Shown one piece after another: positions 1-64,000 of a stretch of DNA of 64,000 nt (position 1 is the stretch's first letter; each line of letters begins with the position of its first letter). This stretch comes from Sulfitobacter aestuariivivens (GTDB taxonomy: Bacteria; Pseudomonadota; Alphaproteobacteria; Rhodobacterales; Rhodobacteraceae): contig NZ_JACTAG010000001.1 in NCBI RefSeq assembly GCF_014763045.1, positions 868,001 to 932,000 of the forward strand, written 5' to 3'. Under the pieces are notes generated by a model. The model was not told the DNA's origin and did not search any database. It worked only from the letters and a program-made list of their open reading frames with translations. The translations under genes and the position numbers were made by a program.

Positions 1-741
1 GTGGCCAGCGTGATTTTGGCAGGTGCCGCAACGGCGGTGTCTGCACAAGGGTTTGACCCCCGGGCGAATTGTGGCGATGTGCTGCAATCCGCGACCGAAG
101 TCGAGCAAACGATGATCGCTGCCTGGACGTTTGGCTATATCGCCGCCAACACCGCTAACGTGAGGCCCGTGGACGGGTCCAATAACGCCGTCGTGTTGCA
201 GAATATTTTCAAGGTTTGCCAGGCCAATCCGACCGCCAGCTTGCTGGATCTTGTCAGTGCAAGCACTTCAACTGCGAAAGCCCCCGCTCCGGCCGACGTC
301 ACGCCCGGCAGTGAGGCGGACGCGCGCAGGCTGCTGACGGAATTTCTTGACCCCAACGCTGATCACCGTGCGTTGACCCAGGCTATTCTCCCGACCGAAG
401 CTGAGATTAGCAAAGTCTATTCCGAACCGTTGGCCAGTGCCATGTGGGCCAGTTATTCAGGTCAGCTTGGGCCGGACGTCGCCTTTGCCCCAAAAACGGG
501 CCAGACCGACCTGATTGTGGTCTACACAACGACGCGCGAACTTTTTGACCGCAAGCCGGTGTTGGGCAAGTTTCCGGGCGGATACAAAAAGGTGCTGCAG
601 TACTTTAAGCTCGACGTCCCGATTGTCCGCTTCAAGTTTGTCAAACCAGGTGAAACATCCGGATTTGCATTTGACGGATTGATCTATCTGGATGGCCGCT
701 GGGTCATCATGCCCAAGCCATGGCGTGCGATACCATCTTAG
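1..741 (+). CDS. Secreted HdeA-like hypothetical protein (5' end cut by window)
   Basis: The reading frame is open from the first base, so the true start probably lies before the window; the GTG at position 1 is only the first in-frame start seen. The visible N-terminus is a hydrophobic stretch ending VSA-QG, which fits the end of a Sec signal peptide. The next ~70 residues (CGDVLQ...WTFGYIAA...VCQANP) carry two cysteines and resemble the HdeA/HdeB-type helical domain found in many alphaproteobacterial periplasmic proteins. The C-terminal ~140 residues (ending PKPWRAIPS) match no family I recognise. It is convergent with gluQ, 9 bp away. Export is inferred with fair confidence; function is unknown. 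Confidence 0.6.
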   Translation: MASVILAGAATAVSAQGFDPRANCGDVLQSATEVEQTMIAAWTFGYIAANTANVRPVDGSNNAVVLQNIFKVCQANPTASLLDLVSASTSTAKAPAPADVTPGSEADARRLLTEFLDPNADHRALTQAILPTEAEISKVYSEPLASAMWASYSGQLGPDVAFAPKTGQTDLIVVYTTTRELFDRKPVLGKFPGGYKKVLQYFKLDVPIVRFKFVKPGETSGFAFDGLIYLDGRWVIMPKPWRAIPS

Positions 742-750
742 GAAAGGCTG

Positions 751-1590
751 CTAAATACCTGTCATCGCACGAATATCCTTGGGGTATAGGTTCTGTGCGC
801 GATAGTAAGATATCGCGCGCGCGTCATCGCGTTTGGCAAGCCGCTTGCCCGCATCATCACGAATTAGACGATGATGAACATAGATCGGTGTGGGCAAACT
901 CAGCAGCTCTTGCAGCAAAACCTGGAGAGGGGTCGTGTCAAAAAGATCGGCACCCCGAATGACATGTGTGATGTTTTGGGCCGCATCGTCGATAACGGCT
1001 GCCAGAACATAGGAGACTGTTTCAATCTCCTTGCGCCCAAGCACGGCGTCGCCGATCTGGCGCGTGAAATAGGGGGCGTCGAAGGTTGGCATGTTTTTCG
1101 CGCAAATGCCCATTTCGTCAAATTCAATTGGCAGCTGGACAGTCTCAAGGGCCGCTGAGACATTCAGCCGCAGGGCGTCACCGGGCTTGCGGTCAGACAT
1201 GGAGCGATGACGGCATGTGCCGGGATAAACGGGTGGCGGTGTGACGCCTTCTTGTGGGGCGGACAATGCGGCACGGATGTCGCTGCGGCTGCAGCTGCAG
1301 GGATAGATCAACCCTCGGGCGGCCAGAGACATCAGAACGTCGTTGTAGCGTTGCAGGTGCTCTGATTGCCGCAGGACAGGCTCTGCCCAGGTGATGCCAA
1401 GCCACGCCAGATCGGCATAGATCAGGTCTTCCCAAGCAGGGCGCGCGCGGACCGTATCAGTGTCTTCGATACGTAGCAGAAAAGTGCCGTCGTGTGCCTG
1501 AGCCATGTCGAAGGCGAGCAACGCGGAATAGGCATGCCCCAGATGCAGAGGGCCTGTCGGGGACGGTGCGAACCGGGTGCAGAACGTCAA
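751..1590 (-). CDS. gluQ: Glutamyl-Q tRNA(Asp) synthetase
   Basis: Charges glutamate onto the queuosine base at the wobble position of tRNA-Asp (GluQ/YadB family). The 279-residue protein is a truncated glutamyl-tRNA synthetase: it has the class I catalytic core with the HIGH-type motif HLGH at residues 16-19, RIEDTD after it, and a KMSKS-like KRLAKRD near residue 255, but no anticodon-binding domain, which is the hallmark of GluQ. The start is a TTG whose bases overlap the TGA stop of the upstream methyltransferase (TTGA), implying translational coupling. The family assignment is secure; regulation is not visible. Confidence 0.93.
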   Translation of the reverse strand: MTFCTRFAPSPTGPLHLGHAYSALLAFDMAQAHDGTFLLRIEDTDTVRARPAWEDLIYADLAWLGITWAEPVLRQSEHLQRYNDVLMSLAARGLIYPCSCSRSDIRAALSAPQEGVTPPPVYPGTCRHRSMSDRKPGDALRLNVSAALETVQLPIEFDEMGICAKNMPTFDAPYFTRQIGDAVLGRKEIETVSYVLAAVIDDAAQNITHVIRGADLFDTTPLQVLLQELLSLPTPIYVHHRLIRDDAGKRLAKRDDARAISYYRAQNLYPKDIRAMTGI

Positions 1591-2201
1591 TTCTTTTCAA
1601 TCACATAGACGTTGGAGCCAATGTCGATACCTGGGATGTGATCGCCGTGCTCTCGAAAGAGAAGTGTCGCCGCGCCACAATCGAGCCATTCGTTCAACCG
1701 GGCTTCATGGCGCGGATCGTCCAATGCGTGATCATTGAAGGACAAAACCAAGTGCCCGCCGCGCGCCAAGCCACGCATCAGGGCGTCAAACGTCTCAATT
1801 GGTGCCGCACCCGCGCCGATCACGCCAATCGCGGCAATGGCTGCATAGGCGCCAGGCTTGTGGCTTAATCTTGATTTGGCTTCAATCACTTGCAGGTCAC
1901 GGTAAATGTTCTTATCGCGCGCCCGGGCCAGCATGTCTGCGGACAGGTCCAGCCCGTCAATTGTTGAAAATCCCTCACGTTTGAGGGCAACGCCGGATAA
2001 ACCGGTGCCGCATCCGAAATCAAGAACAGGGGCCGATTTGTTGTCGGAAAACTCAGCCAGCGCTTTGGCGCAGCGGGCCGGTGTGGCGTATCCGTTCTTC
2101 CCGAGCTCTTCCTCGTAACTCTCGGCCCAATCGTCATAAAGCTTGCGCGTTGAGCGCGCGTCTCGCGCGGAATAGGCCTTGTCCAGAAAAGTCTCGGTCA
2201 T
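1587..2201 (-). CDS. Class I SAM-dependent methyltransferase
   Basis: A 204-residue Rossmann-fold methyltransferase. Motif I is VLDFGCGTGLSG (around residue 60), followed by the acidic motif II region DGLDLSADML. The N-terminal helix region (LYDDWAESYEEEL) is typical of small methyltransferases acting on small molecules or tRNA-linked substrates. I chose the ATG at 2201 rather than an upstream TTG because it gives the normal N-terminus; no strong Shine-Dalgarno is visible. The stop overlaps the TTG start of gluQ, so the two are probably one operon. Substrate cannot be told from sequence; a link to tRNA modification is only suggested by the neighbours gluQ and trmFO. Confidence 0.8.
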   Translation of the reverse strand: MTETFLDKAYSARDARSTRKLYDDWAESYEEELGKNGYATPARCAKALAEFSDNKSAPVLDFGCGTGLSGVALKREGFSTIDGLDLSADMLARARDKNIYRDLQVIEAKSRLSHKPGAYAAIAAIGVIGAGAAPIETFDALMRGLARGGHLVLSFNDHALDDPRHEARLNEWLDCGAATLLFREHGDHIPGIDIGSNVYVIEKN

Positions 2202-2240
2202 GCGGACCAATCTAAAAAGGCTGATCCGGGGCGTCCAGCA

Positions 2241-3578
2241 TTAACTTTCCAGCCAGCTCTTCCAGTCCATCTTGGCTCTGTCGGTATAGGCCTTGTATCT
2301 GTCCTTGCGACCACGCCGTCCGCTTTTGAGGCCCTCAACCGGGGGAAACAGACCGAAGTTCACGTTCATCGGCTGGAACGTCTTGGCATCGGCCCCGCCG
2401 GTGATGTGGGTCATTAGCGCGCCCATCGCGGTGGTGTCGGGCGGGGCCTGAAGGGTTTTGCCGGTGATCTCGGCCACGGCCATCCGGGCGGCGACAAGGC
2501 CCATCGCTGCGCTTTCGACATAGCCTTCGACGCCGGTGATCTGGCCGGCGAAACGGATATTGGGCCGGGCGCGCAGACGCATCTGTGAATCCAGCAAAGT
2601 TGGTGAGTTGATGAACGAATTCCGGTGTATCCCGCCCAGCCGAGCAAACGCGGCATCTTCAAGTCCTGGAATCGTTTTGAAAACAGTGTTTTGCGCGCCA
2701 TACTTCATCTTGGTCTGAAAGCCGACAATATTGTAGAGGGTTCCCAGCTTGTTATCCCGTCGCAATTGGACAACCGCGTAGGGTTTCACATCTGGTGCAT
2801 GGGCATTCGTCAACCCCACGGGTTTCATTGGACCAAAGCGCAGCGTTTCACGACCCCGTTCTGCCATGACCTCAATCGGCAGGCAGCCATCAAAGTATTT
2901 TGCGGTTTCGCCCTCGTGGAATTCGGTTTTGTCTGCGGCCAGCAGCGCGTCAATGAAGGCCTCGTATTGATCGCGGTCCATTGGGCAGTTGAGGTAGGCT
3001 GTGCGCTCTTCCTCCGTGTCGCCCTTGTCGTAGCGTGACTGCATCCATGCTTTCGACATGTCGATGCTATCTGCATACACAATGGGCGCAATCGCATCGA
3101 AGAAAGCGAGCGCTTCCGCGCCTGTTTCGGCCGCAATGGCATCAGCCAAAGCACCTGACGTCAGCGGCCCTGTGGCGATGATCCAATGCCCGTCGTGCGG
3201 CAACTCAGTGATTTCCCCGTACTGCACCGTGACGTTGGGGTGCGCCATCAACGCGTCTGTCACCGATTGCGCAAAGGGATCGCGATCCACGGCAAGCGCG
3301 CCGCCTGCTGGCAGGCGATGTTTATCCGCAGTGGCCATGATCAGCCCGTCGGCTGCACGCATCTCCCAATGCAAAAGCCCGACCGCGTTCTGTTCACTGT
3401 CATCGGACCGGAAGGAATTGGAGCAGACCATTTCGCCCAACAGCCCGGTCTGATGGGCAAATGTCCCGACAGCGGGCCGCATTTCATGGAGAACCACAGG
3501 GATCCCGGCCTGCGCGGCCTGCCATGCGGCCTCTGATCCGGCCATGCCGCCGCCAACGATATGAAGCGTTTCAGTCAT
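2241..3578 (-). CDS. trmFO: Methylenetetrahydrofolate-tRNA-(uracil-5-)-methyltransferase
   Basis: Folate- and FAD-dependent enzyme that forms m5U54 in the T-loop of tRNAs. The N-terminus has the dinucleotide-binding signature [16 protein letters not shown], followed by LHEMRP and [10 protein letters not shown], which are diagnostic for TrmFO (formerly Gid). The C-terminus contains [16 protein letters not shown] and the [13 protein letters not shown] segment, also typical. Length (445 aa) is normal. The ATG at 3578 is preferred over an upstream in-frame start at 3629 because it begins directly before the FAD-binding strand. It lies 39 bp upstream of the methyltransferase on the same strand and may be cotranscribed. 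The 5' leader contains the structured element at 3661-3738. Confidence 0.95.
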
Positions 3579-3660
3579 GGTCGCGATGTAGGGCAGGGCG
3601 GGTTCAGGCGCAACCGGGCACGGACACATCAGCGCCAGTAAAAATGTCTGAGATCTGGGG

Positions 3661-3738
3661 ATTTGGGGTCGCCGCCGCGGGAATGGCCGATCAGTGAGAG
3701 CTGATCTGGAGGGACCTTCCGCCTACGGCGACCCAAAT
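3661..3738. other. Inverted-repeat element able to fold as a three-way junction
   Basis: Outer arms ATTTGGGGTCGCCG (3661-3674) and CGGCGACCCAAAT (3726-3738) pair over 13 bp with a single bulged G. They enclose a perfect 6-bp hairpin GATCAG/CTGATC (3689-3694 with 3701-3706, loop of 6) and a smaller GGAGG/CCTTCC hairpin with a bulge. It lies in a 437-bp spacer, 83-160 bases upstream of the trmFO start on the minus strand. It could be a leader RNA, a small RNA or a palindromic repeat; I do not recognise it. The pairing is read directly from sequence, any function is inference. Confidence 0.5.
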
Positions 3739-3861
3739 TACATAATCGATACCGTCTATGCCTAGGTTGTGCCCCAATTCCGCCAGATTTTCTAGGCCAA
3801 AAACAGCAACAATACCGTTGGATTTTGGAAACAATCTCGCGAGAACCAATGGGATACTTTC
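3691..3861 (-). pseudogene. Possible decayed coding fragment
   Basis: In one minus-strand frame the spacer between the enoyl-CoA hydratase-like gene and trmFO is open for 56 codons with protein-like composition, containing AVFGLENLAELGHNLGIDG and [11 protein letters not shown], ending ISSH and a TGA. A TTG at 3849 could start a 52-residue product, but no Shine-Dalgarno is seen and there is no ATG. A second frame just upstream reads FLLIDVPFEKVSHWFSRD, which would join it through a frameshift. I do not recognise the family. It may be a gene remnant or chance; the fragment overlaps one arm of the structured element at 3661-3738. Confidence 0.25.
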
Positions 3862-4015
3862 TCAAAGGGCACATCAATGAGCAGGAAGCGGTGCTAGCGC
3901 CGCATCTGACCCACCTTAACGCCGCTTCCTTCCCAACGCTTCTAAAACGCTCGGCAGGCGCCTCAGCGGTTTTCTTTCACATTTCATGAGCCGTTTTCTC
4001 TAAAGCGATGACATC

Positions 4016-4801
4016 TCACTGCGTCCAAGTTGGGTCGCGCTTGTCAAGAAACGCGTTGATGCCCTCTTCGGTGTCGCGATGCAGCATGTTCTCTACCATC
4101 ACTTGCCCGGTATATTCATAGGCCTGCGCGGTCGGTAGCTGTAGCTGTTCATAGAAAGCCCTTTTGCCGATTTTGACAGCAACGCCAAGCTTGCCTGCAA
4201 TCTGATCTGCAAGCTCCGATGTTTGCGACCCCAGCGCTTCGGGCGCAACAACCCTGTTGATCAACCCCAGCTCCTGCGCGCGCTCTGCATCTATGAAAGA
4301 CCCTGTGGTGAGCATTTCGAACGCCTGTTTGCGGGGAATGTTGCGGCTGAGGGCCACCATGGGGGTTGAGCAGAACAAACCAACGTTTACACCGTTAACG
4401 CCGAACCGTGTGCCTGTCGCTGCCACAGCCAGGTCACAGGTCGCGACCAACTGGCACCCGGCGGCAGTCGCGATGCCATGTACCTGGGCGATGACCGGCT
4501 GCGGCATGGACTGAATACGCGCCATCACGGCAGAACAGCGATCGAACAGATCCTTGAAAGCGGCCGCGCCGCTGTCAGGATTCTGTCGCATGGCGGTCAT
4601 CTGGCGCAGATCATGGCCCGCGCAAAAGGCCTTGCCGGTCCCGGCGAGGGTTATGACCCGGATATCGCGTGATTTGGCGAGCTTATTCAGCGACTCCTGT
4701 AGGGCGGCCAGCATTTCATCGGACAATGCGTTCAGCCTTTCGGGCGCATTCATTACCAGTTCAGCGACCGCACCACGTTGCGTCACTTCAAGAATTGCCA
4801 T
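4016..4801 (-). CDS. Enoyl-CoA hydratase/isomerase family protein lacking catalytic glutamates
   Basis: Crotonase-fold protein of 261 residues, closest in look to the ECHDC3-like branch. Oxyanion-hole regions are present (FCAGHDLRQM and GIATAAGCQLVATCDLAVA). In true enoyl-CoA hydratases two glutamates do the chemistry; here the GGGCE-type site reads AAGCQ and the PEI.LG region reads GVNVGLFCSTP, so both acids appear to be replaced. It may therefore catalyse another reaction on an acyl-CoA or none. I chose the ATG at 4801, which has GGAG seven bases upstream, over an ATG 18 bases earlier. It is divergent from the PaaI thioesterase gene (59 bp apart), a common pairing for acyl-CoA enzymes. Confidence 0.85.
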   Translation of the reverse strand: MAILEVTQRGAVAELVMNAPERLNALSDEMLAALQESLNKLAKSRDIRVITLAGTGKAFCAGHDLRQMTAMRQNPDSGAAAFKDLFDRCSAVMARIQSMPQPVIAQVHGIATAAGCQLVATCDLAVAATGTRFGVNGVNVGLFCSTPMVALSRNIPRKQAFEMLTTGSFIDAERAQELGLINRVVAPEALGSQTSELADQIAGKLGVAVKIGKRAFYEQLQLPTAQAYEYTGQVMVENMLHRDTEEGINAFLDKRDPTWTQ

Positions 4802-4860
4802 CTTGCCACTCCCATTCATTTCGGACCAATTCTAGGGCAGCCAGGAAGGGGAGAACAAGT

Positions 4861-5289
4861 ATGCCTGTTGTCATGGACAAAGATCGCCTGAATGCGTTCA
4901 TGCGCGACGTGTTTCAGCAGGTCGCGGATGACTTCAACGTTGACGCGGTGGACGACGATAGTGCGATACTGCGGCTCAAGGTTGGCGACAGGCATCTGCG
5001 GCCGGGAGGTACAATTTCAGGTCCGTCCATGTTCGGGCTCGCTGATGTGGCGGCCTATCTGGTGACACTTAGTCAAATCGGCCCTCGGGCATTGGCTGTG
5101 ACGACCAATTGCTCCATCGATTTCATGCGAAAACCGGTGGCGGGCGTCGATCTTCTGGCCCATGCGCGGTTGCTTAAGCTCGGCAAGCAACTATCGGTCA
5201 CCGATGTGCTGATATATTCTGAGGGGATGGACAAGCCGGTAGCCCGCGCCAGTCTCACCTATGCGATCCCGCCCCAGCCAAAGGGCTAA
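4861..5289 (+). CDS. PaaI-family hotdog thioesterase
   Basis: A 142-residue single-domain hotdog-fold protein. The segment LRPGGTISGPSMFGLADVAAY is the PaaI/YbgC-type active-site helix, with the Asp of ADVA as the likely catalytic acid, and the later strand region TNCSIDFMRKPVAG is the usual substrate-facing part. It probably hydrolyses an acyl-CoA thioester; the substrate is unknown. The start at 4861 is supported by AAGGGGAG about seven bases upstream. Divergent from the enoyl-CoA hydratase-like gene, so they may share a control region. The downstream hairpin at 5304 has its U-tract on the other strand and does not clearly end this gene. Confidence 0.85.
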   Translation: MPVVMDKDRLNAFMRDVFQQVADDFNVDAVDDDSAILRLKVGDRHLRPGGTISGPSMFGLADVAAYLVTLSQIGPRALAVTTNCSIDFMRKPVAGVDLLAHARLLKLGKQLSVTDVLIYSEGMDKPVARASLTYAIPPQPKG

Positions 5290-5296
5290 CATTGCC

Positions 5297-5324
5297 AAAA
5301 AAAGGGGCCGGACAAGCCGGCCCC
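5297..5324 (-). terminator. Rho-independent terminator of the DUF1127 gene
   Basis: Perfect 8-bp stem GGGGCCGG (5304-5311) and CCGGCCCC (5317-5324) around a 5-base loop. Read on the minus strand it is followed by seven Ts (5303-5297), so it terminates the DUF1127 transcript; on the plus strand no T-run follows. Confidence 0.8.
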
Positions 5325-5355
5325 AGGAAGAGGTCTGCAAATCACCACAGGGATG

Positions 5356-5586
5356 TTATGATTTCCAGAACGCCCGCGCCGCCTCTGCTTTGGCCTGCGC
5401 GGGTGTCAGTCCCACATCGTGCAGTTGCCATGGCTCCAGTCGGGCCAGCGCGCTGCGCGTTCTGTGGCGGGTGCTCCATTTGGTGGCGCAAACAGCGACC
5501 TTTACGGCGACCAGCGCCAGTACAGGCAGGCCGCGCTGATTGAGGATGCCGAGGGCTTCGGTTGATAGTGTGAGCGCCTGTGCCAT
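5356..5586 (-). CDS. DUF1127 domain small protein
   Basis: A 76-residue protein ending in the DUF1127 pattern: an arginine-rich helix (TRHRTRSALARL) followed by LEPWQLHDVGLTPAQAKAEA. Family members in alphaproteobacteria such as Agrobacterium and Rhodobacter are small basic proteins linked to RNA turnover, phosphate or growth-phase phenotypes; the N-terminal hydrophobic stretch here (GLPVLALVAVKVAVC) is common in the longer type. The ATG at 5586 has AGGA at proper distance, so I use it rather than an upstream in-frame start at 5622. It is divergent from a MocR regulator with two matching inverted repeats in between, so it is the likely target of that regulator. Confidence 0.8.
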   Translation of the reverse strand: MAQALTLSTEALGILNQRGLPVLALVAVKVAVCATKWSTRHRTRSALARLEPWQLHDVGLTPAQAKAEAARAFWKS

Positions 5587-5603
5587 GGAGTGTCCTTTCC
5601 TGA

Positions 5604-5619
5604 ATTGTATTGACACAAT
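5604..5619. promoter_or_regulatory. Candidate MocR operator 1
   Basis: ATTGTATTGACACAAT is an inverted repeat (ATTGT / ACAAT) lying 18 bases upstream of the DUF1127 start. Read on the minus strand it contains TACAAT, a good -10 hexamer for the DUF1127 gene, so a bound protein would block that promoter. It shares half-sites with the element at 5677-5693, and the two centres are about 73.5 bp apart. Confidence 0.55.
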
Positions 5620-5676
5620 CAAACCTTGAGTTCAGAAATAAAGGTACAAACGAGGCGCGACATACACCAGAGAAAC

Positions 5677-5693
5677 ATTGTAATGGATACAAT
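5677..5693. promoter_or_regulatory. Candidate MocR operator 2, over the regulator start codon
   Basis: ATTGTAATGGATACAAT is an inverted repeat with 6-base arms ATTGTA / TACAAT around five bases. It covers the ATG at 5683 of the MocR gene. ATTGTA/TACAAT-like arms are known operator halves for GntR/MocR regulators, so autoregulation is inferred. Confidence 0.55.
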
Positions 5694-7095
5694 ATGGCTA
5701 CCCCAGATCGCACAAGGTGACGGCCCGAAATACAAGGCCGTGGCTCAGAGCATTCGAAGTGCCATCAGTTCGGGTGTCCTTCCGGAGGGTGAAAAGCTGC
5801 CCCCGGTGCGGGATCTGGCATGGAAGCTGGGCATTACGCCGGGGACGGTGGCGCGTGCCTACACGATCCTGACGGATGAGGGGGTGCTGACTGCAGAGGT
5901 CGGGCGCGGGACGTTCGTCGCGCCACAGACGGAACTCGCGGATGTCCCTTACGTCCCCCTCGAAATCGATGCTGTGCCGCATGGAACGGGCGGGCAGGCC
6001 TACCGCGTGAACCTGTTTTCGCCCGTGCTGCAGAGCATCGGGCAGGCAGAGCTGATCAAGTCACTCCTGCGCGAAGTGGCCGAGGATCCGCCTTCCGGCG
6101 TCATGCATTATCCGGGGCGTGCCGGGGCAGAAGCCGCTCGCGCCGCGGCGCTGCACTGGATGGCTGGTTGCCCCCTTGGGCCGGTTGACCAAGACGATGT
6201 GGTACTGACCCTTGGTGGCCAGCATGCAATCCTGACTGTGATGCAGGCCGTGCTGCATGGCCGCCGTCCCACAATACTGGTCGAAGAACTGTCGTACCCC
6301 GGCTTTCGGCGCGCCGCTGAGCTGCTCAGGGCCGATGTTGTTGCGGTCGAGATGGACGCGGACGGCCTGATCCCGGAAGCGCTGGCCGCAGCTGCGAAAA
6401 ACAGTGATGCGCAGCTGCTGTGCACATCGCCCGAAGTGCATAACCCCACCGTTGGTTTCACACCGATTGCCCGGCGTGAAGAAATAGCGCGGGTCGCTGA
6501 AACCTGCGGATTTCAGATACTTGAGGACGATTGCTACCGTATGGGCGCTGAACGCGGCCCAACCTATCGCCAACTGGCGCCTGAGAGGGGGTGGTATGTG
6601 TCGTCAATTGCGAAAACAGTCACACCGGCCTTGCGAGTGGGATTTGCCATTGCGCCACACGGCAAGACAGCCGCGCTGCGGCGGACTGTTGAGCATGGCA
6701 TGTTCGGTCTGCCAACGCCGATGATCGATCTGGCTGCCAAGCTGCTCAGCGATGCCCGCCTTCCGGCGCTGACTGCGCACGCGAGAGAGATATATGGTGA
6801 GTATGCCCGAACCGTGGCAACTGTGCTTGATGGCTACGATATTCGGTGGCGTGATGACGTGCCTTTTGTCTGGCTGACCCTTCCGTTGGGGTGGCGCGCC
6901 GGGGCGTTTGGTCAGGCGGCTGAGGCCGCTGACGTGCCGGTGCGCTCAGCCGAGGAATTCGCCGGCCGCGAGGCGCGCGCGCCGCACGCAGTCCGATTGG
7001 CGCTTAACGCTGGTGTTCAGTTGCAAGATTTCGGCGCTGCGATCGCCCGTCTGCGCCATCTGCTAGATAACCCGCCCGAACAGATCGGGGTCTAG
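5683..7095 (+). CDS. MocR-family regulator (GntR wHTH fused to aminotransferase fold)
   Basis: A 470-residue PLP-dependent transcription factor. Residues ~10-75 form a GntR winged helix (KYKAVAQSIRSAISSG, LPPVRDLAWKLGITPGTVARAYTIL), the rest an aminotransferase class I fold. PLP-site features are visible: TSPEVHNPTVG (Asn in NPTG-like loop), LEDDCYR (Asp), and SSIAKTVTPALRVG with the likely Schiff-base lysine. Such proteins sense PLP adducts or amino acids. I chose the ATG at 5683 over a TTG at 5626 because it begins just before the wHTH; the ribosome site there is weak and lies inside operator 2. Divergent DUF1127 is the likely regulated gene. The effector cannot be told. Confidence 0.9.
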   Translation: MDTIWLPQIAQGDGPKYKAVAQSIRSAISSGVLPEGEKLPPVRDLAWKLGITPGTVARAYTILTDEGVLTAEVGRGTFVAPQTELADVPYVPLEIDAVPHGTGGQAYRVNLFSPVLQSIGQAELIKSLLREVAEDPPSGVMHYPGRAGAEAARAAALHWMAGCPLGPVDQDDVVLTLGGQHAILTVMQAVLHGRRPTILVEELSYPGFRRAAELLRADVVAVEMDADGLIPEALAAAAKNSDAQLLCTSPEVHNPTVGFTPIARREEIARVAETCGFQILEDDCYRMGAERGPTYRQLAPERGWYVSSIAKTVTPALRVGFAIAPHGKTAALRRTVEHGMFGLPTPMIDLAAKLLSDARLPALTAHAREIYGEYARTVATVLDGYDIRWRDDVPFVWLTLPLGWRAGAFGQAAEAADVPVRSAEEFAGREARAPHAVRLALNAGVQLQDFGAAIARLRHLLDNPPEQIGV

Positions 7096-7235
7096 ATCAG
7101 GCCTATGGCGCCCCAGGCGATGCCAAGGGCCACGGGGATAGCCGACAGCGCAGCAGCGTAGGCCGCCAGCCTGATGGGTGACGATGGGTGCTCTCGCCAC
7201 TGCCGGTCGTGTTCTTGGCCTGGCCTGATCAGCAT
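7092..7235 (-). CDS. Small predicted membrane protein, 47 aa
   Basis: Small minus-strand gene convergent with the MocR gene and overlapping its stop by 4 bp. The product begins MLIRPGQEHDRQWREHPSS and ends with one hydrophobic helix containing LAAYAAALSAIPVALG and AIGLI, so a charged cytoplasmic tail plus a single membrane anchor is predicted. AGGA lies ten bases before the ATG. Its clean membrane-protein composition argues against chance, but there is no recognised family. Conservation in relatives would decide whether it is real. Confidence 0.5.
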   Translation of the reverse strand: MLIRPGQEHDRQWREHPSSPIRLAAYAAALSAIPVALGIAWGAIGLI

Positions 7236-7346
7236 GAGCAAGACGTCCTGCTTTTACGTGCTGCTGTGATAGGCATTGTTGTGGGGTAAAATAATACCGT
7301 ATTTTTAAGCGACTGTTATTACATTGTTATTTCTTATTCATGCGGC

Positions 7347-7374
7347 TTGACGCGGGCGGCGCTGTCTCTATAAC
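7347..7374 (+). promoter_or_regulatory. Sigma70-type promoter of rplM-rpsI
   Basis: TTGACG (7347-7352), a 16-base spacer and TATAAC (7369-7374) lie 65 bases upstream of the rplM start, after an AT-rich stretch (7285-7340) that could serve as an UP element. This gives a start site near 7381 and a leader of about 60 bases. Confidence 0.65.
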
Positions 7375-7438
7375 CCGTCCATCACATCGTGGGACGCAAC
7401 ATTTGTCCGCAGCCTACATCACCAAACGGGAAATTCCG

Positions 7439-7900
7439 ATGAAAACCTTCTCTGCAACACCGGCAGACATCGACAAGAAATGGATCCTGATCGACGCCGA
7501 GGGCGTGGTTCTTGGCCGTCTTGCTTCGATCGTCGCGACCCGCCTTCGCGGCAAGCACAAACCCTCCTTCACGCCACACATGGATTGTGGCGATAACGTC
7601 ATCATCATCAATGCTGACAAGATCCAGATGACCGGCAAGAAACGGGACGAAAAGTTCTACTGGCACACCGGGCACCCCGGCGGCATCAAGGAACGCACCA
7701 AGGAAATGATTCTGGAAGGCGATCACCCCGAGCGGATCGTGACCCGTGCGGTCAAGCGCATGCTGCCGGGCAACCGCCTGAGCCGTCAGATCATGACGAA
7801 CTTGCGTGTCTATGCCGGCACCGATCATCCACATGAGGCGCAAAGCCCCGAAGTTCTGGACGTCAAGGCCATGAACAAGAAAAACACCCGGAGCGCATAA
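7439..7900 (+). CDS. rplM: 50S ribosomal protein L13
   Basis: L13 of the large ribosomal subunit, 153 residues. Diagnostic segments are [16 protein letters not shown] near the N-terminus, [18 protein letters not shown], and the basic [15 protein letters not shown] loop; the C-terminal [15 protein letters not shown] is also typical. The ATG at 7439 gives the standard N-terminus ([12 protein letters not shown]); the longer in-frame extension to 7340 would include the promoter and is rejected. It is followed two bases later by rpsI, the universal L13-S9 operon, and the pair ends in a strong terminator. Confidence 0.98.
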
Positions 7901-7902
7901 AG

Positions 7903-8409
7903 ATGTCTGACGAAATCAAAACACTCGAAGACCTCGCAGAAGTCGTGACCGAGGATATCGGTGGCGTGCAGGGGGCAACCCCGCAGGAAGATGCGATTGT
8001 GCGCGAACCTGTTAAGGACGAACTGGGTCGCGCCTATGCGACCGGCAAGCGGAAAGATGCGGTAGCCCGCGTCTGGATCAAGCCAGGCTCAGGCAAAGTC
8101 ACTGTGAACGGCAAAGAGCAGAATACCTATTTTGCACGGCCCGTGCTGCAGATGATCCTGGCTCAGCCGTTTGGCATCACCAACACCGACGGCCAGTTTG
8201 ACGTCGTGGCGACGGTAAAGGGCGGTGGCCTCTCCGGTCAGGCCGGAGCGGTCAAGCACGGCATCTCAAAGGCGCTGCAGTTGTTTGATCCGTCCTTGCG
8301 CCCTGCGTTAAAGGCGGCGGGCTTCCTGACCCGCGACAGCCGTGTGGTCGAGCGGAAGAAATACGGCAAGGCCAAAGCGCGTAAGAGCTTCCAGTTCTCC
8401 AAGCGTTAA
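7903..8409 (+). CDS. rpsI: 30S ribosomal protein S9
   Basis: S9 of the small subunit, 168 residues. The core starts near residue 45 ([20 protein letters not shown]) and ends in the highly basic tail [16 protein letters not shown] whose final Arg reaches the P-site tRNA. The ~40-residue acidic N-terminal extension ([13 protein letters not shown]...) is usual for Rhodobacterales S9. The gene begins two bases after the rplM stop and shares its promoter. Nothing is unusual. Confidence 0.98.
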
Positions 8410-8434
8410 GGTTCTTACCTGTTAGTTATGGAGA

Positions 8435-8465
8435 GGGCCGCTGCGGGTGCAGCGGCCCTTTTTTT
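8435..8465 (+). terminator. Rho-independent terminator of rplM-rpsI
   Basis: A 10-bp perfect stem GGGCCGCTGC (8435-8444) / GCAGCGGCCC (8449-8458) with loop GGGT, followed by seven Ts. It lies 26 bases after the rpsI stop. Confidence 0.92.
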
Positions 8466-8547
8466 GTTTCGTCGCGCTGGCGCGCGTCGACCGGGGCGGG
8501 GACAGAGCCCCCGCGGACAGTGTCGTCGGGGTTGTGGCCCCAGACGC

Positions 8548-8633
8548 GGGTTTGCTGGGGGCCAGCCCCCAGGCGGGGGGTTTGCTGGGGGCCAGCCCCC
8601 AGACCCCCGGGAATATTTTGGCCAGAAAAAGAG
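8548..8633. repeat. GC-rich hairpin repeat element with tandem duplication
   Basis: A 25-base unit (GGGTTTGCTGGGGGCCAG followed by CCCCCAG) occurs twice exactly, at 8548-8572 and 8578-8602. Each forms the tight hairpin CTGGGGG/CCCCCAG. The second copy runs on into GACCCCCGGGAATATTTTGG and CCAGAAAAAGAG. The same architecture recurs at 17717-17761 and, in a variant, at 61218-61253. These look like the dispersed intergenic element common in Rhodobacterales; the role is unknown. The rest of the 8466-8751 spacer holds nothing I can recognise. Confidence 0.7.
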
Positions 8634-8751
8634 AGGGGAGGGTTGGCGGGGTGGGGTGTCCGGAAACACGGGCGTGCGGCCTTGGTGTGGCGGTGCTGTG
8701 GGCGTTGGTTTCGCGATTGGTGCCGGGTTTGAATTTGGGATGGTGTTGGGT

Positions 8752-9120
8752 TCAGTCGGCACAGTTGCGTTGTGCCGTGAGCCGGTAGAACACATTCCCG
8801 CTTTCGCGCAGGCGCTGTTCAAGGCAGGGGGTGCCCACGAAGGCCTGCGCTTCAGCGATGGTGCCCGCACTGATGCGCGCGTATGTGCCATCTGGCAGGC
8901 GGACTGTGGCGGAGGCGCTATAGCCGCTGTCGCTGGCGTTTTCCATGGTCGACACCACCGTTGCTGTCACAAATCCGGCATGCTGATGCGGGTTGGGCTG
9001 TACCAGATATACATAGAGCGGGATAAACGCGGCGAAGACCATGGCCGCCAGCACAGCCCACCACCGGTTCAGCCAGAACGTCTGGGCACGTGGGGACAGG
9101 TACCGCAGAAGCCTAGTCAT
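8752..9120 (-). CDS. Single-pass membrane protein of unknown function
   Basis: A 122-residue protein with one predicted transmembrane helix (WWAVLAAMVFAAFIPLYVYL, about residues 18-37) and a ~75-residue extracytoplasmic domain rich in beta-type sequence (SASATVRLPDGTYARISAG) with two cysteines (PCLE and QRNCAD) that could form a disulfide. The ATG at 9120 overlaps the end of the TetR gene (stop at 9113), so it is the last gene of the ppk2-tetR operon. I do not recognise the family. An alternative start upstream is unlikely because it would run through the TetR gene. Confidence 0.7.
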   Translation of the reverse strand: MTRLLRYLSPRAQTFWLNRWWAVLAAMVFAAFIPLYVYLVQPNPHQHAGFVTATVVSTMENASDSGYSASATVRLPDGTYARISAGTIAEAQAFVGTPCLEQRLRESGNVFYRLTAQRNCAD

Positions 9121-9730
9121 CCGGGCGCACGAGCCCCAGACCGCGCAGGTAAATGCCAATACCGGTTTCAAGCAGATCATCTGGCGGGAAGGGTGATGCG
9201 CGACCCGGGGAATTGCGCGCAAAGAGCTCTACCACGCCATGGCTCATCGCCCAGATATGGGCGGAGAACATCGAAGCCGGCGGTCGTTTGTCGGCTGGTA
9301 TGTGTTCGCTGAGGTCCGTCGCGGCCTTTTCAAGCACGGCATTCGCCCTGGTGGAAACCGCTGCGAGGTCTGACGTGCGGTTGACCGAGATGCCACTTTC
9401 GAACATGGCGATGTAATGGCCGGGATATTTGCGCGCAAAGGCGAGATAGGCGCGTCCCGTAGCCTCGAACGCCTTGAGGGCAGATGGCTGCCCGGACTGG
9501 TAGGCATATTCCATCAGGTCCGCAAAGATTTCGTAGCCCTGCATCGCGGCTTCGGCAATCAGGTCTTCGCGACCCTCGAAATGACGATAGACCGCGGCGG
9601 GGGTCACCCCTGCCTGCTTGGCGGCCTCTGACAGAGTGAACCCCGTTGGGCCGCGCAGCTCGATCAGCTCCAGTGCTGCGTCGATAAGGGCCTGGCGCAG
9701 ATTGCCATGGTGATACCCGCGTTTAGGCAT
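9113..9730 (-). CDS. TetR/AcrR-family transcriptional regulator
   Basis: A 205-residue repressor-type protein. Residues ~5-60 are the TetR DNA-binding domain ([40 protein letters not shown]); the rest is an all-helical ligand-binding and dimerisation domain. The ATG at 9730 overlaps the last 8 bases of ppk2 (ATGCCTAA), and the gene in turn overlaps the membrane-protein gene after it. It probably controls its own operon; a 15-bp palindrome in the putative ppk2 promoter (10632-10646) is the obvious candidate operator. The ligand is unknown. Confidence 0.9.
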
Positions 9731-10592
9731 CCCAGATGTCCGGACCGCCACAGATGCTGCGGTCGATGGGGCCAATCGCCTTTTCATTTTTCTGTGGATA
9801 ATCAAAATGGTGCAGGATGACCCTCATGGCGTTCAGGCGCGCGCGCCGTTTGTCGTCGGACCGGATGATGGTCCAGGGTGCGACGTCTGTATGGCTGCGA
9901 TCAAGGGTTTCGCGAATGGCGGCGGAATAAGCGTCCCATTTTGAAAGACCTTTGACGTCAATGCCGGACAGCTTCCACTGCTTCAAGGGATCACTTTCGC
10001 GCGCCAGCATGCGGCGGAGCTGTTCGGCCCGTCCGACATTGAGCCAGAACTTGAATAGATGGATTCCGTCATCCACCAACATTTCTTCGAACGGTTTGAC
10101 CTGATGAAAGAAATGTTCGCGCTGCGCGTCGGTACAAAAGCCAAATACCTTTTCGACAACGCCACGATTGTACCAGCTGCGGTCGAAGAACACCATCTCG
10201 CCATCAGTCGGCAGGTGTTTGATATATCTTTGAAAATACCATTCCCCTTGCTCTTTTTCCGTTGGCTTTGACAACGCCACGACCCTTGCGGCGCGCGGGT
10301 TCAGATTAGCTCTCAATCGGCTGATCGTGCCCCCTTTGCCGGCTGCATCGCGCCCTTCAAAGACCATGGCGATGCGGGTGCCACTGTCGCGCACCCAAGA
10401 CAGCAGTTTGACCAGCTCGATCTGGAGCTTTTCATGTTGCTTGTCATAGACCTTGCGCGCCAATCGTTCGCTGTGCGGGTAGCTGTCATTCAGGATATCG
10501 CCTTTTTCGGCGCGACTGATCGCCTGACGCACAGCTTTGGGCGCGTCATCCTTGAAGTAAGCGCTGATCGCGCCGTCAAAGGGCAGGTCCAT
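9723..10592 (-). CDS. ppk2: Polyphosphate kinase 2
   Basis: PPK2-family enzyme of 289 residues that uses polyphosphate to phosphorylate nucleotides. The Walker A motif GRDAAGKGG is at 80-87, with the lid segment [10 protein letters not shown] and the Walker B-like [16 protein letters not shown] following; [17 protein letters not shown] near the C-terminus is also diagnostic. The single-domain length fits class I, which makes NTPs from NDPs, but class cannot be proved by eye. The ATG at 10592 has AGGAGG just upstream and is far better than the track of in-frame codons reaching 10727. First gene of an operon with a TetR regulator and a membrane protein. Confidence 0.92.
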
Positions 10593-10621
10593 GGGGCCTC
10601 CTAAAGCATTGTCTTTACATC

Positions 10622-10650
10622 TATATGGGATGTTAATGCGATTAACGCAA
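10622..10650 (-). promoter_or_regulatory. Candidate ppk2 promoter containing a 15-bp palindrome
   Basis: On the minus strand TTGCGT (10650-10645), a 17-base spacer and CATATA (10627-10622) form a plausible sigma70 promoter 30 bases before the ppk2 start. The spacer carries the palindrome GTTAAT-CGC-ATTAAC (10632-10646), of the size typical for TetR operators. It overlaps the stop codon of the upstream hydrolase gene. Confidence 0.45.
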
Positions 10651-11652
10651 ACCCGCACGTGCTGCGGCCCGGTCGATCGCCGCAATCGTGGCATCCGGGT
10701 CGGCATGGTGCGGCATATGCCCCACACCGTCCAGCATCACCAGATTGGCAGAGGGAACCTCGGCTGCGAAGACATTGGCGTGAATGTCTGCCGGAACGAT
10801 GGTGTCAGCGGTGCCGTGAATCACCTCGATTGGCATTTTCAGCGTGTCATACTGCTTTTGCATTTCAACGACGAAGGGGCGCAATCCATTCACCTGCTGG
10901 GCATTTGCCCGGGCCGAGAAGCGGCGCACACTTAGGTCAGCACCCACATGTGTGTTGTATCCCGCAGGTGGGGATTGGGGGGCAAATATGATGTCAATGC
11001 TGCGTTCCAGATAGCTTTGCGGCAAAAAGGCCGTTGCCGGTGGGACCAGCAAGGCACCGCCCGCCGTTGAACTCAACACGTTGTAAAACCATCCAAGGCC
11101 GCCGGGCCAAGGTTCTGCCACCGCCCCAACCAGAACGACAGCCGGTGTGTCCTCGGGGTGCTGCAAAGCCCAGGCAAGAGCCACCGCACCCCCATAGGAA
11201 TGTCCCAGAACGATCGGGGCATCGGCGCCCAGTTGGGCTGCTGCTTTTTGGAGCAATGCGGCCTGTTCTTGAGGTGACTCGAACGTCGTGTTCCAGGCGC
11301 CTGATTTGCCAGGCAACCGATCCGTATGCCCCATGCCGGGTCTGTCAAAGGCAATGACGCGATAGCGATCTTCAAGCCTTGGCACCAGGTCAAATGTAAA
11401 GTCCCTCAAGTTGCCGCTGGCCCCGTGCAAGAGAACAATATCCGGACCGGATCCGGACACGTGGGCATGTACATTGACACCATCGACTTCGATCATTTGA
11501 CCCAGAGGCGGATGCGCATCATTTGCCGCCCGCTCGCGCGCCGCTGCACGCCATGCGACGACGACCACGAAAACCGTAATGCTCAGCAAGAATATCAAAG
11601 TCTTAACGCCCAATTTCAGCGAGCTCGAAGGGTGTTGACTGATAAATTTCAT
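10642..11652 (-). CDS. Membrane-anchored alpha/beta hydrolase
   Basis: A 336-residue serine hydrolase. An N-terminal helix ([17 protein letters not shown]) anchors it to the membrane; the alpha/beta-hydrolase domain follows with HG oxyanion strand LLHGASGN, nucleophile elbow GHSYGGAVA, acid in HGTADTIVP and the catalytic His in DGVGHMPHH. Substrate unknown; the sequence resembles non-specific esterases or haloperoxidase-like hydrolases. The ATG at 11652 lies inside the last 50 bases of metA, with GGAAAC upstream; starting later would remove part of the membrane anchor. The overlap makes cotranscription with metA likely. Confidence 0.85.
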
Positions 11653-12520
11653 TGATCCAGTTTCCGTAGAGCAGATGCGCATGGCTACGCCAACGGTTGG
11701 TTGGCACATGGGCGGGATCATCGTCCGGATAATAATTGCATGGCACGTTTATCGGCGTACCGGCGGCAACGTCGCGGTCGTACTCCTGCTTCAGGGTTTC
11801 ACTGTCATACTCAAAGTGATTGAACACATAGAGGGCGCGATGGGCAGGGTCTTCGATAAGGCATGGGCCAACCTCATCACTGCCCAGAAGCGTGTTGAGA
11901 CCGGGAGCAGCGTCCACTTCTGCCTGCTTCATTTCCGTCCAGCGCGACACGGGCATCACGCAGTCGTCTGAGAAACCACGCAGATAGGGTGAAGCAGGCG
12001 CAAGATTCTGGTGCCTGAAGCAGCCAAAGGCCTTGGCATCAAGTAGGTGCTTCTTCACCCCGTGGAAATGATTGATCATCGCCATGCCGCCCCAGCAAAC
12101 GCCAAAGGTGGAGTGAACATTCGTTTGAGTCCAGTCCATTACACGACGCAGCTCATCCCAATAGGTCACCTCGTCAAATTCCATGTGTTCGATTGGGGCG
12201 CCAGTGATAATCAGACCATCAAACTTTTCCTCCCAGATCTGGCTGACGGGCCGATAAAAACTTTTCATATGTTCGGCAGCGGTATTGCGCGTGCGGTGAT
12301 CTGACATGCGCAACAGTGAAAGTTCGATCTGCAGTGGCGTTGCGCCGATCAGTCTTGCGAACTGGTTTTCGGTTTGGATTTTCTTGGGCATCAGGTTCAA
12401 GAGCGCAATCCGCAAGGGGCGAATGTCCTGCCGCGCCGCAAGGTCTTCGTCCACCACCATCACACCCTCGCGCTTGAGCACGTCATAGGCGGGCAGGGTT
12501 GCGGGGATCTTGATGGGCAT
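11603..12520 (-). CDS. metA: Homoserine O-acyltransferase (probably acetyl-CoA-using)
   Basis: First committed step of methionine synthesis, acylation of homoserine. The 305-residue protein has the MetA glutamine-amidotransferase-like fold with Cys142 in FGVCWGGMA, the catalytic His/Glu in FNHFEYD, and PNYYP-type C-terminal substrate residues ([10 protein letters not shown]). The specificity position 111 is Glu (TGAPIE), which in Bacillus cereus MetA goes with acetyl-CoA, whereas enteric MetA has Gly for succinyl-CoA; acetyl use is therefore inferred. The ATG at 12520 gives the canonical MPIKIP start. The 78-base leader holds no SAM riboswitch that I can recognise. Confidence 0.93.
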
Positions 12521-12598
12521 GGGGTGGGTCCTGGCTGTTGAACGGCCTAGATAGATTGACTGCAACGCGGTGCCAAGGTCCGCCGGTTCACAGTCGCT

Positions 12599-13456
12599 TT
12601 AACCAGCGGGTAGGCAGGTTGCAATCAGATCGACGAAATCGTCCTGTGACGTCAGTTTCGACACCTGATCTGCAGTGACGGTGACGCCCCATTTCGCCAT
12701 TGCTTTGTACCGGGGCTGGCGGTGATCTAGCGCGCGGGCGTAGGTCCAGCGGATAAACGTATCGGGATCAACTTCGCCTTCGGACATATTGTTTTCGTTC
12801 AGATATTCCTCCCACAAATTTTTGAGAAATGCGGGCTGATAGGCCATCGGCTTGGGCGATCTGTCGAAACGTTTGATAAGCTCCTCTTTGTGTGCCGCAT
12901 CGCCTTTGATCCAGACCAGGAGACATTCATTCGAGAGGCTCGTTAACAAGGGGTCGTTTGGGTCGCCCGGATCAACCCATTCGCAGATCGACCCGCCGGT
13001 GTCGCAGATGAAATGATCATATCCATAAAGCCGCTTGGCCCGCGCGGCAAAGTGCGCCGTATCGTTCAGCGCCGCTACCTCTGCTTGCCGGAACGCTTCC
13101 TGGCGGGCGGCGTATTCCGCCATTGGCAATCCGGCCTTTTCCGGATCACCGGGCTTGCCAAGCCATGTTGCCACGGGGCTGAGGTTTTCGAAGGTGATAT
13201 TGGAAGCCAGGTAAATGCTGTCCGTCATCAGGAGATCCCGAAGGAAAGGAACCTTCATCGCCTCGGCTTTGGCATTGTCCGTAATCCGTTCGCCCAGATA
13301 GCGGGTGCCGATGCGATAATCGATGGAGTAGTGAAACCAGTCGCCGGAGCCCCGCAGCAGGCCAGACAGATAGGTCTTGCCCAGACCGGACATCCCGAAA
13401 ACAAGCACTTTGCGTCTCGGCGCATCGCGCCAGTCTTGAGCGGAGGAATAGAGCAT
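12599..13456 (-). CDS. P-loop NTPase of unknown function
   Basis: A 285-residue protein whose N-terminus has a clear Walker A (VFGMSGLGKTYLS), followed by HYSIDYRIGTRYLGE and a Walker B-like YDHFICDTGGS. The order resembles nucleotide or small-molecule kinases (zeta-toxin/AAA-like P-loop), and the C-terminal half is rich in Trp and acidic residues (WEEYLNENNMSEGEVDPDTF). I know this only as a Rhodobacterales protein without an assigned role. It precedes metA by 78 bases on the same strand; both genes have the same odd bases GACCCACCCC right before their ATG and no Shine-Dalgarno. Confidence 0.75.
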   Translation of the reverse strand: MLYSSAQDWRDAPRRKVLVFGMSGLGKTYLSGLLRGSGDWFHYSIDYRIGTRYLGERITDNAKAEAMKVPFLRDLLMTDSIYLASNITFENLSPVATWLGKPGDPEKAGLPMAEYAARQEAFRQAEVAALNDTAHFAARAKRLYGYDHFICDTGGSICEWVDPGDPNDPLLTSLSNECLLVWIKGDAAHKEELIKRFDRSPKPMAYQPAFLKNLWEEYLNENNMSEGEVDPDTFIRWTYARALDHRQPRYKAMAKWGVTVTADQVSKLTSQDDFVDLIATCLPAG

Positions 13457-13483
13457 GGGGTGGGTCCCGTCTTGTGTCGGGTC

Positions 13484-14398
13484 TTACCTAGCCCAGCCGC
13501 GATGCAGACGCCAGACACGCCCGTCAATGACCAGCATTCCAATCGCCAGCAGGGCAAAGCCAACATAGGCGGACGGCGTTAGTACTTCGCCCAGAATTAT
13601 CGATCCCAGCAGAATGGCAATTGGCGCGACCATCAATGTCACAAGCATCAGGTTGCCGCTGCCTGCCATAGCAAGGACCCGATAATAAAGCAGATAGGCC
13701 AAAGCGGTCGCGCCGAGCGCAAAGTACATGATCGCGGCCAGTGTCTCTGGCGCAAGGTTAAGAGTGATCGGCCCCTCGGTGATCCAGGCGAGTGGAAGCA
13801 TTATCAGCGTGGCGCCCGTTACCATCCCGGCTGCAGCAACCTGTGGTGGTTGATCACTTAGCATCTTTCGTGCCCAAACGCTTGCGATGGCGTATGAAAT
13901 CGTTCCGCCAATCACGGCCAGTTGCGGCAGCGAACGGAGATCGAATGTGTACAGGTTTTCAATCCCGATGGCGGTTGCAACGCCCGCAAATCCCAAAGAC
14001 ACACCAATCGTCTTGCGGAGTGTGAGCTTTTCATCGGCGAAAAAGAGCGCGGCCATGAGCACGCCAAAAATCGCTGTTGACGCATTCAGGATGGAGGTAA
14101 GGCCGCTTTCAATATGTGTCTGACCCCAGGCCATCAGCCCAAAGGGGATCACGTTGTTGAGCAAACCCATCACCAAAAACGCCGCCCAAACCCGCGGCGC
14201 ACGGGGGATCGGCAGTTTCATTGCGACGACGGCGATCCACAGCGCCACCGCAGCCCAGCCGACGCGATGTGCGACGACTGTCATCGGGCCGATTTCCCGC
14301 AGGGCAATGGCGATTGTCAGAAACGAGGCCCCCCAAATCAGGGCCAGCATTCCCATCTCCAACCAGGCACGTGTTGAGATTGTCTTTTGAACGTTCAT
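13484..14398 (-). CDS. EamA/DMT-superfamily transporter
   Basis: A 304-residue integral membrane protein with about ten transmembrane helices in two EamA repeats (first: LALIWGASFLTIAIALREIGP; second begins near LPQLAVIGGTISYAIASVWARK). The conserved helix pattern PF.LMAWG.T.IESGLTSILNASTAIF is typical for exporters of the drug/metabolite transporter superfamily. Substrate cannot be predicted; members export amino acids, purines or vitamins. It is followed 28 bases later by the P-loop gene and preceded by a second EamA gene on the same strand. Confidence 0.9.
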   Translation of the reverse strand: MNVQKTISTRAWLEMGMLALIWGASFLTIAIALREIGPMTVVAHRVGWAAVALWIAVVAMKLPIPRAPRVWAAFLVMGLLNNVIPFGLMAWGQTHIESGLTSILNASTAIFGVLMAALFFADEKLTLRKTIGVSLGFAGVATAIGIENLYTFDLRSLPQLAVIGGTISYAIASVWARKMLSDQPPQVAAAGMVTGATLIMLPLAWITEGPITLNLAPETLAAIMYFALGATALAYLLYYRVLAMAGSGNLMLVTLMVAPIAILLGSIILGEVLTPSAYVGFALLAIGMLVIDGRVWRLHRGWAR

Positions 14399-14449
14399 TC
14401 GATTGCCATAGCAGTCATGCCCCAGGGGCGACGACCCGAATCCTGCGCA

Positions 14450-15319
14450 TCAGGCAGCCGAGGTTTTGCGGTTTTCAGACCAGATATTGAGATAGTTGCC
14501 GCCGAAAATGATCAAGGCACCAACAAATACCCAGATATCCAGCGCTTCGTTGTACAGCACCATGCCGATAATCGCGATCACAGGCAGGCGCACAAAATCG
14601 ATGGGGGCAACGATAGTTGCTGGCGCAAGGCTGAGCGCCTTTGCGATGCAGAAATGTGCAACCAGCCCACAGATCGCGATGACCAGCAAATAGGGGGACG
14701 CGGCAGCCGTTGGGAGACGGATATCACCATCGTATCCTGCACAAATCAGACCAAGGATCAGTTGAATGACGGTCAGGTAAAACATAATGCCTGTGATCGT
14801 CTGTCGGCTGGTCAGCTTTTTCGTCGTGATAAAGGTGAGTGCAAAGAATACCGCACACCCCGCGGCTGCGAGCATACCGATATTGACGCCCTCGACAGTG
14901 GGGCGCGCCACAATAAGGATCCCGACAAATCCCATCATCGCCGCAAGCGCCTTGACGCCGGTCAGACGTTCGCCAAGCAGCAGAGGTGACAGGATGATGA
15001 CCCACAAGGGCGTGGTGAATTCAAAGGCGAACAACTGTGCGAGCGGAACCATGGTGAGTGCAAAGAACCACAGGTTCTGGCCGGTGAAATGCACGATGTT
15101 CCGCACGATCTGCAACCCAAACGCATCGCGGTTGATCTGGCCAATCGTTCCGACGCGCGCCGCCACCGCCAGCACGATGATCACGCCAAGAGCGCTGCGG
15201 TACATCATGATTTCGAAGGTGTCGTATTCGCCGCCCAATTGCCGACCGGAAATGGCCATCAGAGTGAACGAGCAAATCGCACCAATCATCCAGAGTGCGG
15301 CGCGGGTTGTTTCGCTCAT
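14450..15319 (-). CDS. EamA/DMT-superfamily transporter
   Basis: A 289-residue DMT transporter with ten predicted helices. It differs from its neighbour at 13484 and looks more like the RhaT/YdcZ-like group that carries VRNIVHFTGQNLWFFAL and TPLWVIILSPLLLGE between helices three and four. The ATG at 15319 is used in place of a start 18 bases earlier as the protein then begins MSETTRAALWM. The stop is 51 bases before the next EamA gene, so the two may be cotranscribed. Substrate unknown. Confidence 0.9.
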   Translation of the reverse strand: MSETTRAALWMIGAICSFTLMAISGRQLGGEYDTFEIMMYRSALGVIIVLAVAARVGTIGQINRDAFGLQIVRNIVHFTGQNLWFFALTMVPLAQLFAFEFTTPLWVIILSPLLLGERLTGVKALAAMMGFVGILIVARPTVEGVNIGMLAAAGCAVFFALTFITTKKLTSRQTITGIMFYLTVIQLILGLICAGYDGDIRLPTAAASPYLLVIAICGLVAHFCIAKALSLAPATIVAPIDFVRLPVIAIIGMVLYNEALDIWVFVGALIIFGGNYLNIWSENRKTSAA

Positions 15320-15488
15320 GCGGGCTGCCTCACGCAATTGGCGCTGGCTGATCTGATCGTCACCATGAAGTTTATGCGCCTCTTACATCTCCCTGACTGA
15401 TATCTTCCGATACCTGCTGGGTGTAAAGGGATGAAGGCACATGTGATCTATGGGTTTGTTCGCTGAATGATCCAGCGTCGGGAGTGGT

Positions 15489-15985
15489 TCAGAGGTGCTG
15501 TCGCTTGATGAAGAGGTACTTCTCTCCATCATCCTTCACGACGATCCGATCATGTAAGAACGCAACAAACATCTCTGAACATCCGGTTACGATACGGGCG
15601 CGCAGTTCCGCAAACACCACGTCAATCGCTTGTAGGGACGCGGCATCATGTGCCAGAAGATCCGTCTCACCGCCTTCGATATAGAGCTTTTTGAGACCGA
15701 TATTGGCCACTGAAGGTTCAAGGATGATGAGTCGCGCTTCTGAAAAGAGATCGCGCAGGCCAGTGCGGATGTGCCAATGCACCCACCTGCATCGACGATC
15801 ACGCCGTCATAGCTGTCGGGAAGGTAGCGGCGTAGGCTGTCAAATGCGCCACACAGAGTGCTGAGCGCAACGCCAATATCAGGCGTGCCTTTGCGCACAG
15901 TGATCGTCTTGCCGTCAATAGGAAGGGTCGGCGTGCTGCCGCGTGCAGCCTTGACATAGGAAAAGTAGGGGTGCGCTCTACCCGA
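15489..15985 (-). pseudogene. Broken FkbM-family methyltransferase
   Basis: Two adjacent minus-strand frames together give an FkbM SAM-methyltransferase. Frame one reads PIDGKTITVRKGTPDIGVAL and YDGVIVDAGGCIGTSAL (motif I); frame two continues LRDLFSEARLIILEPS and ends IVVKDDGEKYLFIKR. The shift lies at about 15758-15761, where one C added to the GGCC run would restore ALALRDLF. In addition the ~65 residues normally between the EPS strand and KLDIEGGE are missing (here EPSVANIGLKKLYIEGGE), and the 5' end runs into a stop at 15986 without a start codon. Sequencing error could explain the frameshift but not the deletion. The flanking 15320-15488 and 15986-16099 hold nothing else I recognise. 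Confidence 0.8.
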
Positions 15986-16099
15986 TCAACAGGCCGCAGG
16001 TGTCGGGGTTATGAGGATCAGGGCTGATCTCATCTAAAGCTGAACATCCTGTAGTTATCCACCCAAGTGTTGCGCGCAGGATGGACCCCTGGTTGACGC

Positions 16100-17674
16100 T
16101 TATTCCCATTCAATTGTGCCAGGGGGTTTGGAGGTGATATCATAGGTCACACGGTTGATGCCCGGTACCTCGTTGATGATCCGCGTGGCCGTTTCGCCCA
16201 GGAATTCATGGCTAAACGGATAGTAATCCGCGGTCATGCCATCGACAGACGTGACCGCCCTGAGGGCACAGGCAAAGTCGTAGGTGCGCCCATCGCCCAT
16301 CACCCCCACGGTGCGCACCGGCAGGATCGCGCAGAACGCCTGCCAGATTTCGTCGTACAATCCATGCTTGCGAATTTGATCGATGTAGACAGCATCAGCT
16401 TCACGCAGAATGTCCAGCTTCTCACGGGTGATTTCGCCGGGGCACCGAATGGCCAGACCAGGGCCCGGGAATGGATGGCGACCAATGAAATGGCTGGGCA
16501 GTCCCAGTTCACGACCCAAGGCCCGCACTTCGTCCTTGAAGAGCTCACGCAGCGGTTCAACCAGTTTGAGACCCATCTTTTCAGGCAGGCCGCCAACGTT
16601 GTGATGGCTTTTGATGGTGACGGACGGACCGCCAGAGAAGGAAACGGATTCGATCACATCGGGGTAAAGCGTTCCCTGAGCGAGAAATGCCGCGCCCTCA
16701 ATTTCATTCGCATATTTCTGAAACACGTCGATGAATAGTCGGCCGATGATCTTGCGCTTGGTTTCTGGATCGGACTGACCGTCCAATTCCCCCAGAAACA
16801 GCTCTGCTTCGTCGGCATGGATCACATGCAGGTTCATGTTGTCCCTGAACATTCCCACGACCTCTTCGGCTTCGTTCTTGCGCAGAAGGCCGTGATCGAC
16901 AAAGACGCACGTAAGTTGATCGCCCACCGCCTCGTGGATCAGCGCCGCCGCGACAGAGGAATCTACACCGCCAGACAGGCCGCAGATCACCTTGGCGTCG
17001 CCCACTTGAGCGCGAATGGCCGCGACTGCCTCTTCGCGATAGGCGCTCATGGTCCAATCGCCCGAAAAGCCCGCAAGTCGGACAAAATTCTCATACAGGC
17101 GCGCGCCATTGGGCGTGTGGTGGACCTCCGGGTGGAACTGAACCGCGTAGAAATGGCGCGCGGGGTCGGCGGTAATCGCATAGGGCGCATTGGGTGAGGT
17201 GCCGTACACCTCGAATCCCGGGGCGATGCGGCTGACATGATCGCCGTGGCTCATCCAGACCTGTTCTTTGCCGTTCTCGAACCATCCCTCAAGCAGGTTC
17301 AGATCGCCCGATGGTTCAACGAAAGCACGACCGAACTCTGCTGTGCCACCGCCGCCGGTGATCTTGCCGCCCATGACTTTGCCGCCCAACTCTTCCATCA
17401 TGACCTGTTGCCCATAACAGATCCCCAAGATCGGAACGCCCATGCTAAAAACGCCGGCGGGTGGTCGGGGGGAGCCTTGCCGGGTCACCGAATCCGGTCC
17501 GCCGGAAAAGATCACCGCCTTTGGGGCGAATTCCCTGAGGAAAGCGTCATCCACCAAATTGTAGGGATGGATTTCGCAGTAGACATTCAGTTCACGCAAT
17601 CGACGCGCGATCAGTTGGGTCACCTGGCTGCCGAAATCAATGATAAGGAGGCGGTCGTGCTGGATCTGTGTCAT
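16100..17674 (-). CDS. guaA: GMP synthase (glutamine-hydrolysing)
   Basis: Converts XMP to GMP with glutamine and ATP. Residues 1-~200 are the class I glutaminase with the nucleophile in GICYGQQ and the His/Glu pair in [10 protein letters not shown]; then the ATP-pyrophosphatase domain with the P-loop [14 protein letters not shown], and the C-terminal dimerisation domain ending [18 protein letters not shown]. Length (524 aa) is standard. The ATG at 17674 gives the normal start. Upstream, 40-90 bases away, lies a copy of the dispersed GC-rich hairpin repeat. Confidence 0.98.
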
Positions 17675-17716
17675 GGCGCCTGATTATGCGCGCACCGTGC
17701 GCGTGGCAAGGGCGGA

Positions 17717-17761
17717 CTGGGGCCAGCCCCAGACCCCGGGAATATTTTAGCCAGAGAAAGA
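17717..17761. repeat. GC-rich hairpin repeat element (second copy)
   Basis: CTGGGG-CCAG-CCCCAG hairpin followed by ACCCCGGGAATATTTTAG and CCAGAGAAAGA, matching the element at 8585-8633 apart from one fewer G/C in each run and a few substitutions. It lies between the divergent guaA and mttB-like genes. The remaining bases to 17880 show no clear promoter. Confidence 0.7.
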
Positions 17762-17880
17762 CCTCATGGTGACCTGCAGAGCCCAATGTCGCTTTTTTCC
17801 CTGTTGGGGCGTAATAGGCGCGGGGCCGCTGCGAGTGATGGGATAGCAGAAGGGCAGTAAACGTCGGGAAGGGGATTCTC

Positions 17881-19419
17881 ATGGCAGAAACACGGCGCAG
17901 GGCACGCGGTGGTGGTGGCGCAGCACGGCGGGCGGAACGCTCTGCTGTTTCCTTCGATACAGTCAAGTACATCGAACGCAACATTCCCAATTTTGAAGTG
18001 CTGAATGAAGAAGCGCTGGCGATCATCGAGACCAATGCCGATACGGTGCTGGAGGAGATTGGTGTCAATTTCATCAACAATCCTGCGGCGCTCAAGCGGT
18101 GGAAGGATGCTGGTGCTGACATCGATGGCGAACGGGTCCGGATCCCGCGTGGGTTGGCGCGCAAACTTTGTGCCACTGCTCCCTCAGAATTCACGCAACA
18201 TGCGCGTAACCCCGAACGCAATGTCGTTATGGGTGGGCGCAATCTGGTTCTGGCGCCCGTCTATGGCCCGCCCTTTGTGCGGGACGCGGAAGGCGGACGG
18301 CGCTATGCCACCATGGATGACTTCAACAAGTTCGTGAAGCTTGGCTATATGTCAAAGTGGTTGCACCATTCGGGTGGAACGGTGTGCGAACCCACTGATA
18401 TCGCGGTGAACAAACGGCATCTCGATATGCTTCATGCGCATATGACGCTTAGCGACAAACCTTTTATGGGGTCCGTGACCGAACCAAGTCGCGCGCAAGA
18501 TTCGGTGGATATGTGTGGTATCCTTTTTGGTAAGGATTTCGTGCAGCAAAACACCGTCATGACCTCGCTGATCAACATCAACTCGCCGATGACCTTTGAC
18601 GACGTGATGATGGGTGCGCTTGAGGTCTATGCGCAGAACAATCAGGCCGCGATCATTTCTCCCTTCATTGTCGGCGGCGCGATGGCGCCGGTGTCAGTCG
18701 CAGGGACATTGACGCAGGTTCTGGCCGAAACCCTCGCCGGCATTGCCTATTCCCAGCTCATTCGCCCAGGGGCCCCGGTGATCTTGGGCGCTTTTGTGAC
18801 CTCGATCGACATGAATTCGGGCGCACCTACTTTCGGCACCCCGGAGGCGGCGCATATCACGTATGGTGTGGGACAACTGGCCCGGCGTCTGAACCTGCCT
18901 TATCGTTCTGCCGGGTCATTCTGCGGGTCAAAGTTGCCCGATGCGCAGGCGGCGTATGAGACGGCCAATAGCCTGAACATGGGCTTGTTGGCGGGCGTCA
19001 ACTTCATGCTGCATTCCTGCGGTTGGCTTGAGGGGGGGCTGGTCAGCTCTTTCGAAAAGTTTGTGATGGATGCGGATCAACTTGGCGCGCTCCATCATTT
19101 GGCCAAGGGCATCAGCGTGGACGAAAACGCGCAAGCCCTTGACGCGATCCGTGAAGTGGGGCCGGGAGGCCATTACCTGGGGTGCGCGCATACGCAAGCC
19201 AATTTCAAGGCGGCTTTCTGGAAGTCAGATCTTCTTGATTACAAGCCGTTTGAGACTTGGGCAGACGAAGGCGCGATGGACACCGAAGCGCTTGCCGCAC
19301 GTCGGGTCCAGAAAATGCTGGCAGACTACCGCCAGCCCGAAATGGACATCGCGATTCGCGAAGCCCTCGATACATATGTCGCTGAAAAGAAAGCGGCGGA
19401 GCCTGACAGCTTCATGTAG
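17881..19419 (+). CDS. Trimethylamine methyltransferase (MttB) family protein, non-pyrrolysine type
   Basis: A 512-residue MttB-superfamily TIM-barrel protein (FEVLNEEALAIIETNADTVLEEIG at the start; EPSRAQDSVDM, FIVGGAMAPVSVAGTL and SGAPTFGTPEAAH in the barrel). Family members move a methyl group from quaternary or tertiary amines to a corrinoid protein. The frame has no in-frame TAG, so no pyrrolysine; such forms include glycine-betaine-type demethylases (MtgB), but the substrate here is unknown. No corrinoid protein or corrinoid reductase gene lies nearby. AAGGGGA precedes the ATG. It ends overlapping the convergent DUF6477 gene by 8 bases. Confidence 0.85.
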   Translation: MAETRRRARGGGGAARRAERSAVSFDTVKYIERNIPNFEVLNEEALAIIETNADTVLEEIGVNFINNPAALKRWKDAGADIDGERVRIPRGLARKLCATAPSEFTQHARNPERNVVMGGRNLVLAPVYGPPFVRDAEGGRRYATMDDFNKFVKLGYMSKWLHHSGGTVCEPTDIAVNKRHLDMLHAHMTLSDKPFMGSVTEPSRAQDSVDMCGILFGKDFVQQNTVMTSLININSPMTFDDVMMGALEVYAQNNQAAIISPFIVGGAMAPVSVAGTLTQVLAETLAGIAYSQLIRPGAPVILGAFVTSIDMNSGAPTFGTPEAAHITYGVGQLARRLNLPYRSAGSFCGSKLPDAQAAYETANSLNMGLLAGVNFMLHSCGWLEGGLVSSFEKFVMDADQLGALHHLAKGISVDENAQALDAIREVGPGGHYLGCAHTQANFKAAFWKSDLLDYKPFETWADEGAMDTEALAARRVQKMLADYRQPEMDIAIREALDTYVAEKKAAEPDSFM

Positions 19420-19717
19420 AGCCCCGGTGCTGCGCGGCGCGTAGCACCCGCGCCTCGCCAACCAGTGCGATCAGCACGTCGAGATGACGGATCATGCTGT
19501 ACCCGGCATCTGAAAGGGTGCGCTGTTCTTCCAGCGTTGCCTCAATCTCCATCAGGCGCATCAGGGCGGCACCGTGCCGCGGCAACACTCCGTAGCCCAA
19601 CAACCGGGGAAGATGCGCGCCGCGCCGATATTGATCCGCGCCAATACGGGCGGCACGCATCATCAAGCGTGGGCGGTGAAGGTTTTGCAGCATCGTGATA
19701 ACATCTTGCATGGTCAT
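19412..19717 (-). CDS. DUF6477-like small protein
   Basis: A 101-residue basic, mainly helical protein (RPRLMMRAARIGADQYRR, HGAALMRLMEIEATLEEQR, YSMIRHLDVLIALVGEAR). It fits the Rhodobacterales family I know as DUF6477, always beside a DUF6456-type gene, as here (divergent, 231 bp apart). The function is unknown. The start is chosen at the ATG 19717 with AGG just before; another ATG lies six bases on. The longer frame to 19825 is not supported by composition. Confidence 0.65.
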   Translation of the reverse strand: MTMQDVITMLQNLHRPRLMMRAARIGADQYRRGAHLPRLLGYGVLPRHGAALMRLMEIEATLEEQRTLSDAGYSMIRHLDVLIALVGEARVLRAAQHRGST

Positions 19718-19863
19718 GACCTTGTGTCGGAAGCGGCCCAGAGCGGGCCTGATACGGCGACAAGATGACACAACCCACGCGGGTGTTGCGCGGACAGGCA
19801 TTGGGCCGCACGGGGATTTCACCACTGTTTATCTTTTGGAAACAATGATTACCAAATCGAGGA

Positions 19864-19884
19864 TTGTTAACGCTCAAGTAACAA
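19864..19884. promoter_or_regulatory. Inverted repeat with near-match to a CtrA site
   Basis: TTGTTA and TAACAA are separated by nine bases. Inside lies TTAA-N7-GTAA (19867-19881), one mismatch from the CtrA consensus TTAA-N7-TTAA. It is 65 bases upstream of the DUF6456 gene and about 150 from the divergent DUF6477 gene, in an AT-rich control region. Confidence 0.35.
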
Positions 19885-19948
19885 AGACACCTTTAGGTTG
19901 TGCTTCGGGCTCGGCGGACAATTTTCACCAACGGCACGGGGAAGGCGC

Positions 19949-21076
19949 ATGGCGATGACAATGGTGAACTTGGTACAGACCGGTAAAACTCTGCCCGATT
20001 GGGTGCCCGTGGGGGCGATCCATTATCTGGCTCACACAGAATTTGGGGAACCCATTCGGGCTTTGGCGCGCGCAGCGGGTTGCCACGCATCCACCATTCT
20101 ACGGCAGGTGCGCAAATTCGAAACCCGGCGCGATGATCCGCTTGTGGATGCCGCATTGCGCCAGCTTGGTCCGGTCATGCAGATGCAGGCAGGACATACA
20201 GAAATTAATGGCGCCTCAGGCCCGGAAATGCCGATCACATGCACCAAAGACAGGTTGCCGGATGAGGACACACTTAACCGCGAAGCCATGCGCGTGTTGA
20301 GGCGGTTGTGTGAAACGGGTGCGGTTCTTGCCGTCGCCTCGGAAATGGAAAAAGCTGTTGTCGTGCGTGATAACAGCGAGGGCGGGACAACCCGCACGGC
20401 TGTCGTCGCCGCTTCGGTTGCGCAGGCCTTGGCGTTGAAGGAATGGATCGCTGCGGCCAACACGGGACGGATCGTGCGCTATCACATCACAGCGGCTGGG
20501 CGTGCCGCATTGATTGGGATGATGGATGATCCAGCATCCTGCGAAGCCGCAAACGACAGAGATAAGGATCTTGCGCCCTCGGTGGTCACCGAAGAGGGCA
20601 TGCGCAACAGTTTGTCCGTCGAAGGCGCATCCCACAGTCGCCGCGTGCGTTATGCGCTGGCGGAAAGCCCACTGATTGCATTGTCCCGCAAAAAAGACGG
20701 TAAGGGAAAGCCGTTCCTGACAGAAGACCAGGTGCATGCTGGCGAGCGGTTGCGCGAGGATTTCGAATTGGCCCAAATGGACACGCACAAGCCATCCGAT
20801 TTGGATCGTGACTTGGCGGGAAACAACCCGTCGCAGCGCCGCAGAGATGTCTCATCGGAGGCCCGGGCGCGTGTGGCTGCGGCACTGATGAAACTTGGGC
20901 CGGATCTGTCAGATGTGGCCTTGCGATGCTGCTGCTACCTTGAAGGATTGGAAACCGCAGAGCGTCGGCTGGGATGGTCGGCGCGATCCGGTAAGATCGT
21001 TCTGCGCATCGCATTGACCCGTCTGAGCCGCCATTACGAGTCGACCATAGGACCAGGCGGGCCGATGATCGGTTGA
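19949..21076 (+). CDS. DUF6456-domain protein with N-terminal helix-turn-helix
   Basis: A 375-residue protein. The N-terminal part (VGAIHYLAHTEFGEPIRALARAAGCHASTILRQVRKFE) reads as a helix-turn-helix. A second winged-helix-like region follows near residues 120-190, and the C-terminal ~150 residues (LTEDQVHAGERLREDFELAQM...LEGLETAERRLGWSARSGKIVLRIALTRL) match the alphaproteobacterial DUF6456 domain. It is probably a DNA-binding regulator, but no target is known to me. The ATG at 19949 has GGGGAAGG upstream and replaces an upstream in-frame start. Divergent from DUF6477; a CtrA-like site lies in its promoter region. Confidence 0.75.
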   Translation: MAMTMVNLVQTGKTLPDWVPVGAIHYLAHTEFGEPIRALARAAGCHASTILRQVRKFETRRDDPLVDAALRQLGPVMQMQAGHTEINGASGPEMPITCTKDRLPDEDTLNREAMRVLRRLCETGAVLAVASEMEKAVVVRDNSEGGTTRTAVVAASVAQALALKEWIAAANTGRIVRYHITAAGRAALIGMMDDPASCEAANDRDKDLAPSVVTEEGMRNSLSVEGASHSRRVRYALAESPLIALSRKKDGKGKPFLTEDQVHAGERLREDFELAQMDTHKPSDLDRDLAGNNPSQRRRDVSSEARARVAAALMKLGPDLSDVALRCCCYLEGLETAERRLGWSARSGKIVLRIALTRLSRHYESTIGPGGPMIG

Positions 21077-21167
21077 ACGACGCCCGTCCATCCCTGAAAG
21101 GAACGGCCTGGCAGTCCTCCCCCGCCAGGTCGTTTCCTTTCGACTTGCGTGGTTCCGATTTCGTTTC

Positions 21168-21986
21168 CTATACCATCGCAAAGATGCGGGCAGGCCCGCC
21201 GGAACCACCGACATGATTGGGTGCGCCGACAACCAGCGTGGCACCTGCTGCGGGCACATCGGCTAGTCCGGCGATGTTTTCTATGCCGTAACGGCCAGCC
21301 GGCAGCCAAGCATAGTGCGTTGCGAAATCCGCCGACTGTCCGAAATCAAGCGACAGGGTGTCGACCGCAATCGCAGCCGCTGAGGTTTCCTCGAGCAACA
21401 TTTGCGTCGCTTCAATATGGAACCCCGGAAAATGCATCCCGTTGTCTGCGCGTCCCACATAGCTGGCATCTGCTGTCTTGTCGGCCCATCCGGAATGCAT
21501 CGCGACGCAGGCGCGGTCAGGAATATCCCCGTTCGTCGCGATCCAGGATCTTAGATCGTCGGGTGTAACCTGGGCGTCTGGGTTTTCTGCGGCTTTGGCC
21601 GCGATATCCACGACGCACAAAGGCACCACCAGATCAGTCACCGGTATTTCATCCACGGAATTCCCATCGGCTGAGAAATGCAATGGGGCGTCAATGTGCG
21701 TTGCGGTGTGTTCGTTGATCGACAGATCGAACAGGTTGAACCCTTCCTTGGCGAACGAGAATTTTTGCGTCATCGCAATTCCCGGTTCGCCAAAAAATGT
21801 TGGGAAGTCCGGGCTGAGCTTGTGGGACATATCTCTGATTGAGCCATGCCCGCCCGCCAGTGACGCAGGTGCACTCGCGATCGTGCCCAAAGTTGCAGCG
21901 GCGCCAACCGCAGCGCTTGTCCGGAAAAAGTCGCGTCGCGACAGCATCCGGTCTTTTACGGTGTTCATCACACAAATATCGCACAT
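21168..21986 (-). CDS. Tat-exported cyclase-family hydrolase
   Basis: A 272-residue protein of the cyclase/kynurenine formamidase-like family. The N-terminus carries a Tat signal (SRRDFFRTSAAVGAAATLG), so it is folded in the cytoplasm and exported. The metal site is seen as NEHTATHIDAPLHF (HxxTHxDxPxH) and DTLSLDFG is the second conserved block. Zn-dependent hydrolysis of an amide or lactone is likely; the substrate is unknown and kynurenine formamidases are normally not exported. A GAAGGGAGAA ribosome site precedes the ATG at 21986. Divergent from lipA. Confidence 0.88.
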   Translation of the reverse strand: MCDICVMNTVKDRMLSRRDFFRTSAAVGAAATLGTIASAPASLAGGHGSIRDMSHKLSPDFPTFFGEPGIAMTQKFSFAKEGFNLFDLSINEHTATHIDAPLHFSADGNSVDEIPVTDLVVPLCVVDIAAKAAENPDAQVTPDDLRSWIATNGDIPDRACVAMHSGWADKTADASYVGRADNGMHFPGFHIEATQMLLEETSAAAIAVDTLSLDFGQSADFATHYAWLPAGRYGIENIAGLADVPAAGATLVVGAPNHVGGSGGPARIFAMV

Positions 21987-22196
21987 GGTAATTCTCCCTT
22001 CAGGTTGAAATGATTGGCTTCAACCTAAGTGGCAAACATCGGGAACGCCAACCCCTGACAAAGAAAGGGTCCGTTTTCCGCCTGTCTTTCTTGACAAGAG
22101 CGCGGCGTCGCGTGGGCCGCATGGCTGCTTTGCGTGCCCTGGTCTTTTGTTACGCGCGCAATGTGTTACATAGGGATGAGTTAATCCGAGGTCCCC

Positions 22197-23147
22197 ATGC
22201 GCGATCTGAAAATCCCTGAACAACGCCACCCTGAGAAGGCTCGCAAACCCGATAATCCGCAGCCGAAAAAGCCAAGCTGGATCAGGGTCAAGGCACCCGG
22301 TGGTCAGGGCTATGCCGATACCGCGCGGATCATGCGCGATCACAAATTGACCACTGTCTGCGAAGAGGCGGGATGTCCCAATGTAGGCGAATGCTGGAGT
22401 CAGGGCCACGCCACCATGATGATCATGGGCGAAGTCTGTACCCGGGCCTGCACATTCTGCAATATTGCCACGGGCAAACCCCCCGAAGCACTGGATGTGT
22501 TCGAGCCCGGCCGGGTTGCCGATGCGGTGCAAAAACTGGGGCTGAACCATGTAGTCATCACATCGGTTGACCGCGACGACATTGAGGACGGCGGCGCAGA
22601 TCACTTTGCGCAGACGATCCGCGCCATTCGCCACCGCAGCCCGGGGACGACGATCGAGATCCTGACGCCGGACTTTATCAGGTGTGGACCGGAAGCCCTT
22701 GAAATGGTTGTTAAAGCACGCCCTGACGTCTTCAATCACAATCTTGAAACGGTGCCCGGCCTCTATCCTGAAGTCCGCCCCGGCGCGCGGTATTTCCATT
22801 CCCTGCGACTGTTGCAACGCGTCAAGGAACTGGACCCTACGATGTTTACCAAATCGGGCATCATGGTGGGGCTTGGCGAAGATCGTCAGTCTGTGATTCA
22901 GGTGATGGAAGATATGCGCGCCGCAGATATCGATTTTCTGACCATCGGGCAATACTTGCAGCCAACGCCCAAACATCATGCTGTCGACCGGTTCGTGCAC
23001 CCCGATGAATTCGCGGCATACGAAAAGGCGGCCTATGGGAAGGGATTCCTGATGGTATCCGCCACACCGCTCACGCGCTCATCTTACCATGCGGGGGACG
23101 ACTTTGCGCGCCTGCGTGACGCCCGGTTGAAAAAACTTGGGGCGTAG
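22197..23147 (+). CDS. lipA: Lipoyl synthase
   Basis: Radical-SAM enzyme that inserts two sulfurs into octanoyl-lipoyl domains. The auxiliary cluster cysteines are in [12 protein letters not shown], and the radical-SAM motif [10 protein letters not shown] follows at about residue 81; the C-terminal [13 protein letters not shown] includes the conserved RSSYxA serine ligand. Length 316 aa is typical. The start ATG 22197 directly follows GAGGTCCCC. The 188-bp spacer upstream contains no other feature I can support. Confidence 0.97.
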
Positions 23148-23199
23148 ACGGCTCTGATTGTGCTAGACTCTGCGCATTCAAGAGGTGCGGGTAGAGTAG

Positions 23200-24066
23200 A
23201 TGGATTTGAAAATACTGTCCTGGAACGTGCGTCACTTCAAAGGTCCGCGTGAGAACTGGCGGAATCTGCCCAACTCTGAAAAAGACCGCGCGCAGGCTGA
23301 GCGTGTCGCCCGCGTGGCCAAGGTTATCATTGATCAAGATCCCGACATATTCGCAGTGCTGGAGGTGGTCGGCGACCAAGGACCCTATAAGCTGGCCGAG
23401 GCTTTGCCCGACTATTCTTTCTTGCTCACCGAAGGCGATCAGACGCAGGAAATCCTGGTGGGGTACAAGCATGGACTGCGGGTGTTCTTTACCCAGAAGG
23501 GTGAATTCAAGGAGAACAACATCCATCTGCGCCCTGCGCCTGTGCTGACAGTCAAGCTGCCGGGGGCAGAACCGCTGGCGGTCCTGTTTGGCCATTTCAA
23601 AAGCATGACGTCGCCTGATGGCTGGGGCCTGCGCGCATCAATGTTTGAAAAGGTCGGGGATCTTAAGCGCGCGCTTGATCGGCACGCAGGAACGCGCGGC
23701 GCAGCAACAGCGCGCTTTGTTGTGATGGGTGATCTCAACACCATGGGGATGCGTCTGACGGACGCGCGTGGCGACATTACTGCTGCCGACGAAATTGCCC
23801 GGATCGACAAACGTCTGGCCCGTCGCAATCTGCGCCGACTTTCCAAAAGTCATTCAGCAACCTATTCCGGCGGGTCGACGTCAAGCTATCAAGATGCCGA
23901 TCTGGATCATGTCTATGTGGACAAGGGATTGATCGTGCAGCCCGAGGGCGGACATGAATGTGTTGTGGGCGGCTGGACCCGGGAAAGCACAACCGAGGGC
24001 AAGGATCGCTGGATCAAGAAGCTTTCAGATCACGCCCCTATCTGGCTGACGTTGACGGACCTTTAG
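23200..24066 (+). CDS. Endonuclease/exonuclease/phosphatase-family protein
   Basis: A 288-residue EEP-fold metal phosphodiesterase. Core motifs in order: LSWNVRHF, FAVLEVVGD (metal-binding Glu), LFGHFKS, VVMGDLNTMG (Asp/Asn), DLDHVYVD and LSDHAPIWLTL (catalytic Asp-His). Such proteins cleave DNA, RNA or phosphoesters; the absence of a signal peptide suggests a cytoplasmic enzyme. It is 52 bases after lipA on the same strand and overlaps the end of the convergent cytochrome gene by four bases. A second EEP protein lies at 53468. Confidence 0.82.
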   Translation: MDLKILSWNVRHFKGPRENWRNLPNSEKDRAQAERVARVAKVIIDQDPDIFAVLEVVGDQGPYKLAEALPDYSFLLTEGDQTQEILVGYKHGLRVFFTQKGEFKENNIHLRPAPVLTVKLPGAEPLAVLFGHFKSMTSPDGWGLRASMFEKVGDLKRALDRHAGTRGAATARFVVMGDLNTMGMRLTDARGDITAADEIARIDKRLARRNLRRLSKSHSATYSGGSTSSYQDADLDHVYVDKGLIVQPEGGHECVVGGWTRESTTEGKDRWIKKLSDHAPIWLTLTDL

Positions 24067-24953
24067 GGGATGGCAGGCACGGCCTTGAGATAAGCAGCAA
24101 TCGCGGCCCGGTCGGATTCGGGCAACGACGCCAGGTTGCTGACCACCTCGGCCATTTCCCCGCCGACACTGTCGTAGTCAGGCGTGAAACCTGACGTGAA
24201 GTATTCTACTAAATCAGCCTCAGACCATTCCAGCTTGCCCGGGGTGATATTCGGGATCCGGCCCTTGCCAGATGGATTGGGCGCTCCGGCAAGCCAGGCG
24301 CTTCGATCCAGCGCGCCCAAGGCATTACGTGATGTATGGCATTCCCCGCAATGGGCCAGCCCCTCGGCCAGGTAACGCCCCCGCATGACCTGCGCGTCAT
24401 GATCCCCTGCCAGCACATATTCATCGGTGCCAAACAGCCATTTCCACCCGCCCAAAGTCCGCCGGATGTTGAACGGAAAGCCGACGTCATGTGCCTTGGA
24501 AGGTGTGGCATCTGCAGGCAGGGTCTGCATGTAGGCGAAAAGATCGACGACATCCTGCGGCGCCATGTGTGTGTAGGCGGTATAGGGAAATGCCGGATAA
24601 TAGTGCTGACCCTCAGGAGAGACGCCAGTGATCAACGCCCGCGCAAATTGTTCAAGACGCCAGGTCCCAATGCCCGCATCGGGATCGGGCGATATGTTGG
24701 GCGCATAGAAGGTGCCAAAATCGCTGGCGAAGGGCAGGCCGCCTGCCAAAATGAGTTTCGCTTCATCCTCAGCCCCCGGTGCCGCGTGGCACGATACACA
24801 GCCCCCTGCGGCGAAAACCAACGCACCATTTTCGGCATCAGGCGTTAGCTCGGCGCCGAAAGTTTCAGGAAACGGGGCAGGGCGCGTCAAAACCCAAAAA
24901 ACGCCTGCGCCGATCACGGCGCAGACAAGAAGAAATGTCAGAGCCTTTTTCAA
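24063..24953 (-). CDS. Diheme cytochrome c
   Basis: A 296-residue c-type cytochrome with an uncleaved or signal-type N-terminal helix (LTFLLVCAVIGAGVFWVL). Two heme sites, CVSCH at 52-56 and CGECH at 202-206, with likely axial Met in YTHMAP and GEMAEVV. The layout resembles the cytochrome subunits of membrane alcohol/aldehyde or sorbitol dehydrogenases, but no dehydrogenase gene is nearby. The start is a TTG three bases after the stop of the cytochrome c' gene, so translation is probably coupled to it. Confidence 0.88.
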   Translation of the reverse strand: MKKALTFLLVCAVIGAGVFWVLTRPAPFPETFGAELTPDAENGALVFAAGGCVSCHAAPGAEDEAKLILAGGLPFASDFGTFYAPNISPDPDAGIGTWRLEQFARALITGVSPEGQHYYPAFPYTAYTHMAPQDVVDLFAYMQTLPADATPSKAHDVGFPFNIRRTLGGWKWLFGTDEYVLAGDHDAQVMRGRYLAEGLAHCGECHTSRNALGALDRSAWLAGAPNPSGKGRIPNITPGKLEWSEADLVEYFTSGFTPDYDSVGGEMAEVVSNLASLPESDRAAIAAYLKAVPAIP

Positions 24954-24956
24954 GGA

Positions 24957-25433
24957 TCAGTTCTTGGGCCCGCGATAGCTTTCGTGGCAATCCTTGCAGG
25001 ACTTACCCAGTGCGCCCATGCGGCTGCCAACCTCTTCTGCGCTGCCTGCACCGACCATCGCGTCTGCAGCATTTTGCAGATCAAGGAACTTGGCTGCAAA
25101 GCCATCGCTATCCTGCCAGATTGATGCTTTTGCGCGGGATCCGTCGACAGCACCTTGTTCTGTGCCCTCAATCCAGAGTGTTGCCCGCTCCATCTTGGCC
25201 AGCTCGCGCATGTTTTTTGCCGCCGCATCAACCATTGCGCTGTCATACTCCATCTCGCCCTTGGCAATCCCACCAAGCACGCCGATATGATATCCGATCA
25301 TCTGCATCTGCGCGTGACGCGCAGCGACGGCCTTGTTGCTGGAGCTTGCTGAATGGCTCGCGGCAAACGTGGCAGTTGCTGCCACGGCAATCGCGAGGCC
25401 GGCGCCAATAGATTTTTTGGTAAGTGAAGACAT
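24957..25433 (-). CDS. Cytochrome c'
   Basis: A 158-residue protein with a cleavable signal peptide (GLAIAVAATATFAASHS) and one C-terminal heme motif CKDCH at 146-150, the arrangement of the four-helix-bundle cytochromes c'. The helix starting ARHAQMQMIGYHIG carries the region of the heme-facing residues. Such proteins bind NO and are often linked to nitrosative stress or, in the c-556 form, to electron transfer. GGGAGGAAA precedes the ATG. It leads a two-gene unit with the diheme cytochrome. Confidence 0.88.
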   Translation of the reverse strand: MSSLTKKSIGAGLAIAVAATATFAASHSASSSNKAVAARHAQMQMIGYHIGVLGGIAKGEMEYDSAMVDAAAKNMRELAKMERATLWIEGTEQGAVDGSRAKASIWQDSDGFAAKFLDLQNAADAMVGAGSAEEVGSRMGALGKSCKDCHESYRGPKN

Positions 25434-25547
25434 GAACTTTCCTCCCAGTTACGTCTCGACGCTAACACGTAGAATGAAAGCGCCGGAAAACAATTCTGTG
25501 AAGATTTGCACAGACGACGTTCATTTTTGCAAGAACAGTCTCATTGC

Positions 25548-25721
25548 CTAGAATTTCCGCGGCATCCGCTCTGCTGTGGCCCAGTCTGGCCACCAGCCCA
25601 TCTGCTCAATGGCGATGATCACCAATGCGGCGATGATGACGCCAAACACCAGTTTGACCCGCGCCGCCGAAGGCGGGCGGCGCGCCCGCTTGGACATCCG
25701 AAAAAGCCAGGCCGGGTTCAT
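25548..25721 (-). CDS. Small single-pass membrane protein coupled to hpt, 57 aa
   Basis: A 57-residue protein beginning [18 protein letters not shown], with one hydrophobic helix ([17 protein letters not shown]) and a Trp-rich end ([11 protein letters not shown]). Its ATG overlaps the hpt stop as ATGA, a strong sign of translational coupling and of a real gene. The basic N-terminus predicts a cytoplasmic tail and an outside C-terminus. No known family or role. Confidence 0.7.
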
Positions 25722-26251
25722 GTAAAACGGACCTTGCCGATGTAGGGTAGGTTACGGTTTCGTTGGGCAAAGTCGATCCCATAGCCGACCACAAATTCGT
25801 CAGGTATCTCGAATCCGGTCCAGTCGGCTTTCATGTCAACCTCGCGGCGACTTGGCTTGTCGAGCAGCGCTATGGTCTTGAGCCGCGCCGGCTCGCGCGA
25901 TTTGAGCAGGCCGGTCACGTGATGCAGCGTATGGCCGGTATCCACAATGTCTTCGACGACCAGCACGTCACGACCTTCGATTGCGCCGCGTAAATCTTTG
26001 AGAATACGCACTTCCCTGCTGCTTTCCATGCCATCGCCATAGCTTGAAGCCTCAAGAAAATCGACTTCGATCGGCAGGTCCAGTTCCCGCACCAGATCAG
26101 CGATAAAGACAAAGGACCCGCGCAAAAGGCCAACGACTACCAGCTTGTCCGTGCCTTGAAATTCATCGTGAATCTCACGGCAAAGCTCCTCCAGCCGCGC
26201 GGCAATTGATTTGGCCGAAATCATCTCATCGATGACATAGGGTTTTTGCAT
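25718..26251 (-). CDS. hpt: Hypoxanthine phosphoribosyltransferase
   Basis: Purine-salvage enzyme joining hypoxanthine (and often guanine) to PRPP. The 177-residue protein has the PRPP-binding loop [14 protein letters not shown], the N-terminal [20 protein letters not shown], and [19 protein letters not shown] at the C-terminus, all diagnostic of HPRT. AAGGGG lies before the ATG at 26251; the frame's extension to 26314 is rejected. It is divergent from the Sel1 gene (99 bp) and overlaps a small membrane-protein gene. Confidence 0.95.
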
Positions 26252-26350
26252 GGTACGCCCCTTATCCCGGTGCTTTGTGCCAAATGTGGCAAATGGTTGC
26301 CAGTGATTTCGCAATGCCGCAGAATACCGGCACTTAAACGGGAGGATTTG

Positions 26351-27262
26351 ATGAAGCGCTTTTTAGGTTTGATTGTTCTGGGGACATGTCTGGCCATGCA
26401 GGCGGCCGCCTATACGGAAGACGAAGTTGCCGCTGCCCGATTGCAGCATATCGAAGGCGATTTTGCCGGTGCTTTAGAAATTCTTTTGCCCGCTGCCGAA
26501 GCTGGCAACCCGGTTGCGCAGAACGTTCTGGGCGTAAGCTATGAGGACGGCATGGGTTTGCCCGTTGATCCGCAGGCTGCCTACGACTGGTACAAGCGCG
26601 CGGCTGATCAGGGGATGGGCAAGGCAATGCACAACCTGGGTCACCTGAAGTGGAAAGGTGCAGGTCCCGTTGCTGCAGATCCGGAAGAGGCGCGCGCGTG
26701 GTTTACGCAGGCGATCGCCGCAGGCTATGGGCCTGCGCATGCAAATCTCGGGCTAATGTGGAATGAGGGGATCGGCGGCCCCGAAGACCCTGAGCGCGCT
26801 GTTGAGATTTACCGGGCAGGCTTGGCCGCGGGTGATGCACATTCAGCCAACAATCTGGGCGATCTTTTGCGTCTGGGGCGCGGTGTGGCCGAAGATTTGG
26901 ATGCCGCACGCGCGATGTTTGCGCGGGCCGGTCGAATGGGATTGCCCAACGGTCTGAACAACCTTGGTGCGCTCTATGAAATTGGGAGTGGCGTGCCTGT
27001 CGACTATGACACCGCCTTTGCCCTTTACAGCGCCTCGATGAAGCAGGGGTATGGCTTTGCCGCGTTCAACATCGCAGAGCTGATTGAAGCGGAATTGTTT
27101 TCAGAATATGGCCCCGTTGATGCCTACGCACACTGCCTTTGGGCGCTTGAGCGGGTGAGCGACAGGCATCGCGAGACAGTGGAAGAAGGGTGCTCACGCC
27201 TGTCCCAGGACATGAGCGCAACGGACCAGCAAGCTGCACGCGATCTTGCCCAGACGCTCTGA
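26351..27262 (+). CDS. Secreted Sel1-repeat (TPR-like) protein
   Basis: A 303-residue protein with a signal peptide ([19 protein letters not shown]) and about six Sel1 repeats (for instance [51 protein letters not shown]). Sel1 proteins are solenoid adaptors; exported ones often work in envelope processes. The start at 26351 has GGGAGGA five bases upstream. It is followed 56 bases later by ratA on the same strand. No specific role can be assigned. Confidence 0.88.
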
Positions 27263-27318
27263 CCCTTGCGGCCCCCTGTGGGGTCGTGGCAAGGGGGGAC
27301 AGCGAAACGGAGCGCCCA

Positions 27319-27771
27319 ATGCCGACCCATTCTGAGACGAGAAAGCTGCCTTATACAGCGCAGCAAATGTACGACCTTGTGGCGGACGTTGGAAAGTATC
27401 CCGAGTTTTTGCCATGGACGGCCGCGGCGCGGATCCGGTCAAATGAACTGCGTGGCGATCACCGTGTGATGGACGCCGATCTGGTGATCAGCTTCAAGGT
27501 CTTCCGTGAACGTTTCACCAGCCGTGTGGTGCTTTGGCCGAAACAGCACAAAATCGATACAGAATATCTGGACGGCCCCTTTAAAAAGATGATCTCGAAC
27601 TGGCATTTCGAGGATGTCGAGGGCGGATGCGCCGTCCATTTCTATGTCGATTTCGAATTCAGAAACCGCATCCTTCAAGGCATCATTGGCGTCGTATTCA
27701 ACGAAGCCATGCAGCGCGTTGTCCGTGCATTCGAGACCCGCGCGGCAAAGCTTTATGACCCTGTCGCATGA
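27319..27771 (+). CDS. ratA: RatA/COQ10-type START-domain protein
   Basis: A 150-residue protein of the polyketide-cyclase/START superfamily (YTAQQMYDLVADVGKYPEFLPW, and the C-terminal helix IIGVVFNEAMQRVVRAFETRA). E. coli RatA binds the 50S subunit, whereas the same family in eukaryotes and alphaproteobacteria binds ubiquinone (COQ10); the latter is more likely here, but this is inference. Its stop overlaps the ATG of the MmgE/PrpD gene (ATGA). Confidence 0.88.
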   Translation: MPTHSETRKLPYTAQQMYDLVADVGKYPEFLPWTAAARIRSNELRGDHRVMDADLVISFKVFRERFTSRVVLWPKQHKIDTEYLDGPFKKMISNWHFEDVEGGCAVHFYVDFEFRNRILQGIIGVVFNEAMQRVVRAFETRAAKLYDPVA

Positions 27772-29042
27772 CAATTACCGACCAGCTGATCACGTTTGCG
27801 AGGGTAACGCCACCAACTGATGCGCTGACGATGATGCGGCTGTCGTTGTTTGACTGGGCGGCTTGTGGGCTTGCCGGACGTGCCGAACAGGAACGGTCAG
27901 ACTTCATTTCCGCCAGTCTGGCACAAGGGCAGGGCCCCGCGACGGTCTTTGGTGGTGGCAAGGCACCGCCCGCGACGGCGGCCCTGGTCAATGGCACTCT
28001 CAGCCATGCGCTTGACTATGATGATACCCACTTTGCCCACATCGGCCACCCGTCGGTTGCCGTGCTTCCCGCCGTGCTTGCGCTCGCCGAGGAGGTCGGC
28101 GCGACCATGGAGGAGGTCGTGGCGGCAGGGACCATCGGTATCGAGGCCTCTGTCCTGACGGGCCTCTGGTTGGGGCGCGACCACTATCAGATCGGCTATC
28201 ATCAGACCGCGACGGCAGGTGCTTTCGGTGCCACGTTGGCGACTGCACGGCTTTTGGGATTGAGTGATGGCGAAATGCGCCACGCGCTTGGGCTTTGCGC
28301 GTCGATGGCGTCTGGGCTGAAAGCGCAGTTTGGCACGATGGGTAAACCGCTGAACGCGGGTCTGGCCGCCCGCACAGGGGTAGAAGCGACGCTTTGGGCC
28401 CAGGCCGGCATGACCGCGGCGCGCGATGGGATGGCAGGCCCGCTTGGCTTTGGCGACACCCATCATGGTGCGAACGAAAACGTAAGACCCGGTAAGGGCA
28501 CATGGCATATCACATCAATCAGCCACAAGTTTCACGCGTGTTGCCATGGTCTGCATGCGACGCTCGAGGCGATTGGCGATTTGCGACTGGACGCCGAGAG
28601 CGTGAGCAAGCTGCATATCCGGACCCATCCCCGCTGGATGACAGTGTGCAATATCCCAGGCCCCAAAACCGGTTTGGCAGCCAAGTTCAGCTTTGCCCAA
28701 ACCGCTGCCATGGCGCTTTTGGGACACGATACCGCCTCTATCGCGCAGTTCACGGACGCAATCACGCGCGATAACGACATCAGGAAGCTTAGGTCAAAAG
28801 TGCAGGTAACAGCGGATGAGCGGCTGAGCGAGACACAGGCAGAAGTATCAATCACGCGGGAAAATGGCGCGATGCAGCGGCTCAAACATGATCTGATGGC
28901 GCCGATGGCGCTGGAGGCTCGCGCCGCAAAACTGGGCGCCAAGGCAGTCAGCCTTGTTGGTGATGCAACTGCGGATAGCTTGTGGCAGGCCGCGCAGGGT
29001 GATTGCCTGCGCGACCTGACCGATCAGTTGCTCAGATCGTAG
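27768..29042 (+). CDS. MmgE/PrpD-family protein
   Basis: A 424-residue protein of the 2-methylcitrate dehydratase/iminodisuccinate epimerase superfamily. Hallmarks are the early SHALDYDDTHFAHIGHPS metal-free active-site loop, YHQTATAGAFGATLATARLLGL, and HKFHACCHGLHATLEA. It probably dehydrates or epimerises a hydroxy acid; no prp genes lie nearby, so PrpD activity is not implied. It overlaps ratA by four bases at the start and the convergent amt gene by 19 bases at the end. Confidence 0.85.
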   Translation: MTITDQLITFARVTPPTDALTMMRLSLFDWAACGLAGRAEQERSDFISASLAQGQGPATVFGGGKAPPATAALVNGTLSHALDYDDTHFAHIGHPSVAVLPAVLALAEEVGATMEEVVAAGTIGIEASVLTGLWLGRDHYQIGYHQTATAGAFGATLATARLLGLSDGEMRHALGLCASMASGLKAQFGTMGKPLNAGLAARTGVEATLWAQAGMTAARDGMAGPLGFGDTHHGANENVRPGKGTWHITSISHKFHACCHGLHATLEAIGDLRLDAESVSKLHIRTHPRWMTVCNIPGPKTGLAAKFSFAQTAAMALLGHDTASIAQFTDAITRDNDIRKLRSKVQVTADERLSETQAEVSITRENGAMQRLKHDLMAPMALEARAAKLGAKAVSLVGDATADSLWQAAQGDCLRDLTDQLLRS

Positions 29043-30205
29043 GCGCGTTCCCCATGCACCGTGATATCGAGCCCGTTATGCTCGGTCTCGGCATCCACCC
29101 TCAATGGGGTGACAGCGCGGCAAATCAAGGCGATGACAACTGTCATCACAACGGTGAAGACACCGACAATCAGCAACGATCCCAGTTGTGCGACCCATGA
29201 TCCAAGGCCCAAGGCCGCGATCATGACGGTCCCGAAAATACCTCCCACGCCATGAACCGCAAAAACGTCCAGTGTATCGTCGATTTTGATCCGGTTGCGG
29301 ATCATCACAACGGCCTCTTGGCACAAGATGCCCGCAACCGCGCCGATCAGCAGTGCAGCCCAGGGCCCCACAAAGCCTGATGCTGGCGTAATCGAGGCCA
29401 GCCCGGCGATGGTTCCGGTAACCAGACCAACCAACGAGAACTTTCCGAACTTGATCCGCTCCCATAGTGCCCAGGTCAGCGAGGCCGTTGCTGCCGAAAT
29501 ATGCGTGACCGTTATCGCCATCGCAGCCCCGCCGTCGGCGGCCAGCTGCGAGCCGCCGTTGAAACCGAACCAGCCAACCCACAGCATGGCTGCACCGACC
29601 ATTACAAGGCCGGGATTGTGCGGCGGAGTGGTTTGATTCTCGCGCGCTCCCAGCATGATCGCCAGCACAAGAGCTGCAATCCCGGCAGTTTCATGAACCA
29701 CAATGCCGCCGGCAAAGTCCTTTACCCCCGTTGCCCCAAAGATGCCCCCATCTGCCAGAATGCCGCCGCCCCAGACCCAATGCACAACCGGCGCATAGCA
29801 CAGCAGCATCCAAAGGCCGGAAAAGAGCATGACAAATACAAATCCGATCCGTTCGACATAGGCACCGACAATCAGCGCCGGTGTGATGATGGCGAAGGTC
29901 ATCTGAAACGCAAAGAACAGCACCTCCGGCAGCGTACCGCTCAGGCTTTGCGAAGTGACGCCATTCAGGCCGATCTTGCCCAGACCGCCCCATAGGCCAC
30001 TTTCACCGGGCCCAAATGCAATGGAGTATCCTGCAAAGAACCAGAGAACTGACATCAGGCAGGCAATGGCATAGCAGTGCATGAAAACGCTCAGTACATT
30101 TCGAGACCGAACCAGCCCGCCATAGAACAAGGCGAGACCGGGAAGGGTCATGAAAAGAACGAGGGCTGTGGCAGTCATGATCCATGCGGTATCGGCGGCA
30201 TCCAT
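29024..30205 (-). CDS. amt: Ammonium transporter
   Basis: A 393-residue Amt/MEP/Rh channel with eleven predicted helices. Conserved signatures: ALFYGGLVR, the twin-His region near DVFAVHGVGGIFGT and VVHETAGIAAL, and GGILADGGIFGATGVKDFAGG. It conducts ammonium across the inner membrane. GGAG is placed eight bases before the ATG at 30205, favouring it over an upstream frame to 30280. Unusually, there is no glnK (PII) gene directly upstream, the common partner. It lies near the ntr cluster, which would normally control it. The 30281-30341 spacer holds nothing clear. Confidence 0.95.
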   Translation of the reverse strand: MDAADTAWIMTATALVLFMTLPGLALFYGGLVRSRNVLSVFMHCYAIACLMSVLWFFAGYSIAFGPGESGLWGGLGKIGLNGVTSQSLSGTLPEVLFFAFQMTFAIITPALIVGAYVERIGFVFVMLFSGLWMLLCYAPVVHWVWGGGILADGGIFGATGVKDFAGGIVVHETAGIAALVLAIMLGARENQTTPPHNPGLVMVGAAMLWVGWFGFNGGSQLAADGGAAMAITVTHISAATASLTWALWERIKFGKFSLVGLVTGTIAGLASITPASGFVGPWAALLIGAVAGILCQEAVVMIRNRIKIDDTLDVFAVHGVGGIFGTVMIAALGLGSWVAQLGSLLIVGVFTVVMTVVIALICRAVTPLRVDAETEHNGLDITVHGERAYDLSN

Positions 30206-30341
30206 TGGAAGGTCTCCGGTTTGGGAATTATCTGGTTTGGGCAGATTGCGTGCGAGTTGCGCATGGAAAAGGGTCTCCATGCCTATTTTCTGGGCAAATT
30301 GAAGGGTGCCTAATTAGCGGGCGGCTTTTGCGGTCTACTGC

Positions 30342-30839
30342 CTAAATATGGGGCAGATCATGAACGGCGGTAAGCAGCATGTGCAGCGCATGGTCTCGTG
30401 CAGCTTGACGCACTGCGCTGCGGCCGATGGCGCCGAATTCCTGCGTTTCGGCCTTGCACCCTTTGGATGTTGCGAGAGCAAAGCAAACCCGCCCCTCTGG
30501 TTTGTGTTCAGATCCGCCGGGGCCTGCGATGCCGGTGATTGACAGCGCCAGATGCGCCTCTGACCGCGTCAGGGCACCAACCGCCATTTCTGAGGCGACG
30601 CTTTCAGAGACGGCACCATCCGCGTCCAGCGTGGCCTGCCGCACACCTAGCAGGGCGATCTTGGCGGCATTCGTATACGTCACAAACCCCCTGTCGAACA
30701 TCGCCGATGATCCGGGCAGATCCGTCAGTGCAGCCGCCAGCATCCCACCTGTGCAGCTTTCTGCACAGGTCAGCATCACGCGCTTTTGTGCCGTGATGAC
30801 AAGAAGTTCCGCCGCAAGGCTCAAGTGATCAGAGGCCAT
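30342..30839 (-). CDS. cinA: CinA-family nicotinamide-nucleotide amidohydrolase
   Basis: A 165-residue protein corresponding to only the C-terminal CinA domain (PncC type), which deamidates NMN in NAD recycling. The signature is TCAESCTGGMLAAALTDLPGSS, then FDRGFVTYTNAAK and SITGIAGPGG. The N-terminal MoaB-like domain of long CinA is absent. The ATG at 30839 overlaps the stop of pgpA by 11 bases, so ispDF-pgpA-cinA form one translationally coupled unit. Confidence 0.93.
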   Translation of the reverse strand: MASDHLSLAAELLVITAQKRVMLTCAESCTGGMLAAALTDLPGSSAMFDRGFVTYTNAAKIALLGVRQATLDADGAVSESVASEMAVGALTRSEAHLALSITGIAGPGGSEHKPEGRVCFALATSKGCKAETQEFGAIGRSAVRQAARDHALHMLLTAVHDLPHI

Positions 30840-31317
30840 GATAGACCGCTGCCAGTACCAAAACGCCAACCGCCGCGAATGCGCCCGCAATAACGTCGTC
30901 CAGCATCACGCCGAGTGGGTCGCCGCGGCGGTCCGCCCAACCCACCAGCCATGGCTTCCAGATGTCGAAAAGTCGAAAGAGGACAAACGCAGCAATCCAA
31001 CCTGGCCAAAGCGCGAGGACCGAGATGTCCATGGACCAGGCAGCATAGCTGAGCGGCAAGAGGGCGATCCACTGGCCGACTAGTTCATCTATCACAATCT
31101 CTGAAGGGTCATGATCGTCGCTGCCGGCTGTCATCTTTGCGGTCGCCCACCATCCCTTGAGAAAGGCCGCCACTACGCCGATGCAAAGAAGGGGGAAGCC
31201 ACCAAGTACATGCACCAACCATCCCGCAGGCAGCGCTACCAATGATCCCCATGTGCCGGGCGCGGGGCGGATATTCCCAACACCCAGAACGGTGCCGATC
31301 AGTCGCGCCAGTGTCAC
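30829..31317 (-). CDS. pgpA: Phosphatidylglycerophosphatase A
   Basis: Membrane enzyme that removes the phosphate of phosphatidylglycerol phosphate to make phosphatidylglycerol. The 162-residue protein has the PgpA signatures [45 protein letters not shown] and [17 protein letters not shown], and about four helices. The GTG at 31317 overlaps the ispDF stop as GTGA and is the likely start; an upstream alternative would run into ispF. Length is standard. Confidence 0.93.
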
Positions 31318-32444
31318 GGTTTCACCAATGTCGCAGTTGCCAAGCATGCGATGCCTTCACCGCGACCGGTAAACCCCAGACGTTCCGAGGTTGTGGCCTT
31401 GACGGACACGCGATCAGGATCAATCCCTATGATGTCGGCCAGTGTCGCCTGCATATCGCCGGCATGGGGTCCGATCTTGGGGGTTTCGCAAATCAGCGTG
31501 CAATCGACGTTGGAAACTTCAAAACCCATGTCCCGTGCAAGCCCTGCTGCGTGACGCAGGAAGATGTCGCTTGCCGCCCCCTTCCATTGTGGGTCGGTGG
31601 GCGGAAAATGCTGCCCGATGTCACCCTTTGCAAGGGCACCATAGATGGCATCCGTCACCGTATGCATCCCCACATCCGCGTCGGAATGGCCCACAAGCCC
31701 TTGTGGATGCGGCACTTTTACGCCGCACAGCATCACGTGGTCACCGGGGCCGAAGGCATGTACGTCAAATCCGTTGCCGGTGCGAATGTCCATTTTTGGC
31801 TCCAGAGTACGCGCGGCGCGGGCAAAATCCGCAGCCGTGGTGATCTTCAGGTTATCCGCACTACCGGCCGTGATGGCAATGCGCATTCCAACCGCCCGGG
31901 CCACTGCGACGTCGTCTGCTGCCGGGCCGTCGTATCTATCATGTGCCGCAGTAATCGACGCAACGCCAAAACCCTGTGGCGTTTGGGCCGCAAAAAGACC
32001 TTCGCGGTCTTGGGTTCCAGTTACCTGCGCGCCGTCGCCTAGCCACAGGGCGTCTGACACGGCCAGTCCGGGCGCCGCGCCGTCATTGTGCGCCAGCGCA
32101 TTAATCACACCGTCGATAACCGCACGTGACACACATGGCCGTGCAGCATCATGGATGAGCACACTGTCGCAATCCTGCACCGCGGCAAGGCCGTTGCGAA
32201 CCGACGCGGCGCGATCCGCGCCACCGGTCACCAGCGTGATGCCAAGCGTTTCCAGACTGATTGCCTGCGCTCGGTCGTCGGGATGGATCACAACAACGAT
32301 TCTGTTCACTGCCGGATGCCCTGTGAAGGCCGCCAGAGTGTGATCGATGACGCGTCTGCCACAAAGCGGCTGCCATTGCTTGGCAGTAGCGCCACCAGCG
32401 CGTGTGCCGCGCCCGGCTGCGACGATCAGAACAGCAAGGGTCAT
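31314..32444 (-). CDS. ispDF: Bifunctional 2-C-methyl-D-erythritol cytidylyltransferase/cyclodiphosphate synthase
   Basis: Two steps of the MEP isoprenoid route in one protein. Residues 1-~215 are IspD ([30 protein letters not shown]), then IspF ([21 protein letters not shown] metal-binding Asp/His, [31 protein letters not shown]). The fusion is usual in alphaproteobacteria. The start is the ATG at 32444; a TTG six bases before is also possible. The divergent dusB gene is 178 bp away. Confidence 0.96.
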
Positions 32445-32622
32445 GAGCAAAGGCCTGAGATCATGCTGATTGTCTAGGCAATGCTTTGCGGCGACGCAAT
32501 CCGTCCGTAGTTGCCTAATTTTCAGGCACCATCTGATTTAGGCGCTCTTTTCCGCGCCACAATACATTGAGGTTGACGCGCCCGGACGCTACATCCGTTC
32601 CAATTGCACAAGGATTAAGCAC

Positions 32623-33609
32623 GTGAGCGTCCGCGCCTTTCCTCTCGATTTGGCCCCACCGGTGTTTCTTGCACCGATGGCCGGAATCACCGATCTGCCA
32701 TTCCGCAACCTCGTGGCGCAGTTTGGCGCGGGCCTTGTCGTGTCTGAAATGGTTGCCAGCCAGGAATTGCTGGCCCGGCGTCCCGGCACCCGCGAAAAGG
32801 CGGAATTGGGGTTGGGGATCGAAGGCACCGCAGTGCAGATCGCAGGACGCGAAGCACATCCCATGGCCGAGGCCGCGCGGATGGTCGCCGATCAGGGCGC
32901 GCTCCTGATCGATATCAACATGGGATGCCCGGCAAAGAAGGTGACGCAGGGCGCCTCTGGATCTGCCCTGATGAAGACACCTGATCACGCGTTGCGGCTG
33001 ATCGAAGCCGTGGTTGCGGCTGTTGACGTGCCGGTCACACTGAAAACGCGCCTTGGTTGGGACAATGGCCTTATGAACGCCCCTGAAATCGCCGCGCGTG
33101 CAGAGGCAGCTGGAATCAGCATGATCACCATCCATGGGCGGACGCGTTGCCAATTCTATAAGGGCCACGCAGACTGGGCCGCCATCCACCACGTCAAAGA
33201 CGCAGTATCGATCCCCGTGATAGCAAACGGAGACATTCAAGACAGCACAACCGCACGCACAGCATTGCAGCGGTCTGGCGGCGATGGCGTCATGGTCGGG
33301 CGGGCGGCTCGGGGCAAGCCCTGGCTTTTGGCTGAAATCTCTCATGCGCTTTACGGCACACCCGCGCCAAACATCCCACAAGGCGAGAGATTTGCCGACA
33401 TGGTGCGGGCGCATTATGAGGCCATGCTCAGTTTCTATGGTGCAACGCTGGGCCTGCGTGTCGCACGCAAGCACCTTGGCTGGTACATGGATACACACGC
33501 CACGCGGGCTGATCTGCGCCGGTTGGTTCTGACCGAAACGGATCCGACGCGCGTCAGTTCCTTGATTGAAAATGCCTTTTGCGACGCGCCATCTAGGGTG
33601 GCGGCATGA
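32623..33609 (+). CDS. dusB: tRNA-dihydrouridine synthase B (NifR3)
   Basis: FMN enzyme reducing uridines in tRNA. The 328-residue protein has the TIM-barrel start [19 protein letters not shown], the catalytic Cys in [13 protein letters not shown], and FMN-binding [15 protein letters not shown] and [12 protein letters not shown]. The start is GTG with AAGGA upstream. In Rhodobacter this gene (nifR3) leads the ntrBC operon, exactly as here: its stop overlaps the ntrB ATG (ATGA). It is expected to share the operon's promoter in the 178-bp spacer from ispDF, where I cannot point to a convincing -35/-10 pair. Confidence 0.96.
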
Positions 33610-34670
33610 ATTCGGACCGGGCGATCTGGGCTTCTTTGCCAGTTCCGGCGGTTATTATTGCGCCGGATACAACGATCAGCGACCTCAATCCCGCGGCCGA
33701 GGGGTTTTTGAATGCCTCTGCCAAGTCGATTATCGGCTCTCCGGTATGGGATATCATCGCCATTGATCACCCCCTCGAGGCCGCCTTTGAACGCGCCCGC
33801 GAGAATCAGACGCCATTATTTGTCAATGATGTCGATGTCGGCTCGGGCCAGCGCGCGCCATTGCAGTGCGGCGTGCAAATTGCGCCACTTGTCGGACACG
33901 AGGGCCGAATGCTGATGCTGATCACACCGCGTGAACTGGCAGGCCGCGTCACGCAAAACCGGGGCGTCAAATCCGCCGCCAAATCTGCCATCGGCATGGC
34001 AGAGATGTTGGCCCATGAAATCAAAAATCCACTGGCGGGCATCACCGGGGCTGCACAACTGCTGTCGATGAACCTGGGCGCTGAGGATCTGGAACTGACG
34101 GATCTTATCGTCGCTGAGAGCCGCCGCATCGTAAAGCTGCTTGAGCAGGTGGACCAGTTTGGCAATTTGACAGCACCGGAGCGTGCGCCGGTCAACCTGC
34201 ATGACGTGCTGGACCGCGCCCGACGATCAGCCCTACTGGGGTTTGGCGGTCAGATGACCATTCAGGAGGTCTATGACCCGTCGTTGCCCTTTGCGCTGGG
34301 GGACAAGGATCAATTGCTGCAGGTGGTCTTGAATCTCTTGAAGAATGCGTCAGAGGCCGCAGGGGAGCGGGGAGGGACAATCCGGCTGCGCACCTATTTC
34401 GAGCATTCCTTTCGGCTGCGCCGCTCAGATGGTTCCGGCCATTCGCTGCCCTTGCAGATCGAGATCACCGATGACGGTCCCGGCTTGCCGGAAGGGATCA
34501 AGGACGATGTATTCGAACCCTTCGTCTCAGGCCGCGAAAACGGCACCGGGCTGGGGCTGGCCTTGGTCAGTAAGATCATTTCCGAACATGACGGCTGGAT
34601 ATCGGTCTCTTCGGTGCCTGGACAAACAACATTTCGCATTTCGTTGCCCCGCGCCGGGGGAACTGAATGA
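33606..34670 (+). CDS. ntrB: Nitrogen regulation sensor kinase NtrB
   Basis: A 354-residue soluble histidine kinase controlled by PII proteins. An N-terminal PAS domain ([20 protein letters not shown]) is followed by the H-box [11 protein letters not shown] with the phospho-acceptor His at about 137, the N-box [12 protein letters not shown], and the G-boxes DDGPGLP and GTGLGLALV. It phosphorylates NtrC when nitrogen is scarce. ATGA overlap with dusB and 39 bases to ntrC indicate one operon. Confidence 0.96.
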
Positions 34671-34709
34671 CCCAAAAGCGCATCTAGCCGCAATACAAGG
34701 AGCAGACCC

Positions 34710-36071
34710 ATGGATGGGACGATACTGGTTGCCGACGATGATCGCACGATCCGAACCGTTTTGACGCAGGCGCTGACACGGGCGGGGTGCAAAGTGCATG
34801 CAACCTCAAGCCTTACGACGCTCATGCGCTGGGTTGGCGAAGGCAAAGGTGATGTCGTCATCACGGATGTTGCCATGCCCGATGGCAATGGTCTGGAAAT
34901 GCTGCCCAAGATCAGTATGGACCGGCCCGGGCTTCCGGTCATCGTCATTTCGGCGCAAAACACCATCATGACGGCAATCAAGGCCGCTGAGGCGGAAGCT
35001 TTTGATTATCTGCCCAAGCCATTTGATCTGCCGGACCTGATGAAGCGAACCTCTGCCGCGCTGGCCCGCAACGTGACGCAGCGTGCGACCGCCACACCGA
35101 CAGACGAAGCGCGCGACGATCTGCCAATGGTCGGTCAGACGGCTGTGATGCAATCGCTCTACCGGATGGTTGCACGGCTGATGAACACTGACCTGCCGGT
35201 GCTGATCTGGGGCGAAAGCGGAACAGGGAAATCCCTGATCGCGCGGGCGATACATGACTTTTCCGACCGGCGCAGCCTGCCATTTGTCACCGTCACCGCT
35301 GCTGATCTGCATGACATCGAAGGCCCGGCGCGGGTTCTGGCGCGTGTGCGTGGGGGCACGCTTTTGATTGACGAGATTGGCGATATCCCCTCGGACACGC
35401 AGGCCCGCATCGCCCGGATGATGGATACCCCCGGCGAGCACACGCCACGGTTTCTCGCCACCAGCCAGTCGGATCTGTCAGCCGCCATGAAGAAAGGTGA
35501 TCTGCGCAGAGATCTATACTATCGGCTGTCCGGGGCCACCTTGCATGTACCGGCATTGCGTGATCGCGCAGAGGACATTGTGCTGTTGGCCCATCATTTC
35601 CTGCAAAAGGCCGCGCCGTCGGATGCAGCGCGAACACTGTCAGACGACGCGACGCAACTGATGGTCAACTATCCCTGGTTGGGAAACGTGCGCCAGCTGG
35701 AACACGCAATGCGGCAGTTGGCATTGACCAGCCGCGCCGCTGAGATTTCTCTTGCTGAGGCCGAACAGGTGCTTGGCGCGCAGCCAGAAATTGAACCGCT
35801 GCACACATCGGCAAATACGGAACGGCTGGGCGCATCTGTCAAACGCCACCTGCGCCGGTACTTCGACCTGCATGGCAATATGCTGCCACCGCCCGGCCTG
35901 TATGGCCGCATTCTGCGCGAAGTGGAGGCACCGCTGATTGAAATTGCACTTGGGGCGACCGCCGGAAATCAGGCAAAATGTGCCGATTTGCTTGGCATCA
36001 ATCGCAATACTTTGCGCAAGAAGATCACCGATCTCGATATTGAGGTGACACGGGGTCGCAAAATGATGTAA
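34710..36071 (+). CDS. ntrC: Nitrogen response regulator NtrC lacking GAFTGA
   Basis: A 453-residue response regulator. The receiver domain has Asp53 in ITDVAMPDG and Lys in YLPKPF; the AAA+ domain has Walker [10 protein letters not shown] and Walker [12 protein letters not shown]; the Fis-type DNA-binding end reads [19 protein letters not shown]. The segment between Walker A and B that normally contains GAFTGA is shortened ([15 protein letters not shown]), so it should not contact sigma54. Rhodobacter capsulatus NtrC shows the same loss and works with sigma70, which is the likely case here. Confidence 0.96.
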
Positions 36072-36172
36072 AAGCGCCACATAACCGTGGCCATCATGCT
36101 TCATGCGTGTTCAGGACCACAAAATATGGCGGTTGATGCAGCAATGCATCACATCATCGGTGAGGGCAGCGG

Positions 36173-38422
36173 GTGGCAACCCGGTCACGCTTTTTTTCTT
36201 TGGAACACCTGGGTCGTTTGCGACGACGCAGACGTGTGCGGAATCTCTTTACATTTGGGTTGGTGCTGCTGGCCCCGGTTCTGGCCTTCGCAACCTATCT
36301 GATTGTGGGCCCGCCCGGGCAAGCGACCAACACACCTAGCGTACGACTGATCCTGCTGGCCGATCTGGTCTACATCCTTTTGGTCGCCGCGCTGGTCATG
36401 AGCCAGGTTGCCCGCCAAATCGCCGCGCGCCGTGCCAAGTCTGCCGGGTCGCGCCTGCACCTTCGCTTGACCGGCGTCTTTGCGTTGATGGCGCTTATCC
36501 CAACTGTTTCTGTCGCAATTTTCGCCGGACTGACAGTGAATGTGGGCTTGGAAGGCTGGTTTTCGGACCGGGTCCGCAGCGTGGTGGAAAACTCACTAAC
36601 CGCCGCAGAAGCTTATGAAAATGAGCAACGCATTGATTTGCTAGACGATGCGCGCGGGCTGGCGCGGTACATCGACAACAGCCGGCGTCAAAGCGTTCCG
36701 TTGTCAGACAGCGAGATTCTCAGCGATGGTCAGCGGCTGGTCCAGCGCGGGCTTCGCGAGGCCTATCTTATTGATGGAACGTCGCAAATCCGCGCGCGGG
36801 GGGAGCGGTCCTACCTGTTCGACTACGAGCCACCCACCCAAGAGCAGATCGCACTGGCCATCCGTGAAGGCGTATTGATCATCGAAGACTGGACCAACAA
36901 TGAATTCCGGGCGCTGCGCCCGCTGGAAACATATGTTGACCGTTTTCTATACGTCAGCCGTGACGTGGATGGTGATATTCTGTCGCTGTTGGACGAAACA
37001 GAAGAGACGGCACGGCTCTACCAGCAGTTGGAGGCTGATCGCGGCCGATTGCTATTTGAATTTGGCCTGCTGTACATCGGATTTGCAGTCATCCTGATCC
37101 TCGCGGCTGTATGGCTTGGCCTGTGGTTTGCAGAGCGGCTGTCGGGCCCCGTCGGGCGTTTGACCGGTGCGGCACAGCGGGTTGGGGCAGGGGATCTGTC
37201 CGTCCAGGTCCGGGAGGAGGACGGCGACGACGAAATCGCCATGCTCGGCCGCTACTTCAACCAGATGACCACGCAGCTCAAAGGCCAGCGCGAAACCCTT
37301 CTGGACAATACCCGCCAGATTGAACGGCGTCGGCGGTTATTTGATTCCGTGCTCAGCTCCGTCACCTCAGGGGTGGTCGGGCTGGATCCAGAAGGGCGCG
37401 TGACTTTTGTTAACAGATCCGCGATGCGCTTGCTGGATTGGTCCGAAGACCAACAATCGCTGGCGCTGGCCGTCGCGGTTCCGGAGTTTGCGCCTTTGTT
37501 CGAGACGCTGACCAATGGCCCCGGCGAGGTGTCACAAGGCGAGGTCAAGGTGTCGCGCCAGGGCGCCATGGACAATCTGTTGGTACGCATGGCCACGCGG
37601 CGGGCCGATGATGGTCGCCTAGAGGGATATGTGGTTGCTTTTGATGATGTCACCGATCTGGTCAGTGCACAGCGTATGGCTGCCTGGGGCGATGTGGCGC
37701 GCAGGATTGCCCACGAGATCAAGAACCCCCTGACCCCGATCCAGTTAAGTGCCGAGCGCATCAAACGGAAGTTTGGCAGCAAGATGGAAGGTAAAGATGC
37801 CGAAGCGCTGGATCAAATGACCGGCGTGATTGTGCGCCAGACCGGAGATCTGCGGCGGATCGTGGATGAGTTCTCAAAGTTTGCGCGGATGCCGGAGCCT
37901 GAGACCAGTGAGCAGGATCTCGTTCAACTGGTGCGCGATGCAGTGTTCCTGCAGCAGGCCGGACAGCCTGACGTAGAAATCAAAGCGGCGCTACCGGATG
38001 AGGCATTGATGGCGCAAATTGACGGTACAATGATCTCTCAGGCTTTGACAAACTTGATCAAGAACGCAGGTGAAGCCATTGAAAGTCTGAAACAAAAAGA
38101 ACCGCCCGATGATCTGAGGCCGCAGATACAAGTGTCGATGTCGCACAGTGAAAGCGGTGCGGAACTGACCATTGCCGACAATGGTATCGGTTTGCCTGAG
38201 GACCGTGCACGCCTCTTTGAACCCTATGTAACAACCCGCAGCGAAGGAACCGGCCTTGGGCTGCCGATCGTTAAGAAAATTATCGAGGAACACGGCGGCA
38301 GCCTGACCCTCACCGACGCGCCCGTCTTTGACGGGCAATCCCATTACGGGGCTATGGCTGTGATTACGCTTCCCGCCGCGCCCCAATCCACCCCCAGCAC
38401 ATTGGAGATTGCAGATGAGTGA
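36173..38422 (+). CDS. ntrY: Nitrogen-related sensor kinase NtrY
   Basis: A 749-residue membrane histidine kinase. Three N-terminal helices (about residues 25-120), a ~165-residue extracytoplasmic sensing region, a further helix near 295-315, then HAMP (GLWFAERLSGPVGRLTGAAQ), PAS (SSVTSGVVGLDPEGRVTFVN) and kinase domain with H-box [14 protein letters not shown], His about 514, and GTGLGLPIVKKI. It pairs with NtrX and in other alphaproteobacteria senses nitrogen or redox state. Start is GTG at 36173. Its stop overlaps the ntrX start by eight bases. Confidence 0.95.
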   Translation: MATRSRFFSLEHLGRLRRRRRVRNLFTFGLVLLAPVLAFATYLIVGPPGQATNTPSVRLILLADLVYILLVAALVMSQVARQIAARRAKSAGSRLHLRLTGVFALMALIPTVSVAIFAGLTVNVGLEGWFSDRVRSVVENSLTAAEAYENEQRIDLLDDARGLARYIDNSRRQSVPLSDSEILSDGQRLVQRGLREAYLIDGTSQIRARGERSYLFDYEPPTQEQIALAIREGVLIIEDWTNNEFRALRPLETYVDRFLYVSRDVDGDILSLLDETEETARLYQQLEADRGRLLFEFGLLYIGFAVILILAAVWLGLWFAERLSGPVGRLTGAAQRVGAGDLSVQVREEDGDDEIAMLGRYFNQMTTQLKGQRETLLDNTRQIERRRRLFDSVLSSVTSGVVGLDPEGRVTFVNRSAMRLLDWSEDQQSLALAVAVPEFAPLFETLTNGPGEVSQGEVKVSRQGAMDNLLVRMATRRADDGRLEGYVVAFDDVTDLVSAQRMAAWGDVARRIAHEIKNPLTPIQLSAERIKRKFGSKMEGKDAEALDQMTGVIVRQTGDLRRIVDEFSKFARMPEPETSEQDLVQLVRDAVFLQQAGQPDVEIKAALPDEALMAQIDGTMISQALTNLIKNAGEAIESLKQKEPPDDLRPQIQVSMSHSESGAELTIADNGIGLPEDRARLFEPYVTTRSEGTGLGLPIVKKIIEEHGGSLTLTDAPVFDGQSHYGAMAVITLPAAPQSTPSTLEIADE

Positions 38423-39827
38423 CATCCTGATCGTTGACGATGAACGTGATATCCGGGAACTGATTTCGGACATTCTGGAAGATGAGGGCTTTGCCACCCG
38501 TCTTGCCGGCAATTCGGACGATGCGATGGCAGCGATCAATACCGAACCGCCCGCACTGATGATCCTTGATATCTGGCTTAAAGACAGCCGCATGGACGGT
38601 ATCGATATTCTCAAGGCCACCAAGCGCGACAACCCGGATGTGCCGGTGGTGATCATTTCCGGCCATGGTAACATCGAAATTGCTGTCGCTGCGATCAAGC
38701 AGGGGGCATATGATTTCATTGAAAAACCGTTCAATATTGACCAGTTGCTCGTGGTGATACGCCGCGCGATGGAGACCTCGCGTCTGCGCCGCGAGAACCA
38801 AAGCCTCAAACGACGCGATGTGACCTCTGCAGAGATGCTTGGCAATTCGGCAGCATTCCGGGCGTTGGTGGGGCAGCTTGACAAAGTCACCAAATCCAAC
38901 GGCCGCGTGATGCTGACCGGTCCGGGTGGGGCGGGCAAGGAAGTCGCCGCCCGCTATATCCACGCCAACTCCAACCGGGCCGCAGCGCCCTTTGTAACCG
39001 TCAATTGCGCCGGGGTTGAGCCCGACAGGATGGAGGAGGTGCTCTTTGGCCGCGAAAGTGCTGACCGAGGCATTGAACCGGGGCTGTTGGAGCAAGCCCA
39101 CGGCGGCGTCATCTATTTCGATGAGGTCGCTGACATGCCACTGGGCACACAGTCAAAAATCCTGCGGGTGCTGGTGGATCAGCAATTCACCCGGGTCGGT
39201 GGCAATGACAAGGTACGGGTCGATCTGAGAGTAGTTTCCAGTACAAACAAGGACCTGGAGGCTGCAATTAACAGCGAAACCTTCCGGCAGGAGTTGTTTC
39301 ACCGCCTCAACGTTGTGCCAATCGCCGTCCCTTCGCTGGAAGAGCGCCGCGAAGACATTCCGCTTTTGGCCGAGCACTTCATTGCCGAATTCAACAAGTC
39401 CCAGGGTTTGCCTCAACGGGACCTGTCAGAAGACGCCGTCGCGCTAATGCAAACCATGGTTTGGCCTGGTAACGTGCGGCAGCTCAAGAACCTGATCGAG
39501 CGGGTCCTGATCCTGGGCGATGGTGCTGGTCCGATTGAGGCAAAGGAACTTCCCGGCGAGGAGGAGCATAGTGAAGAAGACGGCCGCGTCGTGCTCTCTG
39601 GCGCGTTGGCGACACTTCCTTTGCGCGAAGCACGCGAGGCGTTTGAGCGTGAATACCTGCTGACGCAGATCAACCGGTTTGGCGGCAACATTTCTCGTAC
39701 CGCGAACTTTGTCGGCATGGAGCGATCCGCGCTCCACCGCAAGCTCAAGTCGCTGGGCGTCGTGACTTCTGCAAAGTCCGGGGTACGCGTGGCGCATGTA
39801 GATGAGGAAGCGGAGGCGGCAGGATAG
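38415..39827 (+). CDS. ntrX: Nitrogen-related response regulator NtrX lacking GAFTGA
   Basis: A 470-residue NtrC-family regulator. Receiver domain with the phospho-Asp in LILDIWLKDS and Lys in FIEKPF; AAA+ domain with a changed Walker A GPGGAGKEVA and Walker B GGVIYFDEVAD; C-terminal Fis helix-turn-helix NISRTANFVGMERSALHRKL. The place of GAFTGA reads FGRESADRGIEPG, so sigma54 activation is unlikely, as described for several alphaproteobacterial NtrX. The ATG at 38415 lies within the end of ntrY; a TTG six bases before is less likely. Confidence 0.95.
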   Translation: MSDILIVDDERDIRELISDILEDEGFATRLAGNSDDAMAAINTEPPALMILDIWLKDSRMDGIDILKATKRDNPDVPVVIISGHGNIEIAVAAIKQGAYDFIEKPFNIDQLLVVIRRAMETSRLRRENQSLKRRDVTSAEMLGNSAAFRALVGQLDKVTKSNGRVMLTGPGGAGKEVAARYIHANSNRAAAPFVTVNCAGVEPDRMEEVLFGRESADRGIEPGLLEQAHGGVIYFDEVADMPLGTQSKILRVLVDQQFTRVGGNDKVRVDLRVVSSTNKDLEAAINSETFRQELFHRLNVVPIAVPSLEERREDIPLLAEHFIAEFNKSQGLPQRDLSEDAVALMQTMVWPGNVRQLKNLIERVLILGDGAGPIEAKELPGEEEHSEEDGRVVLSGALATLPLREAREAFEREYLLTQINRFGGNISRTANFVGMERSALHRKLKSLGVVTSAKSGVRVAHVDEEAEAAG

Positions 39828-39852
39828 AGCGCGAAGGTAGGGGCAGGCACCG

Positions 39853-40635
39853 ATGTCGCGCGATCACGTCGCGATAAACCGCGCGGTTTGGGACGCGGAC
39901 GCGGTCAACTGGACCAAAGCGGGTCGGCGGCTTTGGGCATCGCGCGCACCGGTGTGGGGTAACTGGGGGAGGTCGGAGACCGAGTTGAAGCTGCTCCCTA
40001 CGGATATGTCCGGAAAGGACGCCGTCGAACTTGGTTGCGGGACAGGATATGTCGCCGCGTGGATGGCGCGGCGTGGTGCGACCGTCACGGCGATTGATGT
40101 CTCATCCAACCAGCTTGCGGTGGCCCGCGACCTGGCAAAAGAGCACCGTATCGACATCCGCTTTCTCGAAGCAAACGCTGAGCACACAGGGCTACCCGAC
40201 GCCTCGTTCGATTTTGCGATTTCGGAATACGGGGCTGCAATCTGGTGTCCGCCAGAGATTTGGCTACGAGAGGCGTGGCGACTGTTGCGTCCCGGAGGCA
40301 AGCTTGTGTTTCTGGGAAACCATCCGATCTCTCTTATCTGCTCTCCGCTGAACGGCGCCCCCTGCGACACCTTGCTGCATCGTCCCTATGCGGGCATGTG
40401 GGGGGCTGACTGGACAGAGGTCGAAATCGATCCCAGCGGTGTCTGCTTCAATCTCACGGTGTCTGGCTGGATTGATCTCTTCGGACAAATCGGGTTCAGC
40501 ATTGATAGCTATCAGGAGATTTTCGCCCCGGATCAAGCCGGCGGGACCCGCGGTTCCGTTCCCGCAGAATGGGCAAAAATCTACCCGGCAGAGCAGATTT
40601 GGCACCTTGAGAAACCACTGCAAGCGGATGCCTAG
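39853..40635 (+). CDS. Class I SAM-dependent methyltransferase
   Basis: A 260-residue methyltransferase with motif I AVELGCGTGYVAAWMARRG, motif II TAIDVSSNQLAVARD, and motif IV ISEYGAAIWCPPEIWLREAWRLLRPGGKLVFL. The set resembles UbiE/SmtA-type small-molecule methyltransferases; the C-terminal ~90 residues are unusually rich in Trp and Cys (LICSPLNGAPCDTLLHRP). Starts 25 bases after ntrX on the same strand, so it may be read through from the ntr operon. Substrate unknown. Confidence 0.82.
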   Translation: MSRDHVAINRAVWDADAVNWTKAGRRLWASRAPVWGNWGRSETELKLLPTDMSGKDAVELGCGTGYVAAWMARRGATVTAIDVSSNQLAVARDLAKEHRIDIRFLEANAEHTGLPDASFDFAISEYGAAIWCPPEIWLREAWRLLRPGGKLVFLGNHPISLICSPLNGAPCDTLLHRPYAGMWGADWTEVEIDPSGVCFNLTVSGWIDLFGQIGFSIDSYQEIFAPDQAGGTRGSVPAEWAKIYPAEQIWHLEKPLQADA

Positions 40636-40661
40636 GGTATATCGGGTAGGGATTGCGCCTT

Positions 40662-41666
40662 TCAGCGGGTGGCAAGCTCTTCCAGCACGTCCACGCCCTG
40701 CATCTTCAGGAAATGTAACACGTCGATGAAGATCCAGTTTTCGGCCAGCTTCTCACCATCTCGTCGATAGATGTCCACCACGCGCATATCGGCGCGCACA
40801 TTTGGATCCCCCTTGATCCCCATATAGGCCCCGGCGTTGGTCAGCGTGAGATTCGGCCAGCCAAAAAACCCACCATAGGTGCCTTCCGCCATCCGGCACA
40901 CATGTCCGTTAAAGACACGGTCCGTAATGTTTTTCCGGAATGGGCCCTGATGTTGTTCGATATAGCGGTCAATGGTGTAGGTCGCACCAACGCCGTCCGG
41001 ACCCCACCAGATCATGTCGTCATGCCAGTTTTCTTTTAGTTCTTCACGCGGGGTACGCGCAGATGGATCGTCGTTGGCGGCGCTTATGGCAAAAATCATG
41101 CGGTCAATGAGCGCCAGCGTCTTTGCGCCTTCGGCGGAATCGTTTTCGCCCATCAAGAGCCCATCATGGGTGCGGGGACCGGGTTGGATCATATGGACGG
41201 CGGTTTGTTGGGGAAACCGGTTTAATCCGGCCTGCGTCATCAGGTGCAAAACATCGCAGAACAACGCTGTTTCCACGATCTTTCCATTCTCGACCCGGTT
41301 GAATTCGGCGTAGCGCAGCATTGCCAGCTTCCGGGTCGCGGGAATGCCCAAAAAAGGCGCGTCGAACAAACCCATCAAATGTCCCATTGAGGTCGTCCAG
41401 ACAGACGCTTCGTTGTCTATTTCATTGCGTCCCGCAAAGAAAATGTCTTCGCGCCGCTGCACATGGGCAAAGGCACTGAGAAACAGTTTCCAGAAAACGG
41501 CGGCACCTGCCGGCCCAACCTGTTCGTTCCACGGATGCACCCCACGCCACGTTGCATCTGCCGTCATCCGCTCTGAGAGAATTTGAGTAACTGTTTCGCT
41601 GTCTGCGCCTTCAAGTGCCGCGTAATGTGCCTGCACAAGGGATTTGGCGTCTTGTAGATCTGTCAT
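40662..41666 (-). CDS. Tandem NTF2-like (SnoaL) domain protein
   Basis: A 334-residue protein built of two SnoaL/NTF2-like halves: the first (LVQAHYAALEGADSETV, TWRGVHPWNEQVGPAGAAVFW, FNRVENGKIVETALF) and the second (ELKENWHDDMIWWGPDGVGA, RADMRVVDIYRRDGEKLAENWIFIDVLHFL). Such ester-cyclase-like double-domain proteins occur in Rhodobacterales and Pseudomonas; reactions are unknown. The start is ATG 41666. It is convergent with the methyltransferase and sits in the accessory stretch between ntrX and trkA. Confidence 0.78.
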   Translation of the reverse strand: MTDLQDAKSLVQAHYAALEGADSETVTQILSERMTADATWRGVHPWNEQVGPAGAAVFWKLFLSAFAHVQRREDIFFAGRNEIDNEASVWTTSMGHLMGLFDAPFLGIPATRKLAMLRYAEFNRVENGKIVETALFCDVLHLMTQAGLNRFPQQTAVHMIQPGPRTHDGLLMGENDSAEGAKTLALIDRMIFAISAANDDPSARTPREELKENWHDDMIWWGPDGVGATYTIDRYIEQHQGPFRKNITDRVFNGHVCRMAEGTYGGFFGWPNLTLTNAGAYMGIKGDPNVRADMRVVDIYRRDGEKLAENWIFIDVLHFLKMQGVDVLEELATR

Positions 41667-41752
41667 GAGGGCTCTCGGATAAAGTGCTGTGCAAGAGTTA
41701 GCCGCTTGCACACGTTTGCACCAGCGCCAATTTGCCCCTCACCGAAATCAGG

Positions 41753-42229
41753 CTAGCCGCGTGTGACGATCTGGAACGTGCCGTTTTTATTGCGAATAAC
41801 GCAGGAATTCGGCGTCAGGTCCGGCAATGTCTTGGTCGCGCGGGCAGGGACGGTGTTTACGACATTGCCGGGGCAGGGCGGAATGGAAACGGGCAGGTAG
41901 CCCTTGTCTGCCATGCATTGGTTTTCAACCCGTTTGCGCAAGGCGTCGTTTGGATCAAAGGTCACGATTTCGCCGGGAATGAAATAGCCCACCCGGACGA
42001 CCGTGCAGACACCATCAGCGTCACATTCCTTGACGGGCGGAATGTATTCGGGCGGGTAACGGCGGACCTGCGTGGAAGGCGGGACATCGCGCAACGCCTT
42101 GACTTTGCAGGCATCGGTGTCCCGGTTCAGCGTGCTGACGCTGACGCCTGGGCGATAGTAGGTTTCGAGACCGCCGCAGGCAACGATACCAAATCCGACA
42201 AGTACTAGGAAAAGAGCCGACCGTTTCAT
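41753..42229 (-). CDS. Lipoprotein of unknown function
   Basis: A 158-residue predicted lipoprotein: the signal peptide ends in a lipobox (VGFGIVAC), with Gly-Gly after the Cys. The mature part is rich in paired cysteines (KVKALRD...CDADGVCTVV...NQCMADKGYLPVSIPPCP), so disulfides are likely. The repeat of CMADKGY-type is often seen in small alphaproteobacterial outer-membrane lipoproteins. The start ATG 42229 is required for the signal; the longer frame to 42343 is rejected. Divergent from trkA. Confidence 0.8.
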   Translation of the reverse strand: MKRSALFLVLVGFGIVACGGLETYYRPGVSVSTLNRDTDACKVKALRDVPPSTQVRRYPPEYIPPVKECDADGVCTVVRVGYFIPGEIVTFDPNDALRKRVENQCMADKGYLPVSIPPCPGNVVNTVPARATKTLPDLTPNSCVIRNKNGTFQIVTRG

Positions 42230-42354
42230 GCACCTATATTGCGCAGACCTGATCGCGAATACAATCCGATTGACGCTTGCCAACCTCTCTGTCATGCCCT
42301 CTAACCTGATCTTGAACGGCCATTGCAAGGCGGCCTCATTCAACCTTAGGTGCT

Positions 42355-43734
42355 ATGATGAAGGTGATCATTTGCGGCGCAGGACAGGTCGGCTGGCAGA
42401 TCGCCCGCCACCTGAGTGGTGAACGCAATGACGTTACCGTTGTGGACAGCGACGCCGATCTGGTGCGCCGGGCGACGGAAACGCTGGATGTTCAGGGGGT
42501 TGCAGGCTTTGCCAGCTATCCAGATGTACTGGACCGGGCCGGCGCCCGCGACGCAGAGATGATCATCGCCGCGACGCATTCTGATGAGGTTAATATGGTT
42601 ACCTGTCAGGTTGCCCATTCGGTGTTCGGCATCAATCGCAAGGTCGCCCGACTGCGCTCGCAAAGCTATCTCGATGCGATTTATTCGGATCTTTATCGTC
42701 GTGAACACATGCCGATCGATGTGGTTATCAGCCCAGAAAAGGAGGTTGCCTCAGCAGCACTGCAGCGCCTCTCGGCCCCAGCGAGCTTTGATACCGAAAT
42801 TTTCATGGATGGTGAGGCGCACCTGCTCGGGATCACCATTGATACGGATTGTCCGGTGGTCAACACACCTTTGCGGCAGCTGACCGACCTCTTCTCGACA
42901 TTGCGCGCGGTGGTGGTTGGGGTACGGCGCGACGGCTCCCTCTTTGCGCCAGAGGCGAAGGATCAGCTGTTCGTCGGGGATGATTGCTACGTGTTTACCC
43001 ACCGCGACGATATTGCACGCACGTTGGAAATATTCGGCAAGAAGTCCAGCAAACAGGACCGGGTGGTACTTGTCGGAGGCGGCAATGTCGGTCTGGCGGT
43101 GGCCCAGGCGCTTGAGTCCGGCGAACGGCGGGTGCGCGCCAAGATGATTGAGAAAAGTCGCATCTGCGCCGAAAAGGCTGCTGAAGCGCTTGAACGGACG
43201 ATTGTGCTGAATGGGGATGGGCTGGATGCAGCCTTGCTGGCCGAAGCGGGGATTGCTCGGGCAGATGCGATGCTCGCGGTTACGGATGATGACAAGACCA
43301 ACATGCTTGCCTGTGTGCGGGCCAAGGCTGAAGGATGTGATTATGTCATCGCGCTGATCAACGATCCAACACTGGTGCCCCTGATGACCCCCTTGGGGAT
43401 TGACGCGTACATCAATCCTCGGGCCACCACCGTCAGTTCGATATTGCGCCATATCCGTCATGGCCGGGTTCGCGCGGTCTATTCCATCGGGGACGCCGAA
43501 GCCGAGGTGATCGAAGCGGAGGTCCTGTCCACATCGCCCGTCGCTGGCAAACTGGTCAGCGAGATCGACTTCCCCGAAGGAGCGCTGATCGGCATGCTGC
43601 GCAAGGGCGACAAGGTGATGCGCCCTCTGGGCAGCACGCGCATTGATGAAGGCGACGTGATGGCCCTTTTTGTGCTGGCCGAAGACGTGCCGAACGTCGA
43701 GCAGTTGATGCAGGTTTCAATCGATTTTTTCTGA
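42355..43734 (+). CDS. trkA: Trk potassium uptake protein TrkA
   Basis: Cytoplasmic NAD-binding subunit that gates the Trk K+ channel. Two RCK repeats are visible: Rossmann GAGQVGWQIARHLSG with VVDSDADLVR near residue 2-35, and GGGNVGLAVAQALESGERR near 240, each followed by a RCK_C domain. Length (459 aa) is standard. The start may be the ATG at 42355 or the next ATG at 42358. In relatives trkA follows ntrX directly; here three genes intervene. Confidence 0.95.
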   Translation: MMKVIICGAGQVGWQIARHLSGERNDVTVVDSDADLVRRATETLDVQGVAGFASYPDVLDRAGARDAEMIIAATHSDEVNMVTCQVAHSVFGINRKVARLRSQSYLDAIYSDLYRREHMPIDVVISPEKEVASAALQRLSAPASFDTEIFMDGEAHLLGITIDTDCPVVNTPLRQLTDLFSTLRAVVVGVRRDGSLFAPEAKDQLFVGDDCYVFTHRDDIARTLEIFGKKSSKQDRVVLVGGGNVGLAVAQALESGERRVRAKMIEKSRICAEKAAEALERTIVLNGDGLDAALLAEAGIARADAMLAVTDDDKTNMLACVRAKAEGCDYVIALINDPTLVPLMTPLGIDAYINPRATTVSSILRHIRHGRVRAVYSIGDAEAEVIEAEVLSTSPVAGKLVSEIDFPEGALIGMLRKGDKVMRPLGSTRIDEGDVMALFVLAEDVPNVEQLMQVSIDFF

Positions 43735-43833
43735 TTGTGACGCGTCAGTTTAAGGGCGTCTCAGGCCCATGTTCACGCGGCCCAAGGCGCAGCTGCGGCA
43801 CAAGGATGCGCTCGGCCCAGTGCGGCCTGGCAA

Positions 43834-44643
43834 TCACCGCCAAACCCTGGGGTCAACCTGGAGCAGTTTTACAAGCTCTGCATAGACCTCCGGTTCTTCT
43901 GCGTGCAATGCGCTTGGTTTTTCAAAGAAGGTTTCGACAGCGACGGCAAAGAATTCCTGATGATTGGTCGCGCCATATGCATCGAGAGCTGTCTTGCGAC
44001 CGTGTTCAACGTTGGCCTTGTGCCGCTCGAAAGCGGTCCGGATCACCCGCGACCAGGTTTCAAAGCTTTGCCCTTCTGCCATCATGGGGCCGCCATCAGT
44101 GTGGCCGGACATATCGTCAAGTTGATGCGCAAATTCATGCAACACAACATTGTGCCCGTCCTGCGCGTTAAGCGCGCCACGATGCGAATCCTCCCAAGAC
44201 AGGATCACCGGACCGCGTGACCAGCTTTCGCCGCTGCGGATCACTTCTTCCTCGGTCACCACATACCCGTCATAGTCTTTGCGAAGCGATTTGAACGCGC
44301 CGGGATAGATCATGACGGTCGTCAGATTGTCGTACCAGGCATCGCTGTTTACCACGAGCAGACAGGCCTGCGCCGCAATGCTCAGTTCCATTTCCTCTGT
44401 TACTTCCAGACCGTTGCAGCCGATGAACCGGACCTGATCGAGAAAAAGATTGATCTTGCCTTCCAGCGGATCCCAAAGTGCGGCCGGCAACCTCTGAAGT
44501 ATGGGGATTTGCGCTTTGAGCATCCTTTTTTCGTGGGGATGCAGCAGGCTGTCCAGCAGATCTGCGCGGTGTTGCCGCCTTTGCCAGGCTCTGTACACGA
44601 AAAATCCCGAAACAAAGATCGCAGCGAGCAAAAGGAACGTCAT
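43834..44643 (-). CDS. Zinc-dependent peptidase MtfA family
   Basis: A 269-residue protein of the MtfA (DUF980) family: N-terminal membrane helix (FLLLAAIFVSGFFVYRAW), the zinc motif HEFAHQLD, and the third ligand Glu in ATNHQEFFAVAVETFFE. E. coli MtfA is a metalloprotease that binds the Mlc repressor and so affects PTS control. The ATG at 44643 replaces an upstream codon. It lies between trkA and trkH on the opposite strand, splitting the usual trkA-trkH pair. The 43735-43833 spacer shows no feature. Confidence 0.88.
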   Translation of the reverse strand: MTFLLLAAIFVSGFFVYRAWQRRQHRADLLDSLLHPHEKRMLKAQIPILQRLPAALWDPLEGKINLFLDQVRFIGCNGLEVTEEMELSIAAQACLLVVNSDAWYDNLTTVMIYPGAFKSLRKDYDGYVVTEEEVIRSGESWSRGPVILSWEDSHRGALNAQDGHNVVLHEFAHQLDDMSGHTDGGPMMAEGQSFETWSRVIRTAFERHKANVEHGRKTALDAYGATNHQEFFAVAVETFFEKPSALHAEEPEVYAELVKLLQVDPRVWR

Positions 44644-44808
44644 GTCAGCCCTTTCGGAGCGAGTTAGGTCAGTGTTGCAAGAGGCATCCAGGCAAGGTGT
44701 CGATGCCCGCATTGCATGTCGTTAGACCCCCTAACTGTTGACTTAGCGGTGCATCTTCAAGACACAACAATTCATGCCGCCTGACGGCCCCACTGCAAAG
44801 GCCCGCCC

Positions 44809-46347
44809 GTGAGCCGCAATCACTCCATCCGATCTTCCTTGCTGAAACTGCCGCTGTTTCTTCTGCTCTTCGGTATTTTTTCGGTCTCGATGATGGTGCC
44901 TGCCGTCTATGGGACTGCGGTGCGCGAGCTGGAAGCGGCGCGGGCATTCTTTTACGCCGGTTTGCTGGGCATGATCGTTTTCACGCTGGTGGCTGTCGCA
45001 CACGCTGGCAGGATGCCGCGACATGGCGCGCTTGGGCCCCTCATGTCGCTGCTGTCGGCGTTTGTCGCGCTGCCTGTGATGCTGGCCTTACCCTTTTACG
45101 AAGCCTTGCCGACGACGCGGTTCATCAATGTCTATTTTGAGATGGTCAGTGCGATCACCACGACGGGCGCCACTGTTTTTGATGATCCCGAAAGGTTGGA
45201 CCGGACATTGCATTTGTGGCGCGCGCAAGTGGGGTGGATGGGCGGACTGGTCATGTGGATCGCAGCTTCAGCTATTTTGGCCCCCCTGCACCTTGGTGGC
45301 TTTGAGGTCACCGCACAGGCAGAGCCGGGTCGCCGCGAATCTGGCAGCGGAGGACAGCGTGCCCACGCCGACCCGCGCGAAAGGCTGATCCGAGTGACGC
45401 GCGCGTTGCTGCCGATCTATTTTGCCCTGACGCTGTTGCTTTGGCTTTTGCAGCTTTTTGGCGGTGAGACACCCCTGATAGCCATCTGCCATGCGATGTC
45501 GATTATGGCGACATCGGGCATATCGCCGGTTGGCGGGATCGAAAATGCAAACATTGGCATCCCCGGCGAGGCGGTGATGTTTCTTTTCATGCTGTTCGCT
45601 CTTAGTCGTCTTACATTTTCGCAAGATACAGTGACCGCGACACAAGGTGGGCTGCTCACTGACCCTGAGTTCCGCATTGGACTGCTGGTCGTTTCGGTGG
45701 TTCCGCTTGTCTTGTTCGCGCGTCATTGGATCGGCGCTTATGATGTCGCAGAATTTGAAAACATATCCCAGGCGGCGCAGGCGCTTTGGGGTGCTGTGTT
45801 CACCGTTATGTCCTTTCTGACCACCACAGGCTTCGTGTCGGAGCATTGGGCGACAGCGCAAAGCTGGTCGGGGCTTTCGACGTCAGGGCTCATTTTGATG
45901 GGGCTAGCGCTTGTCGGGGGCGGTGTCGCGACCACTGCGGGAGGGGTCAAGCTGCTGAGGGTATTTGCGCTTTACTCCAACGGCGTGCGCGAAATGCAAC
46001 GGCTGGTGCATCCCAGTTCGGTCAGCGGGGCGGGGGCCGTCGGACGGCGTTTGCAAAGCAACGGGGCATTCATCGCGTGGATCTTCTTCATGCTCTTTGC
46101 CATGTCGCTTGCGGCCATCACCCTTCTGCTGACACTTGCAGGTGCGGGTTTTGAAGAGGCGATGATCATGTCCGTGTCTGCCCTGTCGACGACCGGGCCC
46201 CTGATGCAACACGCTGCCGAAGCCCCGATTGCCGTCCTTGAGCTGGGCGTGGCGGCCAAGATTGTGCTGTGTGGTGCGATGGTATTGGGGCGTCTTGAGA
46301 CGCTTGCAATCATTGCCTTGCTGACCCCTGACCTCTGGCGGTCATGA
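44809..46347 (+). CDS. trkH: Trk potassium uptake protein TrkH
   Basis: A 512-residue K+-channel-like membrane subunit, about ten helices and four P-loops: AITTTGATVF, IMATSGISPV, SFLTTTGFVSE and SALSTTGPL form the selectivity filter lining. It works with TrkA for K+ import. The start is GTG at 44809; no strong ribosome site is visible. It is followed by hfq after a 152-base spacer containing the inverted repeat at 46393. Confidence 0.93.
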   Translation: MSRNHSIRSSLLKLPLFLLLFGIFSVSMMVPAVYGTAVRELEAARAFFYAGLLGMIVFTLVAVAHAGRMPRHGALGPLMSLLSAFVALPVMLALPFYEALPTTRFINVYFEMVSAITTTGATVFDDPERLDRTLHLWRAQVGWMGGLVMWIAASAILAPLHLGGFEVTAQAEPGRRESGSGGQRAHADPRERLIRVTRALLPIYFALTLLLWLLQLFGGETPLIAICHAMSIMATSGISPVGGIENANIGIPGEAVMFLFMLFALSRLTFSQDTVTATQGGLLTDPEFRIGLLVVSVVPLVLFARHWIGAYDVAEFENISQAAQALWGAVFTVMSFLTTTGFVSEHWATAQSWSGLSTSGLILMGLALVGGGVATTAGGVKLLRVFALYSNGVREMQRLVHPSSVSGAGAVGRRLQSNGAFIAWIFFMLFAMSLAAITLLLTLAGAGFEEAMIMSVSALSTTGPLMQHAAEAPIAVLELGVAAKIVLCGAMVLGRLETLAIIALLTPDLWRS

Positions 46348-46392
46348 TGCCATGTGGTTGCGCCTCTGACACACCTCAGCGCCAATTCTGAA

Positions 46393-46414
46393 CACCCCCG
46401 TGAGATTGGGGGTG
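46393..46414 (+). other. Hairpin between trkH and hfq
   Basis: CACCCCC (46393-46399) and GGGGGTG (46408-46414) pair over seven GC bases with an 8-base loop. No T-run follows, so it is not a typical terminator; it could be an attenuator or part of the hfq leader. Confidence 0.35.
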
Positions 46415-46499
46415 GAAAGTCCCATACGTGCGCGACATACTCGCCCCATTGGGGGAGTCCGATACGCGGACGCCAGCAAGAACAAAAGAAAGATTACTC

Positions 46500-46739
46500 A
46501 TGGCGTCTGACAGACAGAACCTTCAGGATGCGTTTCTTAATCATGTGCGCAAGACCAAGGTCCCAGTCACCATCTTCTTGATAAATGGTGTAAAATTGCA
46601 GGGCGTTATCACCTGGTTTGACAACTTTTGTGTGCTGTTGCGTCGCGATGGCCAAAGCCAGCTGGTCTACAAGCACGCGATCTCCACGATCATGCCGAGC
46701 CAGCCAATTTCGCTGTATGAGGGCGAAGACGCTTCTTGA
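46500..46739 (+). CDS. hfq: RNA chaperone Hfq
   Basis: A 79-residue Sm-like protein that pairs small RNAs with mRNAs. Sm1 ([21 protein letters not shown]) and Sm2 ([17 protein letters not shown]) are conserved, with KHA at the distal rim. The C-tail is short as in most Rhodobacterales. The start at 46500 gives the canonical [11 protein letters not shown]-terminus. Its TGA overlaps a TTG of hflX. Confidence 0.98.
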
Positions 46740-48034
46740 GCAAAGCGGCCTTCCAAATCGACAATACCGACGGACCCCGCGTGACGCGCGCGTGGGTGCT
46801 TCATCCTGACATCCGCACGAATGCAGATCGCAGAGACCCCGACGCTGCACTGGCAGAGGCGGTATCACTGGCACGCGCCTTGCCCGCGCTTGAGGTCGCT
46901 GGCGCGCAGGTCGTGCCGTCGCGCACCGTTGATGCAGGAAAGCTTTTCGGAAAAGGCAAGATTGATGAGCTCAAGGCCCTCATGCACAACGAAGAGATCG
47001 AGTTGGTGCTGGTGGACGGCCCGGTCAGTCCCGTGCAGCAACGAAACCTGGAAAAAGCCTGGGGCGTCAAGTTGCTGGACCGCACAGGCTTGATCCTGGA
47101 AATTTTCAGCGATCGCGCCGCCACCCGAGAAGGCGTGCTGCAGGTCGAGATGGCTGCCCTCAATTATCAGCGCACCCGGCTGGTACGCGCCTGGACGCAC
47201 CTGGAACGTCAGCGCGGTGGTCTTGGTTTTGTCGGCGGGCCCGGCGAGACGCAGATCGAAGCGGACAGACGCGCCATTGATGAACAGCTTGTCCGTCTAC
47301 GGCGCCAACTTGAAAAGGTCGTGAAAACCCGCGCCCTGCACCGGGCTGCCCGTGCCAAGGTGCCATTCCAGATTGTCGCGCTGGTGGGATATACCAACGC
47401 TGGCAAATCTACATTGTTCAACCGTCTGACCGGGGCGGAGGTAATGGCCAAGGACATGCTGTTTGCCACGCTTGACCCGACCATGCGTTCTCTCGTGCTG
47501 CCCGATGGACCTGAGATCATCCTGAGTGACACGGTGGGCTTCATCTCTGATCTGCCTACTGAACTGGTCGCGGCGTTTCGCGCGACACTGGAAGAGGTTC
47601 TGGCAGCAGACATCATCGTGCATGTCCGCGACATCAGCCACGCCGAGAGCGATGAACAGGCCGCCGATGTGCGCGATATCCTGACATCGCTTGGCGTCGA
47701 CGATGGCATTCGCACGTTCGAGGTCTGGAACAAGCTTGATCTTCTGGATGAGGACGCGGCGGACGCGCTGCGGCAGCGCGCGGCACGCGATGAAGACACA
47801 CTCGCTATTTCCGCCATCAGCGGCGAAGGGCTGGATACGTTGCAACGGGCGATAGCCGAAGCCCTGCAAGGTGCCACCCGCGTGGCCGATCTGACGCTTG
47901 GCTTTGCGGAAGGAAAAAAGCGCGCGTGGTTGTTTGATCAGGATGTTGTCACCGAAGAAGCGCAAACCGATGACGGATTTGCCCTCAAAGTGCGCTGGTC
48001 CGCCAAACAGGAAGCGCAATTTCAGCAGCTTTGA
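46736..48034 (+). CDS. hflX: GTPase HflX
   Basis: Ribosome-associated GTPase that splits stalled ribosomes under stress. The 432-residue protein has the N-terminal HflX domain ([33 protein letters not shown]) and the G domain: [24 protein letters not shown] and NKLD. The TTG start overlaps the hfq stop (TTGA), implying coupling, although an alternative GTG lies 15 codons later. hfq-hflX adjacency is widespread. Confidence 0.95.
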
Positions 48035-48106
48035 ATCTGCTTGCGCTGGCTTTTCGAAAGACCCGCGCCATATCACTCAGCACACCCAATTGACGGAGCT
48101 GCGGCA

Positions 48107-48508
48107 GTGACCCTTGTAATTCTCTATATCGCCACCTTTGGCATCTTTCTGGCGATCGATTTTCTCGGCCTCAGTTACATCGTCAAACCGGTGTTTGACC
48201 GCCACGTCGGTGATCTCTTGCTGGAAGACATCCGCATGGTCCCGGCGTTTGCATTCTATGCCTTTTACGCGGCTGTGCTTTTGTGGTTCGTCTCTGTGCC
48301 TGCGCTCTCACAAGACAAGAGCCTGCTTTGGGTGATGGGCAATGCAGCGCTTTTCGGCGCGGCAGCCTATGGCACGTACGAGTTCACGTCGTTCGCGGTC
48401 ATGAAAGACTGGTCTTGGGAGATGGTCGCGACCGATGTGACTTGGGGCACCTTCCTGACAGCGGTAAGCGCGGCTGGCGGGGTCTGGCTGGCGCGACTGA
48501 TCGGGTGA
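48107..48508 (+). CDS. DUF2177-family membrane protein
   Basis: A 133-residue integral membrane protein with four predicted helices. Signature: IDFLGLSYIVKPVFDRHVGDLL, AFYAFYAAVLLWF and YGTYEFTSFAVMKDWSWEMVATDVTWGTFL, matching DUF2177, whose function is unknown. The GTG start has GGAG eight bases upstream; the start at 48041 in the same frame would add a non-membrane extension. Follows hflX by 72 bases. Convergent with rluE. Confidence 0.85.
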   Translation: MTLVILYIATFGIFLAIDFLGLSYIVKPVFDRHVGDLLLEDIRMVPAFAFYAFYAAVLLWFVSVPALSQDKSLLWVMGNAALFGAAAYGTYEFTSFAVMKDWSWEMVATDVTWGTFLTAVSAAGGVWLARLIG

Positions 48509-48606
48509 TTGGAATTGGGGCGTTTGGGTTGCTGCATGGGCCTCTCCGAGAAAGATTATCGGGCACAGATGTGACCCATCTGCCCTGCATACGGTTTCCT
48601 GCCTGG

Positions 48607-49185
48607 TCATGCTCCGCTTTCGGACGCCCACCGCCAGGCGCCCGGACGCAGCGCATTTAACGACCAATCTCCGACAGCGATACGGATAAGCCGCAGGGTT
48701 GGCAGGCCCACATGGGCCGTCATGCGCCGTACCTGGCGATTTCGCCCCTCGCGGATTGTGATCTGCAACCACGCATCCGGAACGGTCTTGCGAAAGCGCA
48801 CCGGCGGGTCGCGCTCCCATAGATCAGCGGGGGGATCGAGCTGCGTGATTTGCGCGGGTGCGGTTTTACCATCTTTGAGGTCTACACCCTGACGCAAGGC
48901 ATCCAGCGCGCCCGCGTCCGGGGCACCTTCAACCTGAACCAGATATGTCTTGGGGCGTTTGAACTTGGGATGGGCGATACGTGCCTGCAGCGCGCCGTTG
49001 TCGGTAAGCACCATCAGGCCTTCGCTGTCCCTGTCCAGCCGTCCCGCAGGGTAAAACCCAGGCACGTCAATATACGAAGACAGGGTAGGGCGGACAGAGC
49101 CTTGTGTGCCTTTGTCCCTGAATTGTGACAACACGCCAAAGGGCTTGTTGAACAAAATCACCCGCGCACCGCGCCCCTTGGCCAT
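48607..49185 (-). CDS. rluE: 23S rRNA pseudouridine synthase RluE-type
   Basis: A 192-residue RsuA/RluE-family pseudouridine synthase. [11 protein letters not shown] and [17 protein letters not shown] contain the catalytic Asp; the C-terminal part ([35 protein letters not shown]) is close to E. coli RluE, which modifies U2457 of 23S rRNA. No S4 domain, as expected for RluE. The ATG shares one base with the TGA of the penicillin acylase gene. Confidence 0.92.
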
Positions 49186-51650
49186 CAATCTGCCGGCATC
49201 AGCATGGTGATCCCGGTCGCCGCCGCCCGGGCCAGATCGGTATCCAGCGACATCGGGATGTATTCGCCGCGCCGCCAAAGCTGCGCCATGTCGTCGTAGT
49301 GCCGCGACAGGAAATGCCCAGACTGGCCCGTCGAGATCACGAAAACAGACGAATCCGGGTCCGCGAAGTCATAAACGCCACGATATCCGGCGCCATGCAC
49401 ATTGAAGAACGGATCGGGGCCACTGCCCTTGGTGCGACCGCGCAGCAAGGTGTTGTCGCCCCCCGATGTGCTTTGTCGGATGTTTACAAAGTAGCGCAGC
49501 ACCGGCACCTCACCCAAGATCTGATGATCGTGGGTGGCCTGATGCGCATCACCCCAGCGCAGGCTTTCAAGGTTCGTACCCCATGTTTCGTTGATCCAAA
49601 GCAATGCGTCATCCAGCGCAAGCCGCGCCATGTCCGAACAGGTCTCATTCGGGGCTGACTGCAATACATCACACCAGGTTGCGGCGCCGTTCACGTCGCG
49701 AAAAACGCGTTCAATAAAAAGAGGCTGCACATGGGTGAATTCCTGAGCCAACGGCCCCAACTCATCCTGGATGAGCCGCGCCTGCAGGCTGCGCAGCCAA
49801 GCAGCATAGATCAGCGGTTCCGGCAAATGCTCGTTCATCTCGCCGGACCAGCCTGCAAGAAGTGTCAGTGCGCGCTGGCGTTGCCGTTCCGGGGTACCAT
49901 CTGGCGCAGCCTCTCCGGTAAACCACAGTTCCGCCCCGATCAGCGGCAATAGCGAGCGGGCGGTAAAGCTGACGGTATCCTGTTGGGCTTCGATAAAGCT
50001 ATCACGCGTATGTACCTCGCGTGCCTGCATCAGACGCTGCCAGCGTTGCACCCTTTGGGTGTCACCCCATAGGTAAGACACATGGTTCGGAAAGGGGCGA
50101 TCGACGGTCTTGTTGTTTGTATTGCCCAGAATACCACCCGCCGGAGCTACAAATTCAGGATTTGCCGTGTAGGGCATCATCCCTTGCCAGCGATTTTCAG
50201 GGATCCATCCTGGGGTTGGCAGCCGGCCTTTGCTTTGGTGGTTTGCATCCCGCCGGGGCATGGCGCCAATCATCTTCATGGCGATGGTGCTTGTATCGAC
50301 CAGCGTCAGGTTCTGGGCGGGCGCAATGTACTTTTCGCCCGCGGCGATCCCTTCCTCAACTGACTTGGCTTCCATCAGCGCCATGGCCGCCGAAAGCGAG
50401 GTGTCCTGCGCGCTGAGAACTGTCCAGTTCACGGTTGTGACATGCCCTTGCGGAGTGATGCTGGACAAATTGTAATGGCTGCCGGGCAAGACGGGTCCGT
50501 TGTCTGTCCAGCGCAATGTGACTGTAACCGGGTCGGCATCCTTGACCGTAATGATAGTGGCGCGCGACCGAAACTTCTTGAACCCCTCCGGTGTGCGGTA
50601 CTCTTCGGGATCGTCCGGGTTTAGCTCTTCGATATAGACGTCCTGATCGTCGAGATAAGCCGACGTCAGGCCCCATCCCAGTTTTTCACTGCGTCCGGTC
50701 ATGATCGCGGGAAGACCCGGGATGCTGGCGCCGATCACGCCACCGGATTCAAGCTCCAGCCGGGCAAGGTACCAGATCGCCGGTGCGGTAAACCCCAAAT
50801 GCGGGTCATTGGCCATCAGCGTGCCCCCGGACGCGGACCGTGTCGGTGCCGCCGCCCATGCATTCGAGGCACCGGCAAACGGTAATCGCTTGAAAGGCGA
50901 CAACGCATGCTGCGTCGGCATGGTATTTTCTGCATAGCGCGGGGAATCGGGCACAATCTGCGCATATTCCGGCAACGCCGCCACACCGGATCCCGGTGCA
51001 TCGGGCAGGATATCCATCAATCGATCCGGATCAGGCAGGATCAATGATGTGCGCGCCCGTATCACCTCGGCGTCAAGGTGTCCGGACAATTGCAAGCCCA
51101 TCAATTTCACAATTGCCAAAGAATCTGCCGGCCGCCAGGGGGCCATCGGCGCATTGAAAAGCAACATCTCCGGTGCGCCACGCCCCAATGCCTCTGAATT
51201 GATCTGATCAAGGCGCGTGTTGACGCCGGCGGCATAGGCCCGCAACGCGTTTTGCGTCTTGGCATCAAGGGTATCAACCGATTGACGCGCAAGCCCATGC
51301 AGATCAAAGCGACGCAACAGCTTGTCGATCTCAAGCGTGCGTGCCCCGAAAACCTCGCTCAACCGGCCTTGGGCGGTGCGCCGCAGCGTAATCATCTGCC
51401 ACATCCGATCCTGCGCATGGGCAAACCCAAGTCCAAAGAATACATCCGCGTCACTTGACCCAAAGATATGCGGCACATTCGCGTTGTCGCGCACGATCTC
51501 AACCGGGGCGCTTAATCCGGGCACCTCCACGGTGTCGGTGTAGTCAGGCAATGACCGCGAGGCGAGCCAGTAAACCAGGCTGACTGCCAAAACAGTCAGG
51601 ATGATCAGAAGGGCTGTCAGACGGACCATCCAGCGAAAAATCACGGCCAT
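49185..51650 (-). CDS. Penicillin acylase-family Ntn hydrolase
   Basis: An 821-residue protein of the penicillin/AHL acylase family. The N-terminus is a signal or membrane helix ([20 protein letters not shown]); the alpha chain contains HAQDRMWQM; the beta chain would start at the Ser of [11 protein letters not shown], the nucleophile released by self-cleavage. It hydrolyses amide bonds of acylated compounds; acyl-homoserine lactones are possible. I reject the frame's extension upstream to 52031, since GGAG six bases before the ATG at 51650 and the clean signal fix the start. Coupled to rluE. Confidence 0.9.
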
Positions 51651-51746
51651 CAGGCGCTCCGAAACAAGGCGCGCCAATTGACCAAGGCGCGCAAGGTGAT
51701 AGGTGTTCGCTTGGCAATACCGCAACGGATCGACGAGGAAAAGCAG

Positions 51747-52619
51747 ATGGCAAAACTGGCGTTTTTGGGTTTGGGCGTGATGGGCAGCCCCATGGCAGGG
51801 CATCTGCACAAAGCGGGCCACGCGGTTACCGTTTACAACCGGACACATGAAAAAGCACTGGCTTGGGTCGAGACTTATGGCGGCGCGTCCGCAACCACAC
51901 CTCGAGAGGCCGCGCAGGGCGCGGATATTGTGCTGGCCTGTGTTGGCAATGACGACGATCTGCGGTCTGTGTGTCTGGGCGATACGGGCGCGTTTGCGGG
52001 CATGAGCGACGGAACCATCTTTGTTGACCACACGACCGTTTCTGCCGATGTCACCCGTGCGCTTTATGAGGCCGCGGACGGCAACCAGATCAGTTTTGTC
52101 GATGCGCCGATTTCAGGCGGGCAGGCGGGGGCCGAAAATGGGGTGTTGTCGATCATGTGCGGTGGCGATCAGGGAGCCTACGATCGTGCGCTGCCCGTGA
52201 TGGAAGCCTATTCAAAGATCTGTCGCCGGATCGGAGACAGCGGTGCGGGTCAAATGACCAAGATGTGCAACCAGATTGCCATTGCCGGATTGGTGCAAGG
52301 TCTCAGCGAAGCATTGCACTTTGCGGACAAAGCCGGTTTGGACGGTCGCGCGGTCGTCGAAGTGATCAGTCAGGGTGCTGCGGGATCTTGGCAAATGGAC
52401 AATCGGCATGAGACGATGCTGGATGATCACTGGGAACACGGATTTGCAGTGGACTGGATGCGCAAAGACCTTGGCATCTGCCTTGACGCGGCAAATGAAA
52501 CCGGGGCAAGCCTTCCGGTTACTGCGTTGGTCGATCAGTTTTACAAAGACGTTCAGAAGTTGGGCGGTGGCCGCTGGGATACGTCAAGCCTTTTCAAACG
52601 GTTGAAGTCTTTGGGGTGA
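51747..52619 (+). CDS. NAD(P)-dependent beta-hydroxyacid dehydrogenase
   Basis: A 290-residue member of the 3-hydroxyisobutyrate dehydrogenase/GLYR family. GLGVMGSPMAGHLHKAGH is the Rossmann and substrate entry, VDAPISGGQAGAENG contains the substrate-binding DxPxSGG, and the active-site Lys lies in GQMTKMCNQ. It could reduce succinic semialdehyde, tartronate semialdehyde or oxidise 3-hydroxyisobutyrate. The ATG at 51747 has GAGG upstream. Divergent from the penicillin acylase gene, 96 bp apart. Confidence 0.9.
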   Translation: MAKLAFLGLGVMGSPMAGHLHKAGHAVTVYNRTHEKALAWVETYGGASATTPREAAQGADIVLACVGNDDDLRSVCLGDTGAFAGMSDGTIFVDHTTVSADVTRALYEAADGNQISFVDAPISGGQAGAENGVLSIMCGGDQGAYDRALPVMEAYSKICRRIGDSGAGQMTKMCNQIAIAGLVQGLSEALHFADKAGLDGRAVVEVISQGAAGSWQMDNRHETMLDDHWEHGFAVDWMRKDLGICLDAANETGASLPVTALVDQFYKDVQKLGGGRWDTSSLFKRLKSLG

Positions 52620-52771
52620 CTACAGTTTTGCTGGTCTTGGTGTTTTCGGCATCGCTGCATGTCTGATCAGTATCCCGCACCTAGTGGTAGGCCACCAGTT
52701 CAGGCGCAGTGCCTCGATCTGCACTGAAACTGCAACAGCAAGGAAGGTGCCCCTGTCGAGGCACCTTACAT

Positions 52772-53338
52772 TCAGGGAATGATGCGGGTGTATTTCGTCC
52801 CTTCCAGGGTCGCGCCAACGCGCAGGCCTGCACGCCCAAAGACCGCCGCCAGCACCGGAGATAACACTGTCGTGGTGTCTGCTGCAACGCTGTCACCGCG
52901 ATCCGAGATCACATATTCCAGATCGGCACCTGCTGCCCAGCCAGGAGAGCGGCGGAAACCGGTCAGTGCGTCTTCGGTCATGAAAAAGAGCACATGCGCG
53001 TACTGCTGCGCCCCGATTTGCAGCCCGCCTGAGCCCTTGACGACGGAATAGTAATCCACTGTCACATCGTTGACCCGCAAGGCCCCCCGCCCGTAAGCGC
53101 CGCCAAAACCGAGGCCCGCCTCGGTCACCAACGGCATGATCAGCATACCATTGGCCTTGGCAGCCAGGGTTTGAGTGTTGGGAAATGATGTGTACATCTG
53201 GTTGAGGGTCGCATCGACCCTTGCGTCAATGGTCTGTGAGCCGCGCCCGCCGATGCCATTGCCGCATGCTGCGGTAACACTGACCCCAGCCAATGCGCCC
53301 AAGGTAAACACACGCCGCGAAACTGTCGGTTTGTTCAT
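52772..53338 (-). CDS. SYLF-domain lipoprotein
   Basis: A 188-residue predicted lipoprotein (lipobox GVSVTAAC) with a SYLF/YSC84 lipid-binding domain: GMLIMPLVTEAGLGFGGAYGRGALRV, SVVKGSGGLQIGAQQYAHVLFFM and the C-terminal AVFGRAGLRVGATLEGTKY. Exported SYLF proteins are outer-membrane-associated; roles are poorly known. A hairpin at 52745-52768 (AAGGTGCC/GGCACCTT) lies past the stop but has no T-run. ATG 53338 is required for the signal. Confidence 0.88.
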   Translation of the reverse strand: MNKPTVSRRVFTLGALAGVSVTAACGNGIGGRGSQTIDARVDATLNQMYTSFPNTQTLAAKANGMLIMPLVTEAGLGFGGAYGRGALRVNDVTVDYYSVVKGSGGLQIGAQQYAHVLFFMTEDALTGFRRSPGWAAGADLEYVISDRGDSVAADTTTVLSPVLAAVFGRAGLRVGATLEGTKYTRIIP

Positions 53339-53467
53339 GTTGAATCTGCCCGTATTGTTGCCTGATGCCGGTTTGCCCGACTTGAGCGCCACATTAATCA
53401 TAATGCAGGCGGTTGTCATTGTTTTTCGTGAAAATTGGGCGGTTACTCGCTGTTTTGCTGGTGGAAT

Positions 53468-54268
53468 TCAAAGGGACAGAACAAGCGGGCAGTGATCAGA
53501 CACCTCAGGATCGTAAAGCACATCGAATTGATCAATCGCCCCTGGATCGTTGACCAGCATATAATCCGCAAAGCGCCCCGGCTTCTTGTAGTAAGTGTTG
53601 CGCGTGCCTTCAAAATCCTGCGTCGTCACCAGTTCGGTGAAACCGGCCTCTTGCATGATATGCAGTGTCTCACTACCCGGTTCTACATTGAAGTCGCCGC
53701 AAACCACAGCAAGGTCGCCTGTTTCCGTGATCGACTGCGACAACCCTAACAAACGATGAGCCTGCGCGGCACGCTCGGGCGTGTCCATTTTTCCTGCGAG
53801 ATCCCTTAGCCCGTGCATATGGGTGATGCTGACCGCGCGGTCGGCCGCAAGGTCGTATAAACGAACACCATGCGCCGACCTTGATCGCGGATGATCGCCG
53901 TAGCCATCCGGCGTAAAGTGCTTGTGTACAAACCCTTGAACCTGCGCGATCACGGGCAAGTCCCGGCTCACAAAGGTTGCAAGCCCCCACTGGCTGGGAA
54001 TGGCCTTGCTTTCATCCCACAAAACACCTTGGGCGGCGGGGCAGAACGTAGCAGCGTACCCCGGTAGTGCCTTACAGACATCACGAAAAAAGTTTGCACG
54101 TTGTGGCAGGACATGGTCCCCGTCGCGGTAGGTCAGCCAGTCTTTCTCAGTACCCGGGCTGTGCACAACTTCCTGAAGACACAATACATCCGGTTGTTCC
54201 GCTGCCACATATGAAACCAGCGCATCGTGCAGTTTGCCGCCCCAGCCGTTCAGGCAAATGATCTTCAT
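53468..54268 (-). CDS. Endonuclease/exonuclease/phosphatase-family protein
   Basis: A 266-residue EEP-fold protein without signal peptide. Motifs in order: ICLNGWGGKL, CLQEVVHSP (Glu metal ligand), THMHGLRD, VVCGDFNVEPGSE, FADYMLVND and VSDHCPLVLSL with the catalytic His. A phosphodiesterase or phosphatase on nucleic acid or phosphoester is likely. It starts seven bases downstream of hemB's end on the same strand, so they may be cotranscribed. Confidence 0.85.
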   Translation of the reverse strand: MKIICLNGWGGKLHDALVSYVAAEQPDVLCLQEVVHSPGTEKDWLTYRDGDHVLPQRANFFRDVCKALPGYAATFCPAAQGVLWDESKAIPSQWGLATFVSRDLPVIAQVQGFVHKHFTPDGYGDHPRSRSAHGVRLYDLAADRAVSITHMHGLRDLAGKMDTPERAAQAHRLLGLSQSITETGDLAVVCGDFNVEPGSETLHIMQEAGFTELVTTQDFEGTRNTYYKKPGRFADYMLVNDPGAIDQFDVLYDPEVSDHCPLVLSL

Positions 54269-54275
54269 GCAACTC

Positions 54276-55271
54276 TCAGGCCAACAGTTTGGCCGCAGCA
54301 GGCGCGAAATAGGTCAATACGCCGTCACAGCCTGCACGTTTAAATCCCATCAGGCTTTCCATCATGATCCGCTCTTCGTCGACCCACCCGTGGGCGGCGG
54401 CGGCCTTTATCATGCTGTATTCGCCGGAAACCTGATACGCGAATGTTGGTGCACCAAAGGCATCCTTCACCCGCCGACAGATATCAAGGTAGGGCTGGCC
54501 CGGCTTGACCATGACCATGTCGGCACCTTCCTTGAGGTCGCGCGCCACCAGCCGCAAGGCCTCATCCGAATTCGCCGGATCCATCTGATATGTTTTCTTG
54601 TCGCCGGTCAGAGCGCCGGACGCGCCGACGGCATCCCGGAAAGGGCCATAGAAGGCGGACGCATATTTTGCCGCGTAGCTGAGGATCATCACATCCGAAT
54701 GGCCCGCGCCTTCGAGGGCGGAACGGATTGCCCCGATGCGACCGTCCATCATGTCTGAGGGTCCGATGATATCAGCACCTGCATCAGCCTGAGAGAGGGC
54801 CATTTTCACAAGCGCCTCGACAGTTCGGTCATTAACGATTTTGCCGTCTTCCACAAAGCCGTCATGCCCATTGATGTTGTAGGTGTCCAGCGCCACATCG
54901 CTCATGACCGCAATGCCCGGCGTGGCGTCTTTGATGGCGGCGATGGCCCGGTTGGCGGGATTGCCGGGATCCCATGCCCCGGCGCAATCTTCTGTACGGT
55001 CTTCCATCCCGGTGTAGGGAAAGACGCAGATCGCACCGATTCCCAAATCTGCAGCCTCGCGTGCGGCATCCGCCACCCGGTCGACCGATCGTCGCACGAC
55101 ACCGGGCATGGACGGCACCGGTTCTTCAATGCCCTCACCGGAACGCACGAAGATGGGCCAGATCAGATCACCAACCGCAAGGCTGTTTTCCCGTATCAGC
55201 GCGCGTCGGGCAGGAGTTGCACGCACGCGGCGCAGGCGGGTTGCAGGGAAGGGGGCCTGGACGGGCTGCAT
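54276..55271 (-). CDS. hemB: Porphobilinogen synthase (delta-aminolevulinate dehydratase)
   Basis: Joins two 5-aminolevulinate molecules to porphobilinogen in heme and chlorophyll synthesis. The 331-residue protein has the two active-site lysines in SYAAKYASAFYGP and VMVKPGQPYLD. The metal site reads SDVALDTYNINGHDG with aspartates and no cysteines, the Mg/zinc-independent class, as in Rhodobacter and Pseudomonas. The ATG at 55271 gives the usual N-terminus. Closely upstream of the nuclease gene. Confidence 0.97.
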   Translation of the reverse strand: MQPVQAPFPATRLRRVRATPARRALIRENSLAVGDLIWPIFVRSGEGIEEPVPSMPGVVRRSVDRVADAAREAADLGIGAICVFPYTGMEDRTEDCAGAWDPGNPANRAIAAIKDATPGIAVMSDVALDTYNINGHDGFVEDGKIVNDRTVEALVKMALSQADAGADIIGPSDMMDGRIGAIRSALEGAGHSDVMILSYAAKYASAFYGPFRDAVGASGALTGDKKTYQMDPANSDEALRLVARDLKEGADMVMVKPGQPYLDICRRVKDAFGAPTFAYQVSGEYSMIKAAAAHGWVDEERIMMESLMGFKRAGCDGVLTYFAPAAAKLLA

Positions 55272-55394
55272 GGCAAAAAGTCCTCAGATGACGTTCCAAT
55301 ACGCTTGGCATGAAAAAACGGGCCTCTCAAGGGTAGGAATTATTCGCACGCCCGGTTATGAACTGCCGACTTGGCAGCGTGAGGCGACCCGGGC

Positions 55395-55922
55395 TTGGAC
55401 TGGTACCAGACGATCAATGAACACATCGACTTGCGGTCGTTCTCGAACCTGTGGTTCTGGATCGTATTGGGCGTCGTGTGGTCGACCGCCAGCTATTATG
55501 TGCTGGGGGTCCCCTACGACATGGTGCAACGCGCGCGTCGCTTCGGTGGCGATGCGGCGGTCGACCTGGAAGATATGGTACGCATCAACGTGAACCGTCT
55601 GATATATATTGCTCAGGTATCGGGCCTGTGGGTTCTGGGATTTACCTGTTTTGCCTTCACATCGCTCGGACTTTTGGCGATCGCGTATAATGTGGAATTT
55701 GCCCAGGCGTTGATGCTGCTCGCCTTTCCGCTGTCGCTCGTCGGCTTGCTAAGCCTTCGCACGGCGCGCGTGATCCAGACTGAGGAAGCTTCAGGCGAAC
55801 GCCTGCACAAACGCCTGATGCGCCATAGGCTCTACACCCAAATTATCGGCATGATTTCGATCTTCGTGACGGCGATGTGGGGGATGTATCAAAATCTGAC
55901 TCTGGGCTCGCTTGGCGGCTGA
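55395..55922 (+). CDS. Integral membrane protein of unknown function
   Basis: A 175-residue protein with about four hydrophobic helices (FWIVLGVVWSTASYYVLG, LIYIAQVSGLWVLGFTCFAF, ALMLLAFPLSLVGLL, IIGMISIFVTAMWGMY) and a charged cytoplasmic loop (RARRFGGDAAVDLEDMVRIN). I have seen proteins like it carry the database name 'component of SufBCD complex' in Rhodobacterales, but nothing in the sequence supports an iron-sulfur role, so I leave it unnamed. The start is a TTG with GAGG upstream. It is divergent from hemB. Confidence 0.75.
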   Translation: MDWYQTINEHIDLRSFSNLWFWIVLGVVWSTASYYVLGVPYDMVQRARRFGGDAAVDLEDMVRINVNRLIYIAQVSGLWVLGFTCFAFTSLGLLAIAYNVEFAQALMLLAFPLSLVGLLSLRTARVIQTEEASGERLHKRLMRHRLYTQIIGMISIFVTAMWGMYQNLTLGSLGG

Positions 55923-56156
55923 GTAGGTGATCGTCAGATGCTGCCGTTCGGAGAGGGGTTCCAAGTCCAAACCGAAATTTTTGCGTGCCACATAAAGCAG
56001 TTCTATTGACTGGCTCATAGGCTTTCGGTGTGGCAGAAATAGCGTGTCGAGTTCGAAAACCGGATCAGGGCTACGGACGTTACTGGCACGTGGTCTTTTG
56101 CAAGATTTTCTGTATTCGGCTTCGAAGTTAAATTTGTCTTACTTGTGAGGATTGGA

Positions 56157-56582
56157 ATGACCAGAATAGTTGGAAGTATAATTATCCTCGTTGCCCTGGG
56201 GCTTGTCGGATGGATGACATTGGGCACAAGCAGCGCAATGAGCGATGAAGAGGTGGCAGCTTATTTGTCCAGTGAAGCAGATGAAATCAACGTGGCGGAT
56301 GGTATCAAATATGATGACTGGTCACGCCTGACCAAAGCCACGCACGTAGAAAAACAGATCACCATTCGTGGCGAAACCATTCAGGACATGGACCAGTTGG
56401 CCGAAAATTATTTTGCCAGCCGCGAAACGCAGGCAGCAACCAAGCTTTGCAATGACGACGTCGCAAAGGCCGCCCTGTCCGGAGGAGCACGCTACATCTA
56501 CAACTGGTTCAGCGCTGACGGCAAGGAACTTGGCATGGTGCGCGCAGGTGGCGAAACCTGGTGTGCGGATCAGGGTTTTTAA
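56157..56582 (+). CDS. Small exported protein of unknown function
   Basis: A 141-residue protein with an N-terminal signal or anchor helix (VGSIIILVALGLVGWMTLG) and a soluble domain (KYDDWSRLTKATHVEKQITIRGET) with two cysteines (KLCND and WCADQGF) that may be disulfide linked. GAGG is placed six bases before the ATG. No family recognised. The spacer 55923-56156 is lower in GC than neighbours and may hold a promoter; no clear one is marked. Confidence 0.7.
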   Translation: MTRIVGSIIILVALGLVGWMTLGTSSAMSDEEVAAYLSSEADEINVADGIKYDDWSRLTKATHVEKQITIRGETIQDMDQLAENYFASRETQAATKLCNDDVAKAALSGGARYIYNWFSADGKELGMVRAGGETWCADQGF

Positions 56583-56707
56583 AGCATTGGGGCGCGGTGC
56601 GCCGCGCCCAACTCTGCCACAGAACGGGACCGCCCCCGGGCGATGTATCAGTGTTGAATTGAATGAAAGCGCAGGTTTCTGTTGCCAGGTACCTGCAAAC
56701 CCCGCCT

Positions 56708-57080
56708 AACACTGCAAAGCGCTAGGGCTTAATTTTCGGTTTTTCGGACTGCTTACGCAGCCAGAGCTACCGGAGCACGATTGTCATTTGCAATTGTACA
56801 TTTTGTACCGATAACGGTGGTAACTCACCGAGACAAAGCAACACCTTTAGACGTTCGTCGATCCTATTTCGGCCCCATGATCCCCAAATGAAGGATGTTT
56901 GGTGGAGCCGCCGGGTACCGCCCCCGGGTCCGATCCGCTTATTACGAGCGCGTTTATGTCCATAGTCCCGAAGGACACTCCAAATGTAGGGCGTGCTGCC
57001 GGCCATTGCAATGGGTTGCACATCAAAGGCCAAAGGTCAGGATTTCCCGACTGTGCGGCAGGGTTCTGACATGAGAGGGT
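56708..57080 (-). ncRNA. ssrA: Permuted two-piece tmRNA
   Basis: The gene rescues stalled ribosomes and is circularly permuted, as in other alphaproteobacteria. On the minus strand the acceptor piece comes first and ends in CGGCTCC-A-CCA (3' end at 56900); a 23-base spacer follows and the coding piece starts with GGGGCCG at 56876, pairing to it as the 7-bp acceptor stem with the G3-U70 wobble needed by alanyl-tRNA synthetase. The tag frame is 56791-56753: codons for ANDNRAPVALAA and then TAA. The TpsiC arm (CCGGG/CCCGG) and GGATCGACG segment are also present. The outer ends (57080 and 56708) are estimates. Confidence 0.9.
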
Positions 57081-57248
57081 CAACTTGCACACGTCCGCCC
57101 ACCAAATGCCTGGCGCCAACACGAGCGATACCGGCATACGGTGCTGTGAATGTGACGATTGCGGTTTTTAGGGGGTTCTTAAGGGTTATCGGCGCGGCGT
57201 GTGCATTTTGGCAAAGAGCCAGATACGTCTTTCGCATTTCATTCCAGC

Positions 57249-57980
57249 TCACCCTTTGGCGGCACGGGCCGCAAAGACATCCCGCGCGAGGGTCTGCGTT
57301 TCCCGCTCTAGCGCACTGAGCCCCTCTGAAGTCGCATCCCCGTCGCCGTCTTCAAGCGCATCCGCGATCCGTTCATGCAGTGCGATAATCTGCGCGCGGT
57401 CGCGGGCTGTGAAGGTGATCATGTTCATGAGTGGCTGCATGGCCTCTACTGCGCCTGCCAACTGGTAGCTGAGCACAGGATTGCCTGCGCCATCCACGAG
57501 CGCGCGGTGAAAAGTCACGTCAGAGGCGCAAAATGCCTCGTCGGTGAGACCGGGCTGTCCCTGACGATGGATTTCCGCGCGCATCGCCGCCAGATGATCC
57601 GCCGTGCGCCGTTTGGCTGATAGCGGGGCGCAGGCGCGTTCAAGCGAAAACCGCGCCTCACAGGCGGTCTCAAAGCTGACAGCGTTCATCGACAAGAGCA
57701 GAATGGAAGTGGTTATCTGCTGAACCTGCGCGGCCTCAAAGCTGATACGGTTTACAAACGCGCCGCCCGTCGCCCCCCGCTGGGTCCGGATAAGCGACTG
57801 CGCGGCCAGACGCTTGAGCGCCTCGCGCACAGTCGGACGCGAGACGTTGAAATGTTCCGCCAGTTCCGCCTCTGACGGCAGACGTTCATCGACGATAAGC
57901 CGCCCCTCGACGATGGAATCGCGTATCGCGGCGGCAATCTGGGCCGACAAGTCGGCAGGGCTGTCATGATCAATTTTCAT
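57249..57980 (-). CDS. GntR/FadR-type transcriptional regulator (FCD domain)
   Basis: A 243-residue regulator. N-terminal GntR wHTH (AAAIRDSIVEGRLIVDERLPSEAELAEHFNVSRPTVREALKRL), then an all-helical FCD domain (residues ~95-235) with the metal-ligand pattern in DVTFHRALVDGAGNPVL and IALHERIADAL. FCD proteins bind small carboxylates. It is divergent from the DUF2182-dmdA-acuI run with two matching candidate operators in the 90-bp gap, so it likely represses that operon and itself. A role in sensing acrylate or DMSP derivatives is inferred by analogy to the GntR gene next to dmdA in Ruegeria pomeroyi. Confidence 0.9.
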   Translation of the reverse strand: MKIDHDSPADLSAQIAAAIRDSIVEGRLIVDERLPSEAELAEHFNVSRPTVREALKRLAAQSLIRTQRGATGGAFVNRISFEAAQVQQITTSILLLSMNAVSFETACEARFSLERACAPLSAKRRTADHLAAMRAEIHRQGQPGLTDEAFCASDVTFHRALVDGAGNPVLSYQLAGAVEAMQPLMNMITFTARDRAQIIALHERIADALEDGDGDATSEGLSALERETQTLARDVFAARAAKG

Positions 57981-57981
57981 A

Positions 57982-58023
57982 TGTCTTACATTTACTGTTT
58001 GCCCGGAATCTAATTGTCTGACA
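57982..58023. promoter_or_regulatory. Two candidate operators for the GntR/FCD regulator
   Basis: TGTCTTACA (57982-57990) and TGTCTGACA (58015-58023) differ by one base, and both are inverted or near-inverted repeats (TGTC / GACA); the first is extended as ATGT...ACAT. Their spacing is 33 bases, about three helical turns. The pair occupies the 90-bp gap between the regulator and the DUF2182 gene. Confidence 0.5.
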
Positions 58024-58070
58024 TTAAAACTGCAAGAATCGAGTCGTCTGCAAGATAGGACACTTCGCCC

Positions 58071-58856
58071 ATGAACCCTGCACTGCGCTCTACCTGCTGG
58101 CTGGCCTTCTTTGCCGCTGTGCTGAGCGCGTGGTGGATGATGGTCATGATTTCCACGGATATGGACCTTGATTTGCTGGGCCGCCCCGGTGCCATGGGCG
58201 AGATGATGCGGCAGATGGATCCGCGCATGGACATGCGCATGCCCATGGCCGAATTCGGGCCGCTGTTTGTTATGTGGGCAGCGATGATGGCCGCAATGAT
58301 GTTACCAACAATGGTTCCCACGCTACGCAGCTACGAAGACCTGATGGTCAGTGCCAATGGCAGTCGGGCAGGGTGGCTGGGGGTGCTGCTGGGCTATTTC
58401 ATTGTCTGGGTCGCTTTTGCTGCACTGATCGCCGGCGTTCAGCTGGCACTGCTTTTCGGTGGTGTGATCGACATGCTGGGGATCGCCAAATCGCGTTGGT
58501 TTGCGGCAGCGCTGTTGCTGGCAGTTGGCCTTTTTCAGTTTACCCGCGCCAAGGAAATTTGCCACGGCGTCTGCCATTCGCCAATGATGTACTTCATGGG
58601 CAACTGGCGCACCGGCTTTCCGGGCGGGCTGCGCATGGGGCTGGGGTTGGGCGTCTTTTGCGTGGGATGTTGCTGGGGTTTCATGGCGCTGGGGTTTGCC
58701 GGTGGCGTAATGAATCTGGCGTGGATGGGGCTGGCCACACTCTTCATGGTGCTGGAAAAGCTACCTCAAATCGGACATCTTGTGACGAAACCAATGGGGA
58801 TTGCCCTGATCTGCGGCGCGGGCGTCGTGGCGGCATGGCCCCTGATAACAACGTGA
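58071..58856 (+). CDS. DUF2182 Met/Cys-rich membrane protein
   Basis: A 261-residue integral membrane protein with about six helices. It is rich in methionine (for example MRQMDPRMDMRMPM and FVMWAAMMAAMMLPTMVP) and has Cys/His sites (EICHGVCHSPMM and CVGCCWGFM), which match DUF2182 family 'predicted metal-binding' proteins. Copper or another soft metal is plausible, but unproved. It is followed by DUF1326 after 16 bases, a common pair. No Shine-Dalgarno stands out before the ATG. Head gene of the operon-like run. Confidence 0.88.
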   Translation: MNPALRSTCWLAFFAAVLSAWWMMVMISTDMDLDLLGRPGAMGEMMRQMDPRMDMRMPMAEFGPLFVMWAAMMAAMMLPTMVPTLRSYEDLMVSANGSRAGWLGVLLGYFIVWVAFAALIAGVQLALLFGGVIDMLGIAKSRWFAAALLLAVGLFQFTRAKEICHGVCHSPMMYFMGNWRTGFPGGLRMGLGLGVFCVGCCWGFMALGFAGGVMNLAWMGLATLFMVLEKLPQIGHLVTKPMGIALICGAGVVAAWPLITT

Positions 58857-58872
58857 TTTCAGGAGGAACATA

Positions 58873-59583
58873 ATGCCACCCAAAAAGCGCCCCGACGCGG
58901 ATCGCTTGCCGATCTCGCAACGCATCGACAGCCGTATGGAGAACCCGGGCCGTCGTCGAATGAACCCAACGAACTGGGAAATCAAAGGCGAGCTGTTCAT
59001 GAACTGCTCGTGCGAGGTGGTCTGCCCTTGCGGTATTTCGCTTGGCCAGCATCCACCGACCTATGGCTATTGTCAGACTTGGTTTGCCATGCAGATCGAC
59101 GAAGGCAATTTTGAGGGCGAAAGCCTGGACGGCCTGAACGTCGCTCTTTTGATCGACATTCCGGGGCGCATGGCCGAAGGCAACTGGAAAGTTGCCGCCT
59201 ATGTCGATGAAAGTGCAAGTGGCAAAGCGTATAACGGTATACTGCAGATCCTGACGGGTGCCGCTGGCGGCAATACAGGCGTATTCAATTTCCTCGTTTC
59301 TGAGATTTTGGGCGCTGAGCGTGAAAAGGTCATCATCGAACGCGACGGTCGCCGCCGCCGAATCATTGTTGGTCGCAAGATCCAGGGTGAAATTGAGATG
59401 ATTCCCGGGAAAGACCCCGAGACGCCGGTGTCCATGCAAAACACTCAGTACTGGATGGGCCCCACGATCTATCCTGCAGTTGGATTGAAATCCAAGGTGC
59501 GTGATTATGGCCGTGTCTGGGATTTCGAGGGCAAGTCCGGTGATATCATTCCCATTCATTGGGCTGGCCCCGGCCGGATATGA
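58873..59583 (+). CDS. DUF1326-domain Cys-rich protein
   Basis: A 236-residue soluble protein of the DUF1326 family. Near residue 45 it has the cluster NCSCEVVCPCG, and a further Cys in YGYCQTW, typical of the family and suited to binding a metal. The remaining part is beta-rich (VALLIDIPGRMAEGNWKVAAYVDE). It is preceded by AGGAGG and ends in an ATGA overlap with the DinB gene. DUF2182 and DUF1326 are often neighbours in Proteobacteria, suggesting they work together; no reaction is known to me. Confidence 0.88.
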   Translation: MPPKKRPDADRLPISQRIDSRMENPGRRRMNPTNWEIKGELFMNCSCEVVCPCGISLGQHPPTYGYCQTWFAMQIDEGNFEGESLDGLNVALLIDIPGRMAEGNWKVAAYVDESASGKAYNGILQILTGAAGGNTGVFNFLVSEILGAEREKVIIERDGRRRRIIVGRKIQGEIEMIPGKDPETPVSMQNTQYWMGPTIYPAVGLKSKVRDYGRVWDFEGKSGDIIPIHWAGPGRI

Positions 59584-60089
59584 TCACGGCGACGTATGTC
59601 CGGACCATGGCGCGCTATAATGCGTGGCAGAACAGTCAGTTGATGCCGGTTGTTGATGGTATGGATCAGGCGGAACTGGACCGCGACCGCGGTGCCTTCT
59701 TCGGGTCCATCCAAGGCACATTGAGCCATCTGTTGTGGGGGGATCTGTTGTGGATGTCGCGGTTCGATCCGCAGTGTCCCGCGCCCGAAGGGCCATTTGA
59801 CCGCAGCCGCGGCAATTTTCCCACGCGCACCGACTGGCTCTCGGAACGCGCGGCTTGTGACAGCCGCATCCGTCGCTGGGCGGACGCGTTGCAGACGGGT
59901 GACCTTGATGGCGCGGTCAGTTGGTATTCCGAAGCAGCCGGTGAGGACTTTTCCAAGCCCCTGACCGATTGCATCGTTCACGTTTTCAACCACCAGATCC
60001 ATCACCGGGGCCAGGTGCACGCCATGCTGACCGCAGCAGGTCAGAACGCGCCGGTGACCGATCTGCCCTTCATGCCGGAGCACCTTTGA
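59580..60089 (+). CDS. DinB-family protein
   Basis: A 169-residue four-helix-bundle protein. Metal ligands are SHLLWGD (His) and HVFNHQIHHRGQVHAML (HxxxH), the DinB triad. Family members include thiol-dependent S-transferases using bacillithiol or other thiols. Here it overlaps DUF1326 (ATGA) and dmdA (TGATG), so tight coupling with both is clear. Its job in a DMSP operon is unknown. Confidence 0.85.
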   Translation: MITATYVRTMARYNAWQNSQLMPVVDGMDQAELDRDRGAFFGSIQGTLSHLLWGDLLWMSRFDPQCPAPEGPFDRSRGNFPTRTDWLSERAACDSRIRRWADALQTGDLDGAVSWYSEAAGEDFSKPLTDCIVHVFNHQIHHRGQVHAMLTAAGQNAPVTDLPFMPEHL

Positions 60090-61192
60090 TGGCATTGATT
60101 ACCCCCTCCCGCCGTTTGCGTCGCACGCCCTTTTCCGATGGTGTCGAAGCCGCCGGAGTTAAAGCCTATACCGTTTACAACAGGATGTTGCTGCCGACGG
60201 TTTTCGAAAGCGTTCAGGAAGACTACCATCACCTTAAATCCGCCGTGCAGGTATGGGATGTCTCGTGCGAGCGACAGGTTGAAATGCGCGGACCGGACAG
60301 CGCGCGCCTGATGCAGATGCTGACCCCGCGCGACCTGCGCGGCATGTTGCCGGGACGATGCTTTTACGTCCCCATCGTCGATGAGACGGGCGGCATGCTG
60401 AACGATCCGGTCGCGGTAAAATTGGCAGAAGATCGCTGGTGGGTCTCGATCGCAGACAGCGATCTGCTGTTGTGGATCAAGGGGATTGCAAATGGTTACC
60501 GGCTGGATGTGCTGGTGGACGAGCCAGACGTGAGCCCACTGGCTGTGCAGGGACCAAAAGCCGAAGATCTGATGGCGCGTGTATTTGGTGACGCGGTGCG
60601 CGAAGTGCGATTTTTCCGCTTTGGTATGTTTGACTTTCAGGGGCGGTCACTGGTCGTGGCGCGGTCTGGCTATTCGAAACAGGGTGGCTATGAGATCTAT
60701 CTGGAAGGGGGCGATCTTGGGATGCCCCTGTGGAATGCACTCTTCGACGCAGGAGCAGATCTGGATGTGCGGGCGGGCTGTCCTAATGGTATCGAACGCA
60801 TCGAGGGCGGTCTGCTGAGTTACGGCAATGACATGACCGACGACAATACGCCCCACGAATGTGGGCTGGGTCGGTTCTGTGACACGCAGACAGCGATTGG
60901 GTGCATCGGACGGGACGCCTTGCTTCGGGTTGCTAAAGAGGGGCCGGTTCAGCAGATTCGACCACTTGTGATTGACGGCGATCCCCTGCCGGGCAGTGAT
61001 CGGCCCTGGGCGTTGACCGCAGGCGGGCGCAGCGTGGGGCAGGTGACCTCGGCCAATTATTCGCCTGACTTTGAGAGTAACATCGCGATCGGCATGGTGC
61101 GCATGACCCATTGGGACGCGGGCAATTCGATGGAGGTCCACACGCCCGACGGGACGCGTCAGGCGGTTGTACGGGACGCATTCTGGGCGTAA
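60089..61192 (+). CDS. dmdA: DMSP demethylase DmdA
   Basis: A 367-residue member of the GcvT-fold aminomethyltransferase family, and close to DmdA of SAR11 and roseobacters across its length: PSRRLRRTPFSDGVEAAGVK, the WDVSCERQVEMRG start region, GGMLNDPVAVKLAED, and IERIEGGLLSYGND. DmdA moves a methyl group from dimethylsulfoniopropionate to tetrahydrofolate, giving methylmercaptopropionate. GcvT or sarcosine-type relatives are the main alternatives, but the next gene acuI supports dmdA. The ATG shares a base with the DinB stop. Later pathway genes dmdBCD are not in the window. Confidence 0.88.
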   Translation: MALITPSRRLRRTPFSDGVEAAGVKAYTVYNRMLLPTVFESVQEDYHHLKSAVQVWDVSCERQVEMRGPDSARLMQMLTPRDLRGMLPGRCFYVPIVDETGGMLNDPVAVKLAEDRWWVSIADSDLLLWIKGIANGYRLDVLVDEPDVSPLAVQGPKAEDLMARVFGDAVREVRFFRFGMFDFQGRSLVVARSGYSKQGGYEIYLEGGDLGMPLWNALFDAGADLDVRAGCPNGIERIEGGLLSYGNDMTDDNTPHECGLGRFCDTQTAIGCIGRDALLRVAKEGPVQQIRPLVIDGDPLPGSDRPWALTAGGRSVGQVTSANYSPDFESNIAIGMVRMTHWDAGNSMEVHTPDGTRQAVVRDAFWA

Positions 61193-61217
61193 GCGCAGGG
61201 GGAGAACAACGGTTTTT

Positions 61218-61253
61218 CGGGGCGCTGCCCCGGACCCCGAGATATTTGAAAAA
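61218..61253. repeat. GC-rich hairpin element between dmdA and acuI
   Basis: CGGGGC-GCT-GCCCCG hairpin, then GACCCCGAGATATTTGAA, the same plan as the elements at 8585 and 17717 with a different loop. It ends about 18 bases before the acuI start and directly ahead of its ribosome site, so it could weaken or terminate transcription between dmdA and acuI. Confidence 0.6.
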
Positions 61254-61270
61254 GGGTGAAGGAGAAGGTG

Positions 61271-62257
61271 ATGGGATTCAACGCATTGTTGGTGCGCAAG
61301 GACGACGAGGGCAAGACATCCGCGGCGGTGGAGCAGATCACCGAAGACCAGCTTCCTGACGGGGATGTGACTGTCGCGGTTGAGTATTCCACAGTCAACT
61401 ACAAGGATGGACTTTGCCTTGGTCCTGGTGGCGGTTTGGTGCGCAATTATCCGCATGTGCCGGGGATCGATTTTGCAGGGACAGTAGAGGCGTCGAATGA
61501 TGATCGCTATGCGCCAGGCGACAAGGTTGTCCTGACCGGCTGGCGTGTCGGCGAAGCGCATTGGGGAGGCTATGCCCAAAAGGCGCGAGTCAAGGCCGAT
61601 TGGCTGGTTCCACTGCCTGAGGGACTTGATACCCGCTTGGCAATGGCCGTGGGCACGGCCGGATTTACGGCCATGCTCGCGGTGATGGCACTCGAATATC
61701 ACGGCATCAAGGGCGGGCCGGTATTGGTCACCGGAGCGGCCGGTGGAGTAGGCTCAGTCGCTGTAGCGATCCTGTCAGCTCTGGGGCATGAGGTTGCGGG
61801 CGTTACCGGACGACCGGAGACTGCGGATTATCTCAAGAGCCTTGGGGCCAGCCAGATCGTGGCCCGGGAAGACATCAACGAGACGACCAAACGCCCGTTA
61901 GAAGGCGAGACGTGGGGGGGATGTGTGGATGCGGTTGGCGGGCCGATGCTGGCGCGTGTTCTGGGACAGATGGAATACGGCGCCTCTGTCGCTGCCGTTG
62001 GTCTCGCGGGGGGTGCTGGTCTGCCAGCGACAGTTATACCTTTCCTGCTGCGGGGCGTGAACCTGCTCGGCATCGACAGCGTCATGCAGCCCTATGAAAA
62101 CCGGCTGCGCGCCTGGGAACGGATTTCCCAGGATCTGCCGATGGACAAACTCGAAGCCATGGTGCAGCCCGCGACGCTGACGGATCTGCCTAAGTTGGGG
62201 GCGGACATCCTGAAAGGCCAGGTCAAAGGCCGCGTGGTCGTCGACGTCAACGCATGA
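61271..62257 (+). CDS. acuI: Acryloyl-CoA reductase AcuI
   Basis: A 328-residue MDR-superfamily zinc-free oxidoreductase of the YhdH/AcuI group. NADPH site VTGAAGGVGSVAVAIL, substrate-side STVNYKDGLCLG and PGIDFAGTVEASND, and GLAGGAGLPATVIPFLLRGVNLLGIDS near the end. AcuI reduces toxic acryloyl-CoA to propionyl-CoA; in Ruegeria pomeroyi it is cotranscribed with dmdA. AGGAGAAGG precedes the ATG at 61271. It overlaps the next gene by four bases. Confidence 0.92.
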   Translation: MGFNALLVRKDDEGKTSAAVEQITEDQLPDGDVTVAVEYSTVNYKDGLCLGPGGGLVRNYPHVPGIDFAGTVEASNDDRYAPGDKVVLTGWRVGEAHWGGYAQKARVKADWLVPLPEGLDTRLAMAVGTAGFTAMLAVMALEYHGIKGGPVLVTGAAGGVGSVAVAILSALGHEVAGVTGRPETADYLKSLGASQIVAREDINETTKRPLEGETWGGCVDAVGGPMLARVLGQMEYGASVAAVGLAGGAGLPATVIPFLLRGVNLLGIDSVMQPYENRLRAWERISQDLPMDKLEAMVQPATLTDLPKLGADILKGQVKGRVVVDVNA

Positions 62258-62742
62258 TTGCGCGCGCTGTCCCCGTGCCCCTCGATGCGCTCTTGCAGCG
62301 CTATGTGGGAAACGGGGATACCTATACCGATGCCTTTGAAGTGATGTCGCCCTATGCGGTTGATCTGGAGGCCTTTATCGAGGCCTTTTATACCACCTGG
62401 CTGTTCCGGCTGGAGCGGTGGGTGCTGACGCTGACCCTGCGGAGACGGATCAGAGACAGCGATGTCGTTGCATTGGCATCAGGGGCCGACCGTTTCGCAG
62501 CTTGGCGTGTAGAAGCGCGGGAGGCCGGGCAGATCCTGCTTTGCGATCACTCCGGTGCCACGCGGTCCTGGCTTGCGGTCTCGCCAAAGGATGGTGGGGC
62601 GACACGCCTGATTTTCGGATCAGCGGTGGTCGCCGCCGAAGGAAAAGGTTTGGGCCGTCTCGTTTGGCTGCTGATCCCGCTACACCGCTTGTATGCGCGC
62701 GCCCTTTTGCGGCTGGCCGAGCAGCGCTTGCGCTTTACCTGA
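62254..62742 (+). CDS. Hypothetical protein in the dmdA-acuI run
   Basis: A 162-residue protein (DAFEVMSPYAVDLEAFIEAFYT...RIRDSDVVALASGADRFAAWRV...RSWLAVSPKDGGATRLIFGSA). The overall look is DUF2867-like, small polyketide-cyclase/SRPBCC-type, but I cannot name the family with confidence. ATG overlaps the acuI stop (ATGA), so it is coupled. No signal peptide; a C-terminal amphipathic or weakly hydrophobic segment (LGRLVWLLIPLHRLYARALL) could touch the membrane. Confidence 0.7.
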   Translation: MIARAVPVPLDALLQRYVGNGDTYTDAFEVMSPYAVDLEAFIEAFYTTWLFRLERWVLTLTLRRRIRDSDVVALASGADRFAAWRVEAREAGQILLCDHSGATRSWLAVSPKDGGATRLIFGSAVVAAEGKGLGRLVWLLIPLHRLYARALLRLAEQRLRFT

Positions 62743-62782
62743 TCGCGGCCTTATCTATCGACACGATGCAAGGAGAGCACCG

Positions 62783-63202
62783 ATGCCTGCCTACGATGAT
62801 GACAATATCTTTGCCAAGATCCTGCGCGGTGAGATTCCCAGTTTCAAAGTCTACGAAGACGATGACACCTTTTGTTTCATGGACATCATGCCGCGTACCG
62901 ATGGCCATTGTCTGGTGATCCCCAAGACACCTTGTCGCAATATTCTGGACGCCACGCCCGCGCAGCTAGCCGCGTGCATGGCAACGGTCAGCAAGGTCGC
63001 CAACGCCGCAAAGGCTGCGTTCGGGGCAGACGGAATAACGTTACAGCAGTTCAGCGAGGCCGCGGGCGGGCAGGAGGTGTTTCACCTGCACTTTCACATT
63101 CATCCGCGTCACGAGGGTGTGCCCATGCGGGCCCCAGGCACCATGGGTGATATGGACACGATCAAGGATCACGCAGCGCAGATTGCCGCGGCAATCTCTT
63201 AG
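62783..63202 (+). CDS. HIT-family nucleotide-binding protein
   Basis: A 139-residue HINT-type protein. FAKILRGEIPSFKVYEDDD starts the fold and HLHFHIHPR is the catalytic histidine triad. Members hydrolyse nucleotide phosphoramidates. AGGAGAG precedes the ATG at 62783, 40 bases after the previous gene; it is the last gene of the run and is followed by a bidirectional terminator. Confidence 0.93.
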   Translation: MPAYDDDNIFAKILRGEIPSFKVYEDDDTFCFMDIMPRTDGHCLVIPKTPCRNILDATPAQLAACMATVSKVANAAKAAFGADGITLQQFSEAAGGQEVFHLHFHIHPRHEGVPMRAPGTMGDMDTIKDHAAQIAAAIS

Positions 63203-63260
63203 GAACGTCTTTGCACCTGAGCGCGCAGTGCGGCCAGAAAAGACCAGACAGCAGTGTGTG

Positions 63261-63297
63261 AAAAAAAGTCGGCGCCCGGTTCCCCGGACGCCGTTTT
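63261..63297. terminator. Bidirectional terminator between HIT and BCCT genes
   Basis: CGGCGCCCGG (63270-63279) pairs with CCGGACGCCG (63284-63293), one mismatch, loop TTCC. TTTT follows on the plus strand; on the minus strand AC and seven Ts (63267-63261) follow, serving the convergent BCCT gene. Confidence 0.8.
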
Positions 63298-63317
63298 ACC
63301 TTCAAAAGCTTGCCTGA

Positions 63318-64000
63318 TTACTCGGCAGGTACAGCGTCCGCGGCCGGCGCGGTCTCCATACCGGCCTTTTCGCGGCGATAATCATTCCACAGCGCCTTGC
63401 CCAGTGAAATCATCATCAGCACCATGATGATACAGAATGGCAGCGCCCCGATAATCATCGCGTTTTGAAGCGCACCCAGTCCGCCACCCCCTGCGACCAG
63501 CAGTGTGCCAATCAGGGCGGTCATGATCAGACCCCAGATGATCCGGTGGAAAACGCCCGTTTCTTCCGCACCGCCGGACATGATGGTGTTCATCACCAGA
63601 ATGCCGGAGTCTGCCGATGTCACCAGGAAGGTCAGGATCAAAACAACGCACATGATCGTCAGCGCGCCGTAGAGCCATTCTGGCAACATCGCTTCCATGG
63701 TCACGAACAGCTTGGCAGAGTTGGACGCGGCGATGATTGCCCCATCGGCCACACCTTGCAGTTCAAGATCGATGGCAGAACCACCCAGAATGGTCATCCA
63801 CGCCCAGCACACAAAGCTCGGCGCAATGACGGCACCCAGGATGAATTCACGTACGGTGCGACCCTTGGAGATCCGTGCCAGGAACAGGCCAACGAAGGGT
63901 GCAAAGGCAATCCACCAGGCCCAGTAGAACGTGGTCCATGCAGCCTGCCAGGCAAAGAGACGCCCTTCAGTCCCAGCTGCATAAATCGCGGCCAGCTTTT
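63318..64000 (-). CDS. BCCT-family transporter (C-terminal part; 5' end outside window)
   Basis: The frame is open through the window edge; about 227 C-terminal residues are visible. The conserved betaine/choline/carnitine box WTTFYWAWWIAFAPFVGLF is present, then helices such as IMCVVLILTFLVTSADSG (a BCCT hallmark) and a charged cytosolic tail. It imports quaternary amines or sulfonium compounds by a sodium or proton motive force. Being convergent with the dmdA-acuI run, DMSP is a possible substrate, since DddT/DmdT-type DMSP carriers are BCCT members, but glycine betaine is equally possible. Confidence 0.88.
   Translation of the reverse strand, partial: KLAAIYAAGTEGRLFAWQAAWTTFYWAWWIAFAPFVGLFLARISKGRTVREFILGAVIAPSFVCWAWMTILGGSAIDLELQGVADGAIIAASNSAKLFVTMEAMLPEWLYGALTIMCVVLILTFLVTSADSGILVMNTIMSGGAEETGVFHRIIWGLIMTALIGTLLVAGGGGLGALQNAMIIGALPFCIIMVLMMISLGKALWNDYRREKAGMETAPAADAVPAE

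Follow-up and report, generated by a model that had tools for sequence, protein, structure and literature searches.

The DMSP demethylase gene dmdA of the Rhodobacteraceae usually lies in an operon whose 5' part encodes a DUF2182 membrane protein and a DUF1326 protein, sometimes joined by a DinB-like protein. The operon link of this module with dmdA and acuI is near certain. Comparison of genomes revealed a conserved gene order, a predicted operator shared between loci, and persistence of the module with acuI when dmdA is absent. Regarding its role, we propose, with a probability of about 0.4, that the module is a standing soft-metal/thiol protection system within the GntR-controlled dmdA-acuI operon; a protective metal/thiol mechanism appears to be the most likely of several. 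DMSP is an algal compound broken down by many marine Roseobacter bacteria, and its demethylation versus cleavage decides the share of marine sulfur leaving as DMS.

The dmdA locus in the window

The window, a 64,000-nucleotide stretch of the Sulfitobacter aestuariivivens genome, contains the locus summarized in Table 1. The preliminary description of this DNA had reported three genes ahead of dmdA with gaps or overlaps of 16, -4, and -1 nt, which is exact on the ORF coordinates, with start codons set by rule rather than by evidence of translation. The motifs listed there, CHGVCHSPMM and CVGCC in DUF2182 and NCSCEVVCPCG in DUF1326, are all present. The profile matches reached 192.3 bits for PF09948 (gathering cut-off 28.7) and 162.3 bits for PF07040 (gathering cut-off 25), and the DUF1326 start is preceded by AGGAGG. 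A scan of the window for promoters and terminators gave results near chance, with 4 promoter-like sites versus 2.3 expected and 4 terminator-like sites versus 4.7 expected.

Table 1. Features of the dmdA locus, in window coordinates
Feature	Position	Strand	Evidence
GntR/FCD-family regulator, divergent from the module	57249..57980	-	PF00392 3.5e-19, PF07729 5.9e-20
Predicted GntR operator TGTCTGACA, in the regulator-DUF2182 gap	58015..58023	.	TGTCNGACA in 125/144 equivalent intergenic regions
DUF2182/PpoB2-like Met/Cys-rich membrane protein, 261 aa	58071..58856	+	PF09948 9.9e-57
DUF1326 protein, 236 aa, with CxCx3CPC site	58873..59583	+	PF07040 1.7e-47
DinB/YfiT-like protein, 169 aa, three-His site, optional member	59580..60089	+	PF05163 3.4e-22
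dmdA, DMSP demethylase	60089..61192	+	NF009133 685.7 bits, cut-off 410
acuI-like acryloyl-CoA reductase	61265..62257	+	TIGR02823 443.9 bits, cut-off 297.25

DmdA and the acryloyl-CoA reductase gene directly 3' of it, recognized through TIGR02823, make this locus a dmdA-acuI operon; the reductase scored 414.7 bits on the AcuI equivalog model NF051456, under the cut-off of 440. The location of acuI directly 3' of dmdA is the same as in the known operon of Roseobacters (PMC3338564). However, the accessible part of that paper describes an operon of dmdA and acuI only, whereas the operon seen here starts with the module, which is also found with acuI but no dmdA.

Distribution of the module and its predicted transcript

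Profile searches covered 248 Rhodobacteraceae genomes from 247 genera. PF09948 was detected in 131 of them (individual matches were listed for 130), and dmdA exceeded the curated cut-off in 106. Matches to NF051456 at E <= 0.001, which take in other reductases, were found in all 248 genomes, 30 of which pass its cut-off. Of the 106 dmdA genomes, 81, including the window's own, have a DUF2182 gene on the same strand 675-2338 nt upstream of dmdA. In each of the remaining 80, whose loci were retrieved, DUF1326 was found between DUF2182 and dmdA; a divergent GntR gene was present in 65 and an acuI-like gene downstream in 72. The gene order is kept in the 81 genomes, which belong to different genera except for one pair in the window's genus. 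For dmdA matches without the module, 20 of 35 loci were fetched, and eight more were added later. Among named genomes, the best 80 of 585 candidate loci, a selection favoring near relatives, contained DUF2182-DUF1326 in 79 cases and dmdA behind DUF1326 in 73; Ruegeria, Roseovarius, Marivita, Tateyamaria, and Sulfitobacter were among the genera in these best 80. Named Ruegeria species (other than strain DSS-3) carry the module ahead of dmdA. The survey and the named-genome scan thus identify DUF2182-DUF1326-dmdA as the usual dmdA operon of the family. A statement that dmdA seems to be part of a conserved operon appears in the accessible text of PMC7487153.

The module had been described as inserted ahead of dmdA, but a local insertion is rejected in view of the same arrangement in 81 of 106 dmdA genomes. 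Scoring of dmdA loci for the module genes, proposed in the same description, found DUF2182 and DUF1326 with the frequencies given above, but DinB in only 39 of the 80 linked loci between DUF1326 and dmdA, and after dmdA in another 2; DinB is an optional member of the module.

Of 68 DUF2182 matches not linked to dmdA, 60 loci were fetched and two more later, type A being assigned only to loci read by that stage. Most of the 60 were of two kinds: in type A, DUF2182 precedes DUF1326, while in the 25 classed as type B the order is inverted and DUF1326 scores lower. A single locus had DUF2182 flanked by DUF1326 on either side, and in two DUF2182 had no DUF1326 neighbor; in one of these two, the family locus L199, acuI follows DUF2182. 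The module, counted from the type A loci read, was present in 114 of 248 genomes; genome G160, with a module-like DUF2182 beside GntR (L342), is outside this number.

The expectation that the module goes with DMSP catabolism was borne out, since dmdA occurred in 88 of 114 module genomes versus 18 of 134 others (odds ratio 21.8; p 3.6e-25, which is only a guide because genera share history). The remaining 26 module genomes lacked dmdA, while 18 of 106 dmdA genomes lacked the module, which is therefore not essential to demethylation. In genomes lacking dmdA, PF16867, the cupin DMSP-lyase profile, was matched over its cut-off in 15 of 26 module carriers versus 36 of 116 genomes without the module (p 0.013), although weak PF16867 matches may be other cupins; among dmdA genomes this match did not differ by module (42/88 versus 9/18). 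Either dmdA or the cupin match was present in 103 of 114 module genomes versus 54 of 134 others, and in a joint regression the interval was clear of zero for dmdA only. Genome comparison firmly links the module to DMSP catabolism in this family.

Under the criterion of >400 bits on the same strand within 4.5 kb, and with 6 incomplete loci set aside, acuI was found downstream of the module at 71 of the 80 loci where dmdA is adjacent and at 22 of the 28 where it is not, some of these 28 lying in genomes with dmdA elsewhere. Two of the six misses (L179 and L181) have acuI close by on the other strand. Random occurrence of the module in relatives without dmdA, named in the preliminary description as the outcome that would count against it, was not seen within the family, given the 22 loci with acuI. 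On a rapidly built tree of 113 DUF1326 sequences, the minimum number of state changes was 21 for dmdA and 29 for DinB; 11 independent pairs differing in dmdA rest on well-supported branches. These changes suggest that dmdA is the more movable part, with gain and loss not told apart.

A class-wide draw of 337 genomes yielded 43 matches to the DUF1326 alignment at 1e-10, of which 8 outside the family scored at least 310 bits, like type A. Two of these loci have the family arrangement: L334 contains GntR, DUF2182, DUF1326, and dmdA, followed by acuI 1.8 kb on, and L336 contains DUF2182-DUF1326-dmdA. L335, L338, and L339 contain DUF2182-DUF1326, but no dmdA or acuI was detected within the 12.6 kb read; in L338 a CoA ligase lies behind the pair. 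L340 has DUF1326 without DUF2182, and L341 has the reverse order. In L337, an incomplete DUF2182 gene is followed on the same strand by DUF1326, then a CoA ligase gene and an SBP56-family gene. The dmdA cut-off was exceeded in 3 of the 8 genomes outside the family and in a ninth genome checked, a family member. A tie of the module to dmdA as such, suggested earlier, is not supported, given the changes of dmdA state on the tree.

Tight junctions make a single transcript likely. Across pooled loci, which contain duplicate copies of genomes and related genera and are not all independent, median gaps were 10 nt for DUF2182-DUF1326 (n=194), -4 for DUF1326-DinB (n=114), 0 for DinB-DmdA (n=97), and 67 nt for DmdA-AcuI (n=143). 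Where DinB is absent, the median DUF1326-DmdA gap is 80 nt (n=57, 15 over 150 nt); in some genomes the longer of these gaps could accommodate a second promoter. Most of the 144 pooled loci carry the palindrome TGTCNGACA in the GntR-DUF2182 gap (Table 1), while none or almost none was found in shuffled versions of these regions (mean 0, 10 rounds). Of 158 stretches separating DUF1326 from dmdA, 2 contain the palindrome, as does 1 of 25 regions upstream of type B pairs. Fifteen of the 144 loci lack a DmdA over 300 bits, and 12 of them carry the palindrome; four of the 15 (L269, L278, L283, and L306) are incomplete loci or have a weaker DmdA match, and among the other 11 it is present in 8. Within the window, 3 operator matches were found versus 0.82 expected, so the operator is weak on the window alone. 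The earlier claim of one transcript with dmdA is thus likely to hold, as judged from the junctions and from a predicted operator placed almost only ahead of DUF2182. According to the accessible part of PMC3338564, a 350-bp fragment ending inside dmdA of Ruegeria pomeroyi DSS-3 carries the dmdA/acuI promoter, consistent with a dmdA-proximal promoter in DSS-3, and dmdA-acuI of R. pomeroyi respond to DMSP and acrylate.

Predicted properties of the three proteins

Alignments were built from 46 of 112 DUF1326 loci, 37 of 111 DUF2182 loci, and 38 of 52 DinB loci, each with the window protein added. In the 47 DUF1326 sequences, C45, C47, C51, C53, H60, and C67 are invariant, and the window protein lacks the nearly invariant C226. 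The CxCx3CPC site was found in all 115 type A proteins and in 26 of 27 of type B. The structural model predicts an acetoacetate-decarboxylase-like fold, which would place DUF1326 in the superfamily of MppR, ADC, and Swit_4259. The enzyme acetoacetate decarboxylase has a catalytic lysine. Lysine is absent from the invariant and nearly invariant columns of the 47 DUF1326 sequences, which distinguishes them from this enzyme; the N-terminal CxCx3CPC site is present instead. No domain fusions were found in the best 120 of 1160 related proteins, which contained PF07040 alone.

DUF2182 has invariant C164, C168, C197, C200, C201, M68, M72, M76, and M77 (38 sequences), and its confident predicted model is all-helical with no clear match in PDB. 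Pfam labels PF09948 as PpoB2, 'copper chaperone', and PpoB2 of Marinomonas mediterranea (PF09948, COG5486; PMC2855505) belongs to the same family. In the accessible part of that report, PpoB2 is encoded in an operon with tyrosinase and is involved in copper transfer to it, whereas the partners here are DUF1326, dmdA, and acuI.

The DinB protein of the window contains a three-His site (H50, H138, and H142), and this pattern was found in 52 of 55 homologues. It shares PF05163 and the three-His pattern with the DinB/YfiT S-transferase-like superfamily (BstA-H; PMC5815605), but is remote in sequence from solved members, the closest being 3di5 (3.4e-4). DinB-like bacillithiol transferases are metal-dependent and have three conserved histidines, according to the accessible text of PMC5815605. 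Overall, the invariant or near-invariant Cys, Met, and His sites suggest thiol or metal chemistry for the module.

Possible roles of the module in DMSP catabolism

In the proposed protection system, the module would be transcribed from a GntR-controlled promoter, ahead of dmdA and acuI in the same operon. DUF1326 would be a soluble protein with an acetoacetate-decarboxylase-like beta fold lacking the conserved lysine, whose CxCx3CPC...H...C site may hold either a thiol or a soft metal, for which Cu(I) is the likeliest candidate. This ligand could be exchanged between DUF1326 and the Met/Cys-rich DUF2182 in the membrane, and together the two proteins would guard against metal-thiol and electrophile stress arising from methanethiol and acrylate/acryloyl-CoA, and DinB, where present, could act as a metal-dependent thiol S-transferase clearing electrophiles. 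Copper is suggested because PpoB2, the namesake of DUF2182, is described as a copper chaperone. Among 130 ORFs around type B pairs (of 140 listed, 5 repeats and 5 long ORFs being excluded), no copper enzyme was found in the 25 most frequent of 117 neighbor families, so the copper reading rests on one homologue. These ORFs share no common family (alpha/beta hydrolases 5, TetR 4, GFA 3, GST 2), and type B neighbors were dropped as a functional clue since their contexts are unrelated.

A serious rival, although an unlikely one, casts DUF1326, alone or together with DinB, as an enzyme acting on a pathway intermediate, such as an acrylate-thiol or methylthio-acid adduct, in its acetoacetate-decarboxylase-like pocket, with DUF2182 as a membrane partner or substrate mover. 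The lack of lysine in the conserved columns argues against Schiff-base chemistry, and the CxCx3CPC site is also common to type B proteins without a link to the pathway (26/27). The all-helical model of DUF2182 without a clear PDB match, and the presence of DUF1326 beside it in 80 of 80 linked loci, would also suit a main role of DUF2182 in transport or export rather than metal buffering, with a small acid, a thiol, or a metal-thiol complex as cargo and DUF1326 as soluble partner. We regard this as distinctly improbable, since the invariant Met and Cys residues of DUF2182 appear to resemble metal ligands more than an organic-acid site. It is very improbable that the three genes are passengers or share regulation only, as type B pairs without a seen link to DMSP genes (25 classed) might suggest, since the order is kept in 81 dmdA genomes, acuI is retained when dmdA is absent, and DUF2182-DUF1326-dmdA also occurs in two genomes of other families (L334 and L336).

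Loading of copper by the module into an SBP56-family copper enzyme of methanethiol oxidation is improbable as well, although MtoX is copper-dependent according to the accessible part of PMC5739008 and SBP56 genes adjoin several modules. In 22 of 54 Ruegeria genomes (the genus of G043), an SBP56-family gene is oriented away from DUF2182, the distance being constant at 1135-1158 nt, as measured for one DUF2182 match per genome chosen by score class rather than read at every locus, and for the ~555-590-bit SBP56 class (41 matches in 40 genomes), the ~685-bit class and weak matches being excluded. A GntR gene lies between the two in all seven of these loci that were read. Within the family, SBP56 lies behind GntR in L345, and a fragment in the other orientation is near DUF2182 in L342. 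In L363 the gene behind dmdA, in the same orientation, is SBP56. The constant spacing in Ruegeria and the adjacency in L345, L363, and L337 would favor the copper-loading role. SBP56 was counted in 76 of 83 genomes, seven with weak, divergent, or broken matches being excluded (G023, G031, G037, G075, G184, G201, and G219). It was present in 59 of 114 module genomes versus 17 of 134 others, which leaves 55 module genomes without a counted SBP56. The link with the module was not significant among dmdA genomes (52/88 versus 8/18, p 0.30) and modest in genomes without dmdA (7/26 versus 9/116, p 0.011). The mtoX cluster is similar in dealing with methanethiol from DMSP, and an SBP56 protein is near some modules, but the linked SBP56 tested, from Ruegeria (L360:6121-7518), scored 96.7 bits on the MtoX equivalog NF052453, against a cut-off of 650. 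The genome counts therefore concern the SBP56 family and not MtoX, and copper supply to MtoX as a general role is weakened. Moreover, known mtoX clusters have their own SCO1/SenC and MauG genes, according to the accessible part of PMC5739008.

A CoA ligase encoded between DUF1326 and dmdA in L111, the one tested, is not supported as DmdB, since it scored 318.9 bits against a cut-off of 822 on the 3-(methylthio)propionyl-CoA ligase model; it passes PRK08162 (761.5 bits, cut-off 677).

DUF1326, DUF2182, COG5588, PF09948, and PF07040 were named in no paper of the open-access literature searched, and COG5486 only in PMC2855505; given the open-access scope of this search, the module genes may have been noticed beside dmdA before. 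With no paper in this search naming DUF1326 or DUF2182, a function for both is now testable with a clear prediction. Tentatively, DUF1326 and DUF2182, with DinB as an optional S-transferase, might constitute an undescribed soft-metal/thiol system, a third standing part of Roseobacter DMSP catabolism needed against methanethiol and acryloyl-CoA, in which DUF1326 would represent a new kind of Cys-cluster protein on an acetoacetate-decarboxylase-like fold. Three little-studied genes of apparent metal- or thiol-handling type in the usual Roseobacter DMSP operon point to an unexplained step in a major ocean sulfur pathway.

Pairs in reverse order and CoA ligases

The CxCx3CPC cysteine site of DUF1326 is common to the pairs with the reverse gene order, DUF1326-DUF2182 (type B), while the His following this site is mostly absent there. 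Comparison of the genes neighbouring these pairs revealed no shared neighbourhood. At one locus, the DinB protein encoded at its usual position lacks the second and third metal His of the conserved site.

AMP-binding CoA ligases are encoded next to DUF1326 at three loci. The enzymes of L111 and L337 were assigned to the PRK08162 group and did not pass the model for 3-(methylthio)propionyl-CoA ligase.

Coordinates of the features (L numbers, gene loci of other genomes, with positions within each locus)
Feature	Locus	Position	Strand
DUF1326-DUF2182 pairs (type B)	L142-L160, L162, L164-L166, L178		
DinB	L186	7292-7792	+
CoA ligase adjoining DUF1326	L111	6107-7723	-
CoA ligase adjoining DUF1326	L337	3757-5457	-
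CoA ligase adjoining DUF1326	L338	4348-5973	-
162-aa protein	window	62254-62742	
Palindromic repeat-like sequence	window	61219-61239	
Ruegeria SBP56-family gene near DUF2182	L359-L362, L367, L372, L373		
SBP56 gene, then DUF2182-like gene	L343	5962-8560	-
Hydrophobic protein, ~219 aa	L370	5744-6400	-

Surroundings of acuI in the window

The gene for a 162-aa protein overlaps acuI by 4 nt; the protein has no match in Pfam, and one search for it returned only the window and locus L066. Between dmdA and acuI lies a GC-rich palindromic repeat-like sequence, present in one copy only within the window.

SBP56-family genes near DUF2182

In Ruegeria, an SBP56-family gene was found at a constant distance from DUF2182 (22 of the 54 genomes of the genus), with a GntR gene between them in the loci read. 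The single Ruegeria SBP56 protein tested did not pass the curated model NF052453 for the methanethiol oxidase MtoX. At L343, the SBP56 gene is followed on the same strand by a divergent DUF2182-like gene. The hydrophobic protein of L370, whose gene starts 4 bases past the SBP56 gene, had no match in Pfam or NCBIfam; in several further loci, SBP56 genes are also followed by a gene of similar size.
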